Source: Undaria pinnatifida (Eukaryota > Sar > Phaeophyceae > Laminariales > Alariaceae). From it: DNA of 64,000 nucleotides. Shown in pieces: positions 1 to 64,000 of this stretch. The translations under genes were made by a program, and so were the position numbers. Positions within the stretch are counted from its first letter, which is position 1; every line of letters starts with the position of its first letter. The notes under the pieces are model-generated. The model was given only the letters and a program-made list of their open reading frames with translations, was not told where the DNA came from and did no database searches. The stretch is taken from positions 8,675,599 through 8,739,598 of the forward strand of contig JABAKD010000010.1 of NCBI GenBank assembly GCA_012845835.1, read 5' to 3'.

Positions 1-69
1 TCCAGTTGTAAAGGGGTTAACACGTACTATGCTACGCCTGTTCGTGGTATATCGTACACGTTTCAGAGT

Positions 70-2523
70 CCTAACCGAGGAAAGGCCCAGTACAGGCTTG
101 ACTACATACTGACACGGCAAGTGGATGGACGATTGGTACGTAATATCACTGTGCGGACCCCACCCAGGGAGAACGCTGAGTCGGACCACAACCTCGAAAT
201 TGGAAATATTCGCCTTTTGGGCCGCATCGCACCAAATCGTCCAACGAGAGTCATCAAAAACCGGCGAGCTACTGATCCACCAAGATTAATGGCGGACCCG
301 CATCTCCGGATAAATTTCCAAAACGCGATAGCAGCCAAGCTTGCCTCCCCGATACCCGGTACTAATGCCGGAAGCGGTGATGACATAACCTTATTACTGA
401 CCGAGACGCTACTGTTGAATGCGGCCGACATAGCGACCCCTATTTGGCGCAAACAAGTACCGAGGGGCTGGTGTGCGACCGAGAAGACGAAAGCGGAGTT
501 GAACGCACGATGGCAGGATAGGGAATCCGCGAGGAAACGGGTCCGTTCTGCTCCAAACGATCGTTGTCTACGGCGAGCCTTGAACGCGACCACCAAACAG
601 CTGAAACGCACGCGGGCAGAAGCTGTACAGAGGATCTTCGAAGATTACGTTAGCCAGCTCGAAGGGCGTATCCGAGAAGGTGATCAATTTGGCTTCTACA
701 AACACCTCAAGGGGATGGATGAGGAAGGGAAGAGGCGTTCAACTCGCAGTACATCAAAGACGAGGAGGGTCGATTGCTGCGGGATAATGCCCTCATCTGC
801 GAGCGGTGGGTGAGGTGTTTTCACAAACTGCTCAACACCAAGTCGCCGACCCTTGACCCGAGCATTGTGGACGAGCAGTGGCACCCGTGCAGACCACTGG
901 ACGATGTCCCGTATAGGTACGAAGTAGAGGAGGCGATCCGTGCGTTGGCGAACCGAAAGGCGGTAGGGCCCGATGGTCTCCCGGCCGAGCTCTTGAAGGT
1001 TTTGGCTGACGAAGGAGAACTGAACACTCTCGGAAAGTTCCACGAAATCATCGTCGCTGTGTGGAGGGGAGGTGGCGCGCCGCAACAATGGAAAGATGCA
1101 ACGATCAAGGTGCTTCACAAGAAGAAAGATCGGAGTGTGGCAATTATCGTGGCATTTATCTCGTGGCTCACGCCGGCAAAGTACTCCTCAAAGTCATCGG
1201 GGGTTGCCTGAGTGACTATTGCGAACGCGAGAACATTCTGCCGGAGGAACAGTGTGGGTTCAAACCCCAACGTTCGACGGTTGACATGATGTTCGTAGTA
1301 CGACGACTGCAGGGACTGGCGCGGAAGGACATCCCCTTGTACTTGTGCTTTATCGGTCTCACCAAAGCATATGACTCCGTCGACCGAACCCTTCAGTGGG
1401 ATGTCCTTGCTCGTTTTGGCGTGCCACCGAGAATGCTCGCCGTCATCCGCCAATTCCACGACGGTATGCAAGCATGCGCGCGGCTGGATGATGGAGAGTG
1501 CTCGGATAAGTTCGACGTGGGGCAAGGTCTCAGGCAAGGATGCGTGCGCGCGCCACTGCTGTTCAACATGTTTTTACGGCGGTACTGCGTGTGGCCGAGA
1601 AACGCTCCCTTACTGATGCAGCCATCACGGACAACATGGTGCAGCTCGAACGAAAGGAGAAAGCGAGAGGAAGGGCACTTCACGCACTGGCACAGTCGAC
1701 GGGCGGAGGGGGAAGAAGGGGGGGGAGGTGCAGAGGTTGTGGGGTATGCTGTACGCGGACGATGCGGGCATCGTATCGCGATCATCAGAAGCGCTGGAGA
1801 GGATGATGACGGTGATCGTGACTGCGTGCTCGTCGTTCGGGCTCACGGTCTCCGAGGCGAAAACAGAGATCATGTGCCTGCAAACCAAAGGCGGGGGGAA
1901 GGTGTCGTTCACAATCAATGCAGCCGGCCAGGTGTACAAACAAAACAATCGACTTTGTGTACTTGGGCGGGGCTATCACCACAAACAGAGACCTTAGCAT
2001 TGCAATAACGCGGCGTATTCAGAGGGCCTGGGCGTGCTTCCAGCGGTACAAGATGAATATCTATGATCGCCCGGGTGTGCGCTTACGGTTGAAGGCGCGG
2101 TTGCTGAAAGCCGAGGTGGTCGATACACTACTTTACGGTTGCATGACGTGGAGCCCGAACAAGCCTGACTATGACAAGCTACGACGGATTCACCACTCCA
2201 TGTTCCTCCGATGCCTCGGATGGCGGAAACGGAAGCGCGACGACCACACCCTATCGTACGCCGACGCGCTTGCCAAGAAAGCTTTCGAGAGCATAGAGGC
2301 GATAGTGCGCAAACGGAGGATATTGTTTGCGGGATTCGTAGCACGTATGGGGGAGGAGCGTCTGCCACAGAGGGTGATGTCTGGGGAGCTTGTTGGGGGT
2401 AAGGGCTACTCAGGGGGGCAAGAAAAGGACTGGCTGGCTCGTCTGAAGGAGGATATGTCAGTTTTTGGAATGAAATTCGAAGGGTGTCGAAAGGCTGCTC
2501 AGAAGGCCGGCAGACGGTTTTGA
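70..2523 (+). pseudogene. LINE endonuclease-reverse transcriptase, frameshifted
   Basis: Read in several frames this is one polyprotein. Endonuclease tail: RLDYIL near 96-113 and SDHNL near 181-195. The RT N-terminal part follows around 780-1,130 (AVGPDGLPAELLK, a conserved RT1 block). The palm is in a new frame from about 1,125 (CGNYRGI, then FKPQRSTVD and GLRQGC). The catalytic YADD box lies near 1,752 in yet another frame. The C-terminal LLYGC...W and RR..F.G...RM blocks lie at 2,130-2,360. At least four frame changes (near 780, 1,125, 1,560 and 1,900) show it is not functional. It terminates with TGA at 2,521-2,523. Confidence 0.85.
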
Positions 2524-2643
2524 CGAGTAGAGGAGGGAGCCGAGTTGTTCATGCGGAATTGGCATGAGACGAAGAGACGCAAAGCTGCAGAGCGACGCGC
2601 AAAGGCTACGGCAGCGCTATCCACCGTCGGCATTTCTAAGCGG

Positions 2644-2690
2644 CCGGGGGGAGGGGGGGAGGGGGGGGGGGGGGGGAGGGGGGGCGTCCT
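2644..2690. repeat. G-rich low-complexity tract in LINE 3' UTR
   Basis: A run of G with occasional A sits just after the last conserved coding block of LINE copy A. The homologous position in copy B (11,512-11,762) is about five times longer, so the tract is length-variable within the family. Confidence 0.85.
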
Positions 2691-3021
2691 GCCCAACAGA
2701 CTGAAGCCTGGGTCTGGCCATCATCGTCTTGAAATCTGTGGGTTTTCCAATGGCCATCACAAGTTAGCGTAAGACGGCCCTGACTTCTTCGCCTTGGTGC
2801 GTTCTCTCCCCAGTGCCATTGATGATATACTTGATACCCTCCATGAGCCCAATGTCGTTTTTAGTCAGTTCCTAGGGTCTGCTAGTATAACATTTGTTCT
2901 TTTTTCCTTGCCTTGATTCCTCTTCTTGTCTTCTCTTTTCTTGCTTTTCTAGTATTTTCTTCGCTTTCCTTTTTCGTTTTTCGCTCACTTGTCTTCTCTT
3001 TCCTTTCCTTTATCGTCTCAT

Positions 3022-3137
3022 GTTTTATAAAAATATTTCAAGGACGTCAGCCGTGAGTTCGACGAATTGCGGGTCAATGCTCGTACTCATCTTTGCAAGC
3101 TGCGTTGTTGGTACTTGTAATATACTATGTGGGTGAG
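3022..3137 (+). repeat. Dispersed repeat M2 (MITE-like), copy 1
   Basis: Begins TTTTATAAAAATATTTC, followed by AAGGACGTCAGCCGTGAG, TTCGACGAATT and TTTGCAAGCTGCG. The same ~110-bp order recurs at 21,925-22,035 and, in part, at 6,215-6,302 and (reverse strand) 32,548-32,612. It sits directly on the 3' end of LINE copy A. Its core resembles the first ~90 bp of repeat M1, so the two are branches of one family. Confidence 0.8.
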
Positions 3138-4285
3138 TTTTTTCATAATGGGAGGGGCCATATTGTTTTGTTAAAAAAACAAACACATATATATACTAAA
3201 TATACATCCGAAATCTCCGAAATTCCTCCTCGACATGCGGTATTTTTGCAACTTCTCGCTTGTCTCGCTCGGCATCCGTCCGGGTTCACGTCGAAGTGCG
3301 GAACGGACACGGCAGGGCGAGGGGCGTTGGAGCCGCCCCCAAAAGGCGGCGCTCGAACGAAGCTACATTCGACCGAGAATTTTAGTTCCGCGAATCGCAT
3401 ACTTCGGCCGAGAGACGAAAACTCCTGACCAAATACCTGACACCAAAGAAGGATTTTATATAGATTTATATATACGAGTATATACATAGACTTAATTACT
3501 TAGTTCTCGACCCCCTCGGAGGTCTCGCTCGGCATATCCTCCCCCCTCTCAGCCCTTCTCAGCCCGTAATTGCCGAAAAGAAAATTAGTTGCTGGGGAAA
3601 AGAACCGTCCCGAAGTTCCTTGCCTTCCTTGCTTTCCTTATAATTCTTAGCTTTCTTTGCTCTCTGATCTTTTTATTTTGCTTTTTCAGCAACTTCTTTA
3701 ATACCCAAACACTACTTTTTTTTTGCTTTTTCTCATTTACAATTTGAAGTTGGCCAATTGCTGGCTGAGAGGGAATTGCCGTTGACGGCTGCAAACAATT
3801 TGAATTTGAAATTTGCCGGATCGGCAATACAGCAGTAACAATTTGAAGTTGAAATTTGCGAAGCGGACCAAGGCTAGCGCGGGAGGAGGCTCCGCCAACG
3901 GCGGGGGTGGTGGAGGTTCAGGATCAGGCGTGTGGACGTTGGTCGGGCAAGAACGGGACTCAGCTTCTTCTGGCAATCCTGATTGGCCGTGCCCGAGAAA
4001 GGGTTGTGACGTATGACGGCTTCCTCATCGCACGGACTGGAAAAAACGGGAGTTCCCAGTACGTTGTCTGCGACACCCGCAGGAGTGACGACCCTTCCAC
4101 GTGCCGAGCTTTTTATAACCAAGCACTGGGGAAGCGGCGACAACCCTCGTGTGTGTGACTGGCGTGACGCGGACACCTGTGATTCACCCTCGATCGGCGT
4201 CCCTAAAGTAGGAGCTGAGAGCTTGACGAAGCGTGAGTTTCATTTCTTCGTGTTAGCCAGGGTTGTCAAAATGGTCCATGCAGTG
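3138..4285. other. No gene seen
   Basis: Open frames here are short and lack convincing splice sites. The stretch 3,740-3,860 repeats AATTTGAA-type words, and 3,885-3,935 is GC-rich and Gly-coding by composition only. Nothing else could be supported. Confidence 0.5.
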
Positions 4286-4287
4286 AT

Positions 4288-4520
4288 AAATTATAAAAAT
4301 AAAAATACACTCCAGCTGTGAGATCGAAGATTTCGTCGAAACTCATCTTTGCAAGCCGTGTGTGATACTCCGATTGCGCGTATTACGGGTTGTGTCCTCT
4401 TTAAGGATATAGGTCGGCAACTCCCCTTGCAACTACAGTGTAGCTATCAGGGTCAACAGGGTGATGTTAGGCAGTCTATGCGCGGAAACTATAAAACCCG
4501 TTTCTGAGGGGGACAGTGAT
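4288..4520 (+). repeat. Dispersed repeat M1, copy 1
   Basis: Starts with TTATAAAAATAAAAATACAC then CTCCAGCTGTGAG. It carries TTTGCAAGC, a GGTCAACAGGGTGATGTTAG block and ends at GTTTCTGAGGGGGAC. Other copies are at 6,766, 12,660 (reverse), 38,749 and 44,470 (reverse). It lacks the final CAGCTGT-containing end, so it is 3' truncated. Confidence 0.85.
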
Positions 4521-5131
4521 ATATAACACAGCAGCATCATACCATCAGCACCAGTCGCAGTACACACTGGAGGTTGATATATAGCAGTAAACAGAAGCTG
4601 AAGTTAACCTGGGTGGTGCTGGAGAGCGGTCCCGTGATTGGGGTTATCGAGTTGTTCATGTGGTGACGCGGTGTACTACTGTTACTCATTTTCCATACAA
4701 CCACATAAACTTTTTGTAATAACGACTACAAGTAGGGTGCGCAACCTCTTCAGGAATCGCAGTACACGTCGGTCGTAATAGTATTGATAGCAGCAGTAAT
4801 AGAGTACTACCTAACAATATATACAGCAGGTACTGACCCTTACCCTTCGTTGTCGGTATTCCGCCGGTAGGCCTTATATAGCAGTATACCGGGGCTTACG
4901 CTTACCAGTTGCGACTGTGAATCCCGTTCGTTCCTGTCCCAGTCGTGGTCTCATAGGTGTTAGCAACGTTGTGGTACCAGGCAGGGCTTTGCCCATAAAC
5001 GACCGCTTTTATTACAGTGTTACGACTTCCTTTCAAACTTTGGAAACCGACGACAGCTACTATTAAGTGGCCTTACTATTTTGAACATTCCCTGAACGCT
5101 GGGTATTCCCATCCGTTGTTGTCGTTTGCAG
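4521..5131. other. No gene seen; possible upstream exon region of the 5.1-kb gene
   Basis: AT-rich with several TATA-like words and CAG-rich bits. I could not identify an exon or promoter with confidence. Confidence 0.4.
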
Positions 5132-5302
5132 AAGCCCTGCGAAGCAGTCGCCGAGGGCCGCCAAGTCGGCGAGGACATAAACACGAAGTGAACCGGCGAC
5201 ATCAAGGTCGGTTACCTCCACCTGAAGAAGGCAGGATACTACTTGCTCGATATACCTCCCGCATTCCATTACCACTGTGCCAAGAGAGCGTTCGACATCG
5301 AG
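5132..5302 (+). CDS. Exon of an unrecognised small gene, interrupted by an in-frame TGA
   Basis: Acceptor TTTGCAG precedes 5,132 and donor GAG|GTACGT follows 5,302, giving 57 codons in phase 0. The frame reads like a real protein: AVAEGRQVGEDINTK, a TGA at 5,189-5,191, then TGDIKVGYLHLKKAGYYL and HYHCAKRAFDIE. The part after the TGA is rich in aromatic and basic residues. Codon 20 being TGA means a nonsense mutation, a recoded codon such as selenocysteine, or an exon that really starts later (an AG lies just before the VGYLH codons at about 5,209). The family was not recognised. Confidence 0.5.
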
Positions 5303-5593
5303 GTACGTTCTACTCTTATCTTGCGTCCTGTGTCTCACGAGTCCCTATTATCAATAATATTTGAGACATCCATGTCCCTTGCTCGAGACTATGGGATTGC
5401 GTGCGGATATATGCAGTGCGGCTCTTCTTCCAAGTACCAAGAACAAGTACAACAATACCACAACAATTACTAACAACGAAAGAAGGATCTCCAATAGTTT
5501 GGATGGTAAGGACGTCTGCTGGAGAGAAGTACGAATACTTTTTTACACATACTTATCGACGTCCTTCCGCTATGCTTCAACGTTTGCGGACAG

Positions 5594-5695
5594 ATCCACA
5601 AGATCATCGACAAAAAACAAGAGTGCAAGGTGCTGGGTACCTCCGCTGAGGAGGAGTCCAAGCAAGCCTGCATGCTCCTTCGGAAGCAATGTTGA
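5594..5695 (+). CDS. Terminal exon of the same small gene
   Basis: A pyrimidine-leaning stretch and GCGGACAG precede 5,594. The exon encodes 33 residues: IHKIIDKKQECKVLG, then an Ala/Glu-rich stretch and QACMLLRKQC before TGA. It enters in phase 0, matching the exon ending at 5,302, so the joined protein runs ...KRAFDIE-IHKIIDKK.... Three cysteines in the last 25 residues are the only clear feature. Function is unknown. Confidence 0.5.
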   Translation: MHKIIDKKQECKVLGTSAEEESKQACMLLRKQC

Positions 5696-5699
5696 CAGC

Positions 5700-6214
5700 A
5701 TGTTCTTTATAGAACGTCAAGTTGTGGTTTCTATATACCAGCATCGTTTTTTTAGCACTATGCCTAAATGCATGCTCTTCGTCCTTGGGAGTACAAATGT
5801 ACTTCACATGTTTGCGGTGTGTGCGTTCAAGTTCCTGCTTTCAGCATGTTTTTTTTATGCACTGCGCTCCTTTACATCTTAAGTTGTAGTTTTCCTGTCT
5901 CTATCCTTGACAAGCGCGTGCCTGGTGTTTATGCAGAGCGATAATTTATTATTGATGATCGACTTAGAGAGACCTATTAAGAAGTGTACAGGTGCTACCT
6001 GAGAGGTGGAAGGATATGCCAAGCAAGTCCTCCGACGTGTCCATCATGGACTGGGCGAATGGATGATAATAACAAACTTATAATCATAATCGTCTCCATC
6101 CTTTATCGTTGTACTATATATGGACCTCTTGGCATTTTCAAGTCGCCAGTTGCGCCATTCGCGCTTATTTTCCGCTTTTCTACTGAATGTTCATTCTTCC
6201 TTCCGCGAGCGAAG
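5700..6214. other. No gene seen
   Basis: 3' flank of the small gene. No SECIS-like core (ATGA...AA...GA) was evident by eye in the first few hundred bases, which leans against selenocysteine for the TGA at 5,189. Confidence 0.4.
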
Positions 6215-6302
6215 CCCTTGTATTTTATAAAAACATTTCAAGGACGTCAGCCGTGAGTTCGACGAATTTCAGGTCAACATTCATATTTGCAAGCTGCATC
6301 AT
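6215..6302 (+). repeat. Dispersed repeat M2, copy 2
   Basis: TATTTTATAAAAACATTTC, then AAGGACGTCAGCCGTGAG and TTCGACGAATT as in copy 1. It ends at the GCAAGCTGCATC word and is followed at once by repeat R3. Confidence 0.8.
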
Positions 6303-6692
6303 GTTTTCTTTGTATCTTTATTCTAACTGAGTTGCGTCTGTCGTGCGTATTGTATGCCTAGTGATAGGTACTACGTGCAATGTATACGTGGTAGTCTTTC
6401 TTGGGTGGCAAGCGGTATAGTAGGTTTTTCCAGGCGCGAGTAGTGAGACGTATGCGCCAGTATGGACCAGGCACATCGTGGGCTGACTCCCGATTTCACT
6501 TCTTGTATGTTTCTGGTGAAGGCATGAATTGCGTCAGCTGTGATTATATGCATGTACCACCTTTGGTTTGCTTGTGTTTTTCCCCTGGGGTATTCCTCAG
6601 CTCCAGTATGACTGGAGCCTGTCCCGTGACCACGGACTTGATTATGCGAGTTGATGTTAGAACAGCAACATGAGTCGGTTCACAACAACCCT
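6303..6692 (+). repeat. Dispersed repeat R3, copy 1
   Basis: About 390 bp that match 12,085-12,460 throughout, including GTTGCGTCTGTCGTGCGT, TATACGTGGTAGTCTTTC, and a perfect short stem CTCCAGT-atg-ACTGGAG near 6,600. It ends near ATGCGAGTTGATGTTAGAAC. Fragments of the end recur at 47,282 and, more diverged, at 49,205. Both long copies lie behind another element (M2 here, LINE copy B there), so R3 looks like a 3' tail module. Confidence 0.8.
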
Positions 6693-6765
6693 GGAAAACG
6701 ATATCTACAGGTACTGTCTCACTATCAATACCTACCACTGCAGCTGCCTCTATATATAAGTATAT

Positions 6766-7205
6766 TATAAAAAATGAAAATACACTCCAGCTGTGAGATC
6801 GAAGATTTCGTCGAAACTCATCTTTGCAAGCTGTGTGTGATGCTCCGATCGCGCGTATCACAACTGTGTGTCCTCATTAAGGATATAGGTCGGCGACTCC
6901 CCTTACAACTACAGTTTAGTGTAGCTATCAGGGTCAACAGGGTGATTTTAGTCAGTCTGTGCGCGGAAACTATAAAACCCGTTTCTGAGGGGGACAAAAT
7001 CTGACAGGTGTGGAGGGAAATGTATCCTTTTATCAAGTGAATCCTGTAAGTCGAATAACCGGTGAGGGGGGGGGCGGAGTTTTGAAGGACGTGGGGGCCT
7101 GGTTTTGATCAGAAGCGAGCGGGGTTGGAGCGGTGGGGGGGGGGGGGAAGGGGGGGGGGGGGGGGGGACGGGCGGGCAATTTGTGCATGTAAGCTATAAA
7201 TCCTC
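6766..7205 (+). repeat. Dispersed repeat M1, copy 2 (full length)
   Basis: One of the two most complete copies. It begins TATTATAAAAAATG and CTCCAGCTGTGAG, and continues past GAGGGGGAC to CTGACAGGTGTGGAGG. It then carries a GC-rich extension (ACGTGGGGGCCTGG, a poly-G run at 7,134-7,168, GACGGGCGGGCAATTTGTG). The extension also occurs in the reverse copy at 12,740-12,950, so it belongs to the element. The inner ends CTCCAGCTGTGAG and, reversed, CTCCACAGCTGTCAG form an imperfect inverted repeat, as in MITEs. Confidence 0.85.
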
Positions 7206-7950
7206 AAGTATACATCTCAGTGATCAGCAGCAGCAGTCCTTCTGTACAACTCGTCGTAGGGTCGTATATGGAAAAAATATGGGATTGGTTGTTACTGTAT
7301 TACCGGTACTCTGGAGGCAAACGGTGCTTCGCAATCCGGAATAATTCAAAAATTAGAAAACACGTACCAGGTAGACACGTTTCTCGCCCGCTTGGGGTCC
7401 AGGGGTCCGAGTTGGGGACAACGTTAGGGTGAGGGCCAGGGGTTGGCTTGGGTCTACACCTGTGCCCTCCTTTGCGCGGAAGTGCTTCCTAGTCAACAGC
7501 CGCACGCCTGAAATATATCGTACCCTACTCGTAAGGCGGTTGTTGACCGGTCACCTGTTGACTGCTGCTGTGCAGTGCAACTGATATTCCGCACGTACGT
7601 ACGGGCTCGACGCGCCTATCATCTATGTATGGCCCTTTATGTGTGAGTATAATATGGTGGTGTCCAACGTGTCGGTGCGATGCGAATTCCAGGCCGTTTG
7701 CTAACAAAAAAACGCACGCAGGTGCAGGTGCATTTCCATCCAGTCAGTGCTCGGAGACGTCATTCTAGCTTCTACCCCTATGATCGGACACTCCCTTGCG
7801 CTCGCACGCCTACCCCAGGCTAGCTGTCGTAGCTCATACCCAAACACAACGGCAACGGCGAACAAGCAATCAATCCACAAAAACGCTGACGTTTTTCAAA
7901 TATATTTTCAATTTCTGTAAAATCCACCACTCTTCTTCCTCTCAACTCGC
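7206..7950. other. No exon recognised; would be downstream intron of the transporter gene
   Basis: If the exon at 7,951-8,211 is real, this is its first intron read on the minus strand. No second transporter exon with membrane segments was found down to the repeats at 7.2 kb. Confidence 0.4.
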
Positions 7951-8211
7951 CTTGTTGACGAAGATCACGATGAGGCTAGCGATGGCGTAAAACAAGGCGG
8001 CCGCAGCCTGCTCCAACACCGTGGGCGGCGGCCCCCCCGCCTCGGCGACGGCGACATCCTTCGTCGTCACCGGAAGCTGAAGCTGAGCCTCTTCTCCAGC
8101 GGTTTTAGAGGAGCGGTGAAGGAGGTCTTTGCCAGACGCCTTCGGTAGCAGCAAAGCATCTGCCGCAACCTCGTCCTTCTCGCCGCCGTGCAAATTCTTG
8201 TTCGAAGCCAT
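7951..8211 (-). CDS. First exon of a nucleotide-sugar-transporter-like (SLC35/DMT) protein
   Basis: ATG at 8,211-8,209 has A at -3 and G at +4. The 87 codons give a hydrophilic Lys/Glu/Ala-rich cytosolic N-terminus (MASNKNLHGGEKDEVAADA...). This is followed by the start of a membrane helix, AALFYAIASLIVIFVNK, the typical first helix of Golgi nucleotide-sugar transporters. The exon ends at AAG followed by GCGAGT, a possible GC-AG donor; a GT four bases further on is the alternative. Downstream exons on the minus strand were not found, so the gene may be broken or may have a very long intron. Family assignment rests on one helix and is moderate. Confidence 0.5.
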
Positions 8212-8344
8212 CTTGCTTGCGGAAGGTCTTTACGCTGATAGCTGCAGAGCTCCGATGTTTGAGTGGAGTACTCTGCGGCAGCCGCGCGAAATCCGAGCAG
8301 CGCTGAAATCTTTCCTCGCCAGGCGCAAAGTGGACCTCTTGTGA

Positions 8345-9260
8345 ATCTACGATATCGCAATTGGTCCTCCTTGCCGTAGCGTTAGCAAGACGGCAGCGTA
8401 CGGGTGGTTGTTTGTTTTTTTATTTCTTGATTCTTATTCGGTTCCGGGAGTTCCAAGCTTCGTGACGCCTTACCGAGGGGGGGGCACAACTAGACGCGTA
8501 TCTTGCGTGTTGTCAGATTTTTAGCGTCAGGCCAGATGTGACCCAAGCAATAGCACGTGCACGTGGTATCGATTTCCGTACCTGTCACGAGGCAGTGCCT
8601 TGGTTGTGGGGCATGCGCGGCACTAGTGCGCGCCAACGGTACTTTGGACGATGTGTCGCGTTGTTGGTTCTCGTGCAAGTCAAAAGGATACCAACGGCCG
8701 CCAAGGTGGTGGGATCTTCTTCAGGCGAAGAGCCCTGGCTAAAGGCGAGGATGCTGGAGATCCCAGTCACCGTACCGGTGTCCACTTCGGCTGGCTTAGG
8801 ATTAGCACCAACAGAACAACATCATCAAAATTTAGGTGTGCGCAGTTCGATCGAAGTCATATTCGTCTTTTCCTTCGGCAGTCGATCTGTGGTTTCTCGT
8901 ACCCTCCGCGTTATAGACTACCAGGTATGCTTTCTATCTCAGAGAATGAATGGTTGATGGTGGTGGCCGAAAGTCCGAATATTAGAATTGTACATAGCCG
9001 AAAATGCACGCGAGTAATCAGCGTACTGCTGTATTGGGTTTGGATCCATCATGTATTTTTTTAATAGCTGCCCGTGGGATGCATACACAGGTGTCGCGCA
9101 TACCAAGCATTTCCAAGTCTGAAGATTTTTTTTCAAGCGCACAACTAGTGCACCGTCGACGCAGCTCCATCATCACGCCCTCTTCTCATACATTATCAGT
9201 CGCGAAGTCAACAAAAAAAGCCAGAGGCAACGGCAAACATGTAAACCACCCACCTCCGCG
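8345..9260. other. No firm gene; divergent to the transporter exon
   Basis: Plus-strand frames around 8,538-8,957 are open but show no recognisable motif and no clean exon borders. The region could hold the shared promoter of the minus-strand transporter and a plus-strand gene. Confidence 0.3.
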
Positions 9261-9266
9261 TGCTTA

Positions 9267-9573
9267 TTGGCAGTACTGATCGTCAATTACATTGCCTGTC
9301 GCTGTCGCATCTCACCGCCTCAAGATTTTACAGTTCGGTTCGATGCGCTTTTAGTCGCGCCAGAGGAAGCTGTGAGAAGAATCCGAGGGGCAGTGACGGT
9401 GGCTCTCAACTCGTCGGGTTCCAACGAGACAAGCCCAGGGCACGGCTGGCGCGGCTGGGGGCGTGAGGATGATGAAGCGATTGCCATCGCCGTCGAGGAG
9501 GCACTGACACACGCGGGGGACTCTGTCTACGACGAAATCGGGGGGGAGATCGTGGCGGCTGCAGCGAGAGGTG
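9267..9573 (+). CDS. Candidate exon, unrecognised
   Basis: A frame with a natural amino-acid mix: DFTVRFDALLVAPEEAVRRI, AVTVALNSSGSNETS, DDEAIAIAVEEALTHAGDSV and IGGEIVAAAA. It ends at a plausible donor (GAGAG|GTGACG). An AG lies upstream at TTGGCAG. Acidic/alanine helices dominate and no family was recognised. No adjoining exon was matched by phase, so this is only exon-like sequence. Confidence 0.35.
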
Positions 9574-9599
9574 ACGAACCCACCCATTCATTAGTATCT

Positions 9600-10860
9600 G
9601 ACTTCATCCTTTCGTCGTGCTTATCTCGCCTCCAGCGCAGCAGAACCCGTTACCTCATACGTTCGTGTTCGCGCTATTGTTAGTTGAAGTATGAAAAGTC
9701 ATATCATAAACGTCATATTTTATTTGTGATAACCAGCAAATTACGTATAAATAGTCACCACTTGCGATGGATGTGGCGTCGTGTGGCTAGTCTCCGCGGC
9801 AGTTGTCGTAGCTTTCGCGGGTCGTTTTTTTCGGGCGGATGCACGAATCTGCGACCTGCGCATTGTTCATTAGGGTTTTGTGGTGGCATAATCGTGCTTT
9901 AAGGATTATAAGATGCGTCATTAATCGCTCGTGCTCGCCTGCGCTAAACAAAATTCGTTATATTTCTGAGTGGAAGGTGTGGGTTGCCTAACCAGACGTT
10001 CGCGCTTCCAAAACCCAACCATGGATGCCGTCAAGTACAGACAGACATTGCATCGACACAACCATATGTCTTTCGATAGCAGAAAAAAGTAGCAGACTTT
10101 CAACTGTCAAATCTATAGCATTTGTAATTGCACATTAAAAAAGTAGCCTGGTATTAGATTGCGATTGGTGTCCCCCCTTGCGGCCTCTCTACCCCTTATG
10201 CTCATGCCGTCGATCTTCACCCTACTGCTACTACTGCTGCTTCTGCCTCTGCAGCGTGGGCACCTCTTCCTTCTACCTCTACTGGTTGTCGCGTCCGATA
10301 CTCGCTGCTGCTGTGCTGCTGCTGTACTATGCTGATGCTGCCGAGACTCTCCTATTTTCCCATCATTATTTCCCCTGGAACTACCCCCCCCCCTGTTACC
10401 CGGTTTTCCTCCAATTCCTTTCCGTTCCGCCAAACTCCAGACTGTTCCGATATCTTTACATTATTATTTTAGAAAGTTGAAGAAAAAGTTGGGGTATTGT
10501 AAAGATGTGTGTTGCGGGATCCTTGTCGATATGATCCTCAGAAGAGGCAGGTGTGTCCATCATGAGACCACAGCTGACAGCAGTACAAAACCTGGGTAGG
10601 TAGTAGATTCTCTCACTATTGTTATCGAGCAAGGCTTGCTAGTTTTTGGTCAGGATACAAGAGTGATCGAGAGGGGGGAGGAGAGGAGGGGGGGGGGTGA
10701 AAACTTGGCTTTGGCCAAGCTCCAGATGCCGGCTCTCGTACTGGCAAGGTGTCCAAACTCCATGCCGAACGTCAATTCTAAGTACAAGCTGCTAACTGGC
10801 TACGTCGGCCACTTCTACAAGACCATGTGCGTGACTCATTGCATACTTGAAGTGAGAGTA
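9600..10860. other. No gene seen
   Basis: Low-complexity CTG/CAG-rich stretch at 10,210-10,340. Open frames there encode Ser/Arg or Leu/Tyr runs and are judged compositional. Confidence 0.5.
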
Positions 10861-10867
10861 AAGACCA

Positions 10868-11397
10868 TTGAAATAACGCGGCGTATTCAGAGGGCCTGGG
10901 CGTGCTTCCAGCGGTACAAGATGAATATCTATGATCGCCCGGGTGTGCGCTTACGGTTGAAGGCGCGGTTGCTGAAAGCCGAGGTGGTCGATACACTACT
11001 TTACGGTTGCATAACATGGAGCCCGAACAAGCCTGAGTATGACAAGCTACGACGGATTCACCACTTCATGTTCCTCCGATGCCTCAGATGGCGGAAACGG
11101 AAGCGCGACGACCACACCCTATCGTACGCCGACGCGCTTGCCAAGAAAGCTTCCGAGAGCATAGAGGCGATAGTGCGCAAACGGAGGATATTGTTTGCGG
11201 GATTCGTAGCACGTATGGGGGAGGAGCGTCTGCCACAGAGGGTGATGTTTGGGGAGCTCGTTGGGGGTAAGGGCTACTCAGGGGGGCAAGAGAAGAACTG
11301 GCTGGCTCATCAGAAGGAGGACATGTCGGTCTTTGGAATGAAATTCGAGGGTGTCGAAAGGCTGCTCAGAAGGCCGGCAGACGGTTTCGACGAGTAG
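10868..11397 (+). pseudogene. LINE RT C-terminal region, 5'-truncated
   Basis: Open to the TAG at 11,395. It encodes [31 protein letters not shown] and RRILFAGFVARMGEERLP as in copy A. The frame continues upstream to 10,636 by chance, giving an apparent 253-residue ORF whose first ~77 residues are not LINE sequence. The RT palm and endonuclease are absent. Confidence 0.85.
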
Positions 11398-11511
11398 AGG
11401 AGGGAGCCGAGTTGTTCATGCGGAATTGGCATAAGACAGAGAAACGCAAAGCTGCAGAGCGACGCGCAAAGGCTACGGCAGCGTTATCCACCGTCGGCAT
11501 TTCTAAGCGGC

Positions 11512-11762
11512 CGGGGGTAGGGGGGGGGGGGAGGGGGGAGGGGGGGGGGGGGGGGGATTGGAAGGTGGTGGGGGGGGAGGGTGGGAGGGGGGAGGGGGGG
11601 AGGGGAGAGGGGGGAAGGGGGGAAGGGGGGAGGGGGGGAGGGGGGGAGGGGGGAGGGGGGAGGGAGGGAGGGGGGGAGGGGGGGAGGGGGGGAGGGGGGG
11701 AGGGGGGGAGGGGGGGAGGGAGGGAGGGTGGAAGGCGGGGGGGGGGGGGGGGAGGCGGGGGG
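11512..11762. repeat. (G)nA minisatellite, about 250 bp, in LINE copy B
   Basis: Runs of five to eight G separated by single A, with GGGA/GGGGGGA-type units. It expands the ~45-bp tract in copy A. On the minus strand it creates long Pro-rich frames (11,366-11,910) that are not genes. It is expected to form G-quadruplexes on the plus strand. Confidence 0.9.
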
Positions 11763-12084
11763 CGCGTCCTGTCCAAGAGACTGAAGTCTGGGTCTGGCCA
11801 TCATCGTCTCGAAATATGTGGGCCTTCCAATGGCCGTCACAAGTTAGCGTAAGACCGCCCCGACGTCTTCGCCATGTTGCGTTCTCTCCCCAGTGCCATT
11901 GATGATGCACTTGATACCCTCTATGAGCCCAATGCCGTTTTGAGTCAGTTCCTAGGATCTGCTAGTATGACATTTTTTCTCTTTTCCTTTCCTTGCTTCC
12001 TCTTCTTGTATTGTCTTTTGTTTGCTTTCCTTTTTCGTTTTTGGCTTTCTTGTATTTTCTTTCCTTTCCCTTATCTTCTTATAT

Positions 12085-12460
12085 TTTTCTTTGTTTCTTT
12101 TTTTCCAATTGACTTGCGTCTGTCGTGCGTATGCGTAGTGATAGGTACTACGTGCAATGTATACGTGGTAGTCTTTCTTGGGTGGCAAGCGGTACAGTAG
12201 GTTTTTCCAGGCGCGTGTAGTGAGACGTATGCACCAGTGTGGACCTGGCACATAGTAGGCTGACTCCCGATTTCACTTTTATATGTTTCTGGTGGAGGCA
12301 TGAATTGCGTCAGCTGTGATATATGCGTGTACCACCTTTGGTTTGTGTTTTTCCCCTGGGGCATTCCTCAGCTCCAGTATGACTGGAGCCTGTCCTGGGA
12401 CCACGGACTTGATTTTGCGAGTTGATGTGAGAACAACAAGAACAAGGATCAGCCCACAAC
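12085..12460 (+). repeat. Dispersed repeat R3, copy 2
   Basis: Matches 6,303-6,692 from TTTTCTTTGT onward, with the same CTCCAGT/ACTGGAG stem near 12,372. It is attached to the 3' end of LINE copy B. Confidence 0.8.
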
Positions 12461-12644
12461 ACAACCAATCACATCGGGTCCTAGTGTTCTCGTAAGAACC
12501 ATCCTACTCTATATGCGAAAGTGCAACTACCTATTCTAAACCAATCAGCGCAGGACGCGAAGCCTAGGGCAGGGTGCTACCATTGTTATGTTTCTTATTT
12601 TCCTGCATGCCCCGCAGATCACGTGGTTCATTACACTATTGTTC

Positions 12645-13172
12645 GACAAAATCTTCGATCTCACAGCTGGAGTGTAGTTTCATTTTTTATAACATGTTTT
12701 TTTTTTTTTTCCTTCCCAAAACCGTCAGATTTGTCCCCTTAAAAGGATTTATAGCTTCTACGCACAAATTGCCCGCCCGTCCGCCCCCCCCCCCCCCCCC
12801 AACCCCCCCTCCAACCCCGCTCGCTTTTGAACAAAACCAGGCCCCCACGTCCTTCAAAACTCCGCCCCCCCCCTCACCGGTTATTCGACTTACAGGATTC
12901 ACTTGATAAACGGGTACATTTCCCTCCACAGCTGTCAGATTTGGTCCCCCTCAGAAACGGGTTTTATAGTTTCCGCGCACAGACTGACTAACATCACCCT
13001 GTTGACCCTGATAGCTATACTGTGGTTGTAAGGGGAGTCGCCGACCTATATCCTTAATGAGGACACACAACTCGTAATACGCGCGATCGGAGTATCACAC
13101 ACAGCTTGCAAAGATGAGTTTCGACGAAATCTTCGATCTCACAGCTGGAGTGAATTTTCATTTTTTATAATA
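12645..13172 (-). repeat. Dispersed repeat M1, reverse copy plus an adjoining end fragment
   Basis: The full-length reverse copy covers about 12,740-13,172 and matches 6,766-7,205 including the C/G-rich extension (poly-C at 12,783). A second terminal fragment (CTTCGATCTCACAGCTGGAG and TTTTTTATAAC) occupies 12,653-12,700 next to it, so two copies or a partial dimer lie in tandem. Confidence 0.85.
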
Positions 13173-13174
13173 TA

Positions 13175-13751
13175 TGTGCGTGCCGAATCCTGGATCGCAC
13201 GACCGCCGTCCTAGGCTTTTTTTTTATTCCGAATCTCACGATTCCGATTCCGAATCGCACAACAAGTGAAGTAACGGAAATCAGACGTTTAAGTTATCAG
13301 CCGAGATATAACTTATCAACAAAGATAGGCGGTTGGTCTATACAGCTCATACAGATAGCGGATACCTCGTGGAACACTATAACAATATCCACTTAATGCT
13401 TGATACTCCGGAGTATAATTGACGTGCCAGGTATATACGAGTATATACGTAGTTTGGCCTTGTCGTGCCCTGAATGTCTGCCCGCATGCGATTTATCTCT
13501 CTACGATTGCCTTGCCCCAAAGAGTTTTGCAAGCCGCGTATAATGCGCCATGTAGATACCGACCGTACCTGCGGCATTTCTGGCACGCGAAGTTTCGAGG
13601 AGGCGGCTGACGTTGAGCATGCACGGCTCTCACGCTGAGAAAGGCAGGCCTGTGCGCTTATGTGCTGCACTTTCCGTCGAGAAATTAACATAGATCTCCG
13701 CTTTCGAGCCGTGCCGCAGTATCATACGGGGGGTCTACTTTGGGCCTAAAT
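13175..13751. other. No gene seen
   Basis: Contains a short degenerate CCGAATC-CACGA repeat at 13,185-13,260. Nothing coding was supported. Confidence 0.4.
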
Positions 13752-14276
13752 TGTTCTGACGGACATGTACCTCAACTGCAAATTACCAATTTTATTTGCA
13801 GTCTCGTTAGTGTTTTGCATTTTGATTCGTTGCACGTGTTCGTAGAGTTCAAGCCCGGATGCCCTGACCGCCGCGCGGTCTGGCGAGTTTTCTTATTTCG
13901 GTTGTATTAGAGGACAGAGAGGAGAGAAGGAGCAGAGAGCAGAGTGCTTAAGCTCCCCTCTCGAGGGAAAAATTGCATAAAACGCCTACGAACATATACG
14001 CAACCCTCTACAACATTTGAAACCGTCGTGCTATGAAGATCCAAACTAACACCCTCCCTGGCTCTTCACAGCAGTGACGAGACCGAACGGGCATCCAAGA
14101 CAAGAAGCTAGGACCTAAGGACAGCCAACAACAGTTCCGGAGGAGGAAACCCGGCCACCGGGTCAAAACCCTGTATGTCTTACATCATCCAAACCATTGG
14201 GATTGTAACAATGGCCGCATACAAACGATTACCATGGCCATAAAGTATAATGCCAAGTAGCGCCCGACTCAAAACA
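13752..14276 (-). repeat. Putative 3' LTR of the Copia element
   Basis: Read on the minus strand it begins TGTTTTGA and ends TCAGAACA, a nearly perfect short inverted repeat of the TG...CA type. A purine stretch (TTTGAGGGGCA) stands just before it, where the polypurine tract is expected. Length is about 525 bp. No matching 5' LTR was found right of the gag region, so the boundary rests on the TG/CA ends and on position. Confidence 0.5.
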
Positions 14277-14365
14277 TGCCCCTCAAAGTAGCGTGGGGTG
14301 GCGGCCTGGCAAATTGTTCCTTGCATGACTCAAACATGGTACTCATCGAATCATGCTCACACCCC

Positions 14366-15025
14366 TTACTCATCCTCCAACGGTAGGTTCAACAAAAACT
14401 TACGGTGAGATTTAAAAGGGATTGCAGCAAGGGAATTCGTCAAAATATCCGCGTGCTGCTCTTCAGAAGCTGCAAATTGGATGTCAATCTTCTTGGCACA
14501 AACTAACCCTCGGACGAAATGAAAACACACGTCTATGTGCTTGCTCCGCGCGGAACTAAGCGGGTTCTCAGCCAGCGCTATGACCCCCTGATCTTCAAAA
14601 AGTCGGACACACGATCCGCTTAGCTCTGGAAAAATAAACGATAATACTGCGCCCGTAAACAGAGCCTCCTTCACCCCTTCACCCAGGGCTAAATATTCTG
14701 CTTCTGCTGTTGACAACGTAACGCACCTCTGCGTTCTACTTGCCCAACTGACGGCAGCACCCCCCAAGGAAATTACCGTCCCCGACACCGAACGCCTGTC
14801 GTTAGATTTGTCGGCGTAGTCGGCATCATTATATGCAGTCAGATCCCATCCCGAACCCCTTACAAAATCCAAACCCATGCCCCTTGTCCCGTGGAGGTAT
14901 GCCATGATCTTCAGAACGGCTTCCCAGTGCCTATCGGTGGGGTTGTGAAAATGACGCGCCACAGCACGCACCGCTTTCGAGATGTCGGGCCGCGTCATGG
15001 TCGACAGCCACATCAGACTGCCCAC
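14366..15025 (-). pseudogene. Copia RNase H / C-terminal pol
   Basis: 220 codons open. It shows GSLMWLSTMTRPDISKAV, then the RNase H core AYNDADYADKSNDRRS, LSTAEAEYLAL and a K-H-I-D motif near SKHIDVCFHF. The catalytic Asp and Glu of a Copia RNase H appear present, so this piece alone is intact, but it is cut off from the RT frame. Confidence 0.85.
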
Positions 15026-15142
15026 AGTCTCCCTTTACGGCCAGTCTCCCTTTGGCTCGCCCTCCTCTCTTCGACCTAGTTCAACGTCAGGGGTCGCGGG
15101 GATGTCAGAGGACGAGTTCACACCAAAACAATTCAGCATGCT

Positions 15143-15760
15143 TTAAACGAAAGCCTCCTGCGTGATCTCCAACGTGCCCAATTCCCAGTTACGCTTGAAA
15201 GCACAACCTGTATACCAAGTTAACTCGCCTAGGTTATTCGTGGGAAACTTAGTATTCAATGCGGCATGGAAGTCTCTGCATGCCTCGTCCGATCCTGCAA
15301 TCACAATGTCATCTACATGAACGGCCATAATCAGTTTTGCCTTGCCATCCACAAGCATGCGAAAAACACAAGGATCAGTTCTACACTGCTCCATATCGTA
15401 TTCTACCACGGTATCTACCAGTAGTCCGGCCCGCTGCCGTCCGCTCTGATTTAGACCACATAGTGATCTGTTAAGGCGAGCAATATTTCCTGGCATGTCA
15501 CCACACCTATCGGGTAGTTTTATATGTATATCTCCGCGTCGAGTTTCGCGCGAACAAAAGCTTGTGCAACGTCTGGATGAAAAATCTTCCGACTCGCGCT
15601 CATTTGCAACGGCCGCCAGAATTTCAAGTGACGCTGACGATGGGGTTAGCGCAAACGCTTGGAAGTAATCTAAGTCTTCCACCTGTCTAACGCCCTCAAC
15701 CACAAGTCTTGCTTTCGTCTTCACTACCATGCCATATTTTTCAGTCTTATAGGAGAATAC
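15143..15760 (-). pseudogene. Copia reverse transcriptase
   Basis: Shows KTKARLVVEGVRQVEDLDY, LNRSLCGLNQSGRQ and VHVDDIVIAGS; the last is the Y/V-x-DD catalytic box. The middle (about 15,540-15,600) deviates from the family, probably by a double frameshift. It is separated from RNase H by frame breaks near 15,030-15,140. Confidence 0.85.
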
Positions 15761-15763
15761 CCA

Positions 15764-16674
15764 CTACGCATCGACAGGTTTCCGCCCTCGCGGCGGTGTC
15801 GCGGCTTGGTATGTTCCGGTCGTTTTGTGGTCGTCCAATTCACTCTTCATGGCCTTACGCCGCGCGCTTTGTACTTTAAACGCTGTACATCTGCTATGGA
15901 CTGCGGTGGCGGTTCTCCATCTTCTGGGAAACCACTCGGCATGCACACGCTTAACTCCCCTATATTTTCTTCCACAGCAGGTCCTCCAGCCATCATGGTC
16001 ATTGCGTCCTCCGTCGTCCTGGATGTACTCTCCAGTATACTCCCAAACTCCGCCCACTTTTGCACCGCCGCAGACATCGCGTCCTCGATCGCACGCTGAC
16101 GTTGAGCAGATTCACCTTGCAGGCGTTGGCTCTGACCCCGGGTCCAGCCCCTTACTGTCGGGGGTAGCCATCCCCAGCTACTGAGCTCGTTAGCTGCCCT
16201 ACCCGACAGGACCGCGGGGGGGTCATCGCCGTTCCCTTGGTCGGTGCCGGAGGCTGCTGATGCGCCTGAATCGCTGTCGGCCCTCCATGCCGGGACCGAG
16301 GAGGCGTCCACCGCGCCCCCTTGAGACGAATCCATCGTATTGACTGTTTCGGCCGTCCCTGCAGGGACCGAGGAGGCGTCTACCGCGCCCCTTTGAGACG
16401 AGTCCATCATCTCGGCTGTTCCGTCGCCAGCATCGCCGGCGACAGGTGCCTCCTGTGAGCGCTCCCGCAAGAACGCGTACAAATCAAACCACCACGTCAC
16501 GTCGAGGTCGGTCAGGCGATCCAGATCTTCGTCCTGCTCGTCCATCACCCCTTCCCCCACCTCGATCTGACGTGCTCTCGTCGTCGGCCTCGGACCCCCC
16601 CGCTTCCTGAGACGGAGAGTCATGCAGCTGGGCAGGTACAGGTGGTGCAGGCGACACGTGTTGCCAGGTGACAT
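15764..16674 (-). pseudogene. Copia integrase-RT linker region
   Basis: Serine/alanine/acidic low-complexity spacer with an imperfect internal duplication (two blocks rich in GAVDASSVPA near 16,310 and 16,390). It ends with the start of the RT module near 15,780. Confidence 0.6.
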
Positions 16675-16699
16675 GACACGTGATAAACAGAGTACGGTG

Positions 16700-17465
16700 T
16701 TTGGTCAGCACTCGAACGGCGTCTTGGGGGTGGTTAAGCGCAGGGCCCAGGTAAAAACACTCCTGTGCTTTCGGCTGAGACTTGTTTTCCCTCTTCACCT
16801 TGCAAAGAAGCACCACCGGGGCGGTTTTACCGTACCACATCCCGTACGTCGACTGTTTTATAGGAAAGCGGACGTTGCTGTGCGGTTCAAAGCATCGCAC
16901 GCCGAGTGCGACGCTTCAACTCACGAGCCTGGATTCGACCCGCCATGGCGGCCGTCTCAATCAAACCTAGCGCGCGTTCGGCTACCCCATTGAATTGGGG
17001 ACTGTCGGCCGTGGTGAATTCCTGTTTGATGCATCGCGATCTACATTTCGCCAAACTTTTCCCCGCGAAATTCACCGCCTCCATCGGATCGGACGATCAC
17101 CACCTGTAAAGGGACACCATCTGCACGAGTGCCCGCGAGAATCTGCTCTAACATTTCCGCAGCGTCCGATGTGTGTCGCATAAAATACACCCATATATAC
17201 CGTGAAAAATCGTCGCGCACGGTGAGAGTATACCGCTTCCCCCCGAGAGACTCTACCGCCTTAGGCATTCAAATCCACAAAAAAAAAAAAACGAGCTTCT
17301 TATTCTCTCGAGTGTGTGTGGACTGCTTGATACCTCAGCGGAGACCCTTCGCCAAGGAGCACCCTTTGCACTCCAGCAGTTTTCCGTCGAGGACGATTCT
17401 TTGTTGCTCCACGGTCTTGCGGAGCAGTGCCTCGTGGGAGTGTAGGGCCGCGTAGTGGAAGTCTT
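16700..17465 (-). pseudogene. Copia GAG-pre-integrase and integrase
   Basis: Reading right to left: LECKGCSLAKG (pre-integrase zinc-binding tail), then TVRDDFSRYIWVYFM and IVRSDGGGEFRG. After a frame change come FTTADSPQFNGVAERA and the C-terminal block ending in CFYLGPA. The D...D...E triad residues can be assigned. A 13-base A run at 17,279-17,291 and several frame changes disrupt it. Confidence 0.8.
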
Positions 17466-18020
17466 TTATGTTAACCACGGGCTTATTGGGCAGTTTTCCC
17501 GGGGCGAGTACGACACAGGCATCTTCCGTAGTGCTGCAGTCGACCCGGTAGCCGTAAAGGGTGTACAGAATACAATCGAATGCTCAGACTTAAGCTTGAC
17601 TACAATCCCTGCGGGAAGTCCTTCAAAAGTGTGACCGTGCTTCACGAGAATGGGTAGGGAAAATAGATGGTAACGGATGTCCGGCACGTGCGCAAAATTC
17701 CTCAGCATTACTCGTACAAGACCGTTTCCGGACCGAAACACAAAGTTAATATCGCCATATCCTTCGATTGTGCGGGTTGAGCCGTCAGCAAAGCTCAGTT
17801 TCAAATTGCACTCTCTGTAGTTGATCATGCCATCTGCTGAAGGCGTCATGTGAGTAGACGCTACACTATCGCAAAGACAGGCCTCATCCCCTACCTGCCA
17901 AGGCGACTCCCCTTCCCCCCTTTTGCCCGAAACGTTACGGCACTCGCCTGTCTCTCCGGCCTTCAAAGGTGAAGCCTCAGCCGTATCATAATCATCATCG
18001 TCGTCCGCCGCCGCCAGCAC
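17466..18020 (-). pseudogene. Copia aspartic protease
   Basis: The active-site motif reads LCDSVASTHMT instead of the usual D-S-G-A-S, so the glycine of the catalytic loop is Val. It is followed by the usual GYGDINFVF and HVPDIRYHLFSL blocks. The substitution suggests an inactive enzyme. Confidence 0.8.
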
Positions 18021-18029
18021 AGCTTCCTC

Positions 18030-18841
18030 TTTCGACGTGGGACAGACATCAGCAGCGTGCCCTCGTCCGTGGCATCGACTGCATAGCTCCTCCGTGCAGT
18101 CTACCCTCTAATGGCCCTTCTTGCCACACCTGTGGCATCTCACCTCGCAGGTGCCATCTTCGGTGGTTTTGGCACCTCTGCCATCGCCGCCGACAGTCGC
18201 GGCCGAGCCACCACCGTCCTCGTTGGCGCCTTTACCGCTGCGTCCTTGCTGTCCCCGACGTCTATCTTTTCCCTTATCGCGGCCTCCACCTTTCCCATGG
18301 GCACTGCCGCCGGCCCTTTTCTGCGGCCACCACCGCCACCGCCGGCGAACATAGCATGGCCGGCATGGCTAGCATTGGACCCCTTCTTCCTGCTTCCAGA
18401 AAGTCGGTGATACCGCTCTCGTACAGCCTTGATGATGTCCTCGCGGCCGATACTGTCACGAGATGCAAGGTTCCTTGCCTCCACCTCGTATTGGGCAGGC
18501 AGAGCATCAATGAAAATTGTGTACAGCATGTGGTCGTCGAGGGTAATTCCTGCTGTACGCATTTCTGTGGCAAGATCCTCGATCCTACCTATTTCCTCAA
18601 GCGGGTTGCTCCCTGGCGCTATCTTAAAACTATTAAGGCGTCGGGAGAGGGAGGATTTTGCCCCCGTCGTTTGAGGGCCGTACCACGGGAGGAGAGCTTC
18701 CCACGCTTCTCTCGGCGAGGCACACCTGTGCAATTTACTCTTGTCGACCTTGCTGTTGAGAGCCGTCGACAGGAAACTCCACGCCAGTACATGTATATGT
18801 ACACTTTCGCGGCTGTACCCCATGTCGACAAGTGGATACAT
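18030..18841 (-). pseudogene. Copia gag (UBN2-like) with CCHC zinc knuckles
   Basis: Contains AWEALLPWYGPQTTGAK, RRLNSFKIAPGSNP and the ALPAQYEVEARNL block typical of UBN2 gag. A Gly-rich basic linker follows, then two CCHC knuckles (CHRCGKKGH and CSRCHGRGHAADVC) near 18,045-18,140. A TAG directly after the first knuckle interrupts the frame. The N-terminal ~80 residues of a normal gag are missing. Confidence 0.8.
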
Positions 18842-18939
18842 TGGACCTTTTATGAGTATGCTTTACATTGGACCGTGCCTTCTGCCCGTCGATATATGGC
18901 ACATCCCGTGTCCTTGTCCATTTTTCATCCCAGGGAGAT

Positions 18940-18992
18940 ACAAGCTCTGCGGTCACAAACAACGAGACAGAAGTATACATCGTAGGCTATGG
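18940..18992 (+). repeat. Short dispersed repeat, copy 1
   Basis: GGGAGATACAAGCTCTGCGG, CACAAAC, GAGACAGA and ACATCGTA follow in the same order as at 50,196-50,262. About 55 bp, imperfect. Confidence 0.5.
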
Positions 18993-19819
18993 GATTGCCC
19001 ATTAGGTTTCGAATACCATGTTTAAAGTCGTTGCTTGGAGGAGGTGTCGTGTTAGGAATGTGGGAAACATTACAGTGAGCACCCCCTCTACCCTGCCAGG
19101 CATCACTTTTTCGGTTGGTTTAACTAAAGACTGCCGTATTCTTAAAGCAAGACCCTTCTTAAGGTGCTGTTTCTCGTTTCTACTCGACTATACGGTTATG
19201 CCCACCTTTAATCCACTCGCCTCAAGTATCGCTGGACCTCTTTACATCGAGCAATCGTCTGTACTTGATATATTTTTATAGACACCAACGGTGACTGGCT
19301 GGAGGCGGCAGATGCGACGTGTACCACGATCGTCGTTCTGCGGCGTCGTGAGATTCTGGAGGTGTACCGACATGGATGGCTGGACAGCCAGAGCATCGTG
19401 TGTCCGGAGGCTACCAAGGATTGTTCCGGTTGCCCTGAAGTGGTCAGGTGCGCTTGCCGAGCCCACTTGCAGTGCACAGTCTGCAAATTTGTTTGCCGCA
19501 CACGTTCAACGTTTACCCTACTGGTTCGTATGTTGTACATACACTTCCTCGGCTGTAGTGTAGTGCAGAGGCGTCAGTTAGTTGCTCATAAGTCACACGC
19601 CCCTGAAGTTTCATGCTGCTCTCTCGAAAAGTCAAAGAAATGTTCGTGTGAGAAATGGTCGTTGTTGCTTCGATACCTCGCCAGCTGGAGACGTCGACTG
19701 GCGACGTCGACATCAGATACGTTTGAGTCACTACGCTGCGTCAAAACCCGCCCTCGACAACCTTTCGGCGACGGCCCATTCACCTGCCAGCTTCGATTGA
19801 CGGCACCGACCAACTACAG
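18993..19819. other. No firm gene
   Basis: A plus frame at 19,281-19,500 (DTNGDWLEAADATC, then a Cys-rich run) is open, but its splice phase does not match the next exon candidate and no family was recognised. Nothing else was supported. Confidence 0.3.
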
Positions 19820-19949
19820 GTGTCGACACGGCGTCACTGCTGAAGCAGCTGCGCGACTCGGGGGCGAATGGGAGCGGCTGGCCGATTCCGCCGCAAGCTT
19901 GGCGGCATGTAGGGTCTTCTTCGACTTGTCCGATATGGAATACGCCAAG
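19820..19949 (+). CDS. Possible upstream exon of the GT41 gene
   Basis: Acceptor CAACTACAG precedes 19,820. The frame reads HGVTAEAAARLGGEWERL, SAASLAACRVFFDLSD and MEYAK, a TPR-like helical mix. It ends at AAG followed by GCAAGG, a possible GC-AG donor. It leaves in phase 0, as the exon at 21,470 requires (...MEYAK-AACLRAAILGK...). The satellite and telomere-like tract would then lie in the intron. Without the unusual donor the exon cannot be joined, so it is listed separately. Confidence 0.4.
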
Positions 19950-20039
19950 GCAAGGGAAATTCCACTACAAATATGACTCTGGCGCTAGATCATACACTAA
20001 AAGCGTCCTCTTAGGGCTACATTTTCGCGCGTAGGCATG

Positions 20040-20528
20040 TTTGCGGAAAGTCCACGGATGCACATTATTTGACTGTTTGGCGGAGGTTCACGGCAATGAC
20101 CGCGGAACTTCCGTGGACTTCCGTGGGTGTTGCCACGGGTTACCGTGGAAATCCGCGGGTTTCCACGGAAAGCGCTACGGCTCATGGCACTTCCACGGCA
20201 AATGCCATGGTTATGGCCACGGCACGTGCCGCGGTTCTGTCCGCGGCAAACTTCGTCGTATCAACCATGGCAACCCACGGCAGTCCGCGGCAATTGCCAC
20301 GGCAGTTTCCGCTTAAACTACCGTGAAAATTTCCACGCACTTCCGAAGCCATTGCCACGACAACGCGGCAATCACCGCGGAAGTCCACGAAAGTCCGGGG
20401 CAATTGCCGCTGCATTTCCGCGGACGTCCAACCGAAGCAATTTCACGGTCATCCGCGGCCGTCCGCAGCCATTGCCACGGCAATCCTCCGATACGCGGCG
20501 ATTACCACGGAAGTACGCGGAAGTCCGT
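20040..20528. repeat. CCRYGG satellite, left block
   Basis: Dense CCACGG, CCGCGG and CCATGG hexamers separated by short spacers such as CAATTG or AAGT. On the plus strand CCACGG clearly outnumbers CCGTGG here. Open frames through the block are by-products of the repeat. Confidence 0.85.
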
Positions 20529-20530
20529 AT

Positions 20531-20578
20531 GGGTTAGGGTTAGGGTTAGGGTTAGGGTTAGGGTTAGGGTTAGGGTTT
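20531..20578 (+). repeat. Interstitial telomere-like tract (TTAGGG)n
   Basis: About eight perfect GGGTTA units in one orientation, with the G-rich strand on the plus strand. It is embedded exactly within the CCRYGG satellite rather than at a sequence end. Confidence 0.95.
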
Positions 20579-21210
20579 ATTCCATGGTTTTGAAAAAAGC
20601 AATAATGTATGACACCCTAAATCCGCGGCAATTGCCATGGCCGTTTCCGCGGACGTCCAACCGCAGCAACTTCCATGGCCAGCCGAGGCCGTCCGCGGCC
20701 ATGGTCGTGAGTCTTGCCGTGTCGGCGGGCGTGGCCGTGGGTCTCGCGGTGGGTGTTTCCGTGGAGATATATATCGGTGGATGTCCGCGGACGTTTCCGT
20801 GGACAAGTCCGTGGGTCTTTCCATGAGTGTGCCAGTGGGTGTGTCCGTGGGTGTTGCCGTGGGTGCTTCCGCGGACGTTTCCGTGGGTGATCGCGGCTTG
20901 CCGTGGTATGCGGTGGATGCTGCCGTGGAGATTGCTGTGGGCCCTGCGGCGGAGATTGCCGTGGAGATCGCCGTGGGCCTTGCGGTGGGGGTTGCCGTGG
21001 AAATTGCCATGGCTAGTGCCATAGGCCTCCACAGTGTCCCGCTACTTAACGCGGCATTCCGTGGAAGCACGTGGAATATCCGTGGAAGCCCGTGGAAGGT
21101 CCGCGGTAGCCCGTGGAGTGTCCGCGGCTGTCCGTGGAACGCCGTGGACATGGCCGTGGAATGCCGTGGAGGTGCGTCGACACTGCCGCGGTGCTTCGCC
21201 AAAAATACAA
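20579..21210. repeat. CCRYGG satellite, right block, opposite strand bias
   Basis: After about 130 bp that still resemble the left block (the CCGCGGACGTCCAACCG word occurs on both sides of the telomere tract), the hexamers become almost exclusively CCGTGG with GTGGGT-type spacers. This is the reverse strand of the left block. The 218- and 216-residue frames here are repeat artefacts. Confidence 0.85.
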
Positions 21211-21469
21211 TAATGTACATCCCTCGGAAGGTCGCGTGGTCCCCGCCGTCGCAGCTTGTTTTTGGCTATTTCGTACCTGGTATTGTACAATAGCGTGACA
21301 GCGACGTGTGCTTACGTCTGGTACTCCCACGAACTTTCAGTGGACGCTCGTCGCGTTCGTTTCTGCAATTGTCTCTCAAACATAATCCATCTGTTGTCAA
21401 AGTCTAAAGCTGGTCGCTCCGTCTTATATTGACCTTTTTTCTCGCGATGGCTGGAACTTACGTTGGCAG

Positions 21470-21633
21470 GCAGCGTGTCTACGCGCTGCGATTCTCGGAA
21501 AGTTGTCAATCGATGACGCTGTCGAAATTGACAGGCGTCTGGCTGCCGTGGCTTTCAACCACGGCCGGCCGTCGGCCGCCGTCCAGCTCTATTTTCGCAT
21601 CATGTCCCTCCCTTCAACAACCGACGATGGGAG
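21470..21633 (+). CDS. GT41 gene exon, TPR-like
   Basis: Acceptor TTGGCAG; donor GGGAG|GTAAGA. Encodes AACLRAAILGKLSIDDAVEI and FNHGRPSAAVQLYFRI, helical repeats of TPR character. Ends in phase 2. The frame is open upstream to 21,386, so the 5' border is less certain than the 3' border. Confidence 0.7.
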
Positions 21634-24600
21634 GTAAGAACTACGGCTGTGTTTTCCCTAGAAACTAAGCTGTGCGGCAAATGTTTCCCCGGCTTTGGTT
21701 CGTAATTAGTAGCTGGCGCAACCCCGCTACCCGCTACACAAGCGTGCAGACGTTCCGACAAGCTAATTAAGGTGTACCTGTAGTCTGGGCACCCAACATT
21801 TTCGCACTGACGAGACAAATTACTTACTCGGTATAGCGCACATGCCTTGGCGTGTTGGTCACGCGCAACAAATAAACGAAGGTGAAGTGGAAGATAGTAC
21901 TCGTACTATGGTATATGAGTTTTTTTTTATAAAAATATTCGAAGGACGTCAGCTGTGACTTCGACGAATGTAGGGTCGATACTCATCTTTGCAAGCTGCG
22001 TTGTTGGTACTTGTAGTATACTACGTGGGTGACTTTTTTCACTCAATGGGAGGGGTCCTGTTCTTTTTTTATTTGTTTATTTTGTACATGCAGTAGTTAA
22101 ATGTCCACTTTAATGGCTATTTGCTCACTGTTTTGGTTGTTAACGAACGAATACAAATGTGAGAGGTGCAGGGTCACTCTCACGGTGAGGTCTTTTCTGG
22201 TGCTGGCTTCACCCCCGTCCGAGCCACACGACTGTATGAAGGGCAAACTCTCTTGCCGTTGGATGGCCGCGAGCAGCGTATCGCGTGGATAAAACATGTT
22301 TGCATGTATGCGGCACGCACTCCAGGCTCGCCGCGGTCATTATGGGGTTATCGATGGTTCCGCCGGCGGTGATGGGATCGCTGCGGGCGATGGAGGAGTT
22401 CCGCGCGAGTTGGGCCAGAGACTTGCGAGTATTGAGAGAAAACATTCTTGCTGGAGTGACGAAAGTGAGCTACGTTTGCAATTTATGTCGAGCCAAAGTC
22501 GACCATGATGCAATAAGACGCCACATCTTTTTGAAAGACTGAGGGGCGATTTCGGCATACTAGAGAGACGAGGGTGCGACTTCTCGGTTCTAAATTCGAA
22601 ATTACTCTCGAAGGTCATTCGCTTGTGGGAAGATACATCGTATGGTCGACCAACCAAGCGAACAGCCGACCGACCGGCCGATTGACCGACCGACCGACCG
22701 ACCGACCGACCGACCGACCGACCGACCGACCGACCGACCGACCGACCGATAAGCGAAGGTGCATCACGAAAAGGAGGGGACAACAACCTTCTTCCCTGTC
22801 CAACAGCCCCCTGTTCCTCACAGCATACCGTTCGGGTCGGGTTGTTAGTTACCGCAGGCGTACAATTGCTGTAGCCGCTTTTGCTCCGCCGTTCCGCCCC
22901 AGCGAGCGAGAGCCATATTTCCCTTAGCCACAAGTCCCTGCCGCCGCCGTTGATCCCGGGGTGAAACAACACAGCGCAAGGATACCTCTATTTCTGCGCT
23001 GTGCCGACGTCTACACCTTGCCATTTATTGACATCACGATCCACCGGTGGTTGTCTTGCCGCTGTCAGGGCCAATTGGTGGACCCCTACGGCCAGGTGGG
23101 AACCACGCCGTTCCACCTGGCACACCAGGGTGGCCCAGATCTTGACCTCATGACCTCCTTGGCGGGGGTCTACGATGCCGCCGCTCCATCTCTCCGGTAC
23201 ACGTCGCCGCACTGCCGTAATGGTGGGGGCACGGAAGAGGGTTTGCGAGGGGAGGAACTCTTGAGGAGGCCGATTCGAATAGGTAGGGGGGAGGTTGAGG
23301 TTGGGCAAGGGCGTGAAAGTTGCTTTCATTGCTTCAATTACTATTTACTTCTGCAGAACGGCGATGCCGTTGCTGCGCACCTACCATTAGAAATTCTATA
23401 ATCGATATTACTGAATAGATTACCAGGCGTCGGTTTTGCTGTCGCCACGATCGGTGTCGACGACGACCGGCGTGCAATTGGAGTCTTGATTCCTCTCGCT
23501 CAGTCCCTTTGATGCTCTTTTTTGCGTCTGAATCAACGCAATCCGCAAGCGCGGATCGGGGCCGCTGTTCACACCTACGATGCACCAGGTAGGTGGCACC
23601 TCACCTTGCGCGGTAACTGGAAGCGAAACCGTCCATACGTCTTCTCTTCTCGCATGTCAAAACGACGCTACTCTTGTTTCTCCCCAGGGTTTTTTTCCTC
23701 CTACCTTCGAGACCACTCCATCGGAAGGATGATGGGCCTCCTGATAACGACTCTGACCGACAATTCCAACCTGGAAGTCCACGTGTTCGGACCAGATGAT
23801 GGCGGTGGCAGCGGAATCGAAGGGCCCGAAGCAACAGGGCGTGACCCGGTCATCGACGCCCTCCGATCAGCCGTGCATCACTGGCATGAGGTTAGCCGCA
23901 ACCCGTTTGGCAAGTTACCCTAGCCGACACACGGCGAAAGGAATTTACAGTATTTCGGACGAAACGCAAAGCTTTGAGAGCAAGGGCAGCAAACGGGATA
24001 TGCCCACCCTTTTGCCTTGAGCTTCGACCTACCAAATCGATCTACTCGGGCTCTGACTTAGGAGGGGTGGGACCTGCACACGACGTTTTGCTGTAGGGAA
24101 TTAACGATTCAACGAAGAAGTACTTTGCCAACAAGTAGTGACTTTGTGTGCTCTGTACCCAAGCAGGAAACCCCGTTGGCTTCCTTCGACGGCAAAGGAA
24201 CTACACCGTGCAGGATGGATGGCCTAAAAATATCCTTTTTCCTTAGTGTTGCCCCTGAGGGGGGTTCTGAAATAGTCCAGGCTCTCATCCGGCAAGTGTT
24301 ATACTTTTGGAAAGCTCACATGGTGGCAAGCTTTGCAGCGTATATTTGTCTATTGACTACGGTCGTTTCGGCTCCAACTAACAGGCTCCTCGGGAGCTGG
24401 ACAAAGCGAGGAGAGATGTTGCTCGGGAGGAGCTGGACGTACTGGTGTACCCGGACGTCGGTATGGAACCCCTCACGTATTTGATGGCGTTCGCCAGGCT
24501 GGCCCCGGTACAGGTACGTTGTCTAAACCGTGGAGTTTTGTGGCACCTTGCGGAAACAACTTAAATGTGGCGTACCTGCCAGACACCACGAAGCGCTGGT

Positions 24601-27600
24601 ATTTTTCGTTGCTCTTACCGTCGTGGCGCTGCTGACCAAGGGTACGGTGCAGCCACTGCTACGGCCTCGATGTTCTGGGTTCAGCGAGTGGCTACTCGTA
24701 CCCCGTTTTTAATAGTACATTGTGGTATTGCGGTTTGCACCGCCATGGGATTGTTTTTTTCATGATGCGCCGTCAATCTGTTTTTGGAGTTCGTTTTGGA
24801 AAGAGGAACGGAGCCCCTCGCGCGAGTGAATGATACTCGGTAGTGAAATAGGTGGGTACCCCTCCTACTGTAGCCTTGATCTGGCCCAACAAGCATTCCA
24901 ATCAATTGGTATCGGAAGTCATCGCTTGATTACTTGTGAAGCAAGCAATCAAAATCTGATACTCACAGCTACATATGCATCCAGTCGGCTTGTGCTTGAT
25001 TGTGTTCCCGCGCTTCAGAAAAATGCGTTGCCCGAATTTTTATCATGAGAGATATTAGCTAATGAGGCTGGGTTCTCTCGGCTGTAGGCAATCCGCAATC
25101 CAAACTCCACCACACGGTATCACCCACAAACTCAACTCGATCTCAAACTGGATGCAGTGTGTCTGGTGGGGGCATCCGGTCACGCCTAGCACCGGCGCGA
25201 TCGACTATTTCCTGTCCTTGGATGCGGAAGCGGAAGACGGCCAATTGGATTACCTGGAGCAGATGGTCCGGATGGACGTGATCAACACAGCGCCTTTCAC
25301 GCAGGTACCGTATAACGCGTAAAATATCAAACCCCTATAAGATAACACACACCCGTGAGCACACCCGGTGGTACATACTTTTGGGTCGTTTTCCGACCTT
25401 TACTTTATCACTGCGGGTACGTTGAATACCACACCCCACACGGAGACGAGCCTGAAAACAGCATCGAACTCCAAACTTATCACATCATCCGGTGGACACC
25501 ATTCGCCCACAACACGCACCGGTATGGACACCAGTATTGGAGGCAACTGCTTCGCTCCATCCAAGTAAGCCGAACGAGTCTGCGGCACTGACCCCAACGG
25601 TACCTGCTGATCCCACGCCCCGCGAAATGACCACGTCGTTTATTTCCGGGATCGGCCCGCTTACGTCACCGGTACTGCACTACCCGTGTACCAGGTCTGC
25701 TGCTACTTCTACTGCTGTGGCCCAAGCCCCGACAACCGGTAGTAGCTTTGTAGCTATTCACGGAACTTGTCACAAACCGTTGCATGTCCCATTGTCTAAA
25801 AACACAAACCAGTGCGCACTGCTACGGTGTATCGTTGTTCTGGGCGTCGGCTAGAAACAAAGTTTCATGTGATTAGACCAGACAATCGCGACAGTTTTTT
25901 TAGCTGGGCACCGGCCCCTGAGGTGCAATCTTCGGTAGTTTCCACATTATTGAATACCTATGGTACCGGTACTACCGGTAACCTAGGTATGCAGTAATTA
26001 GGGCCCGGTATCTGTTGTGCGAAGCGCAACATGAGCCGGAAGGCGTGTTGTGCTCACGCACCGCAGGCCTGAAGTCCCCCCGGAGGGCCGCCGGAGGCAA
26101 AAATTGCGATGGATACATAAAATGTTCACCCGAAAACCGCTTCACAACACGCAGTTAGACACCCAAAACGTTTTGTCCACCTACAGCGAAAACAACAAAG
26201 GCAACTCAATTATCGTTCCGGCCTCCGGCGCCTGTTGCAGTTGACAGCAATTAAGCTTGACCCGAAAATTGCGCCAGCACAACCACCAATCAAAAGTAAT
26301 GCCCTGTCAGTAAACGGTATCGCAGCAAAGCGGGGATCTTCGCTATCATCTCCGGGTTTAAGTGCGGGCCTTAGACATCACCAGCTTTGCGTGGTAATGG
26401 AAGAATAAACTAGTTGAAGACTCTCACGTGTTAACGCACCCCTTGTTATCACACTGTCTGCAATCTGTACGAGGTATGTTAAACGCTCTTAGGCAATCTC
26501 GGACACCGTCAGCACACACCCTCGTTATCACCTCCCCCTCTTACCACATTCCCTAGCCGCAGGGGCTCCCGCGCATGTTGCTTATCACCGGGAATGTATT
26601 AGATTGCACACTCCCCCCACAACAGAACACTTGGTGATGATATTTTTCAAGTCAAAATGTTATCACCGGGGTGCGCTTTCTTCCGTGTTATACGGTAAGT
26701 GGCACATTCAGCCAATCCACACCCGCTCGTGCCTGCAGACATACTTCGACGCCCGGCATGACATAGTGCCGCGATCGATCTACGTTTTTGCTGCCTGCGG
26801 AGAGCGTGCTTGCTTCGATGCATGCCTATGATACCTGGCGGGTGTGCCAATATATGCCGTGACTCGAACATAGCTTCGGCTTGGCTCCTTAGTCGCAAAC
26901 CTATAACATGCCACCAACAACGAACGTCGCGAGTGTTCGCCGAAAAAACGTTTAACCCGCTGACGATGCGTAGACGTGCCGTCTTTCGCCGTGCTACGGC
27001 CCCACGATGGGTGTTATCGATGGCAACATATTCCGGTTCCCCAGGCTATGAGCAACGTGCAACGGGTTGCGACGGAGTCCATAACCCCAGGCCCCCTTTC
27101 CCCCCCTCAATATATAATAGCCGGCCTAGGTTAGCACCGACGCTGTAAGCATTATATGTATATTGGGGTTGGCGTTGGTTGGCAACGACGCTGTAAAACA
27201 CGCCAGTCACTGCGCGAGCTAGACAACCAGGTTACCGTTTTTTTTTGGCGGTCACCATGATGGTTATCGAGTTAGATCATATTGTGCAGAGTGGAGAACC
27301 CTAACTCTGCACAAGGGGAATTATCGCATCACGTAGTGTGAATATGGTAAGGTACCCATGAGGCAGTTACAAAGTAATACCCATTGCTGTCTCTGAAGTG
27401 GCTACACCAGAAAACAAAATATAACTAATTGGCGCTGTCATCAATAAGAAGGAAAGTAGGCACGAGCCGTTCTACGGTCCCCCCCCCAACTTTTCTTTGA
27501 AAAAATCGCCGGTTTCAAAACCAACTCCCGGCCGTATCTCCTGAAATGCGGTGTCGCTCGACACCCCGACGTCATCGATCGATAGACCTTTGCACTCAAA

Positions 27601-30600
27601 AAAATATATGGATACTTTGTTTCCTATTGTATCCTTTCTTGTGTCGAGCAGCCACGAAACGTTCGTTAAAGAAAATTGCTAGTTTTGGGCGGGGGCTATC
27701 GTAGAATCAGTGGCACAAGGTGCCGAAGTCCGTCTTACGAGCGGTTCTTGGAAGGATGCAGTTTACCCTTCATGCGACTCGCCGAAAACCTCACGGCGCT
27801 TCGCGCTTGGGGCAAGCAATGGCTGCCTGGTTGGTGAAAACCCGACATGCTCCGTCCCGGCATTGTAGGGATGCGAGGGTCTATGGTCATACGACTACGG
27901 CCATGCACAAACTGAGTACACCCCCGTCTTTCTCCCGCATTGGTTTGACGTCTGTTGGTTAGGTGGGCGCTTCGCCGACAAAGCCGAGGCCGCTGGGCGA
28001 GCCGTACGTAGCCAGCGACGCGGTCTCCAATCCGAAGACCTCGGCGCATGATGGCCAGCACGTGAAACCTGTTGCCACCGCCACCGAAACAGCGAAGCTG
28101 GCTGAGGCGGCGACGGGGGCAAACAACGGCAATACCGCCCTTCCTGTGATGCACAAAGAGGTCCACTCCGGTGGATCGGAAACTCTGTGCCTTCGCACCT
28201 ACCTCGTCCTAGGACGTCTCTTCAAACTCCACCCGGATTTCGATGTAGCCATCGCGGGCATCCTCGCCGGAGACCCCTTTGGTTGTGTCGTCTTGATTCA
28301 CGAGACACGCGATGAAGAATGGACGCGGGTGGTGTGGAGCAGGCTCAGAGAAACGCTTCTTCCGCAAGGTAAAGGTATTGCACGAGTGAAAGTGGAGCTG
28401 TCTGTGACGGTGCTGTGCAGGATTTGAGGCTTCGCAAATGTTGAAATTGCTGTTTCTCGATTCTTTACGGACCGGCGTGCCGGTCTTTTCGAATGATCCT
28501 TAGCTATTAAAATTTGTATCGTTAGCTCCAAAGGCGTCCAACCCCGTAACCGTACGTCTTCCGCTCAGAATATCGACCCTCGTTGTCAAGAGGAGAGTTT
28601 CGGGTGAGCAAGGCAAGTACTACGGAACCACACATGAGGGTGACGGAACTTTTGACCACTTCGGTGTAGTGACACGGTGCTTACAACTATACGAGGACGC
28701 GCTACTGGTTCGCCTTGAGACGCGCGTCCCCCGAGGCCAACCCATCCGTGTGCGCAGGACCCCTTATACCCCGTCCGCGACGTCCATACCCATACAGGTT
28801 TGGTTCATCGCCTGCGAATCAGGCACTACTGGATGTACCCGGACGCTCTTCGCCGTGCCGATGCCATCCTCGACACCTTCCCCTACGGTGGTTGCCTAAC
28901 GGTTCTCGAGGTGAGCACGTGTCAATCTTCGCACGTAGGATGCGTTCAAGCGGTGTGTTCAAGCGAGAATTCGGCGGCTCGTGACTCAGCAAATATCGTA
29001 CAGCGGTGCACCGTGAATGAAAATGTTTTAGCTGGGTACCAGGTCATTATATCACGACCTCCTGCACTGATCTGCCCCGCTTGCGTATGTCGTAACCTTT
29101 CTTACGGGTGTTCCTGGCATTGCTCTACCCGGCACGTTTGCGGACGCTTCGTTGCTGTCGTCTCCGAAAAGGGGTTGTCCAACGGAGTGCCGGTTGTGAC
29201 TCTCCCGGCCGACTTCGTCAGGGGAAGATTTGCCCTCGCCATGTACAAGCAAATGGGGTACACCGACCTTGTGGCTGAGGATGTGGAGGTACGCGTGCAA
29301 GAATGCAAGCACAATTACGAAGTATTGCTTTAGCTAGAGGGAATGTGCGGAGACGTTGTCGCTGGTTGATGCGTGTACTGTGTGCAACCTCTACAAACGG
29401 TGACGTTGGTGATCACCTGGTAGGTACGATGCTGGGAGCGAGGCGTTTTTTTGGTTTATGACGCATCCCATTTATTTGACGCCGCGTGGAAGTTTTTGGA
29501 TAGTTCACTAATAAGACCTCCCCCCCCTGTTTTTTACAACGCTTCGTTTGGGTAGGTAATTGTTTAACCTTTTGCCAGTGGTCAAACAGGGGGAAAGGGA
29601 AAGTATTCTAAGGCGCAGTTTGCGTGGGCAATGGCTTAACCTTTACCAGTGGTCAAGCGGACTATTAATAATACCCTCTAATTCCTTACCACCCCTCCCT
29701 TGCCGGTGCTCCAACCCCATTAATGAGGCATGCGACGATATGTATATTATTTTTATAATACAATTCTTCACCAGTGTCGCCCCCGTGAGACGCGAAGCTA
29801 CAATCATCTGCTGATACAATCTTGATCACCGTTTCCAACTGTTTTTTCCTTTTCCTTTTTGTTTTTTCTTTCTTATCATCGTTGTCCTTTTTTCCATTTT
29901 TCCATTTTATGCTGTTGCAAAAAGTCTGGTGTGTTGGCTTGCATTTTATTTTGCCCGCGTGTTCATTGCTGTTCATTGCATGGCCAAATCACCTTGCCGT
30001 ATGCGCAATGTGCGTCTCCGTCTCGTAGGTTGTGACCACAGATCTCGTCTCTCTAGCAGGCATCGGCGCGGACATTAGTTATGCTGGATGTATTTAGGTG
30101 AAAATATCAATTCAATGTGAAGAACGCAAGAACATACATCATAAAGCGGAGCATTCACACGTCGTGGACATAGAGTACATGTGTCTTTGGAGACACCACG
30201 TGTTTATCAAGAGCTCTGTAGGAGGGAGGTGACATCCTACCTTCACGGTTATGCACTCCTACCTGGTTGGCGGGGGGTGGCACAAACGTGTGACCACAAT
30301 CAGCGGTAACCATGTCAACTGTGTTGCAGAAGAACGTCCCTCTCGATGGATGGAAACTCACACCATCATCGTCAACAATGTGGAAAAAGCAAAAAGGAAA
30401 CAGCGGGGCGGAAATGTGGTGTCGATTATTCTTAATGGAGTAATACCGGGTACAGCCCGGTAGGTTCTACATTATTAAGCTGTTCTCCCCAAGCGCGCAG
30501 ATCTTGAGAGCCTGCAGAACAACTTCGTCATTCGCTGGTAACAGTTTCGCTTGCAACGAATCGCAGGAATACGTCTCGCTGGCGGTTAGACTTGGGGTCG

Positions 30601-30770
30601 AGGAAGCATTCGCAAAGCAGGCGTTAACCAGGGTGGAAGAAGGCTATCGGGAATTGCTGCACAAACACGAACAGAGCGCAAGAGAATGGGGGAGCTTCTT
30701 TGTACGCGCTTTTCGGACCGCAAGATTCAACGGTGTCCGGCAATATCCGCCTCCGGGACAGACGGCGTGA
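21470..30770 (+). CDS. GT41 glycosyltransferase, O-GlcNAc transferase/SPINDLY-like (10 exons)
   Basis: Exons: 21,470-21,633; 22,326-22,464; 23,069-23,282; 23,688-23,890; 24,385-24,513; 25,158-25,304; 27,963-28,368; 28,798-28,910; 29,172-29,288; 30,567-30,770. They total 1,836 nt, 611 codons plus TGA. All nine introns are GT-AG and all phases agree. Order: a helical TPR-like lead, then RIRIGFFSSYLRDHSIG (the conserved catalytic-region His), ELDVLVYPDVGM, FARLAPVQ-CVWWGHPVT, LFKLHPDFD (Lys matching the UDP-contacting Lys of OGT), ADAILDTFPYGG and GVPVVTLP...RG. It closes with EYVSLAVRLG and a helical tail. The family transfers a sugar from a nucleotide sugar to Ser/Thr in cytosol or nucleus. 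A ~75-residue low-complexity insert precedes LFKLHPDFD. The N-terminal TPR array is incomplete and its start was not found. Confidence 0.85.
21925..22035 (+). repeat. Dispersed repeat M2, copy 3, inside a GT41 intron
   Basis: TTTTTTTTATAAAAATATTC, GACGTCAGCTGTGACTTCG and GCTGCGTTGTTGGTACTTG, as in copy 1. It lies within the intron 21,634-22,325 in the same orientation as the gene. Confidence 0.8.
22326..22464 (+). CDS. GT41 gene exon
   Basis: Acceptor ACTCCAG, donor GAAA|GTGAGC. Encodes LAAVIMGLSMVPPAVMGS and MEEFRASWARDLRVL, matching the block that follows the TPRs in GT41 proteins of protists and bacteria. Enters in phase 2, leaves in phase 0. Confidence 0.75.
22676..22750. repeat. (GACC)n microsatellite in a GT41 intron
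   Basis: Around 18 tandem ACCG/GACC units, nearly perfect after the first few. It lies in the intron 22,465-23,068. Confidence 0.95.
23069..23282 (+). CDS. GT41 gene exon, start of catalytic region
   Basis: Acceptor GCTGTCAG; donor ATAG|GTAGGG. Encodes TTPFHLAHQGGPDLDLM, a Gly/Glu-rich insert, then LLRRPIRIG. The split glycine codon is completed by the next exon, giving RIG-FFSS. A competing donor at 23,217 would drop the RPIRI block and was rejected. Confidence 0.8.
23688..23890 (+). CDS. GT41 gene exon, first Rossmann-like lobe
   Basis: Strong acceptor CTTGTTTCTCCCCAG; donor ATGAG|GTTAGC. Encodes FFSSYLRDHSIGRMMGLL, LEVHVFGPDD and DPVIDALRSAVHHWHE. The His in RDHS aligns with a conserved active-site-region His of OGT. 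Confidence 0.85.
24385..24513 (+). CDS. GT41 gene exon
   Basis: Acceptor AACTAACAG; donor TACAG|GTACGT. Encodes 43 residues including EELDVLVYPDVGMEPLTY and MAFARLAPVQ. Phase 0 on both sides. Confidence 0.85.
25158..25304 (+). CDS. GT41 gene exon with the WGHP motif
   Basis: Acceptor GGATGCAG; donor CGCAG|GTACCG. Encodes CVWWGHPVT, GAIDYFLSLDAE and LEQMVRMDVIN, a hallmark block of GT41. Phase 0 on both sides. Confidence 0.85.
25305..27962. other. Long GT41 intron, no repeat family recognised
   Basis: GTACCG to GGTTAG, 2.66 kb. Short open frames at 25,355-25,590 and 26,604-27,148 have no motifs and no phase-compatible borders. None of the window's dispersed repeat families was recognised inside it. 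Confidence 0.5.
27963..28368 (+). CDS. GT41 gene exon with linker insert and LHPDFD motif
   Basis: Acceptor GTTGGTTAG, donor GCAAG|GTAAAG. The first ~75 codons are an Ala/Thr/Pro-rich insert (for example VATATETAKLAEAATGANNG) not expected in the family core. Then TYLVLGRLFKLHPDFDVAI and EEWTRVVWSRLRETLL resume the fold. Leaves in phase 1. Confidence 0.8.
28798..28910 (+). CDS. GT41 gene exon, nucleotide-binding Asp block
   Basis: Acceptor CCCATACAG, donor CTCGAG|GTGAGC. Encodes HRLRIRHYWMYPDALRRA and ADAILDTFPYGGCLTVLE. The Asp after ILDT corresponds to the UDP-ribose-binding Asp of OGT. Confidence 0.85.
29172..29288 (+). CDS. GT41 gene exon
   Basis: Acceptor CCGAAAAG, donor GTGGAG|GTACGC. 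Encodes GLSNGVPVVTLPADFVRGRF and AMYKQMGYTDLVAED, the family's C-terminal lobe. Phase 0 on both sides. Confidence 0.85.
29563..29700 (+). repeat. Dispersed repeat R6, tandem pair
   Basis: TTAACCTTTTGCCAGTGGTC and a second TTAACCTTTACCAGTGGTC followed by AATACCCTCTAATTCCTTAC. The same word order occurs at 54,583-54,660 and 58,458-58,530. This copy lies in the last GT41 intron. Confidence 0.65.
30567..30770 (+). CDS. GT41 gene terminal exon
   Basis: Acceptor GAATCGCAG. Encodes EYVSLAVRLGVEEAFAKQAL, REWGSFFVRAFRTARFNGV and a short Pro/Gln tail, then TGA. It joins the previous exon in phase 0 after a 1,278-bp intron. Confidence 0.85.
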   Translation, partial: EYVSLAVRLGVEEAFAKQALTRVEEGYRELLHKHEQSAREWGSFFVRAFRTARFNGVRQYPPPGQTA

Positions 30771-30774
30771 CGAG

Positions 30775-30930
30775 GTGGTGTGGGGTGGGTGGGTGGTCTG
30801 TGACGTGATAGTGTGGTGGTGGGTGGTGGTGGTGGGTGGTGGATAGTTGGGAACACGGGTAGGTGAGGTGTTGGGTGGGTGGGTGGGTGGGTGGGTGCGG
30901 GGTCAGGGGGTGGGGTGGAGCGCGGGGGGG
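30775..30930 (+). repeat. GGGT/GGTGGT simple repeat
   Basis: GT-rich stretch with tandem GGGT units (30,868-30,897), directly after the GT41 stop codon. It gives Pro/His-rich antisense frames that are not genes. Confidence 0.85.
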
Positions 30931-30988
30931 TCTTTAATTGATCGCAACTCGCGACGCCCATACGTATAATAGACAGTAGTAATGACAG

Positions 30989-31150
30989 TTATTCGTTTTT
31001 CGGCATCAGCATCAAGTGCGTGTTATCCGGAGCCCGCTGCTCCATGCGCATATTTATGTCATGTGCGCTCCTCGTGCTCGCGCTTAATTTGCCCAGCAGC
31101 GCGTTATCATTGATGGCAGCGCGTAGCCGCGAAGTCTCGCAGTCGCGCAT
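30989..31150 (-). CDS. Candidate terminal exon, unrecognised, convergent with GT41
   Basis: Minus frame ending in TAA at 30,991-30,989. It reads SRLRAAINDNALLGKLSAS, INMRMEQRAPDNTHLM and LMPKNE, with codon use like the GT41 exons. An AG (ACTGCGAG) stands where an acceptor could be. No partner exon was found and no family was recognised. Confidence 0.35.
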   Translation of the reverse strand: MRDCETSRLRAAINDNALLGKLSASTRSAHDINMRMEQRAPDNTHLMLMPKNE

Positions 31151-31604
31151 ACAAAGCGCGGAAGAGGCGACGAGCAAGTAAAGCAACGTTCTGCCACCAG
31201 CCGAAAGAAAGAAGTTATACCCAGGGCGGTATCATATATTTTCCCGAAGAAGGATGATGAACCCATGAAAGCGGCAATGCCACCACCATGCTATTATAAG
31301 CAACTGGACGACGATTGCAGTGTGCTTCATACGGTACGCCTTTCTGTCTGCGCTTATGCCGCAGGATACGATGCAAAACTGCCAGAGTTCGCGCCAAATA
31401 TCGTCATGAATACAGAGCAAGATGAACGATTGCCATGGGGCACGAATGCGGCGGTGTACTCGTCTTCGTAAATATGCGAACTCCTTGTCCATCCTTCCCT
31501 TCTTCACGAGGAAAGACGAACACTCGTACTCACAACTTCGATGCGCGGCGACACCGGCTTCATGAGGTTGTAGGCTTCACCTTTCTTTTTTCCTGTGTTT
31601 CCAC

Positions 31605-31890
31605 TTTTATTAAAGTTGAAAAAAGTCAGCTGTGAGTACGACCGATTGAATGATATTGGAGCTCAACCTTGCAAGCTGCGTGGTACATCTGTACTTTATG
31701 TATGATACAGCAGTTAGTACAAGTATCGTGTTTGTGGATTAAACCTGCGATATATGGTTGCTAATACACAGGCAGTATCTTTTTACGGAAGGTCGTTCGC
31801 GCGTGTTGTATACTTTATCCTCATGAAAGGTATAGGTCGGTGATTCTCCCCTGGATGTTGTCAGGGTCAACAGGACGATGTTCCATAATA
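31605..31890 (+). repeat. Diverged M1/M2-family copy
   Basis: TATTAAAGTTGAAAAAAGTC, AGCTGTGAGTACGAC and TTGCAAGCTGCGTGG at the left; ATAGGTCGGTGATTC and GTCAGGGTCAACAGG at the right. It combines an M2-like start with the M1 interior, showing the two are one family. Confidence 0.65.
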
Positions 31891-32394
31891 ATACGAGTAA
31901 CTACCTGATATTATGTGCACTGAACCCCCCCCCTGCAAAGCTAACGACGTTATAACTCACAACGCAGGTAGGAGGAGGAATAAAAAGCCTACCTGGTACA
32001 GCAGTATGGTCTTGTCCGTGCTGTTGTGCACCTTTTAATTTTCGCACAACACCTCTCTCTGTTGCAGTAAAGCTCCAAGATCTTTCGCGAGGAGATATTT
32101 CCGAGCAAGCGAGCGCCTTTTCCCCCGCTGCATGTATCATATGGTCGCACACACATACATACTCATAGATATTATAGACCAAGACTAGACACAAAATGAT
32201 TTGTCACTTTGTCAATGTCGGTAACCCCGATGATCCACTGCTTGTGTGAGCTGTATGTAGTGGTTAACCTCGAACACCACATACATACATGCAGGGGTTC
32301 CAATCTCGGTATGGACGGAGATTTTATAGCACAATCTTCGACGCGAGTCGACTATTAAAATATTATTAGTATTTTAAGAGGGACGAAAGAATAA

Positions 32395-32547
32395 GTAAGT
32401 GCTGAAGTCTTCTCCCAATAAAAATAAAGGCGCGTACCGTAACGGGGAGGAGAAGAGCCTCTGCTTATGAGTGTGATCGTCTGAGAGTTATGTCTGGGGA
32501 GGGAGAAAGAGCAACAAAAAGTGCGGAGATAATAATAATAGCTTGGC
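32395..32547 (+). repeat. SINE-A, 5'-truncated copy
   Basis: GCTGAAGTCTTCTC, ATAAAAATAAAGGCGCGTAC, CCTCTGCTTATGAGTG and AAAAAGTGCGGAGATAATAA. These match the 3' half of the SINE at 62,522 in order. The tRNA-like head is missing. Confidence 0.7.
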
Positions 32548-32612
32548 AAAGATGAGTATTGGCCCGAAATTCGTCGAATTCACGGCTGACGTCCTTAAAA
32601 TACTGTTATGAA
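32548..32612 (-). repeat. Dispersed repeat M2, reverse fragment
   Basis: Reverse complement gives ACGTCAGCCGTGAATTCGAC and CTCATCTTTGCC. It abuts the SINE-A tail. Confidence 0.65.
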
Positions 32613-32619
32613 ATAATAC

Positions 32620-33768
32620 ATCGTAGAGAGAATGGTATGGGGAAAAAAAAACTAATAATAGTTGATGTCCAGCTGCCTGTTCTGTTGTCTGTCATCAACT
32701 ACAGCAGTACGTACTGCTGTGGGAGCTCGGAAATTTTCTGCGCACTCGTCGTACGTAGCTCTCCTTTTTCATCTCTCTCTGCTTCTGCCAAAAATGTATG
32801 AGCGCTATACACTTGTCGTATAGAACGCGTGCAAGTGAAACAGCGCTGCGCCAACCGGGTGCTCGAATCCATTCCTAGCACGTTTACTAATAGTTACTAG
32901 CTCAAATACCTGCTGTCATGTCGGCATCAGGTCGACCTCCTCCAACGCGCACAGCATCCCGACAGACTCTAGAGGCAGAGTCAAGGAGGCACACGCGGCC
33001 ATACACACGGAAAAAACCCCAAGATCACACAATCACGCACAAAATGAAGCACAAATCATTATTTTCCAGTACCCACGCTGCCCCTTTCATGCGAAAAACT
33101 TGCAAAAAACGGCAGAATTACAAAATTACACTGAAAAATTCAAAATTCAGTTTTTCCGTGTCTCTCAACCAGCTTTTCAACGTTTTCAGCAAAAAATGTT
33201 TTTTGTAGACGGTCGTCCGTGCAAAACTGGCAAAAAGTATAGAAAGTAATGAAAACTATTTCAGCCGGGGGAAGGGGCCGCAACAACGGGGCGACTTCGC
33301 AACAGAGCACACTACAACGTAGTGTGTTGTGCTGCTGCTGCTGTTGCCCGCCTGCTTGCTGGCTTGTGTTGTTTGACACTCGGTGCTCTGGTTTTGGTAT
33401 ATTTTACATATACCAGCGTCTCTTATTTTCATCAACTCTCTGTCCTGCTGGGGTGAGTTACGCAAGCGGCACAGCCGCTTATCACCACGGCTCTTTGTGG
33501 CCTGCCTCCTCGACAGATCGTCACCAGCTCGTCGGGAAACACCGCCAACGCACTGCTCGTGCTTCTAGGCCCCACTCCCTCCTCTGCATAGCAAAGCCAG
33601 CGGCGAATCGCTGTGGGCTTCTTCTCCTTTTATTGTACTACTGCTGTAGGTGAAAGGAGCGTCTTTTTTGGCGTGACCTTCGAGCTGTGTGGGGTGTGCA
33701 ACAGCTTTTTTTTGTTCCTTGCTGTGGTGCTGCTGCAGTGTTTCTGCTGAGCGCCGTTGCCTGTGCCC
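32620..33768. other. No gene seen upstream of the SH2 gene
   Basis: An ATG frame at 32,918 (MSASGRPPPTRTASRQTLE) is basic and low-complexity with no usable donor. Other frames are short or Cys/Leu runs from CTG repeats. Confidence 0.35.
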
Positions 33769-33873
33769 ATGGAGACGAGCGACCAGGAAGACGCCAGGGT
33801 GTTTTGGGACCACGTGCAGCTCACGACCGGGGCCCGCACGGCATCATGGGACACTTTCTCGGCTATGTTCGTG
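33769..33873 (+). CDS. SH2 gene, candidate first exon
   Basis: CCCATGGAG gives METSDQEDARVFWDHV and ARTASWDTFSAMFV, ending at GTG|GTGCGT in phase 0. The FW...W..F pattern resembles the EF-hand-like helices before the SH2 of related proteins. An AG at 33,773 could instead make this an internal exon starting at 33,775. Confidence 0.5.
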
Positions 33874-36800
33874 GTGCGTGATGGTGAAATGTATGGGGGC
33901 GGGGGGCGAGTCCGTTTGAGCGAGGAATGACTTGCTTTGTTTTCCCTTGTGGCCGCATGCCTAAGAGCTTAGAGCACCATGACATGATGGCCTCTCTCAT
34001 CAAGGCTCTGTCTGAGTTTGCTGTTGTATGTTCAGTGTTGACTTGAAGCCAGGGTGCATGTCTTATGGGTGTCTCGTTTCTACGTAGCACGTTTGGTTTC
34101 TCTATTTTAGTGGACGTCTGCACGCGTTGAGTCGCTTGTTTCTCATGTAGCCTGAACGGATAAACTCTCGTTGGCCAAGGCGGCTATTATATGCCAGCTG
34201 CGAAGCAGGACCCATGTGTTTGTAGTGTTGGGCCCCACCAGCACGGTGATGGCTTGACCTCGGGGTTTTGTTTCCGCTGCTGCTGCTGCTTGCTGCTTGC
34301 TGCTGCTGCTGCTGTTTGCTGCTCCTGCTGCTCCTGCTGCTCGCTTTCGTACATCTTAATGCCGACAAGAGAATTTGCCCCAAGACACACGCGCTTGGGC
34401 TTCCGAAACAGCGTACGACGTACGATGTGCTGTTTGCTAGTGTACGTACCTGGTACCTGGTCTGTGGTAGCATTTTTTCGTAGAAACTTACAAGGCTCCA
34501 GGGAATTTCCAGGGCTCGTTTACTGTATATCCTGCGCTTGTCTTCCTCGGAACCATGGTCGTTTGCCTTACAACGTACCTTGCCCACATCTGCTCGGCCG
34601 TCGCTGTGTCCCTTGCCCACTGATGTGTGTTTCCTTGCGTCTGTCAGACCTACATGCGAAGACACCACACTGCGTGGGTGTCCCAGCTGCCCGAGGCCAC
34701 TCCGGCGGAGATGGTTCTGCGGTACGCCTTCAACCGGGGTAGCCCTGCGCGGGCCGCGGCTAGCGAGGTCGTGACCACCAGGCACCTGGAGCTATTCCTC
34801 AGGAGGTTCGGCCCGATGAGCTCCTGCCTGGTCAAGGCTGCAAAGTGAGAAAGACAAGTATAGCAGTACAGCAGCAGTAACGGCCCACTGACAAGAAAGC
34901 GCGATACTGCTATATTGGATGTAGCGTAGGTTTCTTGTTTTAGAAAGGTTTAGCTCTAGATACTACAGACAGCCTTCGCTGTCCAACTTCTTATTTCTTC
35001 GTATTTTTGAGGCTGAGCTGCTTGTGGGGCTCTTATGCTGTTACGAGGGGGGCGGTAATGTATGTTGTCCAGAGTTGAAAAATTTTACAACAGAAGTAAG
35101 TACCTCTGAAGTGGTTGTCGATCATGCACTCGCGTTATGTGCCGGAATGTACGTGGTCCGTGTACTGCTGCTGTGTACTCGTCTTATTCTTTCTTCATTG
35201 ATTGTCCTCTCTCGGTCCTCTTCATATTTTCTTATTTTCGCTCATTAGACCCGTGCTGCCTTTTTTTTTCCACACTCATACTTTCCAGCTTCTGGACAAG
35301 CCGTGGTCACAGGTGTCGTCCCTTCTACCCCCCGGTTCCTGCCTTCAACTTTTATCGCGCATAGGGTTCAGCAATCCCACTGCTCGCCGACTTTTGATCG
35401 AGTGTTGCTTACTCACGCTCTAACGTTTTCCGCAAGTCAATTTGATATACCACGCTCGCGGATAACCTGATACGCCACCGGGGCGACCGGCTGCCTATAA
35501 GAACGTGACATCGCCAGCAAGCTCACAGCCCAGCACAGCACATTCAGCTCTGCACAAGCTGCTAGATGCACCAAATCATGGCACTCTTCTTTCTGCCCCC
35601 TTGAATTATTGCGCGAGCTTAGCGGGCGGCGTCAGTCGCCCGCCCGGAGCCCTTGTCGTATACATGGCATACAGCAGTACTGGTAGTACTGGAGTACCCG
35701 CATGTTGGATAATTATTTCGTATTAATACAAGCATGGCCCGTGTGGTGTAGTACCTTGTCTATATAGGGGATAGGGGGAAGCCCGGCGGGGGGGGGGGGG
35801 TTGCACGAGGAACGAGGTTTGTAATAACGCACTCGAGCAGGGGGGAAAACATTACATTAGCTTGCTGCTCGTTGCGTAGTGAGACGATCATGCCTAGAAA
35901 AAGCGACATATATATTTACTTGCGCCAGGTACAAGGGCAGTAGTTAATTGGCAACATCATACTTGTAAATTGTAAGAAGCGTTGCTGGGACCCGCGTGCA
36001 GAGCAACCAGAGCAGCCCCTCTGGACGCTGTACACATTTTTTTTTTTTTCCGTCTATTTCCTGAGCGGGCTCGGTTGGTACGTTGGTACATTCCTGGCCC
36101 TTCAAGACGTCCCACTTGAACACTTCTCCTTCCGTTTTTTGCGAAACGGTCTTCTTCACCTTTTTTTTAATTGCGCGAAGTACCATCATACCCAGGTCCC
36201 AGCTGAGCTCAGCTTGGCTCATCACAGCTGAGCTCAGCTTGGCTCATCAGCTCAGCTCGGTTTAGCAGCGCACCGCAGCGCTAGCTCAGCAGCGCAGCGC
36301 CGCCCGGTGCCGTGCGGTGTCGTGCCCCGCCGCATGCTTTTCTGTACTCCCTTTTCCGTCCAATGCCAGGTATCATTTCAAGTATCATCGTACCAGATAC
36401 CGGTACGACTACACGAGGTTTGTACGTACTACATTGTTGATTCATAATAAATGCACTCCCAGCTCTCAGCTCAGCAGCGCATCGCAGCGCCGTGCGGTGC
36501 CGTGCGGTGGCCTGCCTTGCCTTACGGTGCGGTGCTGTGCCGTGCTGCGCTGTGCTTTATTTCGAGCATACAGTGCCAGGTATCATGCGAAGTACCAGGT
36601 ACCAGTAACCACGCCGTTCGCCCCGGTGGCGTGTCAGGTTATCCTCGAGCCTGGCATAGGTCAGTTTCGTGAGGTCGAGCCCCGCCGAGTGCATACTCGT
36701 ATAAATTCGTCGGGACTTTTTCTTGTGCATAAATTGACTTGCGGAAAGCGCGATAGCGTGAGTTAGCAAGCACTCGATGAAAATTGACGAGCAGTGGGAT

Positions 36801-37603
36801 TGCTGACCCCTATGCGCGATAAAAATTGAAGGCGATAACCAGGGGGGAGAAGGGACGACACCTGTTACCACGGCTTGTCCACAAGCTGGAAAGTAAAAGT
36901 GTGAGAAAAAAACGAAATAAACAGTACATGTATGTACATGTGTCCCAGTCTATGGTTGTACCCCTTTAAGTACTCGCGCCCAACGAGTAAGTACTCGCGG
37001 CCAAGGAGTACACGCGAAAACTCTCGGGGAGGGGGAACCGGGTATGTACTCGCGAGTTTTCGGGCTTTTTTAGGCGAGTACCCGGGTCACCTGTGATAAT
37101 GATATTATCCATACTCCATGATAAGACCACGAGGTACACGTACAGAGTAGTGATACATATTTTACTGCACCCTATCATATTGTGGTGCACAAGTATATCG
37201 TAACTGGTATAGGTTAGTGTGGTGCAGTAGTAAATGCAGATGGATCAGCCGTAACTGGTAAACTAGATCATGAGACAGAAAGCGAACTTTCTGCGCGTGA
37301 TGCGCGTCGTGCACCATGCCGTTTCACTTACCCAGGCCTCTCAAGTGAGACGTGATTCGAGTGAAATAAACAGCCATCGTGCTCATTGGCACATCATCAA
37401 TTGATGGCCTTACGATTATGTACGCAGATTTTACGCAAAAAATGGTGAAACGTCGGAAACCCTCCGGGAACAACCCTGAGAAGCAAGAGACACACACCAC
37501 TACTGGCTGTGTTGTCACCTCACGATAAGGTGAAACATAGACTACCCCTGTTTTGCCGGCGGCGGCGGCTTCTGCTGTGGGCTTCGGCTGTTGTTGCTTG
37601 TGC

Positions 37604-37692
<89 letters not shown>

Positions 37693-40600
37693 GTTGTCGT
37701 TTTTGTTGTTGTTCTTGTTGTTGGTCTTGTTGTTGCTGTTGTTGTTTTCTTGTAAAAAATGTAGAGTCCGTGGTCACACAAAGGTGCTGGAACCCTGGGA
37801 AGATCGTATGCTTCTGCTGCTTGCTGTTGCGTCTGCGATTTCTGGCGTTCCTACTGCTGCTGCTGTTGCTGGTTATATTAGTACTACCCACTTCAGAAGA
37901 CCTGTCGTTCGTTTTGCTTGGTTTTTTCTTTTTTTCTTTTTTCTTTTTTTCTGTTCTTTTTTCATGGCCTGGCTTGTTTTGTTGTGTCCTTGTACCGGGT
38001 ATGCTAGCATTTCACGTGCTTTACCTTGATGAATTGCGACTGTTTGGTTTACGCTGTTTCACAGCAGTAGTTGCAGCCTTTCCTTTTCCTTTCCGAGCAT
38101 CACATTCTTCGGGACGCCTGTCGTTTGTTTTGCTCTGTTTGTTTCGCTCTGTTTGTTTCGCTCTGTTTGTTTTGCTCTGTTTTCTTTTCTGTTTTCTTTC
38201 TTTTCTTTTCGTTTTTGTCTCTTTTGTCCTATTTTCATGGTCTGGCCCGTTTTCTCGTGTTCTCGTACCCGGTACGCTAGCACTTCACTTGCTTTTTCAC
38301 ATGATGAATTGCGACTGCTGTTTGGTTTACTCTACTTCACAGTCTAAGACCACATAATTTGTACCTCTCTAGGATGACGTAGCTCAGTCGGTAGCGTTAT
38401 AACCAACAACATACGAATGTTGTCTGCTGCACTTAACCCCTTTAGAGCCCCCGAACCCCTCCCTATACTAAATCTAAGTAACTTTGTCCCCAAAAATGGG
38501 TTTCCAGTTGTAAAAGGGTTACGACGAAAACCCAGCGTACTCGTTAGGTACCAGAGAAGAATGTTCTGAAAACAATCTACCAGGTACTGTGTACATAGTT
38601 AGGCAAACATCAAGCGTGCCCATAAGACAGTTAGCGCATACTACGTGCTAACGAAGGAAAAAAACGTGGCATCTCCTGCCGGGGGAGACGTCCCTAAAAC
38701 ATTACTTCGAATTATACGTTGGATATATTATAAAAACAATACCTGGTATGTATTATAAAAAATAAATTACACTCCAGCTGTGAGGTCGAATATTTTGTCG
38801 AAACTCATCTTTGCAAGCTGTGTGTTATGCTCCGATCGCGCGTATTACGGGTTGTGTATCCTCATTAAGGATATAGGTCGGCGACTCCCCTTGCAACTAC
38901 AGTGTAGCTATCAGGGTCAACAGGGTGATGTTAGGCAGTCTGTGCGCGGAAACTATTAAACCCGTTTCTGAGGGGGACACAATCTGACAGCTGCGGAAGG
39001 AAATGCATCAGTTTATACATCAGGCACAAATCATGCATGCCCAAAAGACAGCGTATAAATATATAAACACTCATATTCGCAAAACTCTGTAATACTTCCA
39101 TCGCGCGTGCTACGTGCCAAGGGATAACGAAAAATGTGGATGGAGTCTCCCGCAGGGAGGGACATTCGGAAAACGATCTACTGTACATGAATCAGGCACA
39201 AATCAAGCTGCTGCTGTTTCTGTTGCTGCTGCTGGTATCCTGCTGAGCGCCCGCTACTGCTTGGGCACGTTCAAAGTTAGGGTCCCACCGACAGACTTCG
39301 GCGAACTCTGGCCTTCACCCTCCGTCGGGTCGGACCCATGGCCATGGCTGCTACTGCTGCTGGACTGCTGTTGTGCGCTCATTGCACTATACCGGTCGGC
39401 GGTCCGGCACAGCGTGTTGGGTACCTCGATGTGTGAGAGATGCTGTGAATTGCTTTTTGTGGTTCTATACAGGTTTCCCGCAGAGTTTGTACGGTGTAAT
39501 TAACGCACAGGAGACGTTGTTTAAGAGGCAAAATATGACCATCCCTGGGGTTTCCAGGCGTGAAACATCGAGTACCCGGGTACTCGTTACTCACGAGTTG
39601 GCGGGTACTCGAGCCCAAATACTCGTGAGTTTGAAAGTATTACTCGTAGTCGCGACGAGTATTGACAAAAGAGACTTTGTACTCACGAGTACCCGTTTTT
39701 TCTAGTAGGGGTACAAATCTAGTTTGTACTCCTCTCACTGCTTTCTTCATTTGATTGTCCTCTAGGTCGTCTTTTTTGTTTGCAAGTTACACTCATACTG
39801 CCGATCAGAAAGTGACATCGCCAACAAGCACACAGCACAACACAGGGCAGCCAGCTCTGCACAAGCAGCGATTGGCATTATTTGATCGCTAGTTGCACCA
39901 AGTCATGGGCCTCTTCTTCCCCCTTGACATTTAGTTGTATTATTCCTTGCGCGAATGTAGGGCGGCGTCAGCCGCCTGCGGATCGGAGCCCTTGAAACAA
40001 TAAGCAATTCCTGAGCGGACGCGGTTGGTACAACCTTGGCCTCTCAAGACCTCCCACTTAAACACCGCCTCCTTCCATTACTTGCGGAACGGTCTAGCTT
40101 TTGTTTGATTTCTTCCGATACCTTTTTGATTTTTTGAGGTATCATCATATCAGGTCCCAGCTGAGCTCAGCTTGGCTCATCAGCAGCTCAGCAGCGCAGC
40201 GCCGTGGGGTACGGTTCAGTGCGGTGCTGTGCGCGCTGTGCCGTGCTGTGCCGTGCTGCGTGCTGTGCTATACTTTTTTCGTACATGCTGGGTATCATTC
40301 GAACCATCATATCATACCAGGTATCGTGCACCAGGTTTGGACGTACGACATTGTTAAACCACAAAAAATGCACTCCCAGCTCAGCCTAGCCCAGCTCATC
40401 TAATCTATAGATCAGGAGCCCCATCTCCATGCGGTGCCGTGCCGTGTCGTGTGGTGCCGTGCCCTGCCCTGCGGTAAGGTGCTGTGCCGTGCTGCGTGCT
40501 GCGCTGTACTTGCTCTTTCGTAAGTGCCAGGTATCATTCGAAGTATCATACCACACATTCGTAGTATCATACAAGGTACCGGTACACCAGATTTGTACGT

Positions 40601-43600
40601 ACTATTCATACAGTTGATACATCATTGTTGAATGACAAGCAATGCATTTTTGCTCAGCAGCGCAGCGCCGTGCTACGCTGTGCGTTATTTCGTACATACA
40701 GTACCAGATATGATGCGAAGTACCAAGTACCGTTATAATATTTTTGTGTACTTGTCTTTTTGCTTTCTTCATTGATTGAGTGTGCTCTATCGGTCCTCTT
40801 CACGAGTATGTTTTTTTATTTTCGCAAATTACACTCTTACTGCCGATCAGAACGTGACATCGCCAGCAAGCACAGAGCACAGCACAGCACAGTCAGCCCT
40901 GCACAGATAGCTCTTGGCATTATCAAATCGCTAGTTGCGCCAAATCGTAGGCCTCTTGTGTCTGCCCCCATCACATTTAGTTATGTTATTCCTTGCGCGA
41001 GCGTCGCGGGCGGCGTCAGCCGCCCGCGCTGCTGAGTCCATACATCGTATGAGTGTAAAAATAACGTGTGTTGTCGGTGTTGTGCGTATTTTGTCAGCAA
41101 CAGATCTGTCATGGGCACGTCTATGAATAAGTGCAAAATATTACTATTAATATTAATACAGAGTACGCCCAATTCCTGCCGTTAAGTGCAGTATTGTGTT
41201 ATACCCTGTATACAAACCTGGTATGAAAAACGCCGTTGCATGCGTCTGACGGTAGTATGCTTACCGCCGTGTCCTTGCGCCACTGAGTTCCCCACCCCCC
41301 TGGGCACTTACCGGAGGGGAACCGTGTGTATTACTACACTGTATAATACCGATATACCCTGGTAGTATATGGTAGCGTGTATTTTCGTATGACGCTGATG
41401 GTTTGAAAGGCTTGACACATCTTCCCCGTGTGCCGTAAACTCTGCTCGACAGAGTACGAAGCCCTCGGGTACTCGTCACCAGTCGGTGGAGAAAGCTTAG
41501 CTTTTGTGATTTCTCTGCGCTTTGTGACGCAAGAGTGCAGCAATGTGCGGTATGCGATGCGTTTCACGGACGAAGCTGCCTCCTTGGCGCGACATATCGT
41601 ATGGTGCATGGTACTACTACTGCTGTAGTCCGATAAGGCGAACATGTGATAGACTGCAATAGCAGTATTATATACCTGACACCAGGTACCAGGTAACAGC
41701 TATTAGCAGAATGACGACGGGCAAAAGGCGACCCAAATTCGCTTGACACAACTGCAACTCGCTTTCTATTGTACGTACCCGTTCCTTTTTCTGCTGCTAC
41801 TCTGCTGCTACTATCAATAGGGCTGTATGTTAGTTGACTCTCGCCACCTAGCATAGTTATTTTATATAGTTAGTTGCGACGGTGCTAACTATCCAACTAA
41901 TATCGTATTTTGATTTACTTGTTCGTATTGTAGGAAGGCTTGCTTGGGTAGGGGGTACGTAATTCCCGGTGACACCTGGTACGTGGTACTACCGCGCTGC
42001 AAGCGCAGAGAGGGTCTTCTGCAACTCGTGGCGCATCAACCCATGCTTATTCTCACCGCGAATGGTGTACCCGTATCCTGCGATGGGTTGTCCCAGCGGT
42101 GGGCCGGGCCCACTGGTGTTGCCTCTGGAGATTTTATTTCGCTTTTTTACGGCTGTGCTTTGCCTGATCGTTTATTTGCGGGCGTAGACCCGAAACCTGT
42201 CGGGGCACTTTTATGTTTGGTTTGTAAGTTGGCACCATAGCACATCCAATACCGGTGACGGTATCACATGGTAGTTTCTGCGTTAGCTCAACTATGAAAC
42301 GTTCTTGAATCGTCGGCGACTAGTAATGTGTAAGCTCTTATGCTCCCATGCTCCTATCGTCGAAGAAATCCCAGTGCATGTGTGGTGTGCTACTGCCTGC
42401 TGCACGAGTATGCACCGTTACGACACCACGAAACACCAGTGAGAGACCCTCAGACTGGGACGGCATAGTTCTGGTACATGCCTCTGAAATCTGATAAGCT
42501 GCGACGATTTTTAGAGTGCACCTGCTTAGTAATAAACCAGAGATAAGCGTGGGGGGTTCTCGTATCAAGCTTTTTGTGCGCAAATTACGTCATCTGTCGT
42601 GATGTTTGCCTCCGACGGCGCCTTTAGCGGGGGATCCTCCGGAAGCACCTCCGGCGGGCCCTGCGGGGGCGCCTCCAGCCAGGCCCCCTCGGCCGGGGAG
42701 GGGCGCTTCGCTCGCCTGACTGCGCCAGCCAACTGCTAATAGTCGATTAGTCAGTTAGTGGGTGGCTTCGCAGCCAACTAATGGCCCCGGGTATTACCCT
42801 ACAAAGAACATCTGTAAGTTATGTGGGACATTCATACCCGCACCCGGAACTTCTGGAAGTTCTGTACGACGTTGATACCCGTACCCGGAACTTCTGGATG
42901 TTCTGTACGCCCGTGCCACAATACCCGGGGTACGGGTGCATCATGTTTTGTACCCGCTCAGATCTTCTGTGAGTTATGTACGCCTGTGCCACAATACCCG
43001 GAACTTCTGGAAGTTCTGTACGATTTCCGTACCCGTACCCGGAACTTCTGGAAGTTCTGGAAGATCCCCATACCCTTACCCGGAACATCTGTGCCTTCTG
43101 TAAGATTGTGGCACAATACCCGTGGTACGCGTATGCCTGTGTTACAATACTCGGGGAGCTCTGTATTCAATCAGGTTTAATTCGAAGAGTATGTTATGGA
43201 TTGTGATGTCTTATTTTGTCAGCTACACAAACCGAACACTGAACACGGGAATGCATATCATACAAACTTCGATCTCACAGCTGGAGTGCATTTTTATTTT
43301 TTCAATAATATCACCTGTTGTTCATATTAATTTGGTTTCTAAGGGCACGTATTAACGAAGGACACTTGTGCACGCTCAAGTTCTGTAGAGTTTGTGGATT
43401 CCGGGTAAGGGTATGGGAGTCTTACAAAACTTCCAGAAGTTTCGGGTACGGGTATGGAAGTGTCACAGAACTTGCAAACGTTCCGGGTATTGTGGCACAG
43501 GCATACAGAACTCACAGAAGTTCCGAGCGGGTACAAAACGTGATGCACCCGTACCCCGGGTATTGTGGCACGGGTCTTACAGAACTCACAGAAGTTCCGA

Positions 43601-44876
43601 GTACGGGTATGAAAGTCTTACAGAACTTCCAGAAGTTCCGGGTGCGGGTATAAAAGTCTTACAAAACTTCCATGACTTCCGGGTATTGGGGCACGGGCGT
43701 ACAGAACTTCCAGAAGTTCCGGGCAGGTATAGACATGCTGTACCTGTACCCTGGGTACGGGTATCAACGTCGTACAGAACTTACAGAAGTTCCGGGTACG
43801 GGTATGAGTGTCCTAAAGAAGTTACAGAAGCTCTTTGTAGGGTAATACGCGGGGGTAAATACCCCGGGTATGGTTTTACGTGTATCCTACAGACAGAACG
43901 AAAATAGAAAGTTCGGGTACGGGTATGAATGCCGTACAGAACTCACAAACGTTCCGGGTACGGGTAGGGCTGTACAGAATTCACAGAAGTCCCGGGTACG
44001 GGTAATTCCCGGGTAAATACCCGCCTCAAAAGGGGCGAAAAAACAAACAATTTGACTGGTCAACAAAATACACCATTGTCAACGCGTTTCCAATTGCTGC
44101 CATTGGCATACTGCATACACTGATGCACTCATAGGAAATAACACATACTGCTACGTCTACTACCACTGGTCTTCTGTAACAGATAATGCCATAGCGTACC
44201 CCGGCTGTGGCGCCTAAAAAACATCATGGCGGTCGCAAGCCCAATTTTGCCACTAGCTCGATAAGTCAAGTGCCACGACAAAGAAGCAACGCCACCGAAA
44301 ACACGGAGTATAGTTCAAGACTTCGATGATATGATAGCGATATCTGCATTATTCCGATCGGAAAAAAAAACATTGACTGCGCAATGCGTGGTTTCCCGAT
44401 AGGAGGAAAAAAGAAAAATATCGTTGTTTCAAACAAATCGAATCGATTTCAATTCGATTCATAAAACTGATGCATTTCCTCCCACAGCTGTCAGATTTTG
44501 TCCCCCTCAGAAACGGGTTTTATAGTTTCCGCGCAGACTGCCTAACATCACCCTGTTGACCCTGATAGCTACACTGTAGTTGCAAGGGGAGTCGCCGACC
44601 TATATCCTTAATGAGGACACACAACCCGTAATACGCGCGATCGGAGTATCACACACAGCTTGCAAAGATGAGTGTCGACAAAATATTCGATCTCACAGCT
44701 GGAGTGTATTTTAATTTTTATAATAAAACTGAATAATTTCGATTCAAAAGTGTCCTTGGTTAATACGATAATACGTGCCCTTAGAAACGAAAGAAACATG
44801 AACAACAGGTGCTCTTATTGTATGATACATACTGCTTGCTGTGTTTAGGGTTCGGTTTGTGTGACTGACAAAACAT

Positions 44877-44907
<31 letters not shown>

Positions 44908-47900
44908 ATCCTCCGGCGGATGGGGAAAAATAAAGCTTTAGCTCACCACACTTCCGCGTATTTTCATACGCGTCGTGTGTCGATTTAACTCAGTTGCTTT
45001 CGCAGCCCAACGCTAGCTGGCGCACCCTTCGAGTCCCATTGTAGGTATAGCGTAAGCTGTCCCTATCATTGGTCCTCGTTACAACCCCGGCAGCGCAAGC
45101 TGCCGTTGTATACGGGTGCGTGTGTATGTCGACCCGGCCTGTCCCCTGAGGGTCAGGTTCGGTGGAGATAGCCACCCGGAATGTCATCTTTCCGGGTAGT
45201 GTGGGACTTGCGCAAGCTCACCCACTAACAAAACCCCTGGCCATGGGAGATAGCCTTCCGCCGGACTCGGTCCAGTTACGGTCCACCCTACCCATTCGGG
45301 CGTTGGTCCTCGGATGTATGATACATACTGCTTGCTGTGTTTAGGGTTCGGTTTGTGTGACTGACAAAACATGACGACGTCCTAATTAACCCCTCTGGGA
45401 CTAGGCTCTTCGCAGCCCGCTATTATTAGTCGAGCAGCCCGCGCGTGCGCCGAGACCTTGGTCACAAAAAAGTTGGGTCAGCACAGCAGACGCAGCGCGT
45501 TTCTTCACCCAAGAAAAGACTTATTGTGTAGAAGTGCAGCCCTCGGGTAAACTCGCACCGCGGCCGTGTCGCCTCCCGGTAACACGCTGGGGACGTCTGC
45601 CCTTTTACTGTTGATAGAAGGTCCCTCGGCCCTCAGAATATCACCGCTATTGTTCGCTCGAGGCAATTTTGACCCTGGTCGGGTGATCCCACGCCCTGAG
45701 AGCAGTCAAAATTCAGTATGTAAAAATGATCACGAAAAATGATCACCAAATCAGCGTCGAAGTGCCTCGCGGGAATAGCGTTCTTGTGTACTTCTCTGAA
45801 AACTCCCCAGACAGCCGCGGGCTTGGGAAGGCGTAAGATCTCACAGCTGAGGACCCCAGGCGGCGTGCAGGCTTCATGCGCCTACCGGCGTACCCCTGTA
45901 GGCCGAGTCCAGGGGTGATGCCAGGTGTGCGTGTGTGCGTGCGTGGCTGTGCTATACAACGCCCTGCGTTCAAGTTCGGGGATGTCTTTTTTCATCCCCG
46001 GGCTGAACAGACCGGTCTGTCAGGTGAAAAGTACGAGAATTGATCATTTTTTATGATCACGAAGACCTCCTTGGAGTCACAAAAAAGGGTTAGTGCATAA
46101 TACGATTTTCGGATTAACCCTGAATGAATACAGAGCTCCCCGGATATTGTAACGAAAGTATACCCGTACCCCGGGTATTGTGCCACAGTCTTACAGGGAT
46201 CACAGAAGTTCCGGGTAAGGGTATGAGGATCTTACAGAACTTACAGAAGTTCCGGGTACGGTTACGGATGTCCTACGGAACTTACAGAAGTTCCGGATAT
46301 TGTGGCACAGACGTACAGAACTCACAGAAGTTCCGAGCGGGTACAAACCATGCTGTACCCGTACCCCGGGTTTTGTGGCCACGAGCGTGCAGAACTTCCA
46401 GAAGTTCCGGGTACATGTATGAATGTCGTACAGAAATTCCAGAATTTCCAGATACGGGTATGAATGCCCTACAGAACTTACGAAATTCTTTGTAGGGTAA
46501 TACCCGGGGTAAATACCCCAGGAATACCCGGCATAAAAATCCCGGGTATAGGCACTTGTTGAGGTTAACGATTTATCGCTTGGGTGATGGTTGTCGATAG
46601 CCCTCAAAGCTACGACGGGTTGCCTCGGGAGCTGGCCCACAGTGAGAACACACGCCATGCAAGTTGGAAAATCCTCTACTTCAAATCGAACTCCACCCCC
46701 GAGGCCGTGTATTTACCTGGGTATTACCCGTACCCGGAACTTCGGTAAGTTCTATATGCCGGTGCCACAAATACCCGTGGTACGGGTACAGTATTGTTAT
46801 ACCTGCCCGCAACTTCTGTAAGTTCTGTACGCCCGTGCCACAATACCCGGAACTTCTGGAAGTTCTGTAAGATTTTCATACCCGTCCCGGCATTTCTGGA
46901 AGTTCTGCAAGACTTTCATAGCAGTACCAGGAATTTATGTGAGTTCTGTACGACCCGTGCCACAATACCCAGGGTACGGGTACAGCATGTTTTGTACCCG
47001 CCCAAAACTACTGAGTTAAGTACGCTCGTTCCACATTACCCGGAACTTGTGTGACTTCTGTAACACTTCCATACCCGTACCCGAAACTTCTGAAAGTTCT
47101 ATAAGACTCCCGTACCCTTACCCGGAACCCACAAACCCTACAGAACATAACCTTGTAAAATTCCTTCTTGGTCGATCTCACAGTAGAAGTGTATTCTTCA
47201 TTTTTCTGAATATGTCATAAGTACAGCCAGTATTACAACATATGATGTGTATTGGTGTTTACGTAGCTGTAGACTAATGCATGACCACGGACTTGATTAT
47301 GCGAGTTAATGTGGGAACAACAACTACTAACTTGGAAATACGAGGAGGCCACCGGATAGAGAAAAACCGACTGACCGTGGATTTTGGTAACCCAGCAGGC
47401 GTTAACAATTAGTCGGTTAACAACGTCTACAATCACGTTCTTGTGGTGTTGTTTTTTTGTCTTGTGTCGTGGCAGTAAGTTTGCAGCAATGCACCACGTG
47501 AAAATTAACGTGATAGGGTGAACGTTTGGCTCAAGCGGCAACAAACAGAACCAAATACACACTTGGGTACTTCGGGAGTACCTAACAAGGTTCAATCGAG
47601 GAACAATAAAAAAAAACGCCATGGCTTGGAGACTGAAACCTGCCAAACGACACACGGTTTAATCGTTGTTTCGATTTTGGGCTCAACCGTAACGCCTGCT
47701 CCCTCTTGTATCCTGTTTATTTTTTCGAAAATGAAATATGTTTCGAAAATGATACTATCCGGTGCCCACCTACTTGTAAAACAGCTTTCTTGTAAAACAG
47801 GATCAAACCAAGATTTTCCGTATATGTGAAACACTTTTGGTCGATTTCAAAATCCAATTCGTATCGTGTACGAGTATCAAGCTCGAGGCGTGTACCCGAG

Positions 47901-50900
47901 GGTAGATCGTAGAACCCACGGGTTATAAAGTCTACCAGGTAGTTTATGTCACCAGAGGGTAACAAGCGCAGCAGGTACGCATGGTATGCAGCAGTTTTAT
48001 ACTATAGTCTTCGTTCCCCTTGCCGCCTCGGTAAGACATGCTACGAGGCATGCCCTAGCAGGCTTATAGCGAGTGGGGCGGGTCTTTCTGGCTGGTGTAA
48101 GGCCGTACTCACCCTCAAGGTGTGATACCTTCTCGCTGCTGCGTGTGGCCGCTAGGCTTAGCCGTGGCGGTAGAGTTGGGTCGTACGTGGTGTGTCAGGC
48201 ATGGTCACCTATGATTCGCGCGTCTTTTTAGGCAGCAGCGGCGGAGCAGCAATGCTTAATCGGGATGCTCGTGCGTGGAGGCAGGCGCCACCACGAGCCA
48301 CACTACAGCGCAGTCTCGGTTTGCATGAAGGGAACTGCGCCGGCAGGAGGCTGGATTCGACGACGAAGGAGGAGGGCGACTGAGCGTCGGCGGGCGGGAA
48401 AGAGACGGATTGAACTCTCCTGAACGATAATTTTTGTTTTTTTTTCAGATAGGCACCGCAAGCTGCGAGGAGCAATTTTGTTGTTTGGGACGGGGGAGAA
48501 GGGGAACCGACTGAAATTGAGTGTCAACGAGAGCAAGTGCGAAGTAGCGGGCCGAGTGAGCTTAGGCGACGAGGCGGCCATGGAGAACCACAGCAGGGGG
48601 ATGGCACACGGAGACCCCCAACCCGCACGCACACCATCATCACGAGAGCAGCGATCGTCTTTCTGGATTTTTTACGAGACAGTAGTACAACAAGTTACTT
48701 TGGTCACTGATTTTTGTAGAGTTGGTAGAGTTGTATGCCCTTCATGGGGAACGATCCCCCGCAATTTTCAGGCACGGGCGTCGTAGCTGCGCTGCAACCT
48801 GTCAGATAACTCGGGAAGACGTGGCGATCATTGATATTTGTATGTTGGTTTTTGGTTCGTTTGCTCTTGTTTCACTGCATGCCCGCGTCGTCACTCTGAC
48901 AGCACTCCAGACAGCAGGCGCGTTCGTCTGTGCTCACGATTACCGTGCGGTTCGTACGGTGCACGCAGCCCAACCGCTGTAGTTTGTAGCCGCGAGTTGG
49001 GTAGTTGTGAGAACGGGGGTTGTTCTATATTGTAAATTCGTAGTTGAGTGGATACCCGCGGCCATGTGAGTTCAGTTTGCACATTGGACCATTTCACTTG
49101 CGCGCCTTCTTCGTATCGTGCGTTTTTGGATGGGAAAGCATAGTATTTCCCGGACAAAGTTTGATTTCAAATGGGTTTTCGGATCTTCTTAGGGCTCCAG
49201 CACCTTTGTGTAACCACGGACTCTAGATTTTTGACAAGAGTTGATATGAGACAACAACTATATCCGGGAACACACAGGTATCTACAGGTGCACTCAACAG
49301 CACGAAGCAGGCTGACGTTTGCCATGTTCAAGCGACGACCCCGAAGAAAGAGAGAACCCTACGATACAACGCCCAAATTTAATTCAAGACGTTCATTATT
49401 TTCCGACTTTGCAGACGATATACTTGGTATAACACCAGCACACTGAACGTTCATTTTTCTAAATATATACCAGGTACCAGGTACAGTATACTGTACAAAC
49501 CCACCTAGTCTGCCGTTATATCATAGGTTTTTGATAGCAAATGCTGCGTAGTCGTCCCTCGAAATGATTCTCGACGGACATTTGTTGGTTATCTCCACGG
49601 CGGTGGTGCCGGCCGCTCTCTCCACCCCCGCCACCCCGCCCAGGGTGCACGCCGACCCCCCGTCCTTGAGCTGGAAGGGTTTTCTTTTCGCCCACTCTGT
49701 GCAATACCAGGGTATACCACGTTGCTATGCCATAACTCCCGACCGGGTGATCAACTGCTGTCAGCTCTGTTATCATACCGGGCCCCTTATCCCTTATACG
49801 ATGGCACTCATCATGTATGTGTAGTTTGTGTCGTGCGCCGGGGGGCGGGGGGGGGGGGGGGGGGGGGGTCACAACGATGAAGAGTTAGAGCCGTGGGTTG
49901 TGTGGAGGTGTTGGCTGACGTTGCATTTTGTGACATCAAACGCTGAGCTAGGCCAGACATGTCAAAATTATCGATTCGCAGTTGAGATTTTGGCGGGAAC
50001 AGAATACGTAGCGAACGGAACAATGAACAGCCGAGAGGAGCGCGGGGAGGGGCTCTGCCGCGTCTGTCAGAGCTGCACGTCATTTATAAGTACAAGCATA
50101 CGCTTAGCGCCGAGGGGAAGTGGAGGCGAGAGCAAAGGCGGGACGGCGAAGCGTCCAACCGACATCTACACACCCAGTGCTCGTGCTGATTCTGTATCCT
50201 AGAGAGATATTACCTCTGCGACCACAAACTGCGGGACAGAGAAAATACATCGAATGCCTAATGTAGTATTTATATAGATACGAAAAGCAAAACATACACT
50301 TACTGCTGCTATACGTAGACTAAGCAAATTGCAGGAAAGTAAGTAAATAAGCATGTACACCAGGTTAAAATAAACCATCAAATTAAAGAAAGATCAACAA
50401 CAGGAGATGCGGCAGCGCAGTAGCACGGGTTTCCAATGAAACTTGGAACCTTGCCGCATGTACGACAGCTTCTTGCTCTCTTGTCCATACCGCTAGCATC
50501 GCTTCCCTTCCTCCAAGGACTGGAAAAAGACCTACGGGGAAGAGGAAAAGGAACCTAAAAGGCAACCACAAACAACAGACAATTGGGCAACCAACATCAA
50601 TTTCGATGCAGCCGCAGGATTAGCATCGGGTCCACTGGAACCGTCTTACACGGTCCGCCATATGTCTCTTACTGTCGCCTACAGCGGTGTCCCTACTGTT
50701 GCCCCTCCATCGCCTATCCCTTCGACGCCATCGTCCATCGTGTTCTCTGATGCATGGCGCAGCCTGATCATCTCAGCCTCCGTCCTAGGCCACCTGTGCA
50801 TGAACCGTCTGAGTGTTTCGAGGACCCCCCCATACCGCTTGCCCCCCGTCTTTACTCCCGTGGTCCATCGCACGGTCTCCACTCCGAACATGAAGAGGGA

Positions 50901-53900
50901 TTTTCCGTGGAGCCCTCGGTGGCTTTAAAGACTTGGAGGCCGTGCACTAGACGACGGTTCGATGCCATCTGCTTCTTGTTTTTTTGTTTTAATGGGCTGC
51001 CGACGGAGATAAAACCGGGGGAAATTACTTGCATTGGTGTGCGTCGGACATGCCGAATTAGCGGTATACCTGGTAAGTAATATCCCGTATACGAAAACAC
51101 AAGGGATTGGCCAAGCAACAGTTTTGACATGAACACCGATGGACTGAGGGACAGCGCTACCAGAGGACTCCACGGACACGCCAGACTGCCTATGCTGTTT
51201 CCAAGCACCCTCCCTCCCTCCCTCCCTCCCTACCGGCGACACCTCTGGGTTCCTAGACGAAGGTCTGCGGGATGGGCAGGATGAGCCACGGCTAGCAGGC
51301 CGACCCGAAGTTATCTTTGATGGCTAAAATGAAAAAATAAAGTGAAAGAGTCGGGAAAAAAACAAGGCCAGAAAAAACAACGAAGCGTCTTGTGGAGCAC
51401 ACCAGCCGATATCTTGGCCTAGCTTCGAAATCTGGTTGAAACATAGTTGACTTTGGCCACTAATTAAAACACTGCTCAAACGCTAACCCCGAACGCCTTG
51501 ACATTGATCGGGAAAAGTATGTCATGAAGAGGTGGTATGTGCTATCGACCGTTTTGTCCAAGCTGACCCTAGCGGTATATACTGCTCGTCCTGGAGGAAA
51601 CTGCCAGCTCGAAACTGCTGGAGTCAAGCTCTACCATAAGAGCTCTTCTCGTGTATACCTGGTGGCGCTTCTACAGCTTAAGCTTTGAAGCTGCTTCAAA
51701 CGATACTCCAGGCCTGAGAAAAAAAGAACAAATACAAGAGAGATCTAGTCGTAGCTTCGACAAAGTGGTTGCAGTTTATGAACCCTACAGCTATCTCGGC
51801 CTTGACCACCTTGGAGATTGATCGCAAGGAAGGTTTTATGAAGAGAGTTGGGGTGTTTTATGAACCTTTTTATCGAGGCTGGGCCAAATCGTAAACACTG
51901 GTCTTGCTGGAGGAAGCCGGAGTCAAGCTCCAGCATACCAGCATACCTGGTAGCTTCTGTGTGTTGTTGACATTAAACAATTATTTCCGCCCATCTACAT
52001 CCAGCACAACCAGCATCCGTGCCAATGCCTCCTCCTAGTAAGACATCTACAGCTGCTATATGCCCGTAGTTTAGGAACGTATGAGAGTCGTAGCTCGTAG
52101 CAGCACGGCAACACGGCGACAATTCTAATTCGGTACTTTGTACGTACATATATACTTCTGTAAAACAAAAAATAAAAGTCCTTGGGGAGGCCATGGGCCT
52201 GCGAAAACAACCCAACCATGCGACCAACCGGAAGAAGGCCCCCTGCTGACTTCGGGAGTGTAATTGCGATCAGCCCGTTTTTCTTCAAGACATACCAAGG
52301 CATGCTGATACACGCCTTTTCGAGATTCGGGAGGCGTTTACACGCAGCTCATTACTTGGTTTTCAGGCGTATATTCACGCATATATCGCATTTCTTTCGT
52401 CCGGCGGCCCTCTGGGGGCCCTCTCGGCGGGCTTGCCCACCTGCGGCGCGCGGCAGACACCGAAGCACTAATTTATGCCCTGGTCAGTAGTAGGGCACTG
52501 CTGTGATACAGGCTAGGGCTCTGCTCCTGACATTTCTGGCTCTTCGCAGAGTAGTGCTCTAGAGTACAGGAATACGGCGGTGTGTTTACTTCAGCGGGCT
52601 CTGTCACATGCAGTTCGAATCATGTTCTACTTCGAAACACACAAAGTGTGCGTGCGCCAGTCTGCCCTGCTGTAATATCCATATATTCACCGAGTTGAAT
52701 ACTAGTTCTGCTGAGTTTTGCACCATCTTTCTCCGAGCCCAAGTCTTTCCCTCTTTGCATCACTCTGGCACGTGTTGGGTCAGTAGCACACGGTGCTGTA
52801 CACATAAATAGAGTATGCTCTCAAGAGGGCGGTGGCTCCCCAATTTAGGTAATATCAAGACCTGAATAGGGCGGTAACCCGCCCTATATACCGAATAAGG
52901 CGTGTTTTTGATATAACGCGGGTCAAAAATCACCCGACACTTTTTCTTCTTTTTTTGTTTCTTCATCCCATTTATTGTCCTCGCACTACTCGCGCCCTCT
53001 CTCCCAGTAGTGGCTCAGATCCGGGGTCACATAGCAGACCCTCCTCCCCCCTCCCCACTACGGTGCGTGCCTTCATTTCATCGCGAGAAGAATTCAGCAT
53101 GTTCTTCCCTCGTCGATTTTGCGTCGAACTATACCTACCCACGCTGCTAGGCGCTCTCAGCAGTCAGTTGACCATTTTTTTTGCATTTTTGCAAATAAAG
53201 TCAAAATCTCGCCACGCACGGGGAATCGAACTGAAGGACCAACGATAGTAATAGTAGTATCGAGGGTAACCACTAGACCACCGGGGCGACCGGCTAGTTC
53301 GCCTTATATACGCCCCACTAATAATGTAACATTAATCTCGGTCGGCGGCCGTAGACCCGGCTTCGGCCAGCTCGAAAGGGGTCACTATTTTCTCCCTTCG
53401 TGTGGCGTAGAAATTCGGATTCGCTCGCTCGCAGATAATTATTTTGCGGGAATGAAGCCTCAAGGCAGACACAATCCCCACCACCCGTGCCCACGTGCCC
53501 CGCGCTAGTCCTGGGCTCCAAAGAGGTTTATTCAGGTACGACGGGGTTTATGTCAAAGATATCGATTGACGGCATTCTTGACTTTTGACGGACAACCGTC
53601 AAGGACCGCTTCAAACTAAAACCAGTATATGACGTCTAACGAGCCTTGACGTGAAAAACTAGACGGTCAACCGACATCTTTGGTTCAAATATATATATGC
53701 AAGTACAGCAGGAACCATAACCAGGCTATTAAATTATCGTCTTGTACGTACTCGTATGTACGTATCAGGTCTTGAGTATTGGCGCAGGAGTGTAGGAAAA
53801 ATGTAGGGATGATTCCTGGAGGGGAATCCCATGAAGTTTTGCGCGTCAATGATGCAGTTTCGTGTCGGAAGACCGTATCTAACAAATTTAAAGTGATACG

Positions 53901-56900
53901 TACGTACATGCGCGGGGAACGTTCCCTTTGCCGAAGTACAACTGGTCATCACACCCTAGGAGTGCAGCAGGTTCTAAAAAGTTTCTGAGCTCCTAACGTG
54001 AGGAGCTCAACATCTTACCCACCCGAAACATACCTTCCAAGACATTCGTTCGCGCAACCCGACCAGCATTTCTATGCGCTACGTCTTAACAGCAGTGCTA
54101 TTACTAGTATATAACATAATTTTTCGGAACTATTATACTAACGGATAGTTCCCGACTTGAGGAGCTCAACCGATCACATAGGTCAGAAATGTTTGGTTCA
54201 AAAAGTGCAACCCTTCCCACCGTGGTCGATGACTCCAACGTCGCATGTTACAAAGCACGAAAGCTGGTCTGGGTTGGATTCTTATTTCGGAATGTGCTAC
54301 GTCAGTGTACGAAACCCTGGGTTTCTTATTTTTCTCTCACTCTCAGCCTGCGCAAATGCTCGTACTCGCTTCCTTAGGTGTTCTGCGTGCTCTGTCTTCT
54401 ACCGATTTGTCCGTTCGACCCGCAGCAGAGTACGGGTACCCGATAGTACTACAGCAGCATTCGTGTATGCACCGTATGTACACTGGGCGATAATGGCTAT
54501 GAATAGTGTTTTTTAGTGTTTTTTCTATCGCCAACGCGCACGCACGCCTCTCTCGATGCTATTACAAGTTGTAAGGCTTGGTTGGGGTAGGCAATACGGT
54601 TAACCTTTTACCAGTGGTCAAGAAGACTATTAGTAATACCCTCTATTTCCTCAACAAGCGGCGTCGTCGGTAGGACCTTATTTATCGTGACCGCAGCTCC
54701 GTACAGCAGTGAAGACTAAACTGCAGGCTCGGGTTGAGTTGTGGATGGAAAACAAATGGCGATACAGGGCTTCCTTGCCATGGTCGAAGGCACGACGGCA
54801 TGCATGTACAACAGTCAACCCGTACTGGATGCTGGCGTAGAAATCGGTTTCGAAATCACAGTGTTTACGGTGGTGCTCTACTCATTTGTGTAGAAATACC
54901 TGGTTCGTCTCGTAAATGTCGCATACAATGCATGTACCTCCACCCGCTGTCGGCACAGAGTGCCTGGCTGTCACGCAGATCAGTCGCGTAGAAAACTCTA
55001 GAAACATTACCGTTGAAGATAATCGATACAAGTTAGGCGCACGACGTCCGCACCCTCGCGCTCTCCCCTCACCGCCGACACAAACCGGCAGGTATGCCCA
55101 ACGTAAAAATGGGTGAGTCGTTATTGAACCACACCATACCATGGAACCCCACCCCCTTCTCCCCACGGACTCCCGCAAAAAGAAAGAGGATCGAACTGTA
55201 ATTTGGTTGCGCACATGTGCCTCATTTTTAGGGGACAGGATGCGGACATACTCACCCCAAGGACATACATGCAATGCTAAACCGACCATGCCTTCAAGAC
55301 ACACACGCTCCTCGAAAATGCGGCGAGGGGAACCAACGTTCACCGGAGGTGTGCTTTTGATGCACACACTCCGCAGAAGAACAACAACCTCCCGCCCCCC
55401 CCTCCAAGGACACGAAATGGTGATCATGTTGACTTTACTTGTGTCACGGGGTACCTCGAGCAGGGAAAACATGTTGTGCACTCGAAAAACCCGGCTGAGG
55501 TACTCCTCAATCGAAATACAGCAATGGAAGACGCACGTTTTCAAGAGGTACGCGCGAGGCTGAGTAAGTCTGCCGAGCCATGTTTCCGTCGGGATTCTAA
55601 CGAAACTCCAACTGTAAGTACGACACCCCCCCCCCCGGTAAACAAAGCAAGAAACAAAACAAAATATCTCCCTCGTGAATGAACACGCAAACAATCGTCA
55701 CGCGGCTTAGTTTGCTCGTGGGGTTGACCCAGCAGACATAACGCCCGACGATATATTGGACACTCACAGCGACGTTCATTCCATACGTGAACAACGAAAT
55801 CAATTCGTATGTTATTGGAGGCGAACGGCGGGTACCCGCATTTTTTCTTCGAGCAAAACACACCGCGCCAACACAACCAAACACTTCATCATACACGACG
55901 CGTTGTTTGGTGTGTGTTGGGGCTTTCGAAAAATACCAACAGCAGTAGTATGCATATCAGCGAAAGTTACCCCACCCCCCCGCCCGCGCTAGTCCTTAGA
56001 CGGCCAGTACAAACGCATCCTACGCCCTGCTCAGGCTAATTTGCTATGAAGACAAGCCACATGCCAGCATTAGTATTAGCTGAAGACCCCCTCTACCCAG
56101 TCGGGGACCGGATCATCTCCGAGGAAAACCGCAGGGCAGGCCTCGGTGAAGCAGTCGTGGCGCTTGAGTTGATCACCTGCCCCCTTGCAGTTGAGAACCT
56201 TGGAGGCATCGTATAATGCCTGCGAGTAAAGGCAAGCGCACGAGGAAAAACGATAAAACACAGATCAACAGGGGGACGATTGCAGCGAGTGTAAGATAAA
56301 TGAGAACACGCGACAAAAATGTTTTAAAACGCGGCATAAAATGGCGTCATCATCACCACTCTCGAGGATGATCAACATTTCAAAGAAAAACGTTTTCGCT
56401 GGATGCCTTCGCTTTGCTCCCGATCGAGGCTTGTTGTGGAACATACGCTACGTTTTTACATCGATCATCTTTGAAAGTCGTACAATTATCTATGAGCGAC
56501 GAGGCCTATCGACTGAAAAATGGCGCCAGCCCGGGCGACGTAGCGTCACAAAGAGGTTCGGTACGCGTGACGACGAGCCACACGCAACAGGACGAATTAG
56601 GATCGATTGAGCAAGCTGCCGATGGCGCGGTCGACGACAAAGATCACAGATTTTCGCTACCTCTGAATATATATATACTAGGTGATGCACAATTGACAAT
56701 GCGACACAGCCAGCAAACGTTGCATTGCTGTCACTTCTGAATGGTACATGACGGGACAGCAGTTGACGATACAGTATATATATGTAATATGTATCACTGC
56801 TTTCTCCAACATGCATGCGATGACACCGGGAAACAGGGGGCGTCAACGGTGCAACGGGCTGCAGCAGTACGCTGGTGGTTGATAAGGTCGAACCCGACCT

Positions 56901-59900
56901 TATCGTCGTGGGCGAGCAGCCGCTGCCGCAGCCGTTGTATTGCCGTTGACCATGGCACCTTTTGTTTGCTGTGGAACACCACTAGTCTACGGACACGGTG
57001 CGCGCTCGACGGCACACGACCTCAACTACGGTGCCATATTTGTTATGTCGTCCTTACTACTGCTGTCCCGAGCAGGCTTCGTACAGTGGCGATGGCAACG
57101 CCCATAAATGCGTGCACTCCGACCATACTGTGGGTGAACCGGCGGCGAACAAGCACCGACACCATGATAACCGTACATGATGTTGTTGTGTCTCTCCTGG
57201 TACGTCGTTAGACCGTCTGGCATTCTACAGCAAGGTCAGAGCAGCAACGGTAAAAACACGAGCGTGTGGAACACAAACAGCACACAGCAGTAGGAGCAGA
57301 AACGTCTCTCGTCGAGTTGGCTGGTGTCCGTAAATGGTCTCAAGCTCATGGAGGACAACAAATGCAGCCCGTATCCTACCATAAAGCCGTACAGAGCTGC
57401 ATGAAGACAAAGGCATCTCGTACCAGTAAATGCCTGGTATCGGAATGTCATACAATTTACGGGGGATCATAGTAAATAGGACCTACTGCACACAAAAACC
57501 TATACATGCCCGATATTTACTAACCATATTTGGCCCTCTTTACTATATGGCCCTCCGTACCTGGGATACAAACGCTGGTATACTCGTATTACATGCACAC
57601 GTTTACTGCTACGTACCACTCTGAACGGCAATGTAAAAAGCTCTTTATAAAGGGATTAACGCCATAGCGGTCGCTAAATTTATGTCCAGAGTGGCCATGC
57701 GTCGTCACGACACATTTTTTTTCCCAGTCTAAATACAACTTATATGTCCCAACAAAATGGAAGTGTCGTTATTAATACTATCTTTTCACCTGGTCACAGA
57801 ATCCCTTCGTATTAGCAGCCCTGCCGCGAGCGAGCACATCTGCGAAGCTTGCCCCAACAAAAAACGCGGCATGGTGGACGCCACAGAGCCCTGGGTGGGC
57901 GACGACTTCAACTATACGCTGCGCCAGAGGTCCTATCCCTGACAGGACAGGCGGGCAGCTGGTAGCGTGCAACAGGAAAACGCCACAGCTTTGCAGGCTA
58001 ACTAGCCCCACTCGAGAGCTTGATCTGGAAACTGAGCCCCATCTCATTGAACTGAGCGGCCACCGCTCCCGAGTTGGTACCCTCTTCGTGGTACTGAGCC
58101 CAGGCCACGAAAGGAAGGTTCTCCTTCTCCACAGTTGCTGCTGTGCTTGGGCGTGTGTCCTTTGCATGGCGTGGTTTTGTTATTTTCCCTGTTCCCGGGC
58201 AGCAACTTTCGACTCATCCCTATATATACCCACGTTTTGGGTATGCTCCTTGAGTACTTGGATACACTTAAGACCAGCAATTTATCCCATTTCTGAATTA
58301 AATGAGATGTCTGCCTTCGAAAAAGTATACAGGGCACTCTCAGGGCAGGTCCCTGCGCCCAGGTACCAGCTTCGCGGCATGCAGCAGGCTCTTAGCCAAT
58401 CATACTCATTCCTTAATATGTAATCCCAATTCGTGATTTCACGTTGTTTGGCCGCATCCATAGGGTTAACCTTTTACCTGCGGTCAACCGAACTACGAGT
58501 CGTAATACCCTCTAATTGCTTAACGCCTTGTTTTCATTTACGCTGCCTAAAACTATATGATAACCAGTACCAGTGTTCGTGTTAAACGCTCATACCGGGT
58601 GCCTGGTATGTGTTCGAGTACTTGCTATAGAACCCGAGCACTATCGGCACGCACCGATGCCGCTGTACTTAGTATTGTACATCTGTGCCAGAAACGAACC
58701 GTTCGTAGATCTTGGGGCTACCGCTGCTTACCTTCTTTCTTCCTGTTTTTCTCTCTTTTTGTTCTTTCTCTCGCTCTCGTCGTCGTTCCGTGTTTCGTTG
58801 CCTGTTCCGTCGCCATCACCGCTCCCACCCCCGACCCTCCCGCCTCGGTCGTCGCTAATCTCCCCTCTCGGGCGCGCACCGCGGCGGACCTCGACGCCAA
58901 CGTGGACGCGGGCTTACAGGTCGTTGTTTGACGATAACGGTTGCCTCGAGCCTTGGTTCCACGGCAGCATGTCGAGGGACGAGGCGACCCGAGCGATAGA
59001 CGAGTGGGAGGCGGACCATGTCAACGGGCAGAAGCAGAGCGGCGTGTTCCTGTTCCGCTACAGCGACCGGCCGGAACAGGTCAGCCGAACGACCGTTGTA
59101 GAATTTTACGCAGCTCTCATGACCTGTATTTGTTTGCTCTAAGATAGTAACAGCAGGCTGGGCCCGTGGATATGAAATATAAAAGTGCGCGCACGGAAAC
59201 GACATCCGCGTCACACCCCGACCTTTCCTCCGGCTCCGACGACCCTCGTCTTTGTAACGGACGGCTATCTGTAACTGTCGGATAAATAACAGTGGGATCT
59301 GCACCCGTTCGATTTCTACCCGCCGTATCTGTAACCGTCGCATTTGTAGCCGTTGGCTGTGTAGCCGTTGCATCTGTAGCCGTTGGATATGTAGCCGTTG
59401 GATATGTAACCGTCGGATGTGTGAACGTCGGATCTGTACCCGCCGGATGACACTTCGAGCGACCTGTGAGGCGGACCGATCAACCGCGCGAGGGCTTGTT
59501 GATTCCGTGGGAGAAGCCTCTCATCAGGTTTGGCACGCGCGCCTAAACGTGTTGCGCTGCTTTTCTTGCTGCGCCCGATGCAGTCCGAAATGGCTTCGCT
59601 CGATTTGAGGGTTGCGAAACATTAATTTCAAGCCTGACGCGTGTACACTTACGTAAGCATGGATATGTGATTGTACACCCCTCATCCTTGCTCCCCTCTC
59701 GACCCCACCCCCCCGCCCCGCCTTCCTCCCACCCTCTCTCCCGCCGCTGACCTGCCGTCGGCTCTGCACTGCCTTGGCCGCTACCCTCTGCTGCCGTCGC
59801 CCCCTCGCAGCCGTCGATAAGCTTCGCATATCGCAGGAACGACAGACGTATGATGCGATGCCTCATCAACAAGGGCCCTCAGGGCTACGAATTGCCCGGT

Positions 59901-62900
59901 TTTCATCACGTGTGGGCAGACCTCGGGATGTTCGTAAGGGCGCAGCTCGCCAACGGGTCGTTCAAGCACGCTGTTCCGTCCGCATTGCATTTCGAGTGCC
60001 AGGTGGAGATCGAGGAGCGGAACCTCACGCAGGTGAGGTTTTGAGGGTGGGGGGGTGGTGGGTGGGCGGAAGATCGGAGGGAAGGCGGAGGTGGGAGGGA
60101 GGAAGGAGCCATGGAGGGAGGAGGGGTAGCGGAGGGGGGGAGGGAAGGCGGAGGGTGGGAGGGAGAAAGGGCAGGGGAAGGAGCCATGGAGGGAGGGGAA
60201 GGGGGGGCGGGGGGTGGTGGTGACGCTCGCGGTTGATCCTTTCCCGCCGACCCTCGGCCTGTTTTCGTTCAGGGACGAGGAGAGTTCGTTAACCTATTTG
60301 GAGCGATGTATTGCCTTGTTAACATGATGCTGTTCGAGGATCGCCAAGCGTAGGGCGAGCGGGAACATGGGGGGCTGGGGAGGGGCTAAGTAAGGGAATG
60401 GGGGGACGGGGGACGGGGGGGGCTCTCTAGGAGTAGGGGCGTTGTTTATTGAGGAACCTTGCCCAGGCGTAAGAGCGCTGCTCCTCTTGACGAACGTTTT
60501 TTTTTAGGTGTAGGAGCGTTGTTGCTCTTAACGAAGTTTTTCTTGAGGTGGTATGAGCTTTGTTCCCTCTTGAGGAAGGTTGTTGAGGGGGTGGAAACGT
60601 TGGTTCTTGAATAAGGGTATTCTTCTAGCGTGAGGAACGCTGTAATTTTTGCGGGAGGTTGTTCCTGGGGCGGTGGGTACGCCATTTTGTGAGGTTTGTT
60701 CTCAAAGCGGTGGAAACGTTGCCTGCTACCGAGGCAACATCCCCCCTACCCCGCTTCTGCCCTAGCGTTTTTATGCACCCCCACGCCCATCCTCCACTCC
60801 GTCCTCCGGTTACGGGAACGCAGTCGCTTGACGTCTCGTGCGCGCTTCCTTTCCTTTATTTCCTTGCGTGCGGCCGCCGGTGGCTTGTGGTTGTTTTCGT
60901 TGCAGGCGTTCCCAGGGACACCGGCCGGCGAGATCGCTGATATCCGAACTCGCTTCGCACGCGCTCAGGTGTGTGTGTGTTTGTGTATGTGTGTGTGGCA
61001 GCATGTGATACTCGTACTGCTGGTCGTTCATCCCCGATAGATGGTAAGATTACCCCTTTCGTTGTTTTGGTCATTTTTGTGCCTGGGTCCCACAGGGGTT
61101 GGTGCCCCCACGACCCTTGCATTTCCGGACTGGGTGGTACATAACTTGTCGCGGTAAAGTTATCTGTCATGACATCCACCCCCCATACTCCCCCCCCCCG
61201 AAACCCCTTCTTCCTCCCCCTTCTCCGCCCAGTAGGGCAATCGACTTGGCCCAGCTTCGGCAATGGTTGATTGTTGATACAACAGCTGATCTCAGGCGAA
61301 GTTGTCGTTACAGCTTCGTTCCGAATTTTTTCCCAGGCGGTCGAGTTTACGGTGCAGGGTTAGAGTTTGACTGTAGGGTCGTGTACTTTTCAGCCGTCCT
61401 TGTCGAAGGTAAGCTAGGTCGTGTTCTGGTAGAGTATGCTGCCCCTTTTGAAGGACCAGAGTGCGTCGGGTCGGCAGCGTGCCTTTTATACCGACTTCCC
61501 GTAGCCAATTTGGCCTCTGTTAAGGCTTCTAGCAGTCTGTGGCATTGTTTAAGCGAGATACTGTGTGGTAGCCGCTTGTAAGAGACTTGGGGTCCTTAAT
61601 TGGGTGCTGCGTCTACTATAAGGGGACGAGGTTCTTTATAATAGGAAAAAACCGTGCGGAGAATGCGAGGTCCCTTGGTTCTTATCGCGGGGCCCCTTAA
61701 AACGGGCCAACTACTGTAAACTGCTTAACACGGGCTCCTCCTCCCCCCCTCTTTCCCCCTCAAATGCCCCCTCGCATCTCGTTGGCTTGGCTTCCGTCCC
61801 AGGATCAAGTGATAGGTGATATCGGAGTGGGACCAACAGCTGACCGGGTTCTGCAAAGAACGTTGGTTGCAGTTCAGGAGGTGCGTGGGGGAAAGCATGG
61901 CATTGGGGAGAAGAGGGAGCAGACGGAGGAGGAGGGGGTTTGGAGTGGAGGGGGGGGGGGTGGAGGAAAGGGAGACAAGGGGAGAAGTAAGGGAGAAAGG
62001 GGGAGCAATGTCTGCTGGAGCACGCGTCTGGGTGTTTTACCCGAGATCGAGTTGCATCCGCTTTGCGCAATGAAACAGTGGGCAGTAAAGTTAATCATAG
62101 GGCGTGTCCCGTGAGGGTTGATTGGTCAAGGGGCTCCCTCGTCGTGCAATTATAGGAGATGCATGGTATGGGATGTTATGGAATGTAACTGGACTTGTGG
62201 AGGAGAGGATTTGAGAAATGTACGTATATTGATTGTCAAACATGTACATAGGTACGATCGGAAGATCCAACAGACGGTATAATCCACCCCAAGATATTCC
62301 GATGATGCCGGCGTAATCGGCGCGTAACGAAACCGATCTGCCGATGTCAGAGATCGCCTTGCGCGCTGCTTGGTACTCTCACGTCCTTCGCCCATAAAGC
62401 GAAGGAGGGCTGTCTCCTTGCCCCACGTCGCATATAATAAGAAATAGTCCCTGGCAGCGGGGAAATGCTGCCGCGTCAATTGGAACTCTCTCCTAGAGTA
62501 GGGGCTTCGTAGTACGGTCCAGTCGCCTCGGTGGTCTAGTGGTTTCCCTCGAATGCTCTTACTAGAGTTGGTTCTGGAATTCTAATCACTTGTGGGTTGG
62601 ACTTTTGGGTTTGTTCCCAAACAAATAAACTCATAATCAACTGCTGAGCGCCTGCCTGGCTGCGTGGGTAGGCGCAATTCTATGCGAATCGACGAGGGAA
62701 GGAAGGAAGGAAGAAAGGGCTGAAATCTTCTCGCGATAAAAATGAAGGCGCGTACCGTAGTGGGGAGGGGGGTGGAAAGACGCGTGCTACGATGGAGGTA
62801 GCAGTTTTCGTGTGAAATGTTTTCTGAATGACGGGGCTCCTTAACCCAAAATCGTCGGGAAAATGCCTTCTTTTTTTTTTGCACGATTCTCGTCGTGTAC

Positions 62901-63917
62901 CTAGGCCATGGGATTTGGCATCCGATACGTAGCATTTTTTTTTTCTCCAAATCAGTTTTTTTGGAGAAGTTTTGAGCTTCCAAATTGAGGAACCTAAAAA
63001 AAAAAGGGGCTCGCCTCTATCGTGGAGCCTGCTTAGTGACTGTGGATCTGAGGTACGACTTACGACTAGGGAGGGAAGAGGAGAAATACAAAAGTGCGAA
63101 AATAATAGATGGCATGAGCAAAAATAAGCATGAAAGAAAGAGCGACCCGCCTGCTGTTTTGTTTGTTTTCCTGGTTTTTCATAGTTTTTTTGCATGGATT
63201 TTTTCTTCCAGCTTTGGGCATCCGTCGTCCGTTTTCGTGGTTTGCCGCTTTCCTTTTGATCGACCGCAGTCGTTTTATCGAACTCGTGCTAGAAACATGT
63301 CTCCCCATATATGGAGCCTTGAAAATCTGAGTATCGACCACCCAATCGGTCGCACTCGCAGCTTTTTTTTTTTTAATAGTTTACAAGGTTTCCCTCCCGG
63401 ATGTGGTCGACGTGTAATTCCGAAGGTGGAATGGAAAAGGGGAGAAACCCAGACGCGTTTTTATGAGCCACCAGGTACCAAGTACCAGGTACATACCGGT
63501 AAGTAGCATAATTAGCCGCCGGAAAGAGAATCAAGTAGACGGCCAAGTAGCACCGACCAGCCCAAACGGGTATATTATGAAAATGTAAACGATAGCAGCC
63601 GATGTAGTCAGCAAACGAGTTTATATACATCGTATGTTCTTTTAACCCCCCCCGCTCCCCCCCCTCCCCCTCCTCGCCTCCCTCCCACGTCATCGTTGGT
63701 CTGAATTATGTGCACGGTTTTTGTACGTCAGCTGGAGGTGAGATTGCGAGATTCTGTGTTGGGGGATCCGTCGCTGATGGCGAAGATGCTAAGGCTTGCG
63801 GGGGATATTCTGTGGAAGCTCCGACGAGAGAGGGAGGGCGTGAGGAATTACCTGCGATGCCTAGCCGTGGTGGCGGAGGCGGAGGAGGCTCAGGACGCGT
63901 CGCACGATGGAATGTGA
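33769..63917 (+). CDS. SH2-domain protein with EF-hand-like linker; exons spread over 30 kb
   Basis: Exons: 33,769-33,873; 34,648-34,844; 58,920-59,079; [one missing]; 59,837-60,032; 60,906-60,968; 61,803-61,880; 63,732-63,917. The helical linker ends FLRRFGPMSSCLVKAAK and the SH2 part begins SLFDDNGCLEPWFHGSMSRD. Linker followed by SH2 is the arrangement known from STAT and CBL proteins. The Lys codon between them is split 2+1 across the 34,844/58,920 junction, so the join is in phase. The phosphotyrosine-binding Arg is present in GVFLFRYS. The missing exon must enter in phase 0 and leave in phase 2. SH2 domains bind phosphotyrosine in the cytosol; no kinase domain was seen. The start at 33,769 is a candidate only. 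The 24-kb intron is the main uncertainty. Confidence 0.6.
34648..34844 (+). CDS. SH2 gene, EF-hand-like linker exon
   Basis: Acceptor GTCTGTCAG; donor GCAAA|GTGAGA. Encodes TYMRRHHTAWVSQLPEAT, EMVLRYAFNRGS and TTRHLELFLRRFGPMSSC. A TGA directly follows if the donor is not used, so the exon would end the protein there without splicing. GTGAGA is a good donor and the family continues with an SH2 domain. Confidence 0.65.
35175..35660 (+). repeat. Dispersed repeat R4, copy 1, split by a SINE-B insertion
   Basis: Left part: CTTTCTTCATTGATTGTCC and TCGGTCCTCTTCA. Right part: GAACGTGACATCGCCAGCAA, then a G/C hairpin (GCGGGCG..GTCA..CGCCCGC) and CGGAGCCCTTG. Copies 2 and 3 (39,722 and 40,742) lack the insertion and show the uninterrupted order. 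Confidence 0.8.
35261..35489 (-). mobile_element. SINE-B (tRNA-derived), copy 1, with target-site duplication
   Basis: Nine T at the left edge are the poly(A) of a minus-strand retroposon. The head at the right reads CCGGTCGCCCCGGTGGCG on the minus strand. GCTGCC flanks both sides (35,255-35,260 and 35,490-35,495); the empty site in R4 copies 2 and 3 reads ACTGCCGATCAGAA. Its body matches 36,616-36,912 in reverse. Two SINE copies explain what first looks like a long inverted repeat. Confidence 0.8.
36055..36600 (+). repeat. R5 block, copy 1 (AGCTGAGCTCAGCTTGGCTC repeats)
   Basis: TTCCTGAGCGGG, GGTTGGTAC, TCAAGACGTCCCACTTG, then tandem CAGCTGAGCTCAGCTTGGCT and CAGCGCAGCGCCG words. It corresponds to 40,009-40,735. 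With R4 it forms a local segmental duplication. Confidence 0.75.
36616..36912 (+). mobile_element. SINE-B, copy 2
   Basis: Head GTTCGCCCCGGTGGCGTG with an A-box-like TGGCGTGTCAGG and a B-box-like GAGGTCGAGCCCC (about 36,672). The body contains GACTTGCGGAAAGCG and CAGTGGGATTGCTGA; it ends in an A-rich tail (GAGAAAAAAACG). Orientation is opposite to copy 1, and it carries an extra ~60 bp near 36,660-36,725. Confidence 0.75.
36960..37080. repeat. GTACTCGCG-rich palindromic motif cluster
   Basis: GTACTCGCG and ACTCGCGAGT words recur, several of them self-complementary. A related cluster (ACTCGTGAGT, GAGTACCCG) lies at 39,565-39,700. Confidence 0.5.
37609..37691. repeat. (TTG)n microsatellite
   Basis: About 27 nearly perfect TTG units. 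It creates long frames of poly-Val, poly-Cys, poly-Asn and poly-Thr in all directions; none is a gene. Confidence 0.95.
37752..37787 (-). repeat. Short repeat shared with 49,198-49,230
   Basis: The reverse complement reads CCAGCACCTTTGTGTGACC and ACGGACTCTA, matching 49,198 onward. It resembles the ACCACGGACTTGAT end of R3. Confidence 0.5.
38373..38445 (+). repeat. tRNA-derived fragment (A box only)
   Basis: GACGTAGCTCAGTCGGTAGCG is a textbook tRNA D-arm/A-box sequence. The stretch after it does not fold as a tRNA and a clear T-arm was not seen. It is probably a SINE head or tRNA pseudogene. Confidence 0.55.
38749..39000 (+). repeat. Dispersed repeat M1, copy 4
   Basis: TATTATAAAAAATAAATTAC, CTCCAGCTGTGAG, GGTCAACAGGGTGATG and GAGGGGGAC, ending CTGACAGCTGCGGAAGG. 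Complete between its inverted ends. Confidence 0.85.
39722..39994 (+). repeat. Dispersed repeat R4, copy 2
   Basis: CTTTCTTCATTTGATTGTCC through AGTGACATCGCCAACAAGC to the hairpin GGCGGC-GTCA-GCCGCC and CGGAGCCCTTG. It serves as the uninserted reference for copy 1. Confidence 0.8.
40009..40735 (+). repeat. R5 block, copy 2
   Basis: TTCCTGAGCGGAC, GGTTGGTAC, CAGCTGAGCTCAGCTTGGCT and repeated GCCGTGCTGTGCCGTGC and CAGGTATCAT words. Same order as 36,055-36,600, with extra internal repeats. Confidence 0.75.
40742..41034 (+). repeat. Dispersed repeat R4, copy 3
   Basis: Same order as copy 2. The terminal hairpin is perfect here: CGCGGGCGGC-GTCA-GCCGCCCGCG, a 10-bp stem with a 4-nt loop near 41,007. 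Confidence 0.8.
41035..42780. other. No gene seen
   Basis: Several short open frames (for example 41,944-42,240) without motifs or matched splice sites. GTACC-rich words recur (ACCAGGTACCAGGTA near 41,684). Confidence 0.4.
42784..43870. mobile_element. Foldback-like element 1 with long tandem-repeat inverted arms
   Basis: The left arm (42,784-about 43,150) begins CCCCGGGTATTACCCTACAA and is built of ~40-bp units of the form CCCGGAACTTCTGGAAGTTC plus CATACCCGTA. The right arm (about 43,385-43,870) is the reverse complement and ends TTTGTAGGGTAATACGCGGG. Within most units GAACTTC-TG-GAAGTTC is itself a palindrome. The core (about 43,150-43,385) is unique except for an M1 end fragment at 43,267-43,312. 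More reverse units continue to about 44,027. No ORF belongs to it. Confidence 0.8.
44040..44465. other. No gene seen
   Basis: AT-rich flank between the foldback element and an M1 copy. Nothing was supported. Confidence 0.4.
44470..44725 (-). repeat. Dispersed repeat M1, copy 5 (reverse)
   Basis: CCTCCCACAGCTGTCAG at the left and CTCACAGCTGGAG at the right, complete between the inverted ends, with the usual GTCCCCCTCAGAAACGGG block. Confidence 0.85.
44819..44879. repeat. 61-bp direct repeat, left copy (target-site duplication)
   Basis: Starts TGTATGATACATACTGC and ends GACAAAACATGAC. Base-for-base identical to 45,315-45,375. The sequence is also the reverse of the core of foldback element 1 (about 43,200-43,265), so it pre-dates the insertion. 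Confidence 0.95.
44880..45314 (-). mobile_element. Retroposon of a structured RNA, 435 bp, poly(A) on minus strand
   Basis: 28 T at the left edge (44,880-44,907) are the poly(A) tail of a minus-strand copy. Next to them is ATCCTCCGGCGGAT. The body holds perfect stems: GGCAGC-GCAA-GCTGCC (about 45,095), ACCCGGAA-8 nt-TTCCGGGT (about 45,173) and the palindrome CTTGCGCAAG (about 45,208). There is no ORF and no clean tRNA A/B boxes. It is flanked by the 61-bp direct repeat, so it is a retrotransposed transcript, perhaps of a non-coding RNA gene. The parent RNA was not recognised. Confidence 0.75.
45315..45375. repeat. 61-bp direct repeat, right copy (target-site duplication)
   Basis: Identical to 44,819-44,879. 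After it the sequence diverges at GACGTCCTAATT. Confidence 0.95.
45725..46065. repeat. Interval bounded by TGATCA-type inverted motifs
   Basis: TGATCACGAAAAATGATCA near 45,727 and TGATCATTTTTTATGATCA near 46,042 bound a G/C-rich 300-bp interval. The interval contains the M1-like word AGATCTCACAGCTGAGG. This may be a small element; there is no other evidence. Confidence 0.35.
46060..47150. mobile_element. Foldback-like element 2, arms in everted order
   Basis: 46,060-46,530 is the reverse complement of the left arm of element 1, including the inner edge GAATACAGAGCTCCCCG and outer edge TTTGTAGGGTAATACCCGG. 46,709-47,150 is the reverse complement of the right arm, including its inner edge CCGGAACCCACAAACCC. 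The outer ends therefore face each other across a 180-bp spacer (46,530-46,709) and the inner ends point outward. That is opposite to element 1. Confidence 0.75.
47172..47215 (-). repeat. M1 end fragment
   Basis: TCGATCTCACAGTAGAAGTG and an AT-rich end, at the outer flank of foldback element 2, as in the core of element 1. Confidence 0.5.
47220..48225. other. No gene seen
   Basis: A fragment of the R3 end lies at 47,282-47,320 (ACCACGGACTTGATTATGCG). 48,010-48,180 is GC-rich with several short stems but was not recognised. Confidence 0.4.
48232..48316 (+). CDS. Candidate exon, unrecognised (pairs with 48,449)
   Basis: TCTTTTTAG precedes the exon; it reads SSGGAAMLNRDARAWRQA and RATLQRSL and ends CTCG|GTTTGC in phase 1, which the next candidate exon accepts (completed codon GAT). 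The donor is weak. Confidence 0.3.
48449..48690 (+). CDS. Candidate exon, unrecognised
   Basis: Very strong acceptor (TTTTTGTTTTTTTTTCAG). The frame reads RHRKLRGAILLFGTGEKGN, KLSVNESKCEVAGRVSLGDE and SSFWIFYETVVQQ. The 3' border is uncertain and no family was recognised. It lies inside the proposed 24-kb SH2 intron. Confidence 0.35.
49198..49260 (+). repeat. Short repeat (CCACGGACTCTAGA family)
   Basis: CCAGCACCTTTGTGTAACC, ACGGACTCTAGATTTTT and GAGTTGATATGAGACAACAA, related to 37,752 (reverse) and to the end of R3. Confidence 0.5.
49838..49868 (+). repeat. Poly-G tract
   Basis: CGGGGGGCGGGG followed by about 20 uninterrupted G. Confidence 0.9.
50196..50262 (+). repeat. Short dispersed repeat, copy 2
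   Basis: Same word order as 18,940-18,992 (GAGAGATATTACCTCTGCG, CACAAAC, GGGACAGA, ACATCGAATGCC). Confidence 0.5.
50650..50935. other. Open in both directions, undecided
   Basis: Minus frame 50,891-50,679 (RWTTGVKTGGKRYGG, RFMHRWPRTEAEMIRL) and plus frame 50,662-50,928 (Pro/Ser-rich) are both free of stops. Neither shows a motif, a matched splice partner or a clear codon-bias advantage, so no gene is called. Confidence 0.3.
51410..51965 (+). repeat. Diverged ~305-bp tandem duplication
   Basis: GGAGTCAAGCTC plus CATACCTGGT words at about 51,620-51,665 and again at 51,920-51,955. TTGACATTGATCGG at 51,499 pairs with TTGGAGATTGATCG at 51,810, and GTAGCTTCGA also recurs. Low identity. Confidence 0.45.
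52866..52892. other. Perfect hairpin ATAGGGCGG-TAAC-CCGCCCTAT
   Basis: 9-bp perfect stem with a 4-nt loop, next to the tail end of a SINE-A copy. Function unknown. Confidence 0.6.
52941..53293 (-). mobile_element. SINE-A (tRNA-derived), full-length copy
   Basis: Minus strand: the head CCGGTCGCCCCGGTGGTCTA carries an A box (TGGTCTAGTGG), and AGTTCGATTCCCC (plus 53,218-53,231) is a B box. The anticodon-arm region no longer pairs. The body continues CTGCTGAGAGCGCC, CGACGAGGGAAGAAC, TTCTTCTCGCGATG, GGCACGCACCGTAGTGGGG and ends in an A/G-rich tail (AAAAAAAGAAGAAAAAG). About 350 bp. The promoter boxes look usable, so it may be transcribed by RNA polymerase III. Confidence 0.85.
54583..54660 (+). 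repeat. Dispersed repeat R6, copy 2
   Basis: GGTTAACCTTTTACCAGTGG, AGACTATTAGTAATACCC and TCTATTTCCTCAAC; see 29,563 and 58,458. Confidence 0.65.
54756..54893 (+). CDS. Small ORF or possible exon of the 55-kb gene
   Basis: ATG at 54,756 opens 45 codons reading MAIQGFLAMVEGTTACMYNS, VLDAGVEIGFEITVF and TVVLYSFV. A split after GTAGAAATCG (54,849) would be in phase 1 and would join the next exon in phase (...VEI-E-CLAVTQ), but GTTTCG is a weak donor. A hydrophobic end favours either a real small protein or intron read-through. Confidence 0.3.
   Translation: MAIQGFLAMVEGTTACMYNSQPVLDAGVEIGFEITVFTVVLYSFV
54959..55112 (+). CDS. Unrecognised gene (gene X), exon 1 of those found
   Basis: Acceptor CTGTCGGCACAG, donor GGG|GTGAGT placed after GG (phase 2). 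It reads CLAVTQISRVENSRNITVED, NRYKLGARRPHPRAL and TGRYAQRKN. A consensus donor and a phase match with the next exon support it. An antisense 270-residue frame (54,882-55,694) overlaps but has no motifs. Confidence 0.5.
55409..55613 (+). CDS. Gene X, exon 2
   Basis: A pyrimidine tract (CCCGCCCCCCCCTCCAAG) precedes it and a perfect donor ACT|GTAAGT follows. It reads TRNGDHVDFTCVTGYLEQGK, PAEVLLNRNTAMEDARFQEV and ARLSKSAEPCFRRDSNETPT. Enters in phase 2, leaves in phase 0. No family was recognised. Confidence 0.5.
55711..55831 (+). CDS. Gene X, exon 3
   Basis: Follows CGCGGCTTAG; the acceptor AG is part of an in-frame TAG, so the exon must start here. It reads FARGVDPADITPDDILDTHS, SIREQRNQFVCYWRRTA and ends G|GTACCC in phase 1. 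Confidence 0.5.
56062..56219. CDS. Coding-like block with competing plus and minus readings
   Basis: Plus: an ATG frame MPALVLAEDPLYPVGDRI...AVVALELITCPLAVENLGGI. From 56,079 it could serve as a gene X exon (phase 1 in, phase 0 out at GTATAA). Minus: a terminal exon 56,219-56,076 with acceptor TTTACTCGCAG, reading ALYDASKVLNCKGAGDQLKR, CFTEACPAVFLGDD and PDWVEGVFS before TAA. Third-position GC is about 70 percent in both, so codon bias does not decide. At most one is real. Confidence 0.35.
56478..56681 (+). CDS. Gene X, candidate exon 4
   Basis: Start at 56,478 (after TTTGAAAG) accepts phase 1 from exon 3. Start at 56,504 (after GACGAG) accepts phase 0 from the 56,079 block. It reads MSDEAYRLKNGASPGDVASQ, VRVTTSHTQQDELGSIEQAA and DGAVDDKDH; the donor CTAG|GTGATG is mediocre. 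Acidic and Gln-rich, no family recognised. The ATG at 56,492 could also be a gene start. Confidence 0.4.
56880..56903. other. Perfect 10-bp hairpin GATAAGGTCG-AACC-CGACCTTATC
   Basis: Stem of ten pairs with a 4-nt loop, in a region without a called exon. It could be a transcript structure or an operator-like palindrome; nothing else supports either. Confidence 0.6.
57815..57942 (+). CDS. Candidate terminal exon, unrecognised
   Basis: Reads SSPAASEHICEACPNKKRGM, VDATEPWVGDDFNYTLRQRS and YP before TGA, with high third-position GC. It would require phase 2 from an upstream exon. The antisense frame is also open, so strand is not certain. It may end gene X. Confidence 0.35.
57998..58128 (-). CDS. 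Candidate terminal exon, minus strand, unrecognised
   Basis: Minus frame ends TAG at 58,000-57,998. It reads KENLPFVAWAQYHEEGTNSG, AVAAQFNEMGLSFQIKL and SSGAS. Third-position GC is about 75 percent, like the GT41 exons, and higher than the antisense plus frame. An AG stands at ACTGTGGAG. Convergent with the exon ending at 57,942. No family was recognised and no upstream exon was found. Confidence 0.4.
58458..58530 (+). repeat. Dispersed repeat R6, copy 3
   Basis: GGGTTAACCTTTTACCTGCG, GGTCAACCG and GTAATACCCTCTAATTGCTT in order. Confidence 0.65.
58920..59079 (+). CDS. SH2 gene exon: N-terminal half of the SH2 domain
   Basis: A long pyrimidine tract and GGGCTTACAG precede it; donor AACAG|GTCAGC. 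It reads SLFDDNGCLEPWFHGSMSRD, EATRAIDEWEADHVNGQ and GVFLFRYSDRPEQ. W-F-H-G-x-x-S-R-x-E-A is the SH2 alpha-A start and the Arg of FLFRYS is the phosphate-binding residue. Enters in phase 2, leaves in phase 0. Confidence 0.8.
59265..59452. repeat. 15-bp minisatellite (about 12 units)
   Basis: Units like GTAGCCGTTGGATAT / GTAACCGTCGGATCT in tandem, lying in the intron after the SH2 N-terminal exon. Because the unit is a multiple of three it keeps a frame open on the minus strand with RLQ/RRLQI-type repeats, judged not coding. Confidence 0.85.
59837..60032 (+). CDS. SH2 gene exon: C-terminal half of the SH2 domain
   Basis: Acceptor ATATCGCAG; donor ACGCAG|GTGAGG. It reads MMRCLINKGPQGYELPGFHH, VWADLGMFVRAQLANGSFK and HAVPSALHFE, with the usual closing K-H-x-V-P-S of an SH2 domain. 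It enters in phase 2, but the previous exon leaves in phase 0, so a small exon covering strands C-D is missing between 59,080 and 59,836. Confidence 0.7.
60045..60225 (+). repeat. G/A-rich low-complexity tract in SH2 intron
   Basis: GGGAGGGAGG/GGAAGG-type words with two GGAGCCATGGAGGGAGG repeats. Confidence 0.8.
60226..60905. other. SH2 gene intron, no feature
   Basis: Contains a loose ~60-bp periodicity (GTTGTTCTTG/GAGGAACCTTG-like words, 60,440-60,720). Nothing else. Confidence 0.4.
60906..60968 (+). CDS. SH2 gene exon, 21 codons
   Basis: Acceptor TTTTCGTTGCAG; donor GCTCAG|GTGTGT. Reads AFPGTPAGEIADIRTRFARA and Q, phase 0 on both sides. Confidence 0.6.
61803..61880 (+). CDS. SH2 gene exon, 26 codons
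   Basis: Acceptor CTTCCGTCCCAG; donor CAGGAG|GTGCGT. Reads DQVIGDIGVGPTADRVLQRT and LVAVQE, phase 0 on both sides. Confidence 0.6.
62522..63127 (+). mobile_element. SINE-A, copy with internal insertion
   Basis: Head GTCGCCTCGGTGGTCTAGTG carries the A box; the B box has decayed. The body matches the copy at 52,941-53,293 in order (CTGCTGAGCGCCTG, CGACGAGGGAAGG, CTTCTCGCGATAAAAATG, GCGCGTACCGTAGTGGGG). The tail match resumes at 63,027 (CCTGCTTAGTGACTG, GATCTGAGG, AAAAGTGCGAAAATAATAG). About 235 bp at 62,790-63,025 are extra and may be a later insertion. Confidence 0.75.
63640..63695. repeat. C-rich tract upstream of the last SH2-gene exon
   Basis: CCCCCCCCGCTCCCCCCCCTCC-type run within the intron before 63,732. 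Confidence 0.8.
63732..63917 (+). CDS. SH2 gene terminal exon
   Basis: Acceptor TTTTTGTACGTCAG. Reads LEVRLRDSVLGDPSLMAKML, RLAGDILWKLRREREGVRNY and LRCLAVVAEAEEAQ, then TGA at 63,915. Strongly helical and charged, perhaps coiled-coil. Phase 0 agrees with the exon ending at 61,880. A G/A-rich run follows to the end of the window. Confidence 0.6.
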   Translation: MEVRLRDSVLGDPSLMAKMLRLAGDILWKLRREREGVRNYLRCLAVVAEAEEAQDASHDGM

Positions 63918-64000
63918 GGAGGAGGAGGAGAGGGGAACGGGGGGTGGGAGGCGGGAGGCGGGCAGGGGGGGCGGGAGGAGGAGGAGGAGGAGGGGGCGTA

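What the first reader, a model, noticed from the sequence alone, without database searches (positions are those of the whole stretch)
44819..45375. Retroposed structured RNA flanked by a perfect 61-bp target-site duplication
A 435-bp insert with a 28-nt poly(A) (as T on the plus strand) and no ORF sits between two identical 61-bp direct repeats. LINE-driven retroposition usually leaves about 7-20 bp. The insert contains several perfect hairpins (GGCAGC-GCAA-GCTGCC; ACCCGGAA...TTCCGGGT; CTTGCGCAAG) and an ATCCTCCGGCGGAT element beside the tail. The perfect duplication implies a recent event. It may be a new SINE from an uncharacterised non-coding RNA, or a staggered-cut mechanism with an unusually wide offset.
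Basis: partly seen in the sequence, partly recalled or inferred. Interest (0 to 1): 0.78.

Follow-up and report, generated by a model that had tools for sequence, protein, structure and literature searches.

The report
LINE tail retrocopy with fixed front
The insert is a recent copy-and-paste duplicate of the structured tail of a kelp jumping gene; hundreds of copies begin at or near the same letter and thousands share its end, but the unusually long 61-letter duplication beside this one looks like a one-off.

Summary
In detail: a 435-bp insert (44880-45314, sense on the minus strand) with T28 and no ORF above 65 aa lies between perfect 61-bp repeats. The genome matches the published kelp Undaria pinnatifida assembly. 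The insert is not a retroposed free-standing ncRNA. It is the end of a LINE: the last 23 coding nt, stop codon, 3' UTR and poly(A); the LINE has Exo_endo_phos (APE-type) and RT domains. Counts at <=2 mismatches: 6,116 places carry its 3' end with poly(A), 825 the short element's 5' start, 5 the LINE junction across that start. So insertions pile up at one point and rarely go further; an older subfamily does the same (20 of 20 inspected). LINE and short copies interleave in a weakly supported, ladder-like tree; the UTR folds with moderate covariation support. The 61-bp duplication is an outlier: of 64 other copies, 44 show 4-13 nt and 20 none. Most likely the LINE emits, or is reverse-transcribed only as far as, a discrete ~405-nt 3' RNA: a SINE-like family tracking its LINE, a new variant of a known kind.

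The parts
44819..44879 (.). 61-bp target-site duplication, left copy
   Evidence: perfect repeat; other copies of the family have 4-13 nt or none found
45315..45375 (.). 61-bp target-site duplication, right copy (5' side of the element's sense)
44880..44907 (-). poly(A) tail, 28 nt (T on plus)
   Evidence: most other copies have tails of about 12-38 nt
44908..45313 (-). element body: last 23 coding nt of the LINE ORF, stop codon, complete 3' UTR
   Evidence: 98-100% identical near-full-length copies genome-wide; contiguous with LINE ORF in L040/L048, L044 and L097
45314..45314 (-). one extra T between duplication and element; the LINE has A there and the target's next base is A
45288..45290 (-). 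TAG stop codon of the LINE ORF (...PPSTEDQRPNG*), 23 nt inside the element
45257..45265 (-). 5' arm of the long-range helix UCCGGCGGA
44912..44920 (-). 3' arm of the long-range helix UCCGCCGGA; relative LINE C30 changes both sides at two pairs

Best explanation
A discrete ~405-nt poly(A)+ RNA corresponding to the 3' end of a kelp LINE was inserted here by that LINE's machinery through target-primed reverse transcription. Shown: the sequence is the LINE 3' end; hundreds of copies carry the same 5' start, 23 nt before the LINE stop codon, and thousands more share only the 3' end; very few go further 5'; the boundary is the same in an older subfamily; short duplications and poly(A) tails accompany most copies. 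Inferred: the boundary is the 5' end of a real RNA, made anew from the LINE by internal transcription start or site-specific cleavage, because insertions end there within a few nt and the short copies seem to follow the LINE's own sequence changes. Inferred: the structured UTR is what the LINE protein recognises. Inferred: in this one event the two target nicks lay 61 bp apart.
For: Longer copies L040 and L044 run in frame into a LINE ORF; Pfam RVT_1 3.9e-32 and a sub-threshold zf-RVT, Exo_endo_phos 1e-11. Counts 6,116: 825: 5 for 3' end, short 5' start and LINE junction, reversed-pattern controls 0. Junction sample: 34 of 40 start at 0 to +5, 4 at +8 to +31, 2 are LINE copies. Tail-centred sample: 4 of 30 start at 0/+1, 26 at +102 to +253, none longer. 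Old copies: 20 of 20 have unrelated DNA upstream, starts 0 to +5. The tree interleaves LINEs and short copies. The block -40..+79 is 114/120 identical between LINE C22 and LINE C29 against 84% overall. Duplications of 7 nt or more: 34 of 65 copies, against 3.0% of mismatched flank pairs. Fold z -5.1; 10 pairs with two-sided change against 3.8 +- 1.5 shuffled, 1 of 500 as high.
Against: No transcript data: a 5' RNA end is not shown, and an absolute RT stop would leave the same genomic pattern. No promoter or ribozyme was found: no Rfam hit in the window at gathering score or in L048:1-900 up to E 3, no tRNA. The tree is weakly supported (3 of 14 inner branches starred). The junction block is not unique: another ORF window reaches 38/40, and LINE C30 shows at most a weak rise there. 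The covariation structure was derived from the same 9-row alignment, one of its five measures is ordinary (63 of 500), and the long helix alone is not decisive (28-40 of 500 shuffles on four measures, 175 on the fifth). The LINE's 5' end could not be read.
Confidence: 0.6

Rival explanations
1. Ordinary 5'-truncated LINE copies with an unusually absolute reverse-transcriptase stop: every copy comes from full-length LINE mRNA, and a structure, bound protein or ribosome near the stop codon halts the enzyme at one point.
For: The copies share the LINE 3' end and poly(A); 26 of 30 are truncated within the UTR; there is a predicted hairpin a few nt upstream of the boundary.
Against: 5 places carry the LINE junction against 825 with the short start, which leaves little room for the LINE itself to multiply; a 10-bp predicted hairpin inside the UTR is passed by every copy that reaches the boundary; the predicted upstream hairpin has 5 bp and ends about 8 nt short of the boundary.
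Confidence: 0.25
2. A self-standing SINE with its own internal promoter that multiplies from short copies, its 3' part shared with (or captured by) the LINE.
For: 825 places with one 5' start; 0-120 nt block relatively conserved between subfamilies; a B-box-like GGACCAAGTCC (inspection; motif recalled).
Against: No tRNA, 5S or 7SL match; no convincing A box by inspection; internal TTTT and TTTTT would end pol III transcripts (recalled rule). LINE C29 is homologous on both sides of the junction, and LINE rows sit at three levels of the ladder, though that tree is weak.
Confidence: 0.13
3. The 61-bp repeat predates or is unrelated to the insertion (tandem duplication or unequal exchange).
For: The duplication length is unique among 65 copies; the flanks are rich in other repeats; two other copies, L070 and L087, did land in tandem-repeat DNA.
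Against: The repeat directly abuts the tail and, but for one extra T, the element's 5' start, where duplications sit in the sister copies; it is perfect and no third copy was reported.
Confidence: 0.05

Closest known systems
RTEX-N1_Ec32 of Ectocarpus (PMC12477816; passages read)
   Same: Brown alga; ~600-bp non-autonomous element in more than 6,000 copies sharing its 3' end with autonomous LINEs; the authors considered that it may be a SINE.
   Different: There the origin of the 5' region was not determined; here the whole short element is contiguous LINE sequence. Sequence homology was not tested (sequence not held).
SIDE/SIDER, NARTc and RIME of trypanosomatids (PMC4035085; passages read)
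   Same: Short elements derived from a LINE.
   Different: They carry the LINE's 5' Pr77 promoter/ribozyme hallmark and are truncated, internally deleted or degenerate; the kelp element holds only the LINE's 3' end and has no detected ribozyme.
5'-truncated L1-type LINE copies (recalled)
   Same: Poly(A), short target-site duplications, LINE 3' end.
   Different: Usual truncation points are dispersed; here there is a wall at one point besides a dispersed set inside the UTR.

Membership tests
LINE-mobilised (TPRT) insertion | poly(A) or 3' tail and flanking target-site duplication | tested here: met
   no duplication was found for 20 of 65 copies
LINE-mobilised (TPRT) insertion | 3' end shared with a LINE that encodes RT and endonuclease in the same genome | tested here: met
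SINE (strict definition) | tRNA-, 7SL- or 5S-derived head | tested here: not met
   no Rfam hit at gathering score in the window; only four weak bacterial sRNA, miRNA or snoRNA hits at E 1.1-4.5; no tRNA by ARAGORN, run with the bacterial code
SINE (strict definition) | RNA polymerase III promoter | tested here: inconclusive
   judged by inspection only: a B-box-like stretch, no convincing A box, internal T runs; no expression data
SINE (loose definition) | short, non-coding, multicopy, discrete 5' and 3' ends | tested here: met
ordinary 5'-truncated LINE copies | dispersed 5' ends with no preferred stop | tested here: not met
   34 of 40 in the junction sample start at 0 to +5; 825 places against 5 across the junction. 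The 26 truncated copies do look ordinary.
HDV-like ribozyme-bearing retroposon | ribozyme at the 5' boundary | tested here: inconclusive
   no Rfam match up to E 3 in L048:1-900; an undescribed ribozyme is not excluded
RTE-X LINE clade | RT phylogeny within RTE-X | not tested
   no reference LINE RTs held; the best solved relatives are R2 and L1 ORF2, which says nothing about clade

The most novel reading that the evidence does not exclude
A LINE that recurrently manufactures its own SINE: a subgenomic 3' RNA with a fixed start overlapping the end of the RT reading frame is produced from a few near-stationary LINE copies on one chromosome and scattered genome-wide, while the LINE itself hardly moves. 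The conserved block spanning the junction would be the start or processing signal.
Probability: 0.45. Interest if true: 0.72.

Novelty: new variant of a known kind. Interest (0 to 1): 0.5.

Why it matters
How SINEs are born from LINEs is usually inferred after the fact (recalled). Here a parent LINE, the boundary and successive subfamilies lie in one genome, so the birth step can be tested directly by mapping one RNA end. The genome paper listed only 326 SINE pieces in this species (PMC7058681, passages read), against 6,116 3' ends of this family found here; whether that paper put them under LINE or Unknown I could not see.

Tried and rejected
Rfam at gathering score over the window gave 0 hits; at relaxed threshold over the element gave 4 weak chance-like hits; over the LINE junction gave 0. 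The B-box-like GGACCGAGTCC of the window copy contains an A-to-G change seen in 1 of 40 aligned copies; the family has GGACCAAGTCC, so it is no evidence for pol III. The 65-bp repeat behind L040's tail looked like a second long duplication; it is better read as the 5' end of another truncated LINE copy. L070 and L087 show imperfect repeats (71 bp at 90%, 124 bp at 88%) reaching the element's 5' edge; both targets are tandem arrays, of about 98- and 41-43-bp units, so I did not count them as duplications. The right flank was searched for an empty site and gave only another dispersed repeat beginning at about 45385. A non-templated T at the 5' joint was considered as a sign of template run-off and dropped, because a final T is also common in the duplications of truncated copies. 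A 451-bp stretch expected, by distance, to hold the 3' UTR of a 77% relative on C22 showed no homology; that is uninformative. The tree used 17 rows, with 5 of the 40 young copies. Note entry 5 gives 20-21 copies without duplication; the recount is 20.

Paper searches for this or similar families. None of the listed titles or abstract starts names this element. I saw listings only, except passages of PMC7058681, PMC12477816 and PMC4035085. That covers open-licence PMC only.

Full report
Observation. The 61-bp direct repeat at 44819-44879 and 45315-45375 is perfect. Between them lie 435 bp with a T28 run at 44880-44907 and no ORF above 65 aa. The minus strand of the body folds at -170 kcal/mol, z -5.1, with 0 of 100 shuffles as stable.

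Organism. The window lies on contig C2 of a 511,146,479-bp genome in 68 contigs. One contig, C34, is 16,510,065 bp long, exactly the scaffold N50 published for an Undaria pinnatifida assembly (511,280,173 bp, 114 scaffolds; PMC7058681, passages read). I take the organism to be this kelp (Laminariales); the small differences in length and contig number are unexplained.

Copies. Searching the genome with the whole finding gave 44 matches from 40 scored of 3,146 candidates: 40 near-full-length places at 98-100% identity and 4 partial ones. Of the 40 (window included), 38 begin within one nucleotide of the same base, and L040 and L044 continue upstream. In the 40 aligned bodies most copies differ from the majority by 0 or 1 base, and only two positions carry the same variant in more than one copy, so the sampled copies are very young.

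Parent. The upstream parts of L040 and L044 are identical over 184 bp and are coding: they end a LINE ORF ...CCPCCGKEVPETIAHILLRC...AMRRCPPSTEDQRPNG*, whose TAG lies 23 nt inside the element. The 987 residues tested match RVT_1 (3.9e-32) and, below cut-off, zf-RVT. A second C22 copy, with a shifted reading frame, also shows Exo_endo_phos (1e-11). The best solved relatives are R2 and L1 ORF2 proteins. The LINE clade was not determined. Upstream of the readable part the sequence reads N, so the LINE's 5' end is unknown. The element is therefore the LINE's final 23 coding nt, stop codon and 3' UTR with poly(A).

The wall. I tested whether these are ordinary 5' truncations. (a) A query of the last 150 nt gave 40 perfect places from 851 candidates; 30 were cut as loci. 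Of those 30, 4 start at the boundary (0/+1; these four, the window among them, were also in the first set), 26 start at +102 to +253 and none is longer. (b) A query of sense positions 61-210 gave 40 perfect places from 1,991 candidates. Of the 40, 17 start at 0, 8 at +1, 9 at +2 to +5, 4 at +8 to +31, and 2 are the C22 LINE copies (19 already held, 19 fetched and read). Four of the 17 also match the LINE's A at -1, about what chance gives. (c) Whole-genome pattern counts at up to 2 mismatches, with zero hits for the reversed patterns: 6,116 for the 3' end with poly(A), 825 for positions +1 to +33, 5 for a pattern spanning about -17 to +16. (d) A 599-bp ORF query found 7 places, and a 901-bp RT query found 4, all on C22: two at 99-100% and two at 77%. 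Taken at face value about 13% of 3' ends reach the boundary and under 1% of those pass it. The patterns tolerate divergence differently, so the ratios are approximate.

Age. An older copy (L066, 86% identical to the LINE) brought 40 scored places from 5,287 candidates, itself included, the others 86-92% identical to it. By the match table 37 of the 40 reach query position 1-5 and 3 begin at 17-22. I fetched the 5' edge of 20 of the 39 others, all from those that reach position 1-5: 16 start at 0/+1 and 4 at +2 to +5, and none shows the LINE upstream (at best 5-10 of 20 bases match over ten offsets). The boundary is thus old. In a 17-row tree LINE C30 pairs with an old short copy, LINE C29 lies among old short copies and LINE C22 lies inside the young ones; only 3 of 14 inner branches are well supported. 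Between LINE C22 and LINE C29 the block from -40 to +79 is 114 of 120 identical, against 84% overall, though one other ORF window reaches 38 of 40; LINE C30 shows at most a weak rise there (32, 31 and 32 of 40 against 73% overall).

Structure. On a 9-row alignment the consensus fold has 122 pairs: 10 pairs change on both sides against 3.8 +- 1.5 in shuffles (1 of 500 as high), 94.3% of cells are paired against 93.5%, and the number of further pair types is ordinary (63 of 500). The fold was derived from the same rows, which flatters it. The helix joining 45257-45265 to 44912-44920 has two pairs with two-sided changes in C30, but alone it is only suggestive (28-40 of 500 shuffles as high on four measures, 175 on the fifth).

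Target sites. Of 66 distinct copies (70 loci less 4 duplicates), one, L040, is a scoring artefact. Of the remaining 65, 44 have duplications of 4-13 nt, 20 have none found, and the window has 61; lengths of 7 or more occur in 34 of 65, against 3.0% of mismatched flank pairs. The 4-6 nt cases are partly chance, and the method finds only exact duplications. A looser search for flank repeats flagged two more long ones, at L070 and L087, which are tandem arrays at the target. I conclude that the long duplication is a single-event oddity. Long duplications at LINE insertions are known from human L1 work (recalled, not looked up).

Mechanism. Shown: LINE-derived 3' sequence, inserted with poly(A) and duplication; fixed 5' start; persistence in an older subfamily. 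Inferred: the start is an RNA end. If the template continued upstream, copies that reach the boundary should spread upstream as truncated copies spread within the UTR; instead they stop within a few nucleotides. Transcription start, cleavage and absolute RT arrest remain possible; I give a discrete RNA 0.6. Because short copies seem to follow the LINE's own changes, I favour repeated production from the LINE over self-propagation of short copies, but LINE-SINE recombination could mimic this.

Known relatives. The nearest published case I found is RTEX-N1_Ec32 of Ectocarpus, a ~600-bp element in more than 6,000 copies with a LINE-like 3' end whose 5' region was of undetermined origin (PMC12477816, passages read). 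Trypanosomatid SIDE/SIDER elements are LINE-derived but carry the LINE's 5' hallmark (PMC4035085, passages read). By strict rules this is not filed as a SINE, since no tRNA-, 7SL- or 5S-type head was found; it behaves like one.

Noticed in passing
window 44464-44725: Another dispersed repeat borders the target on the left; pieces recur at 82-98% identity beside several other loci (L029, L047, L046, L017; L052).
   Followed up: partly
window 45385-46092: A second dispersed repeat of about 700 bp begins about 10 bp right of the duplication; 40 scored of 257 candidates, mostly 87-91% identical.
   Followed up: partly
window 42806-43830 and 46202-47128: Degenerate tandem units of about 41 bp (GAACTTCTGGAAGTTC core) lie on both sides of the site, in both orientations.
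   Followed up: no
window 1010-2523 and 10600-11397: Fragments of a different LINE (RVT_1 6.6e-17 for 1010-2005); its C-terminal part recurs at the second place (by eye).
   Followed up: no
window 14366-18862 (minus): Copia-type remains: Retrotran_gag_2 at 18143-18862, and a copia-like C-terminal ORF at 14366-15034 by eye (no Pfam hit).
   Followed up: no
G000 contig C22, about 21.6-23.3 Mb: The four places found with the LINE's RT region lie within 1.7 Mb of one contig, while its 3' ends are spread over many contigs; possibly a stationary source region.
   Followed up: partly
L008 (C32), old copy: An older short copy carries an internal array of repeated GGACA units, about 70 nt.
   Followed up: no
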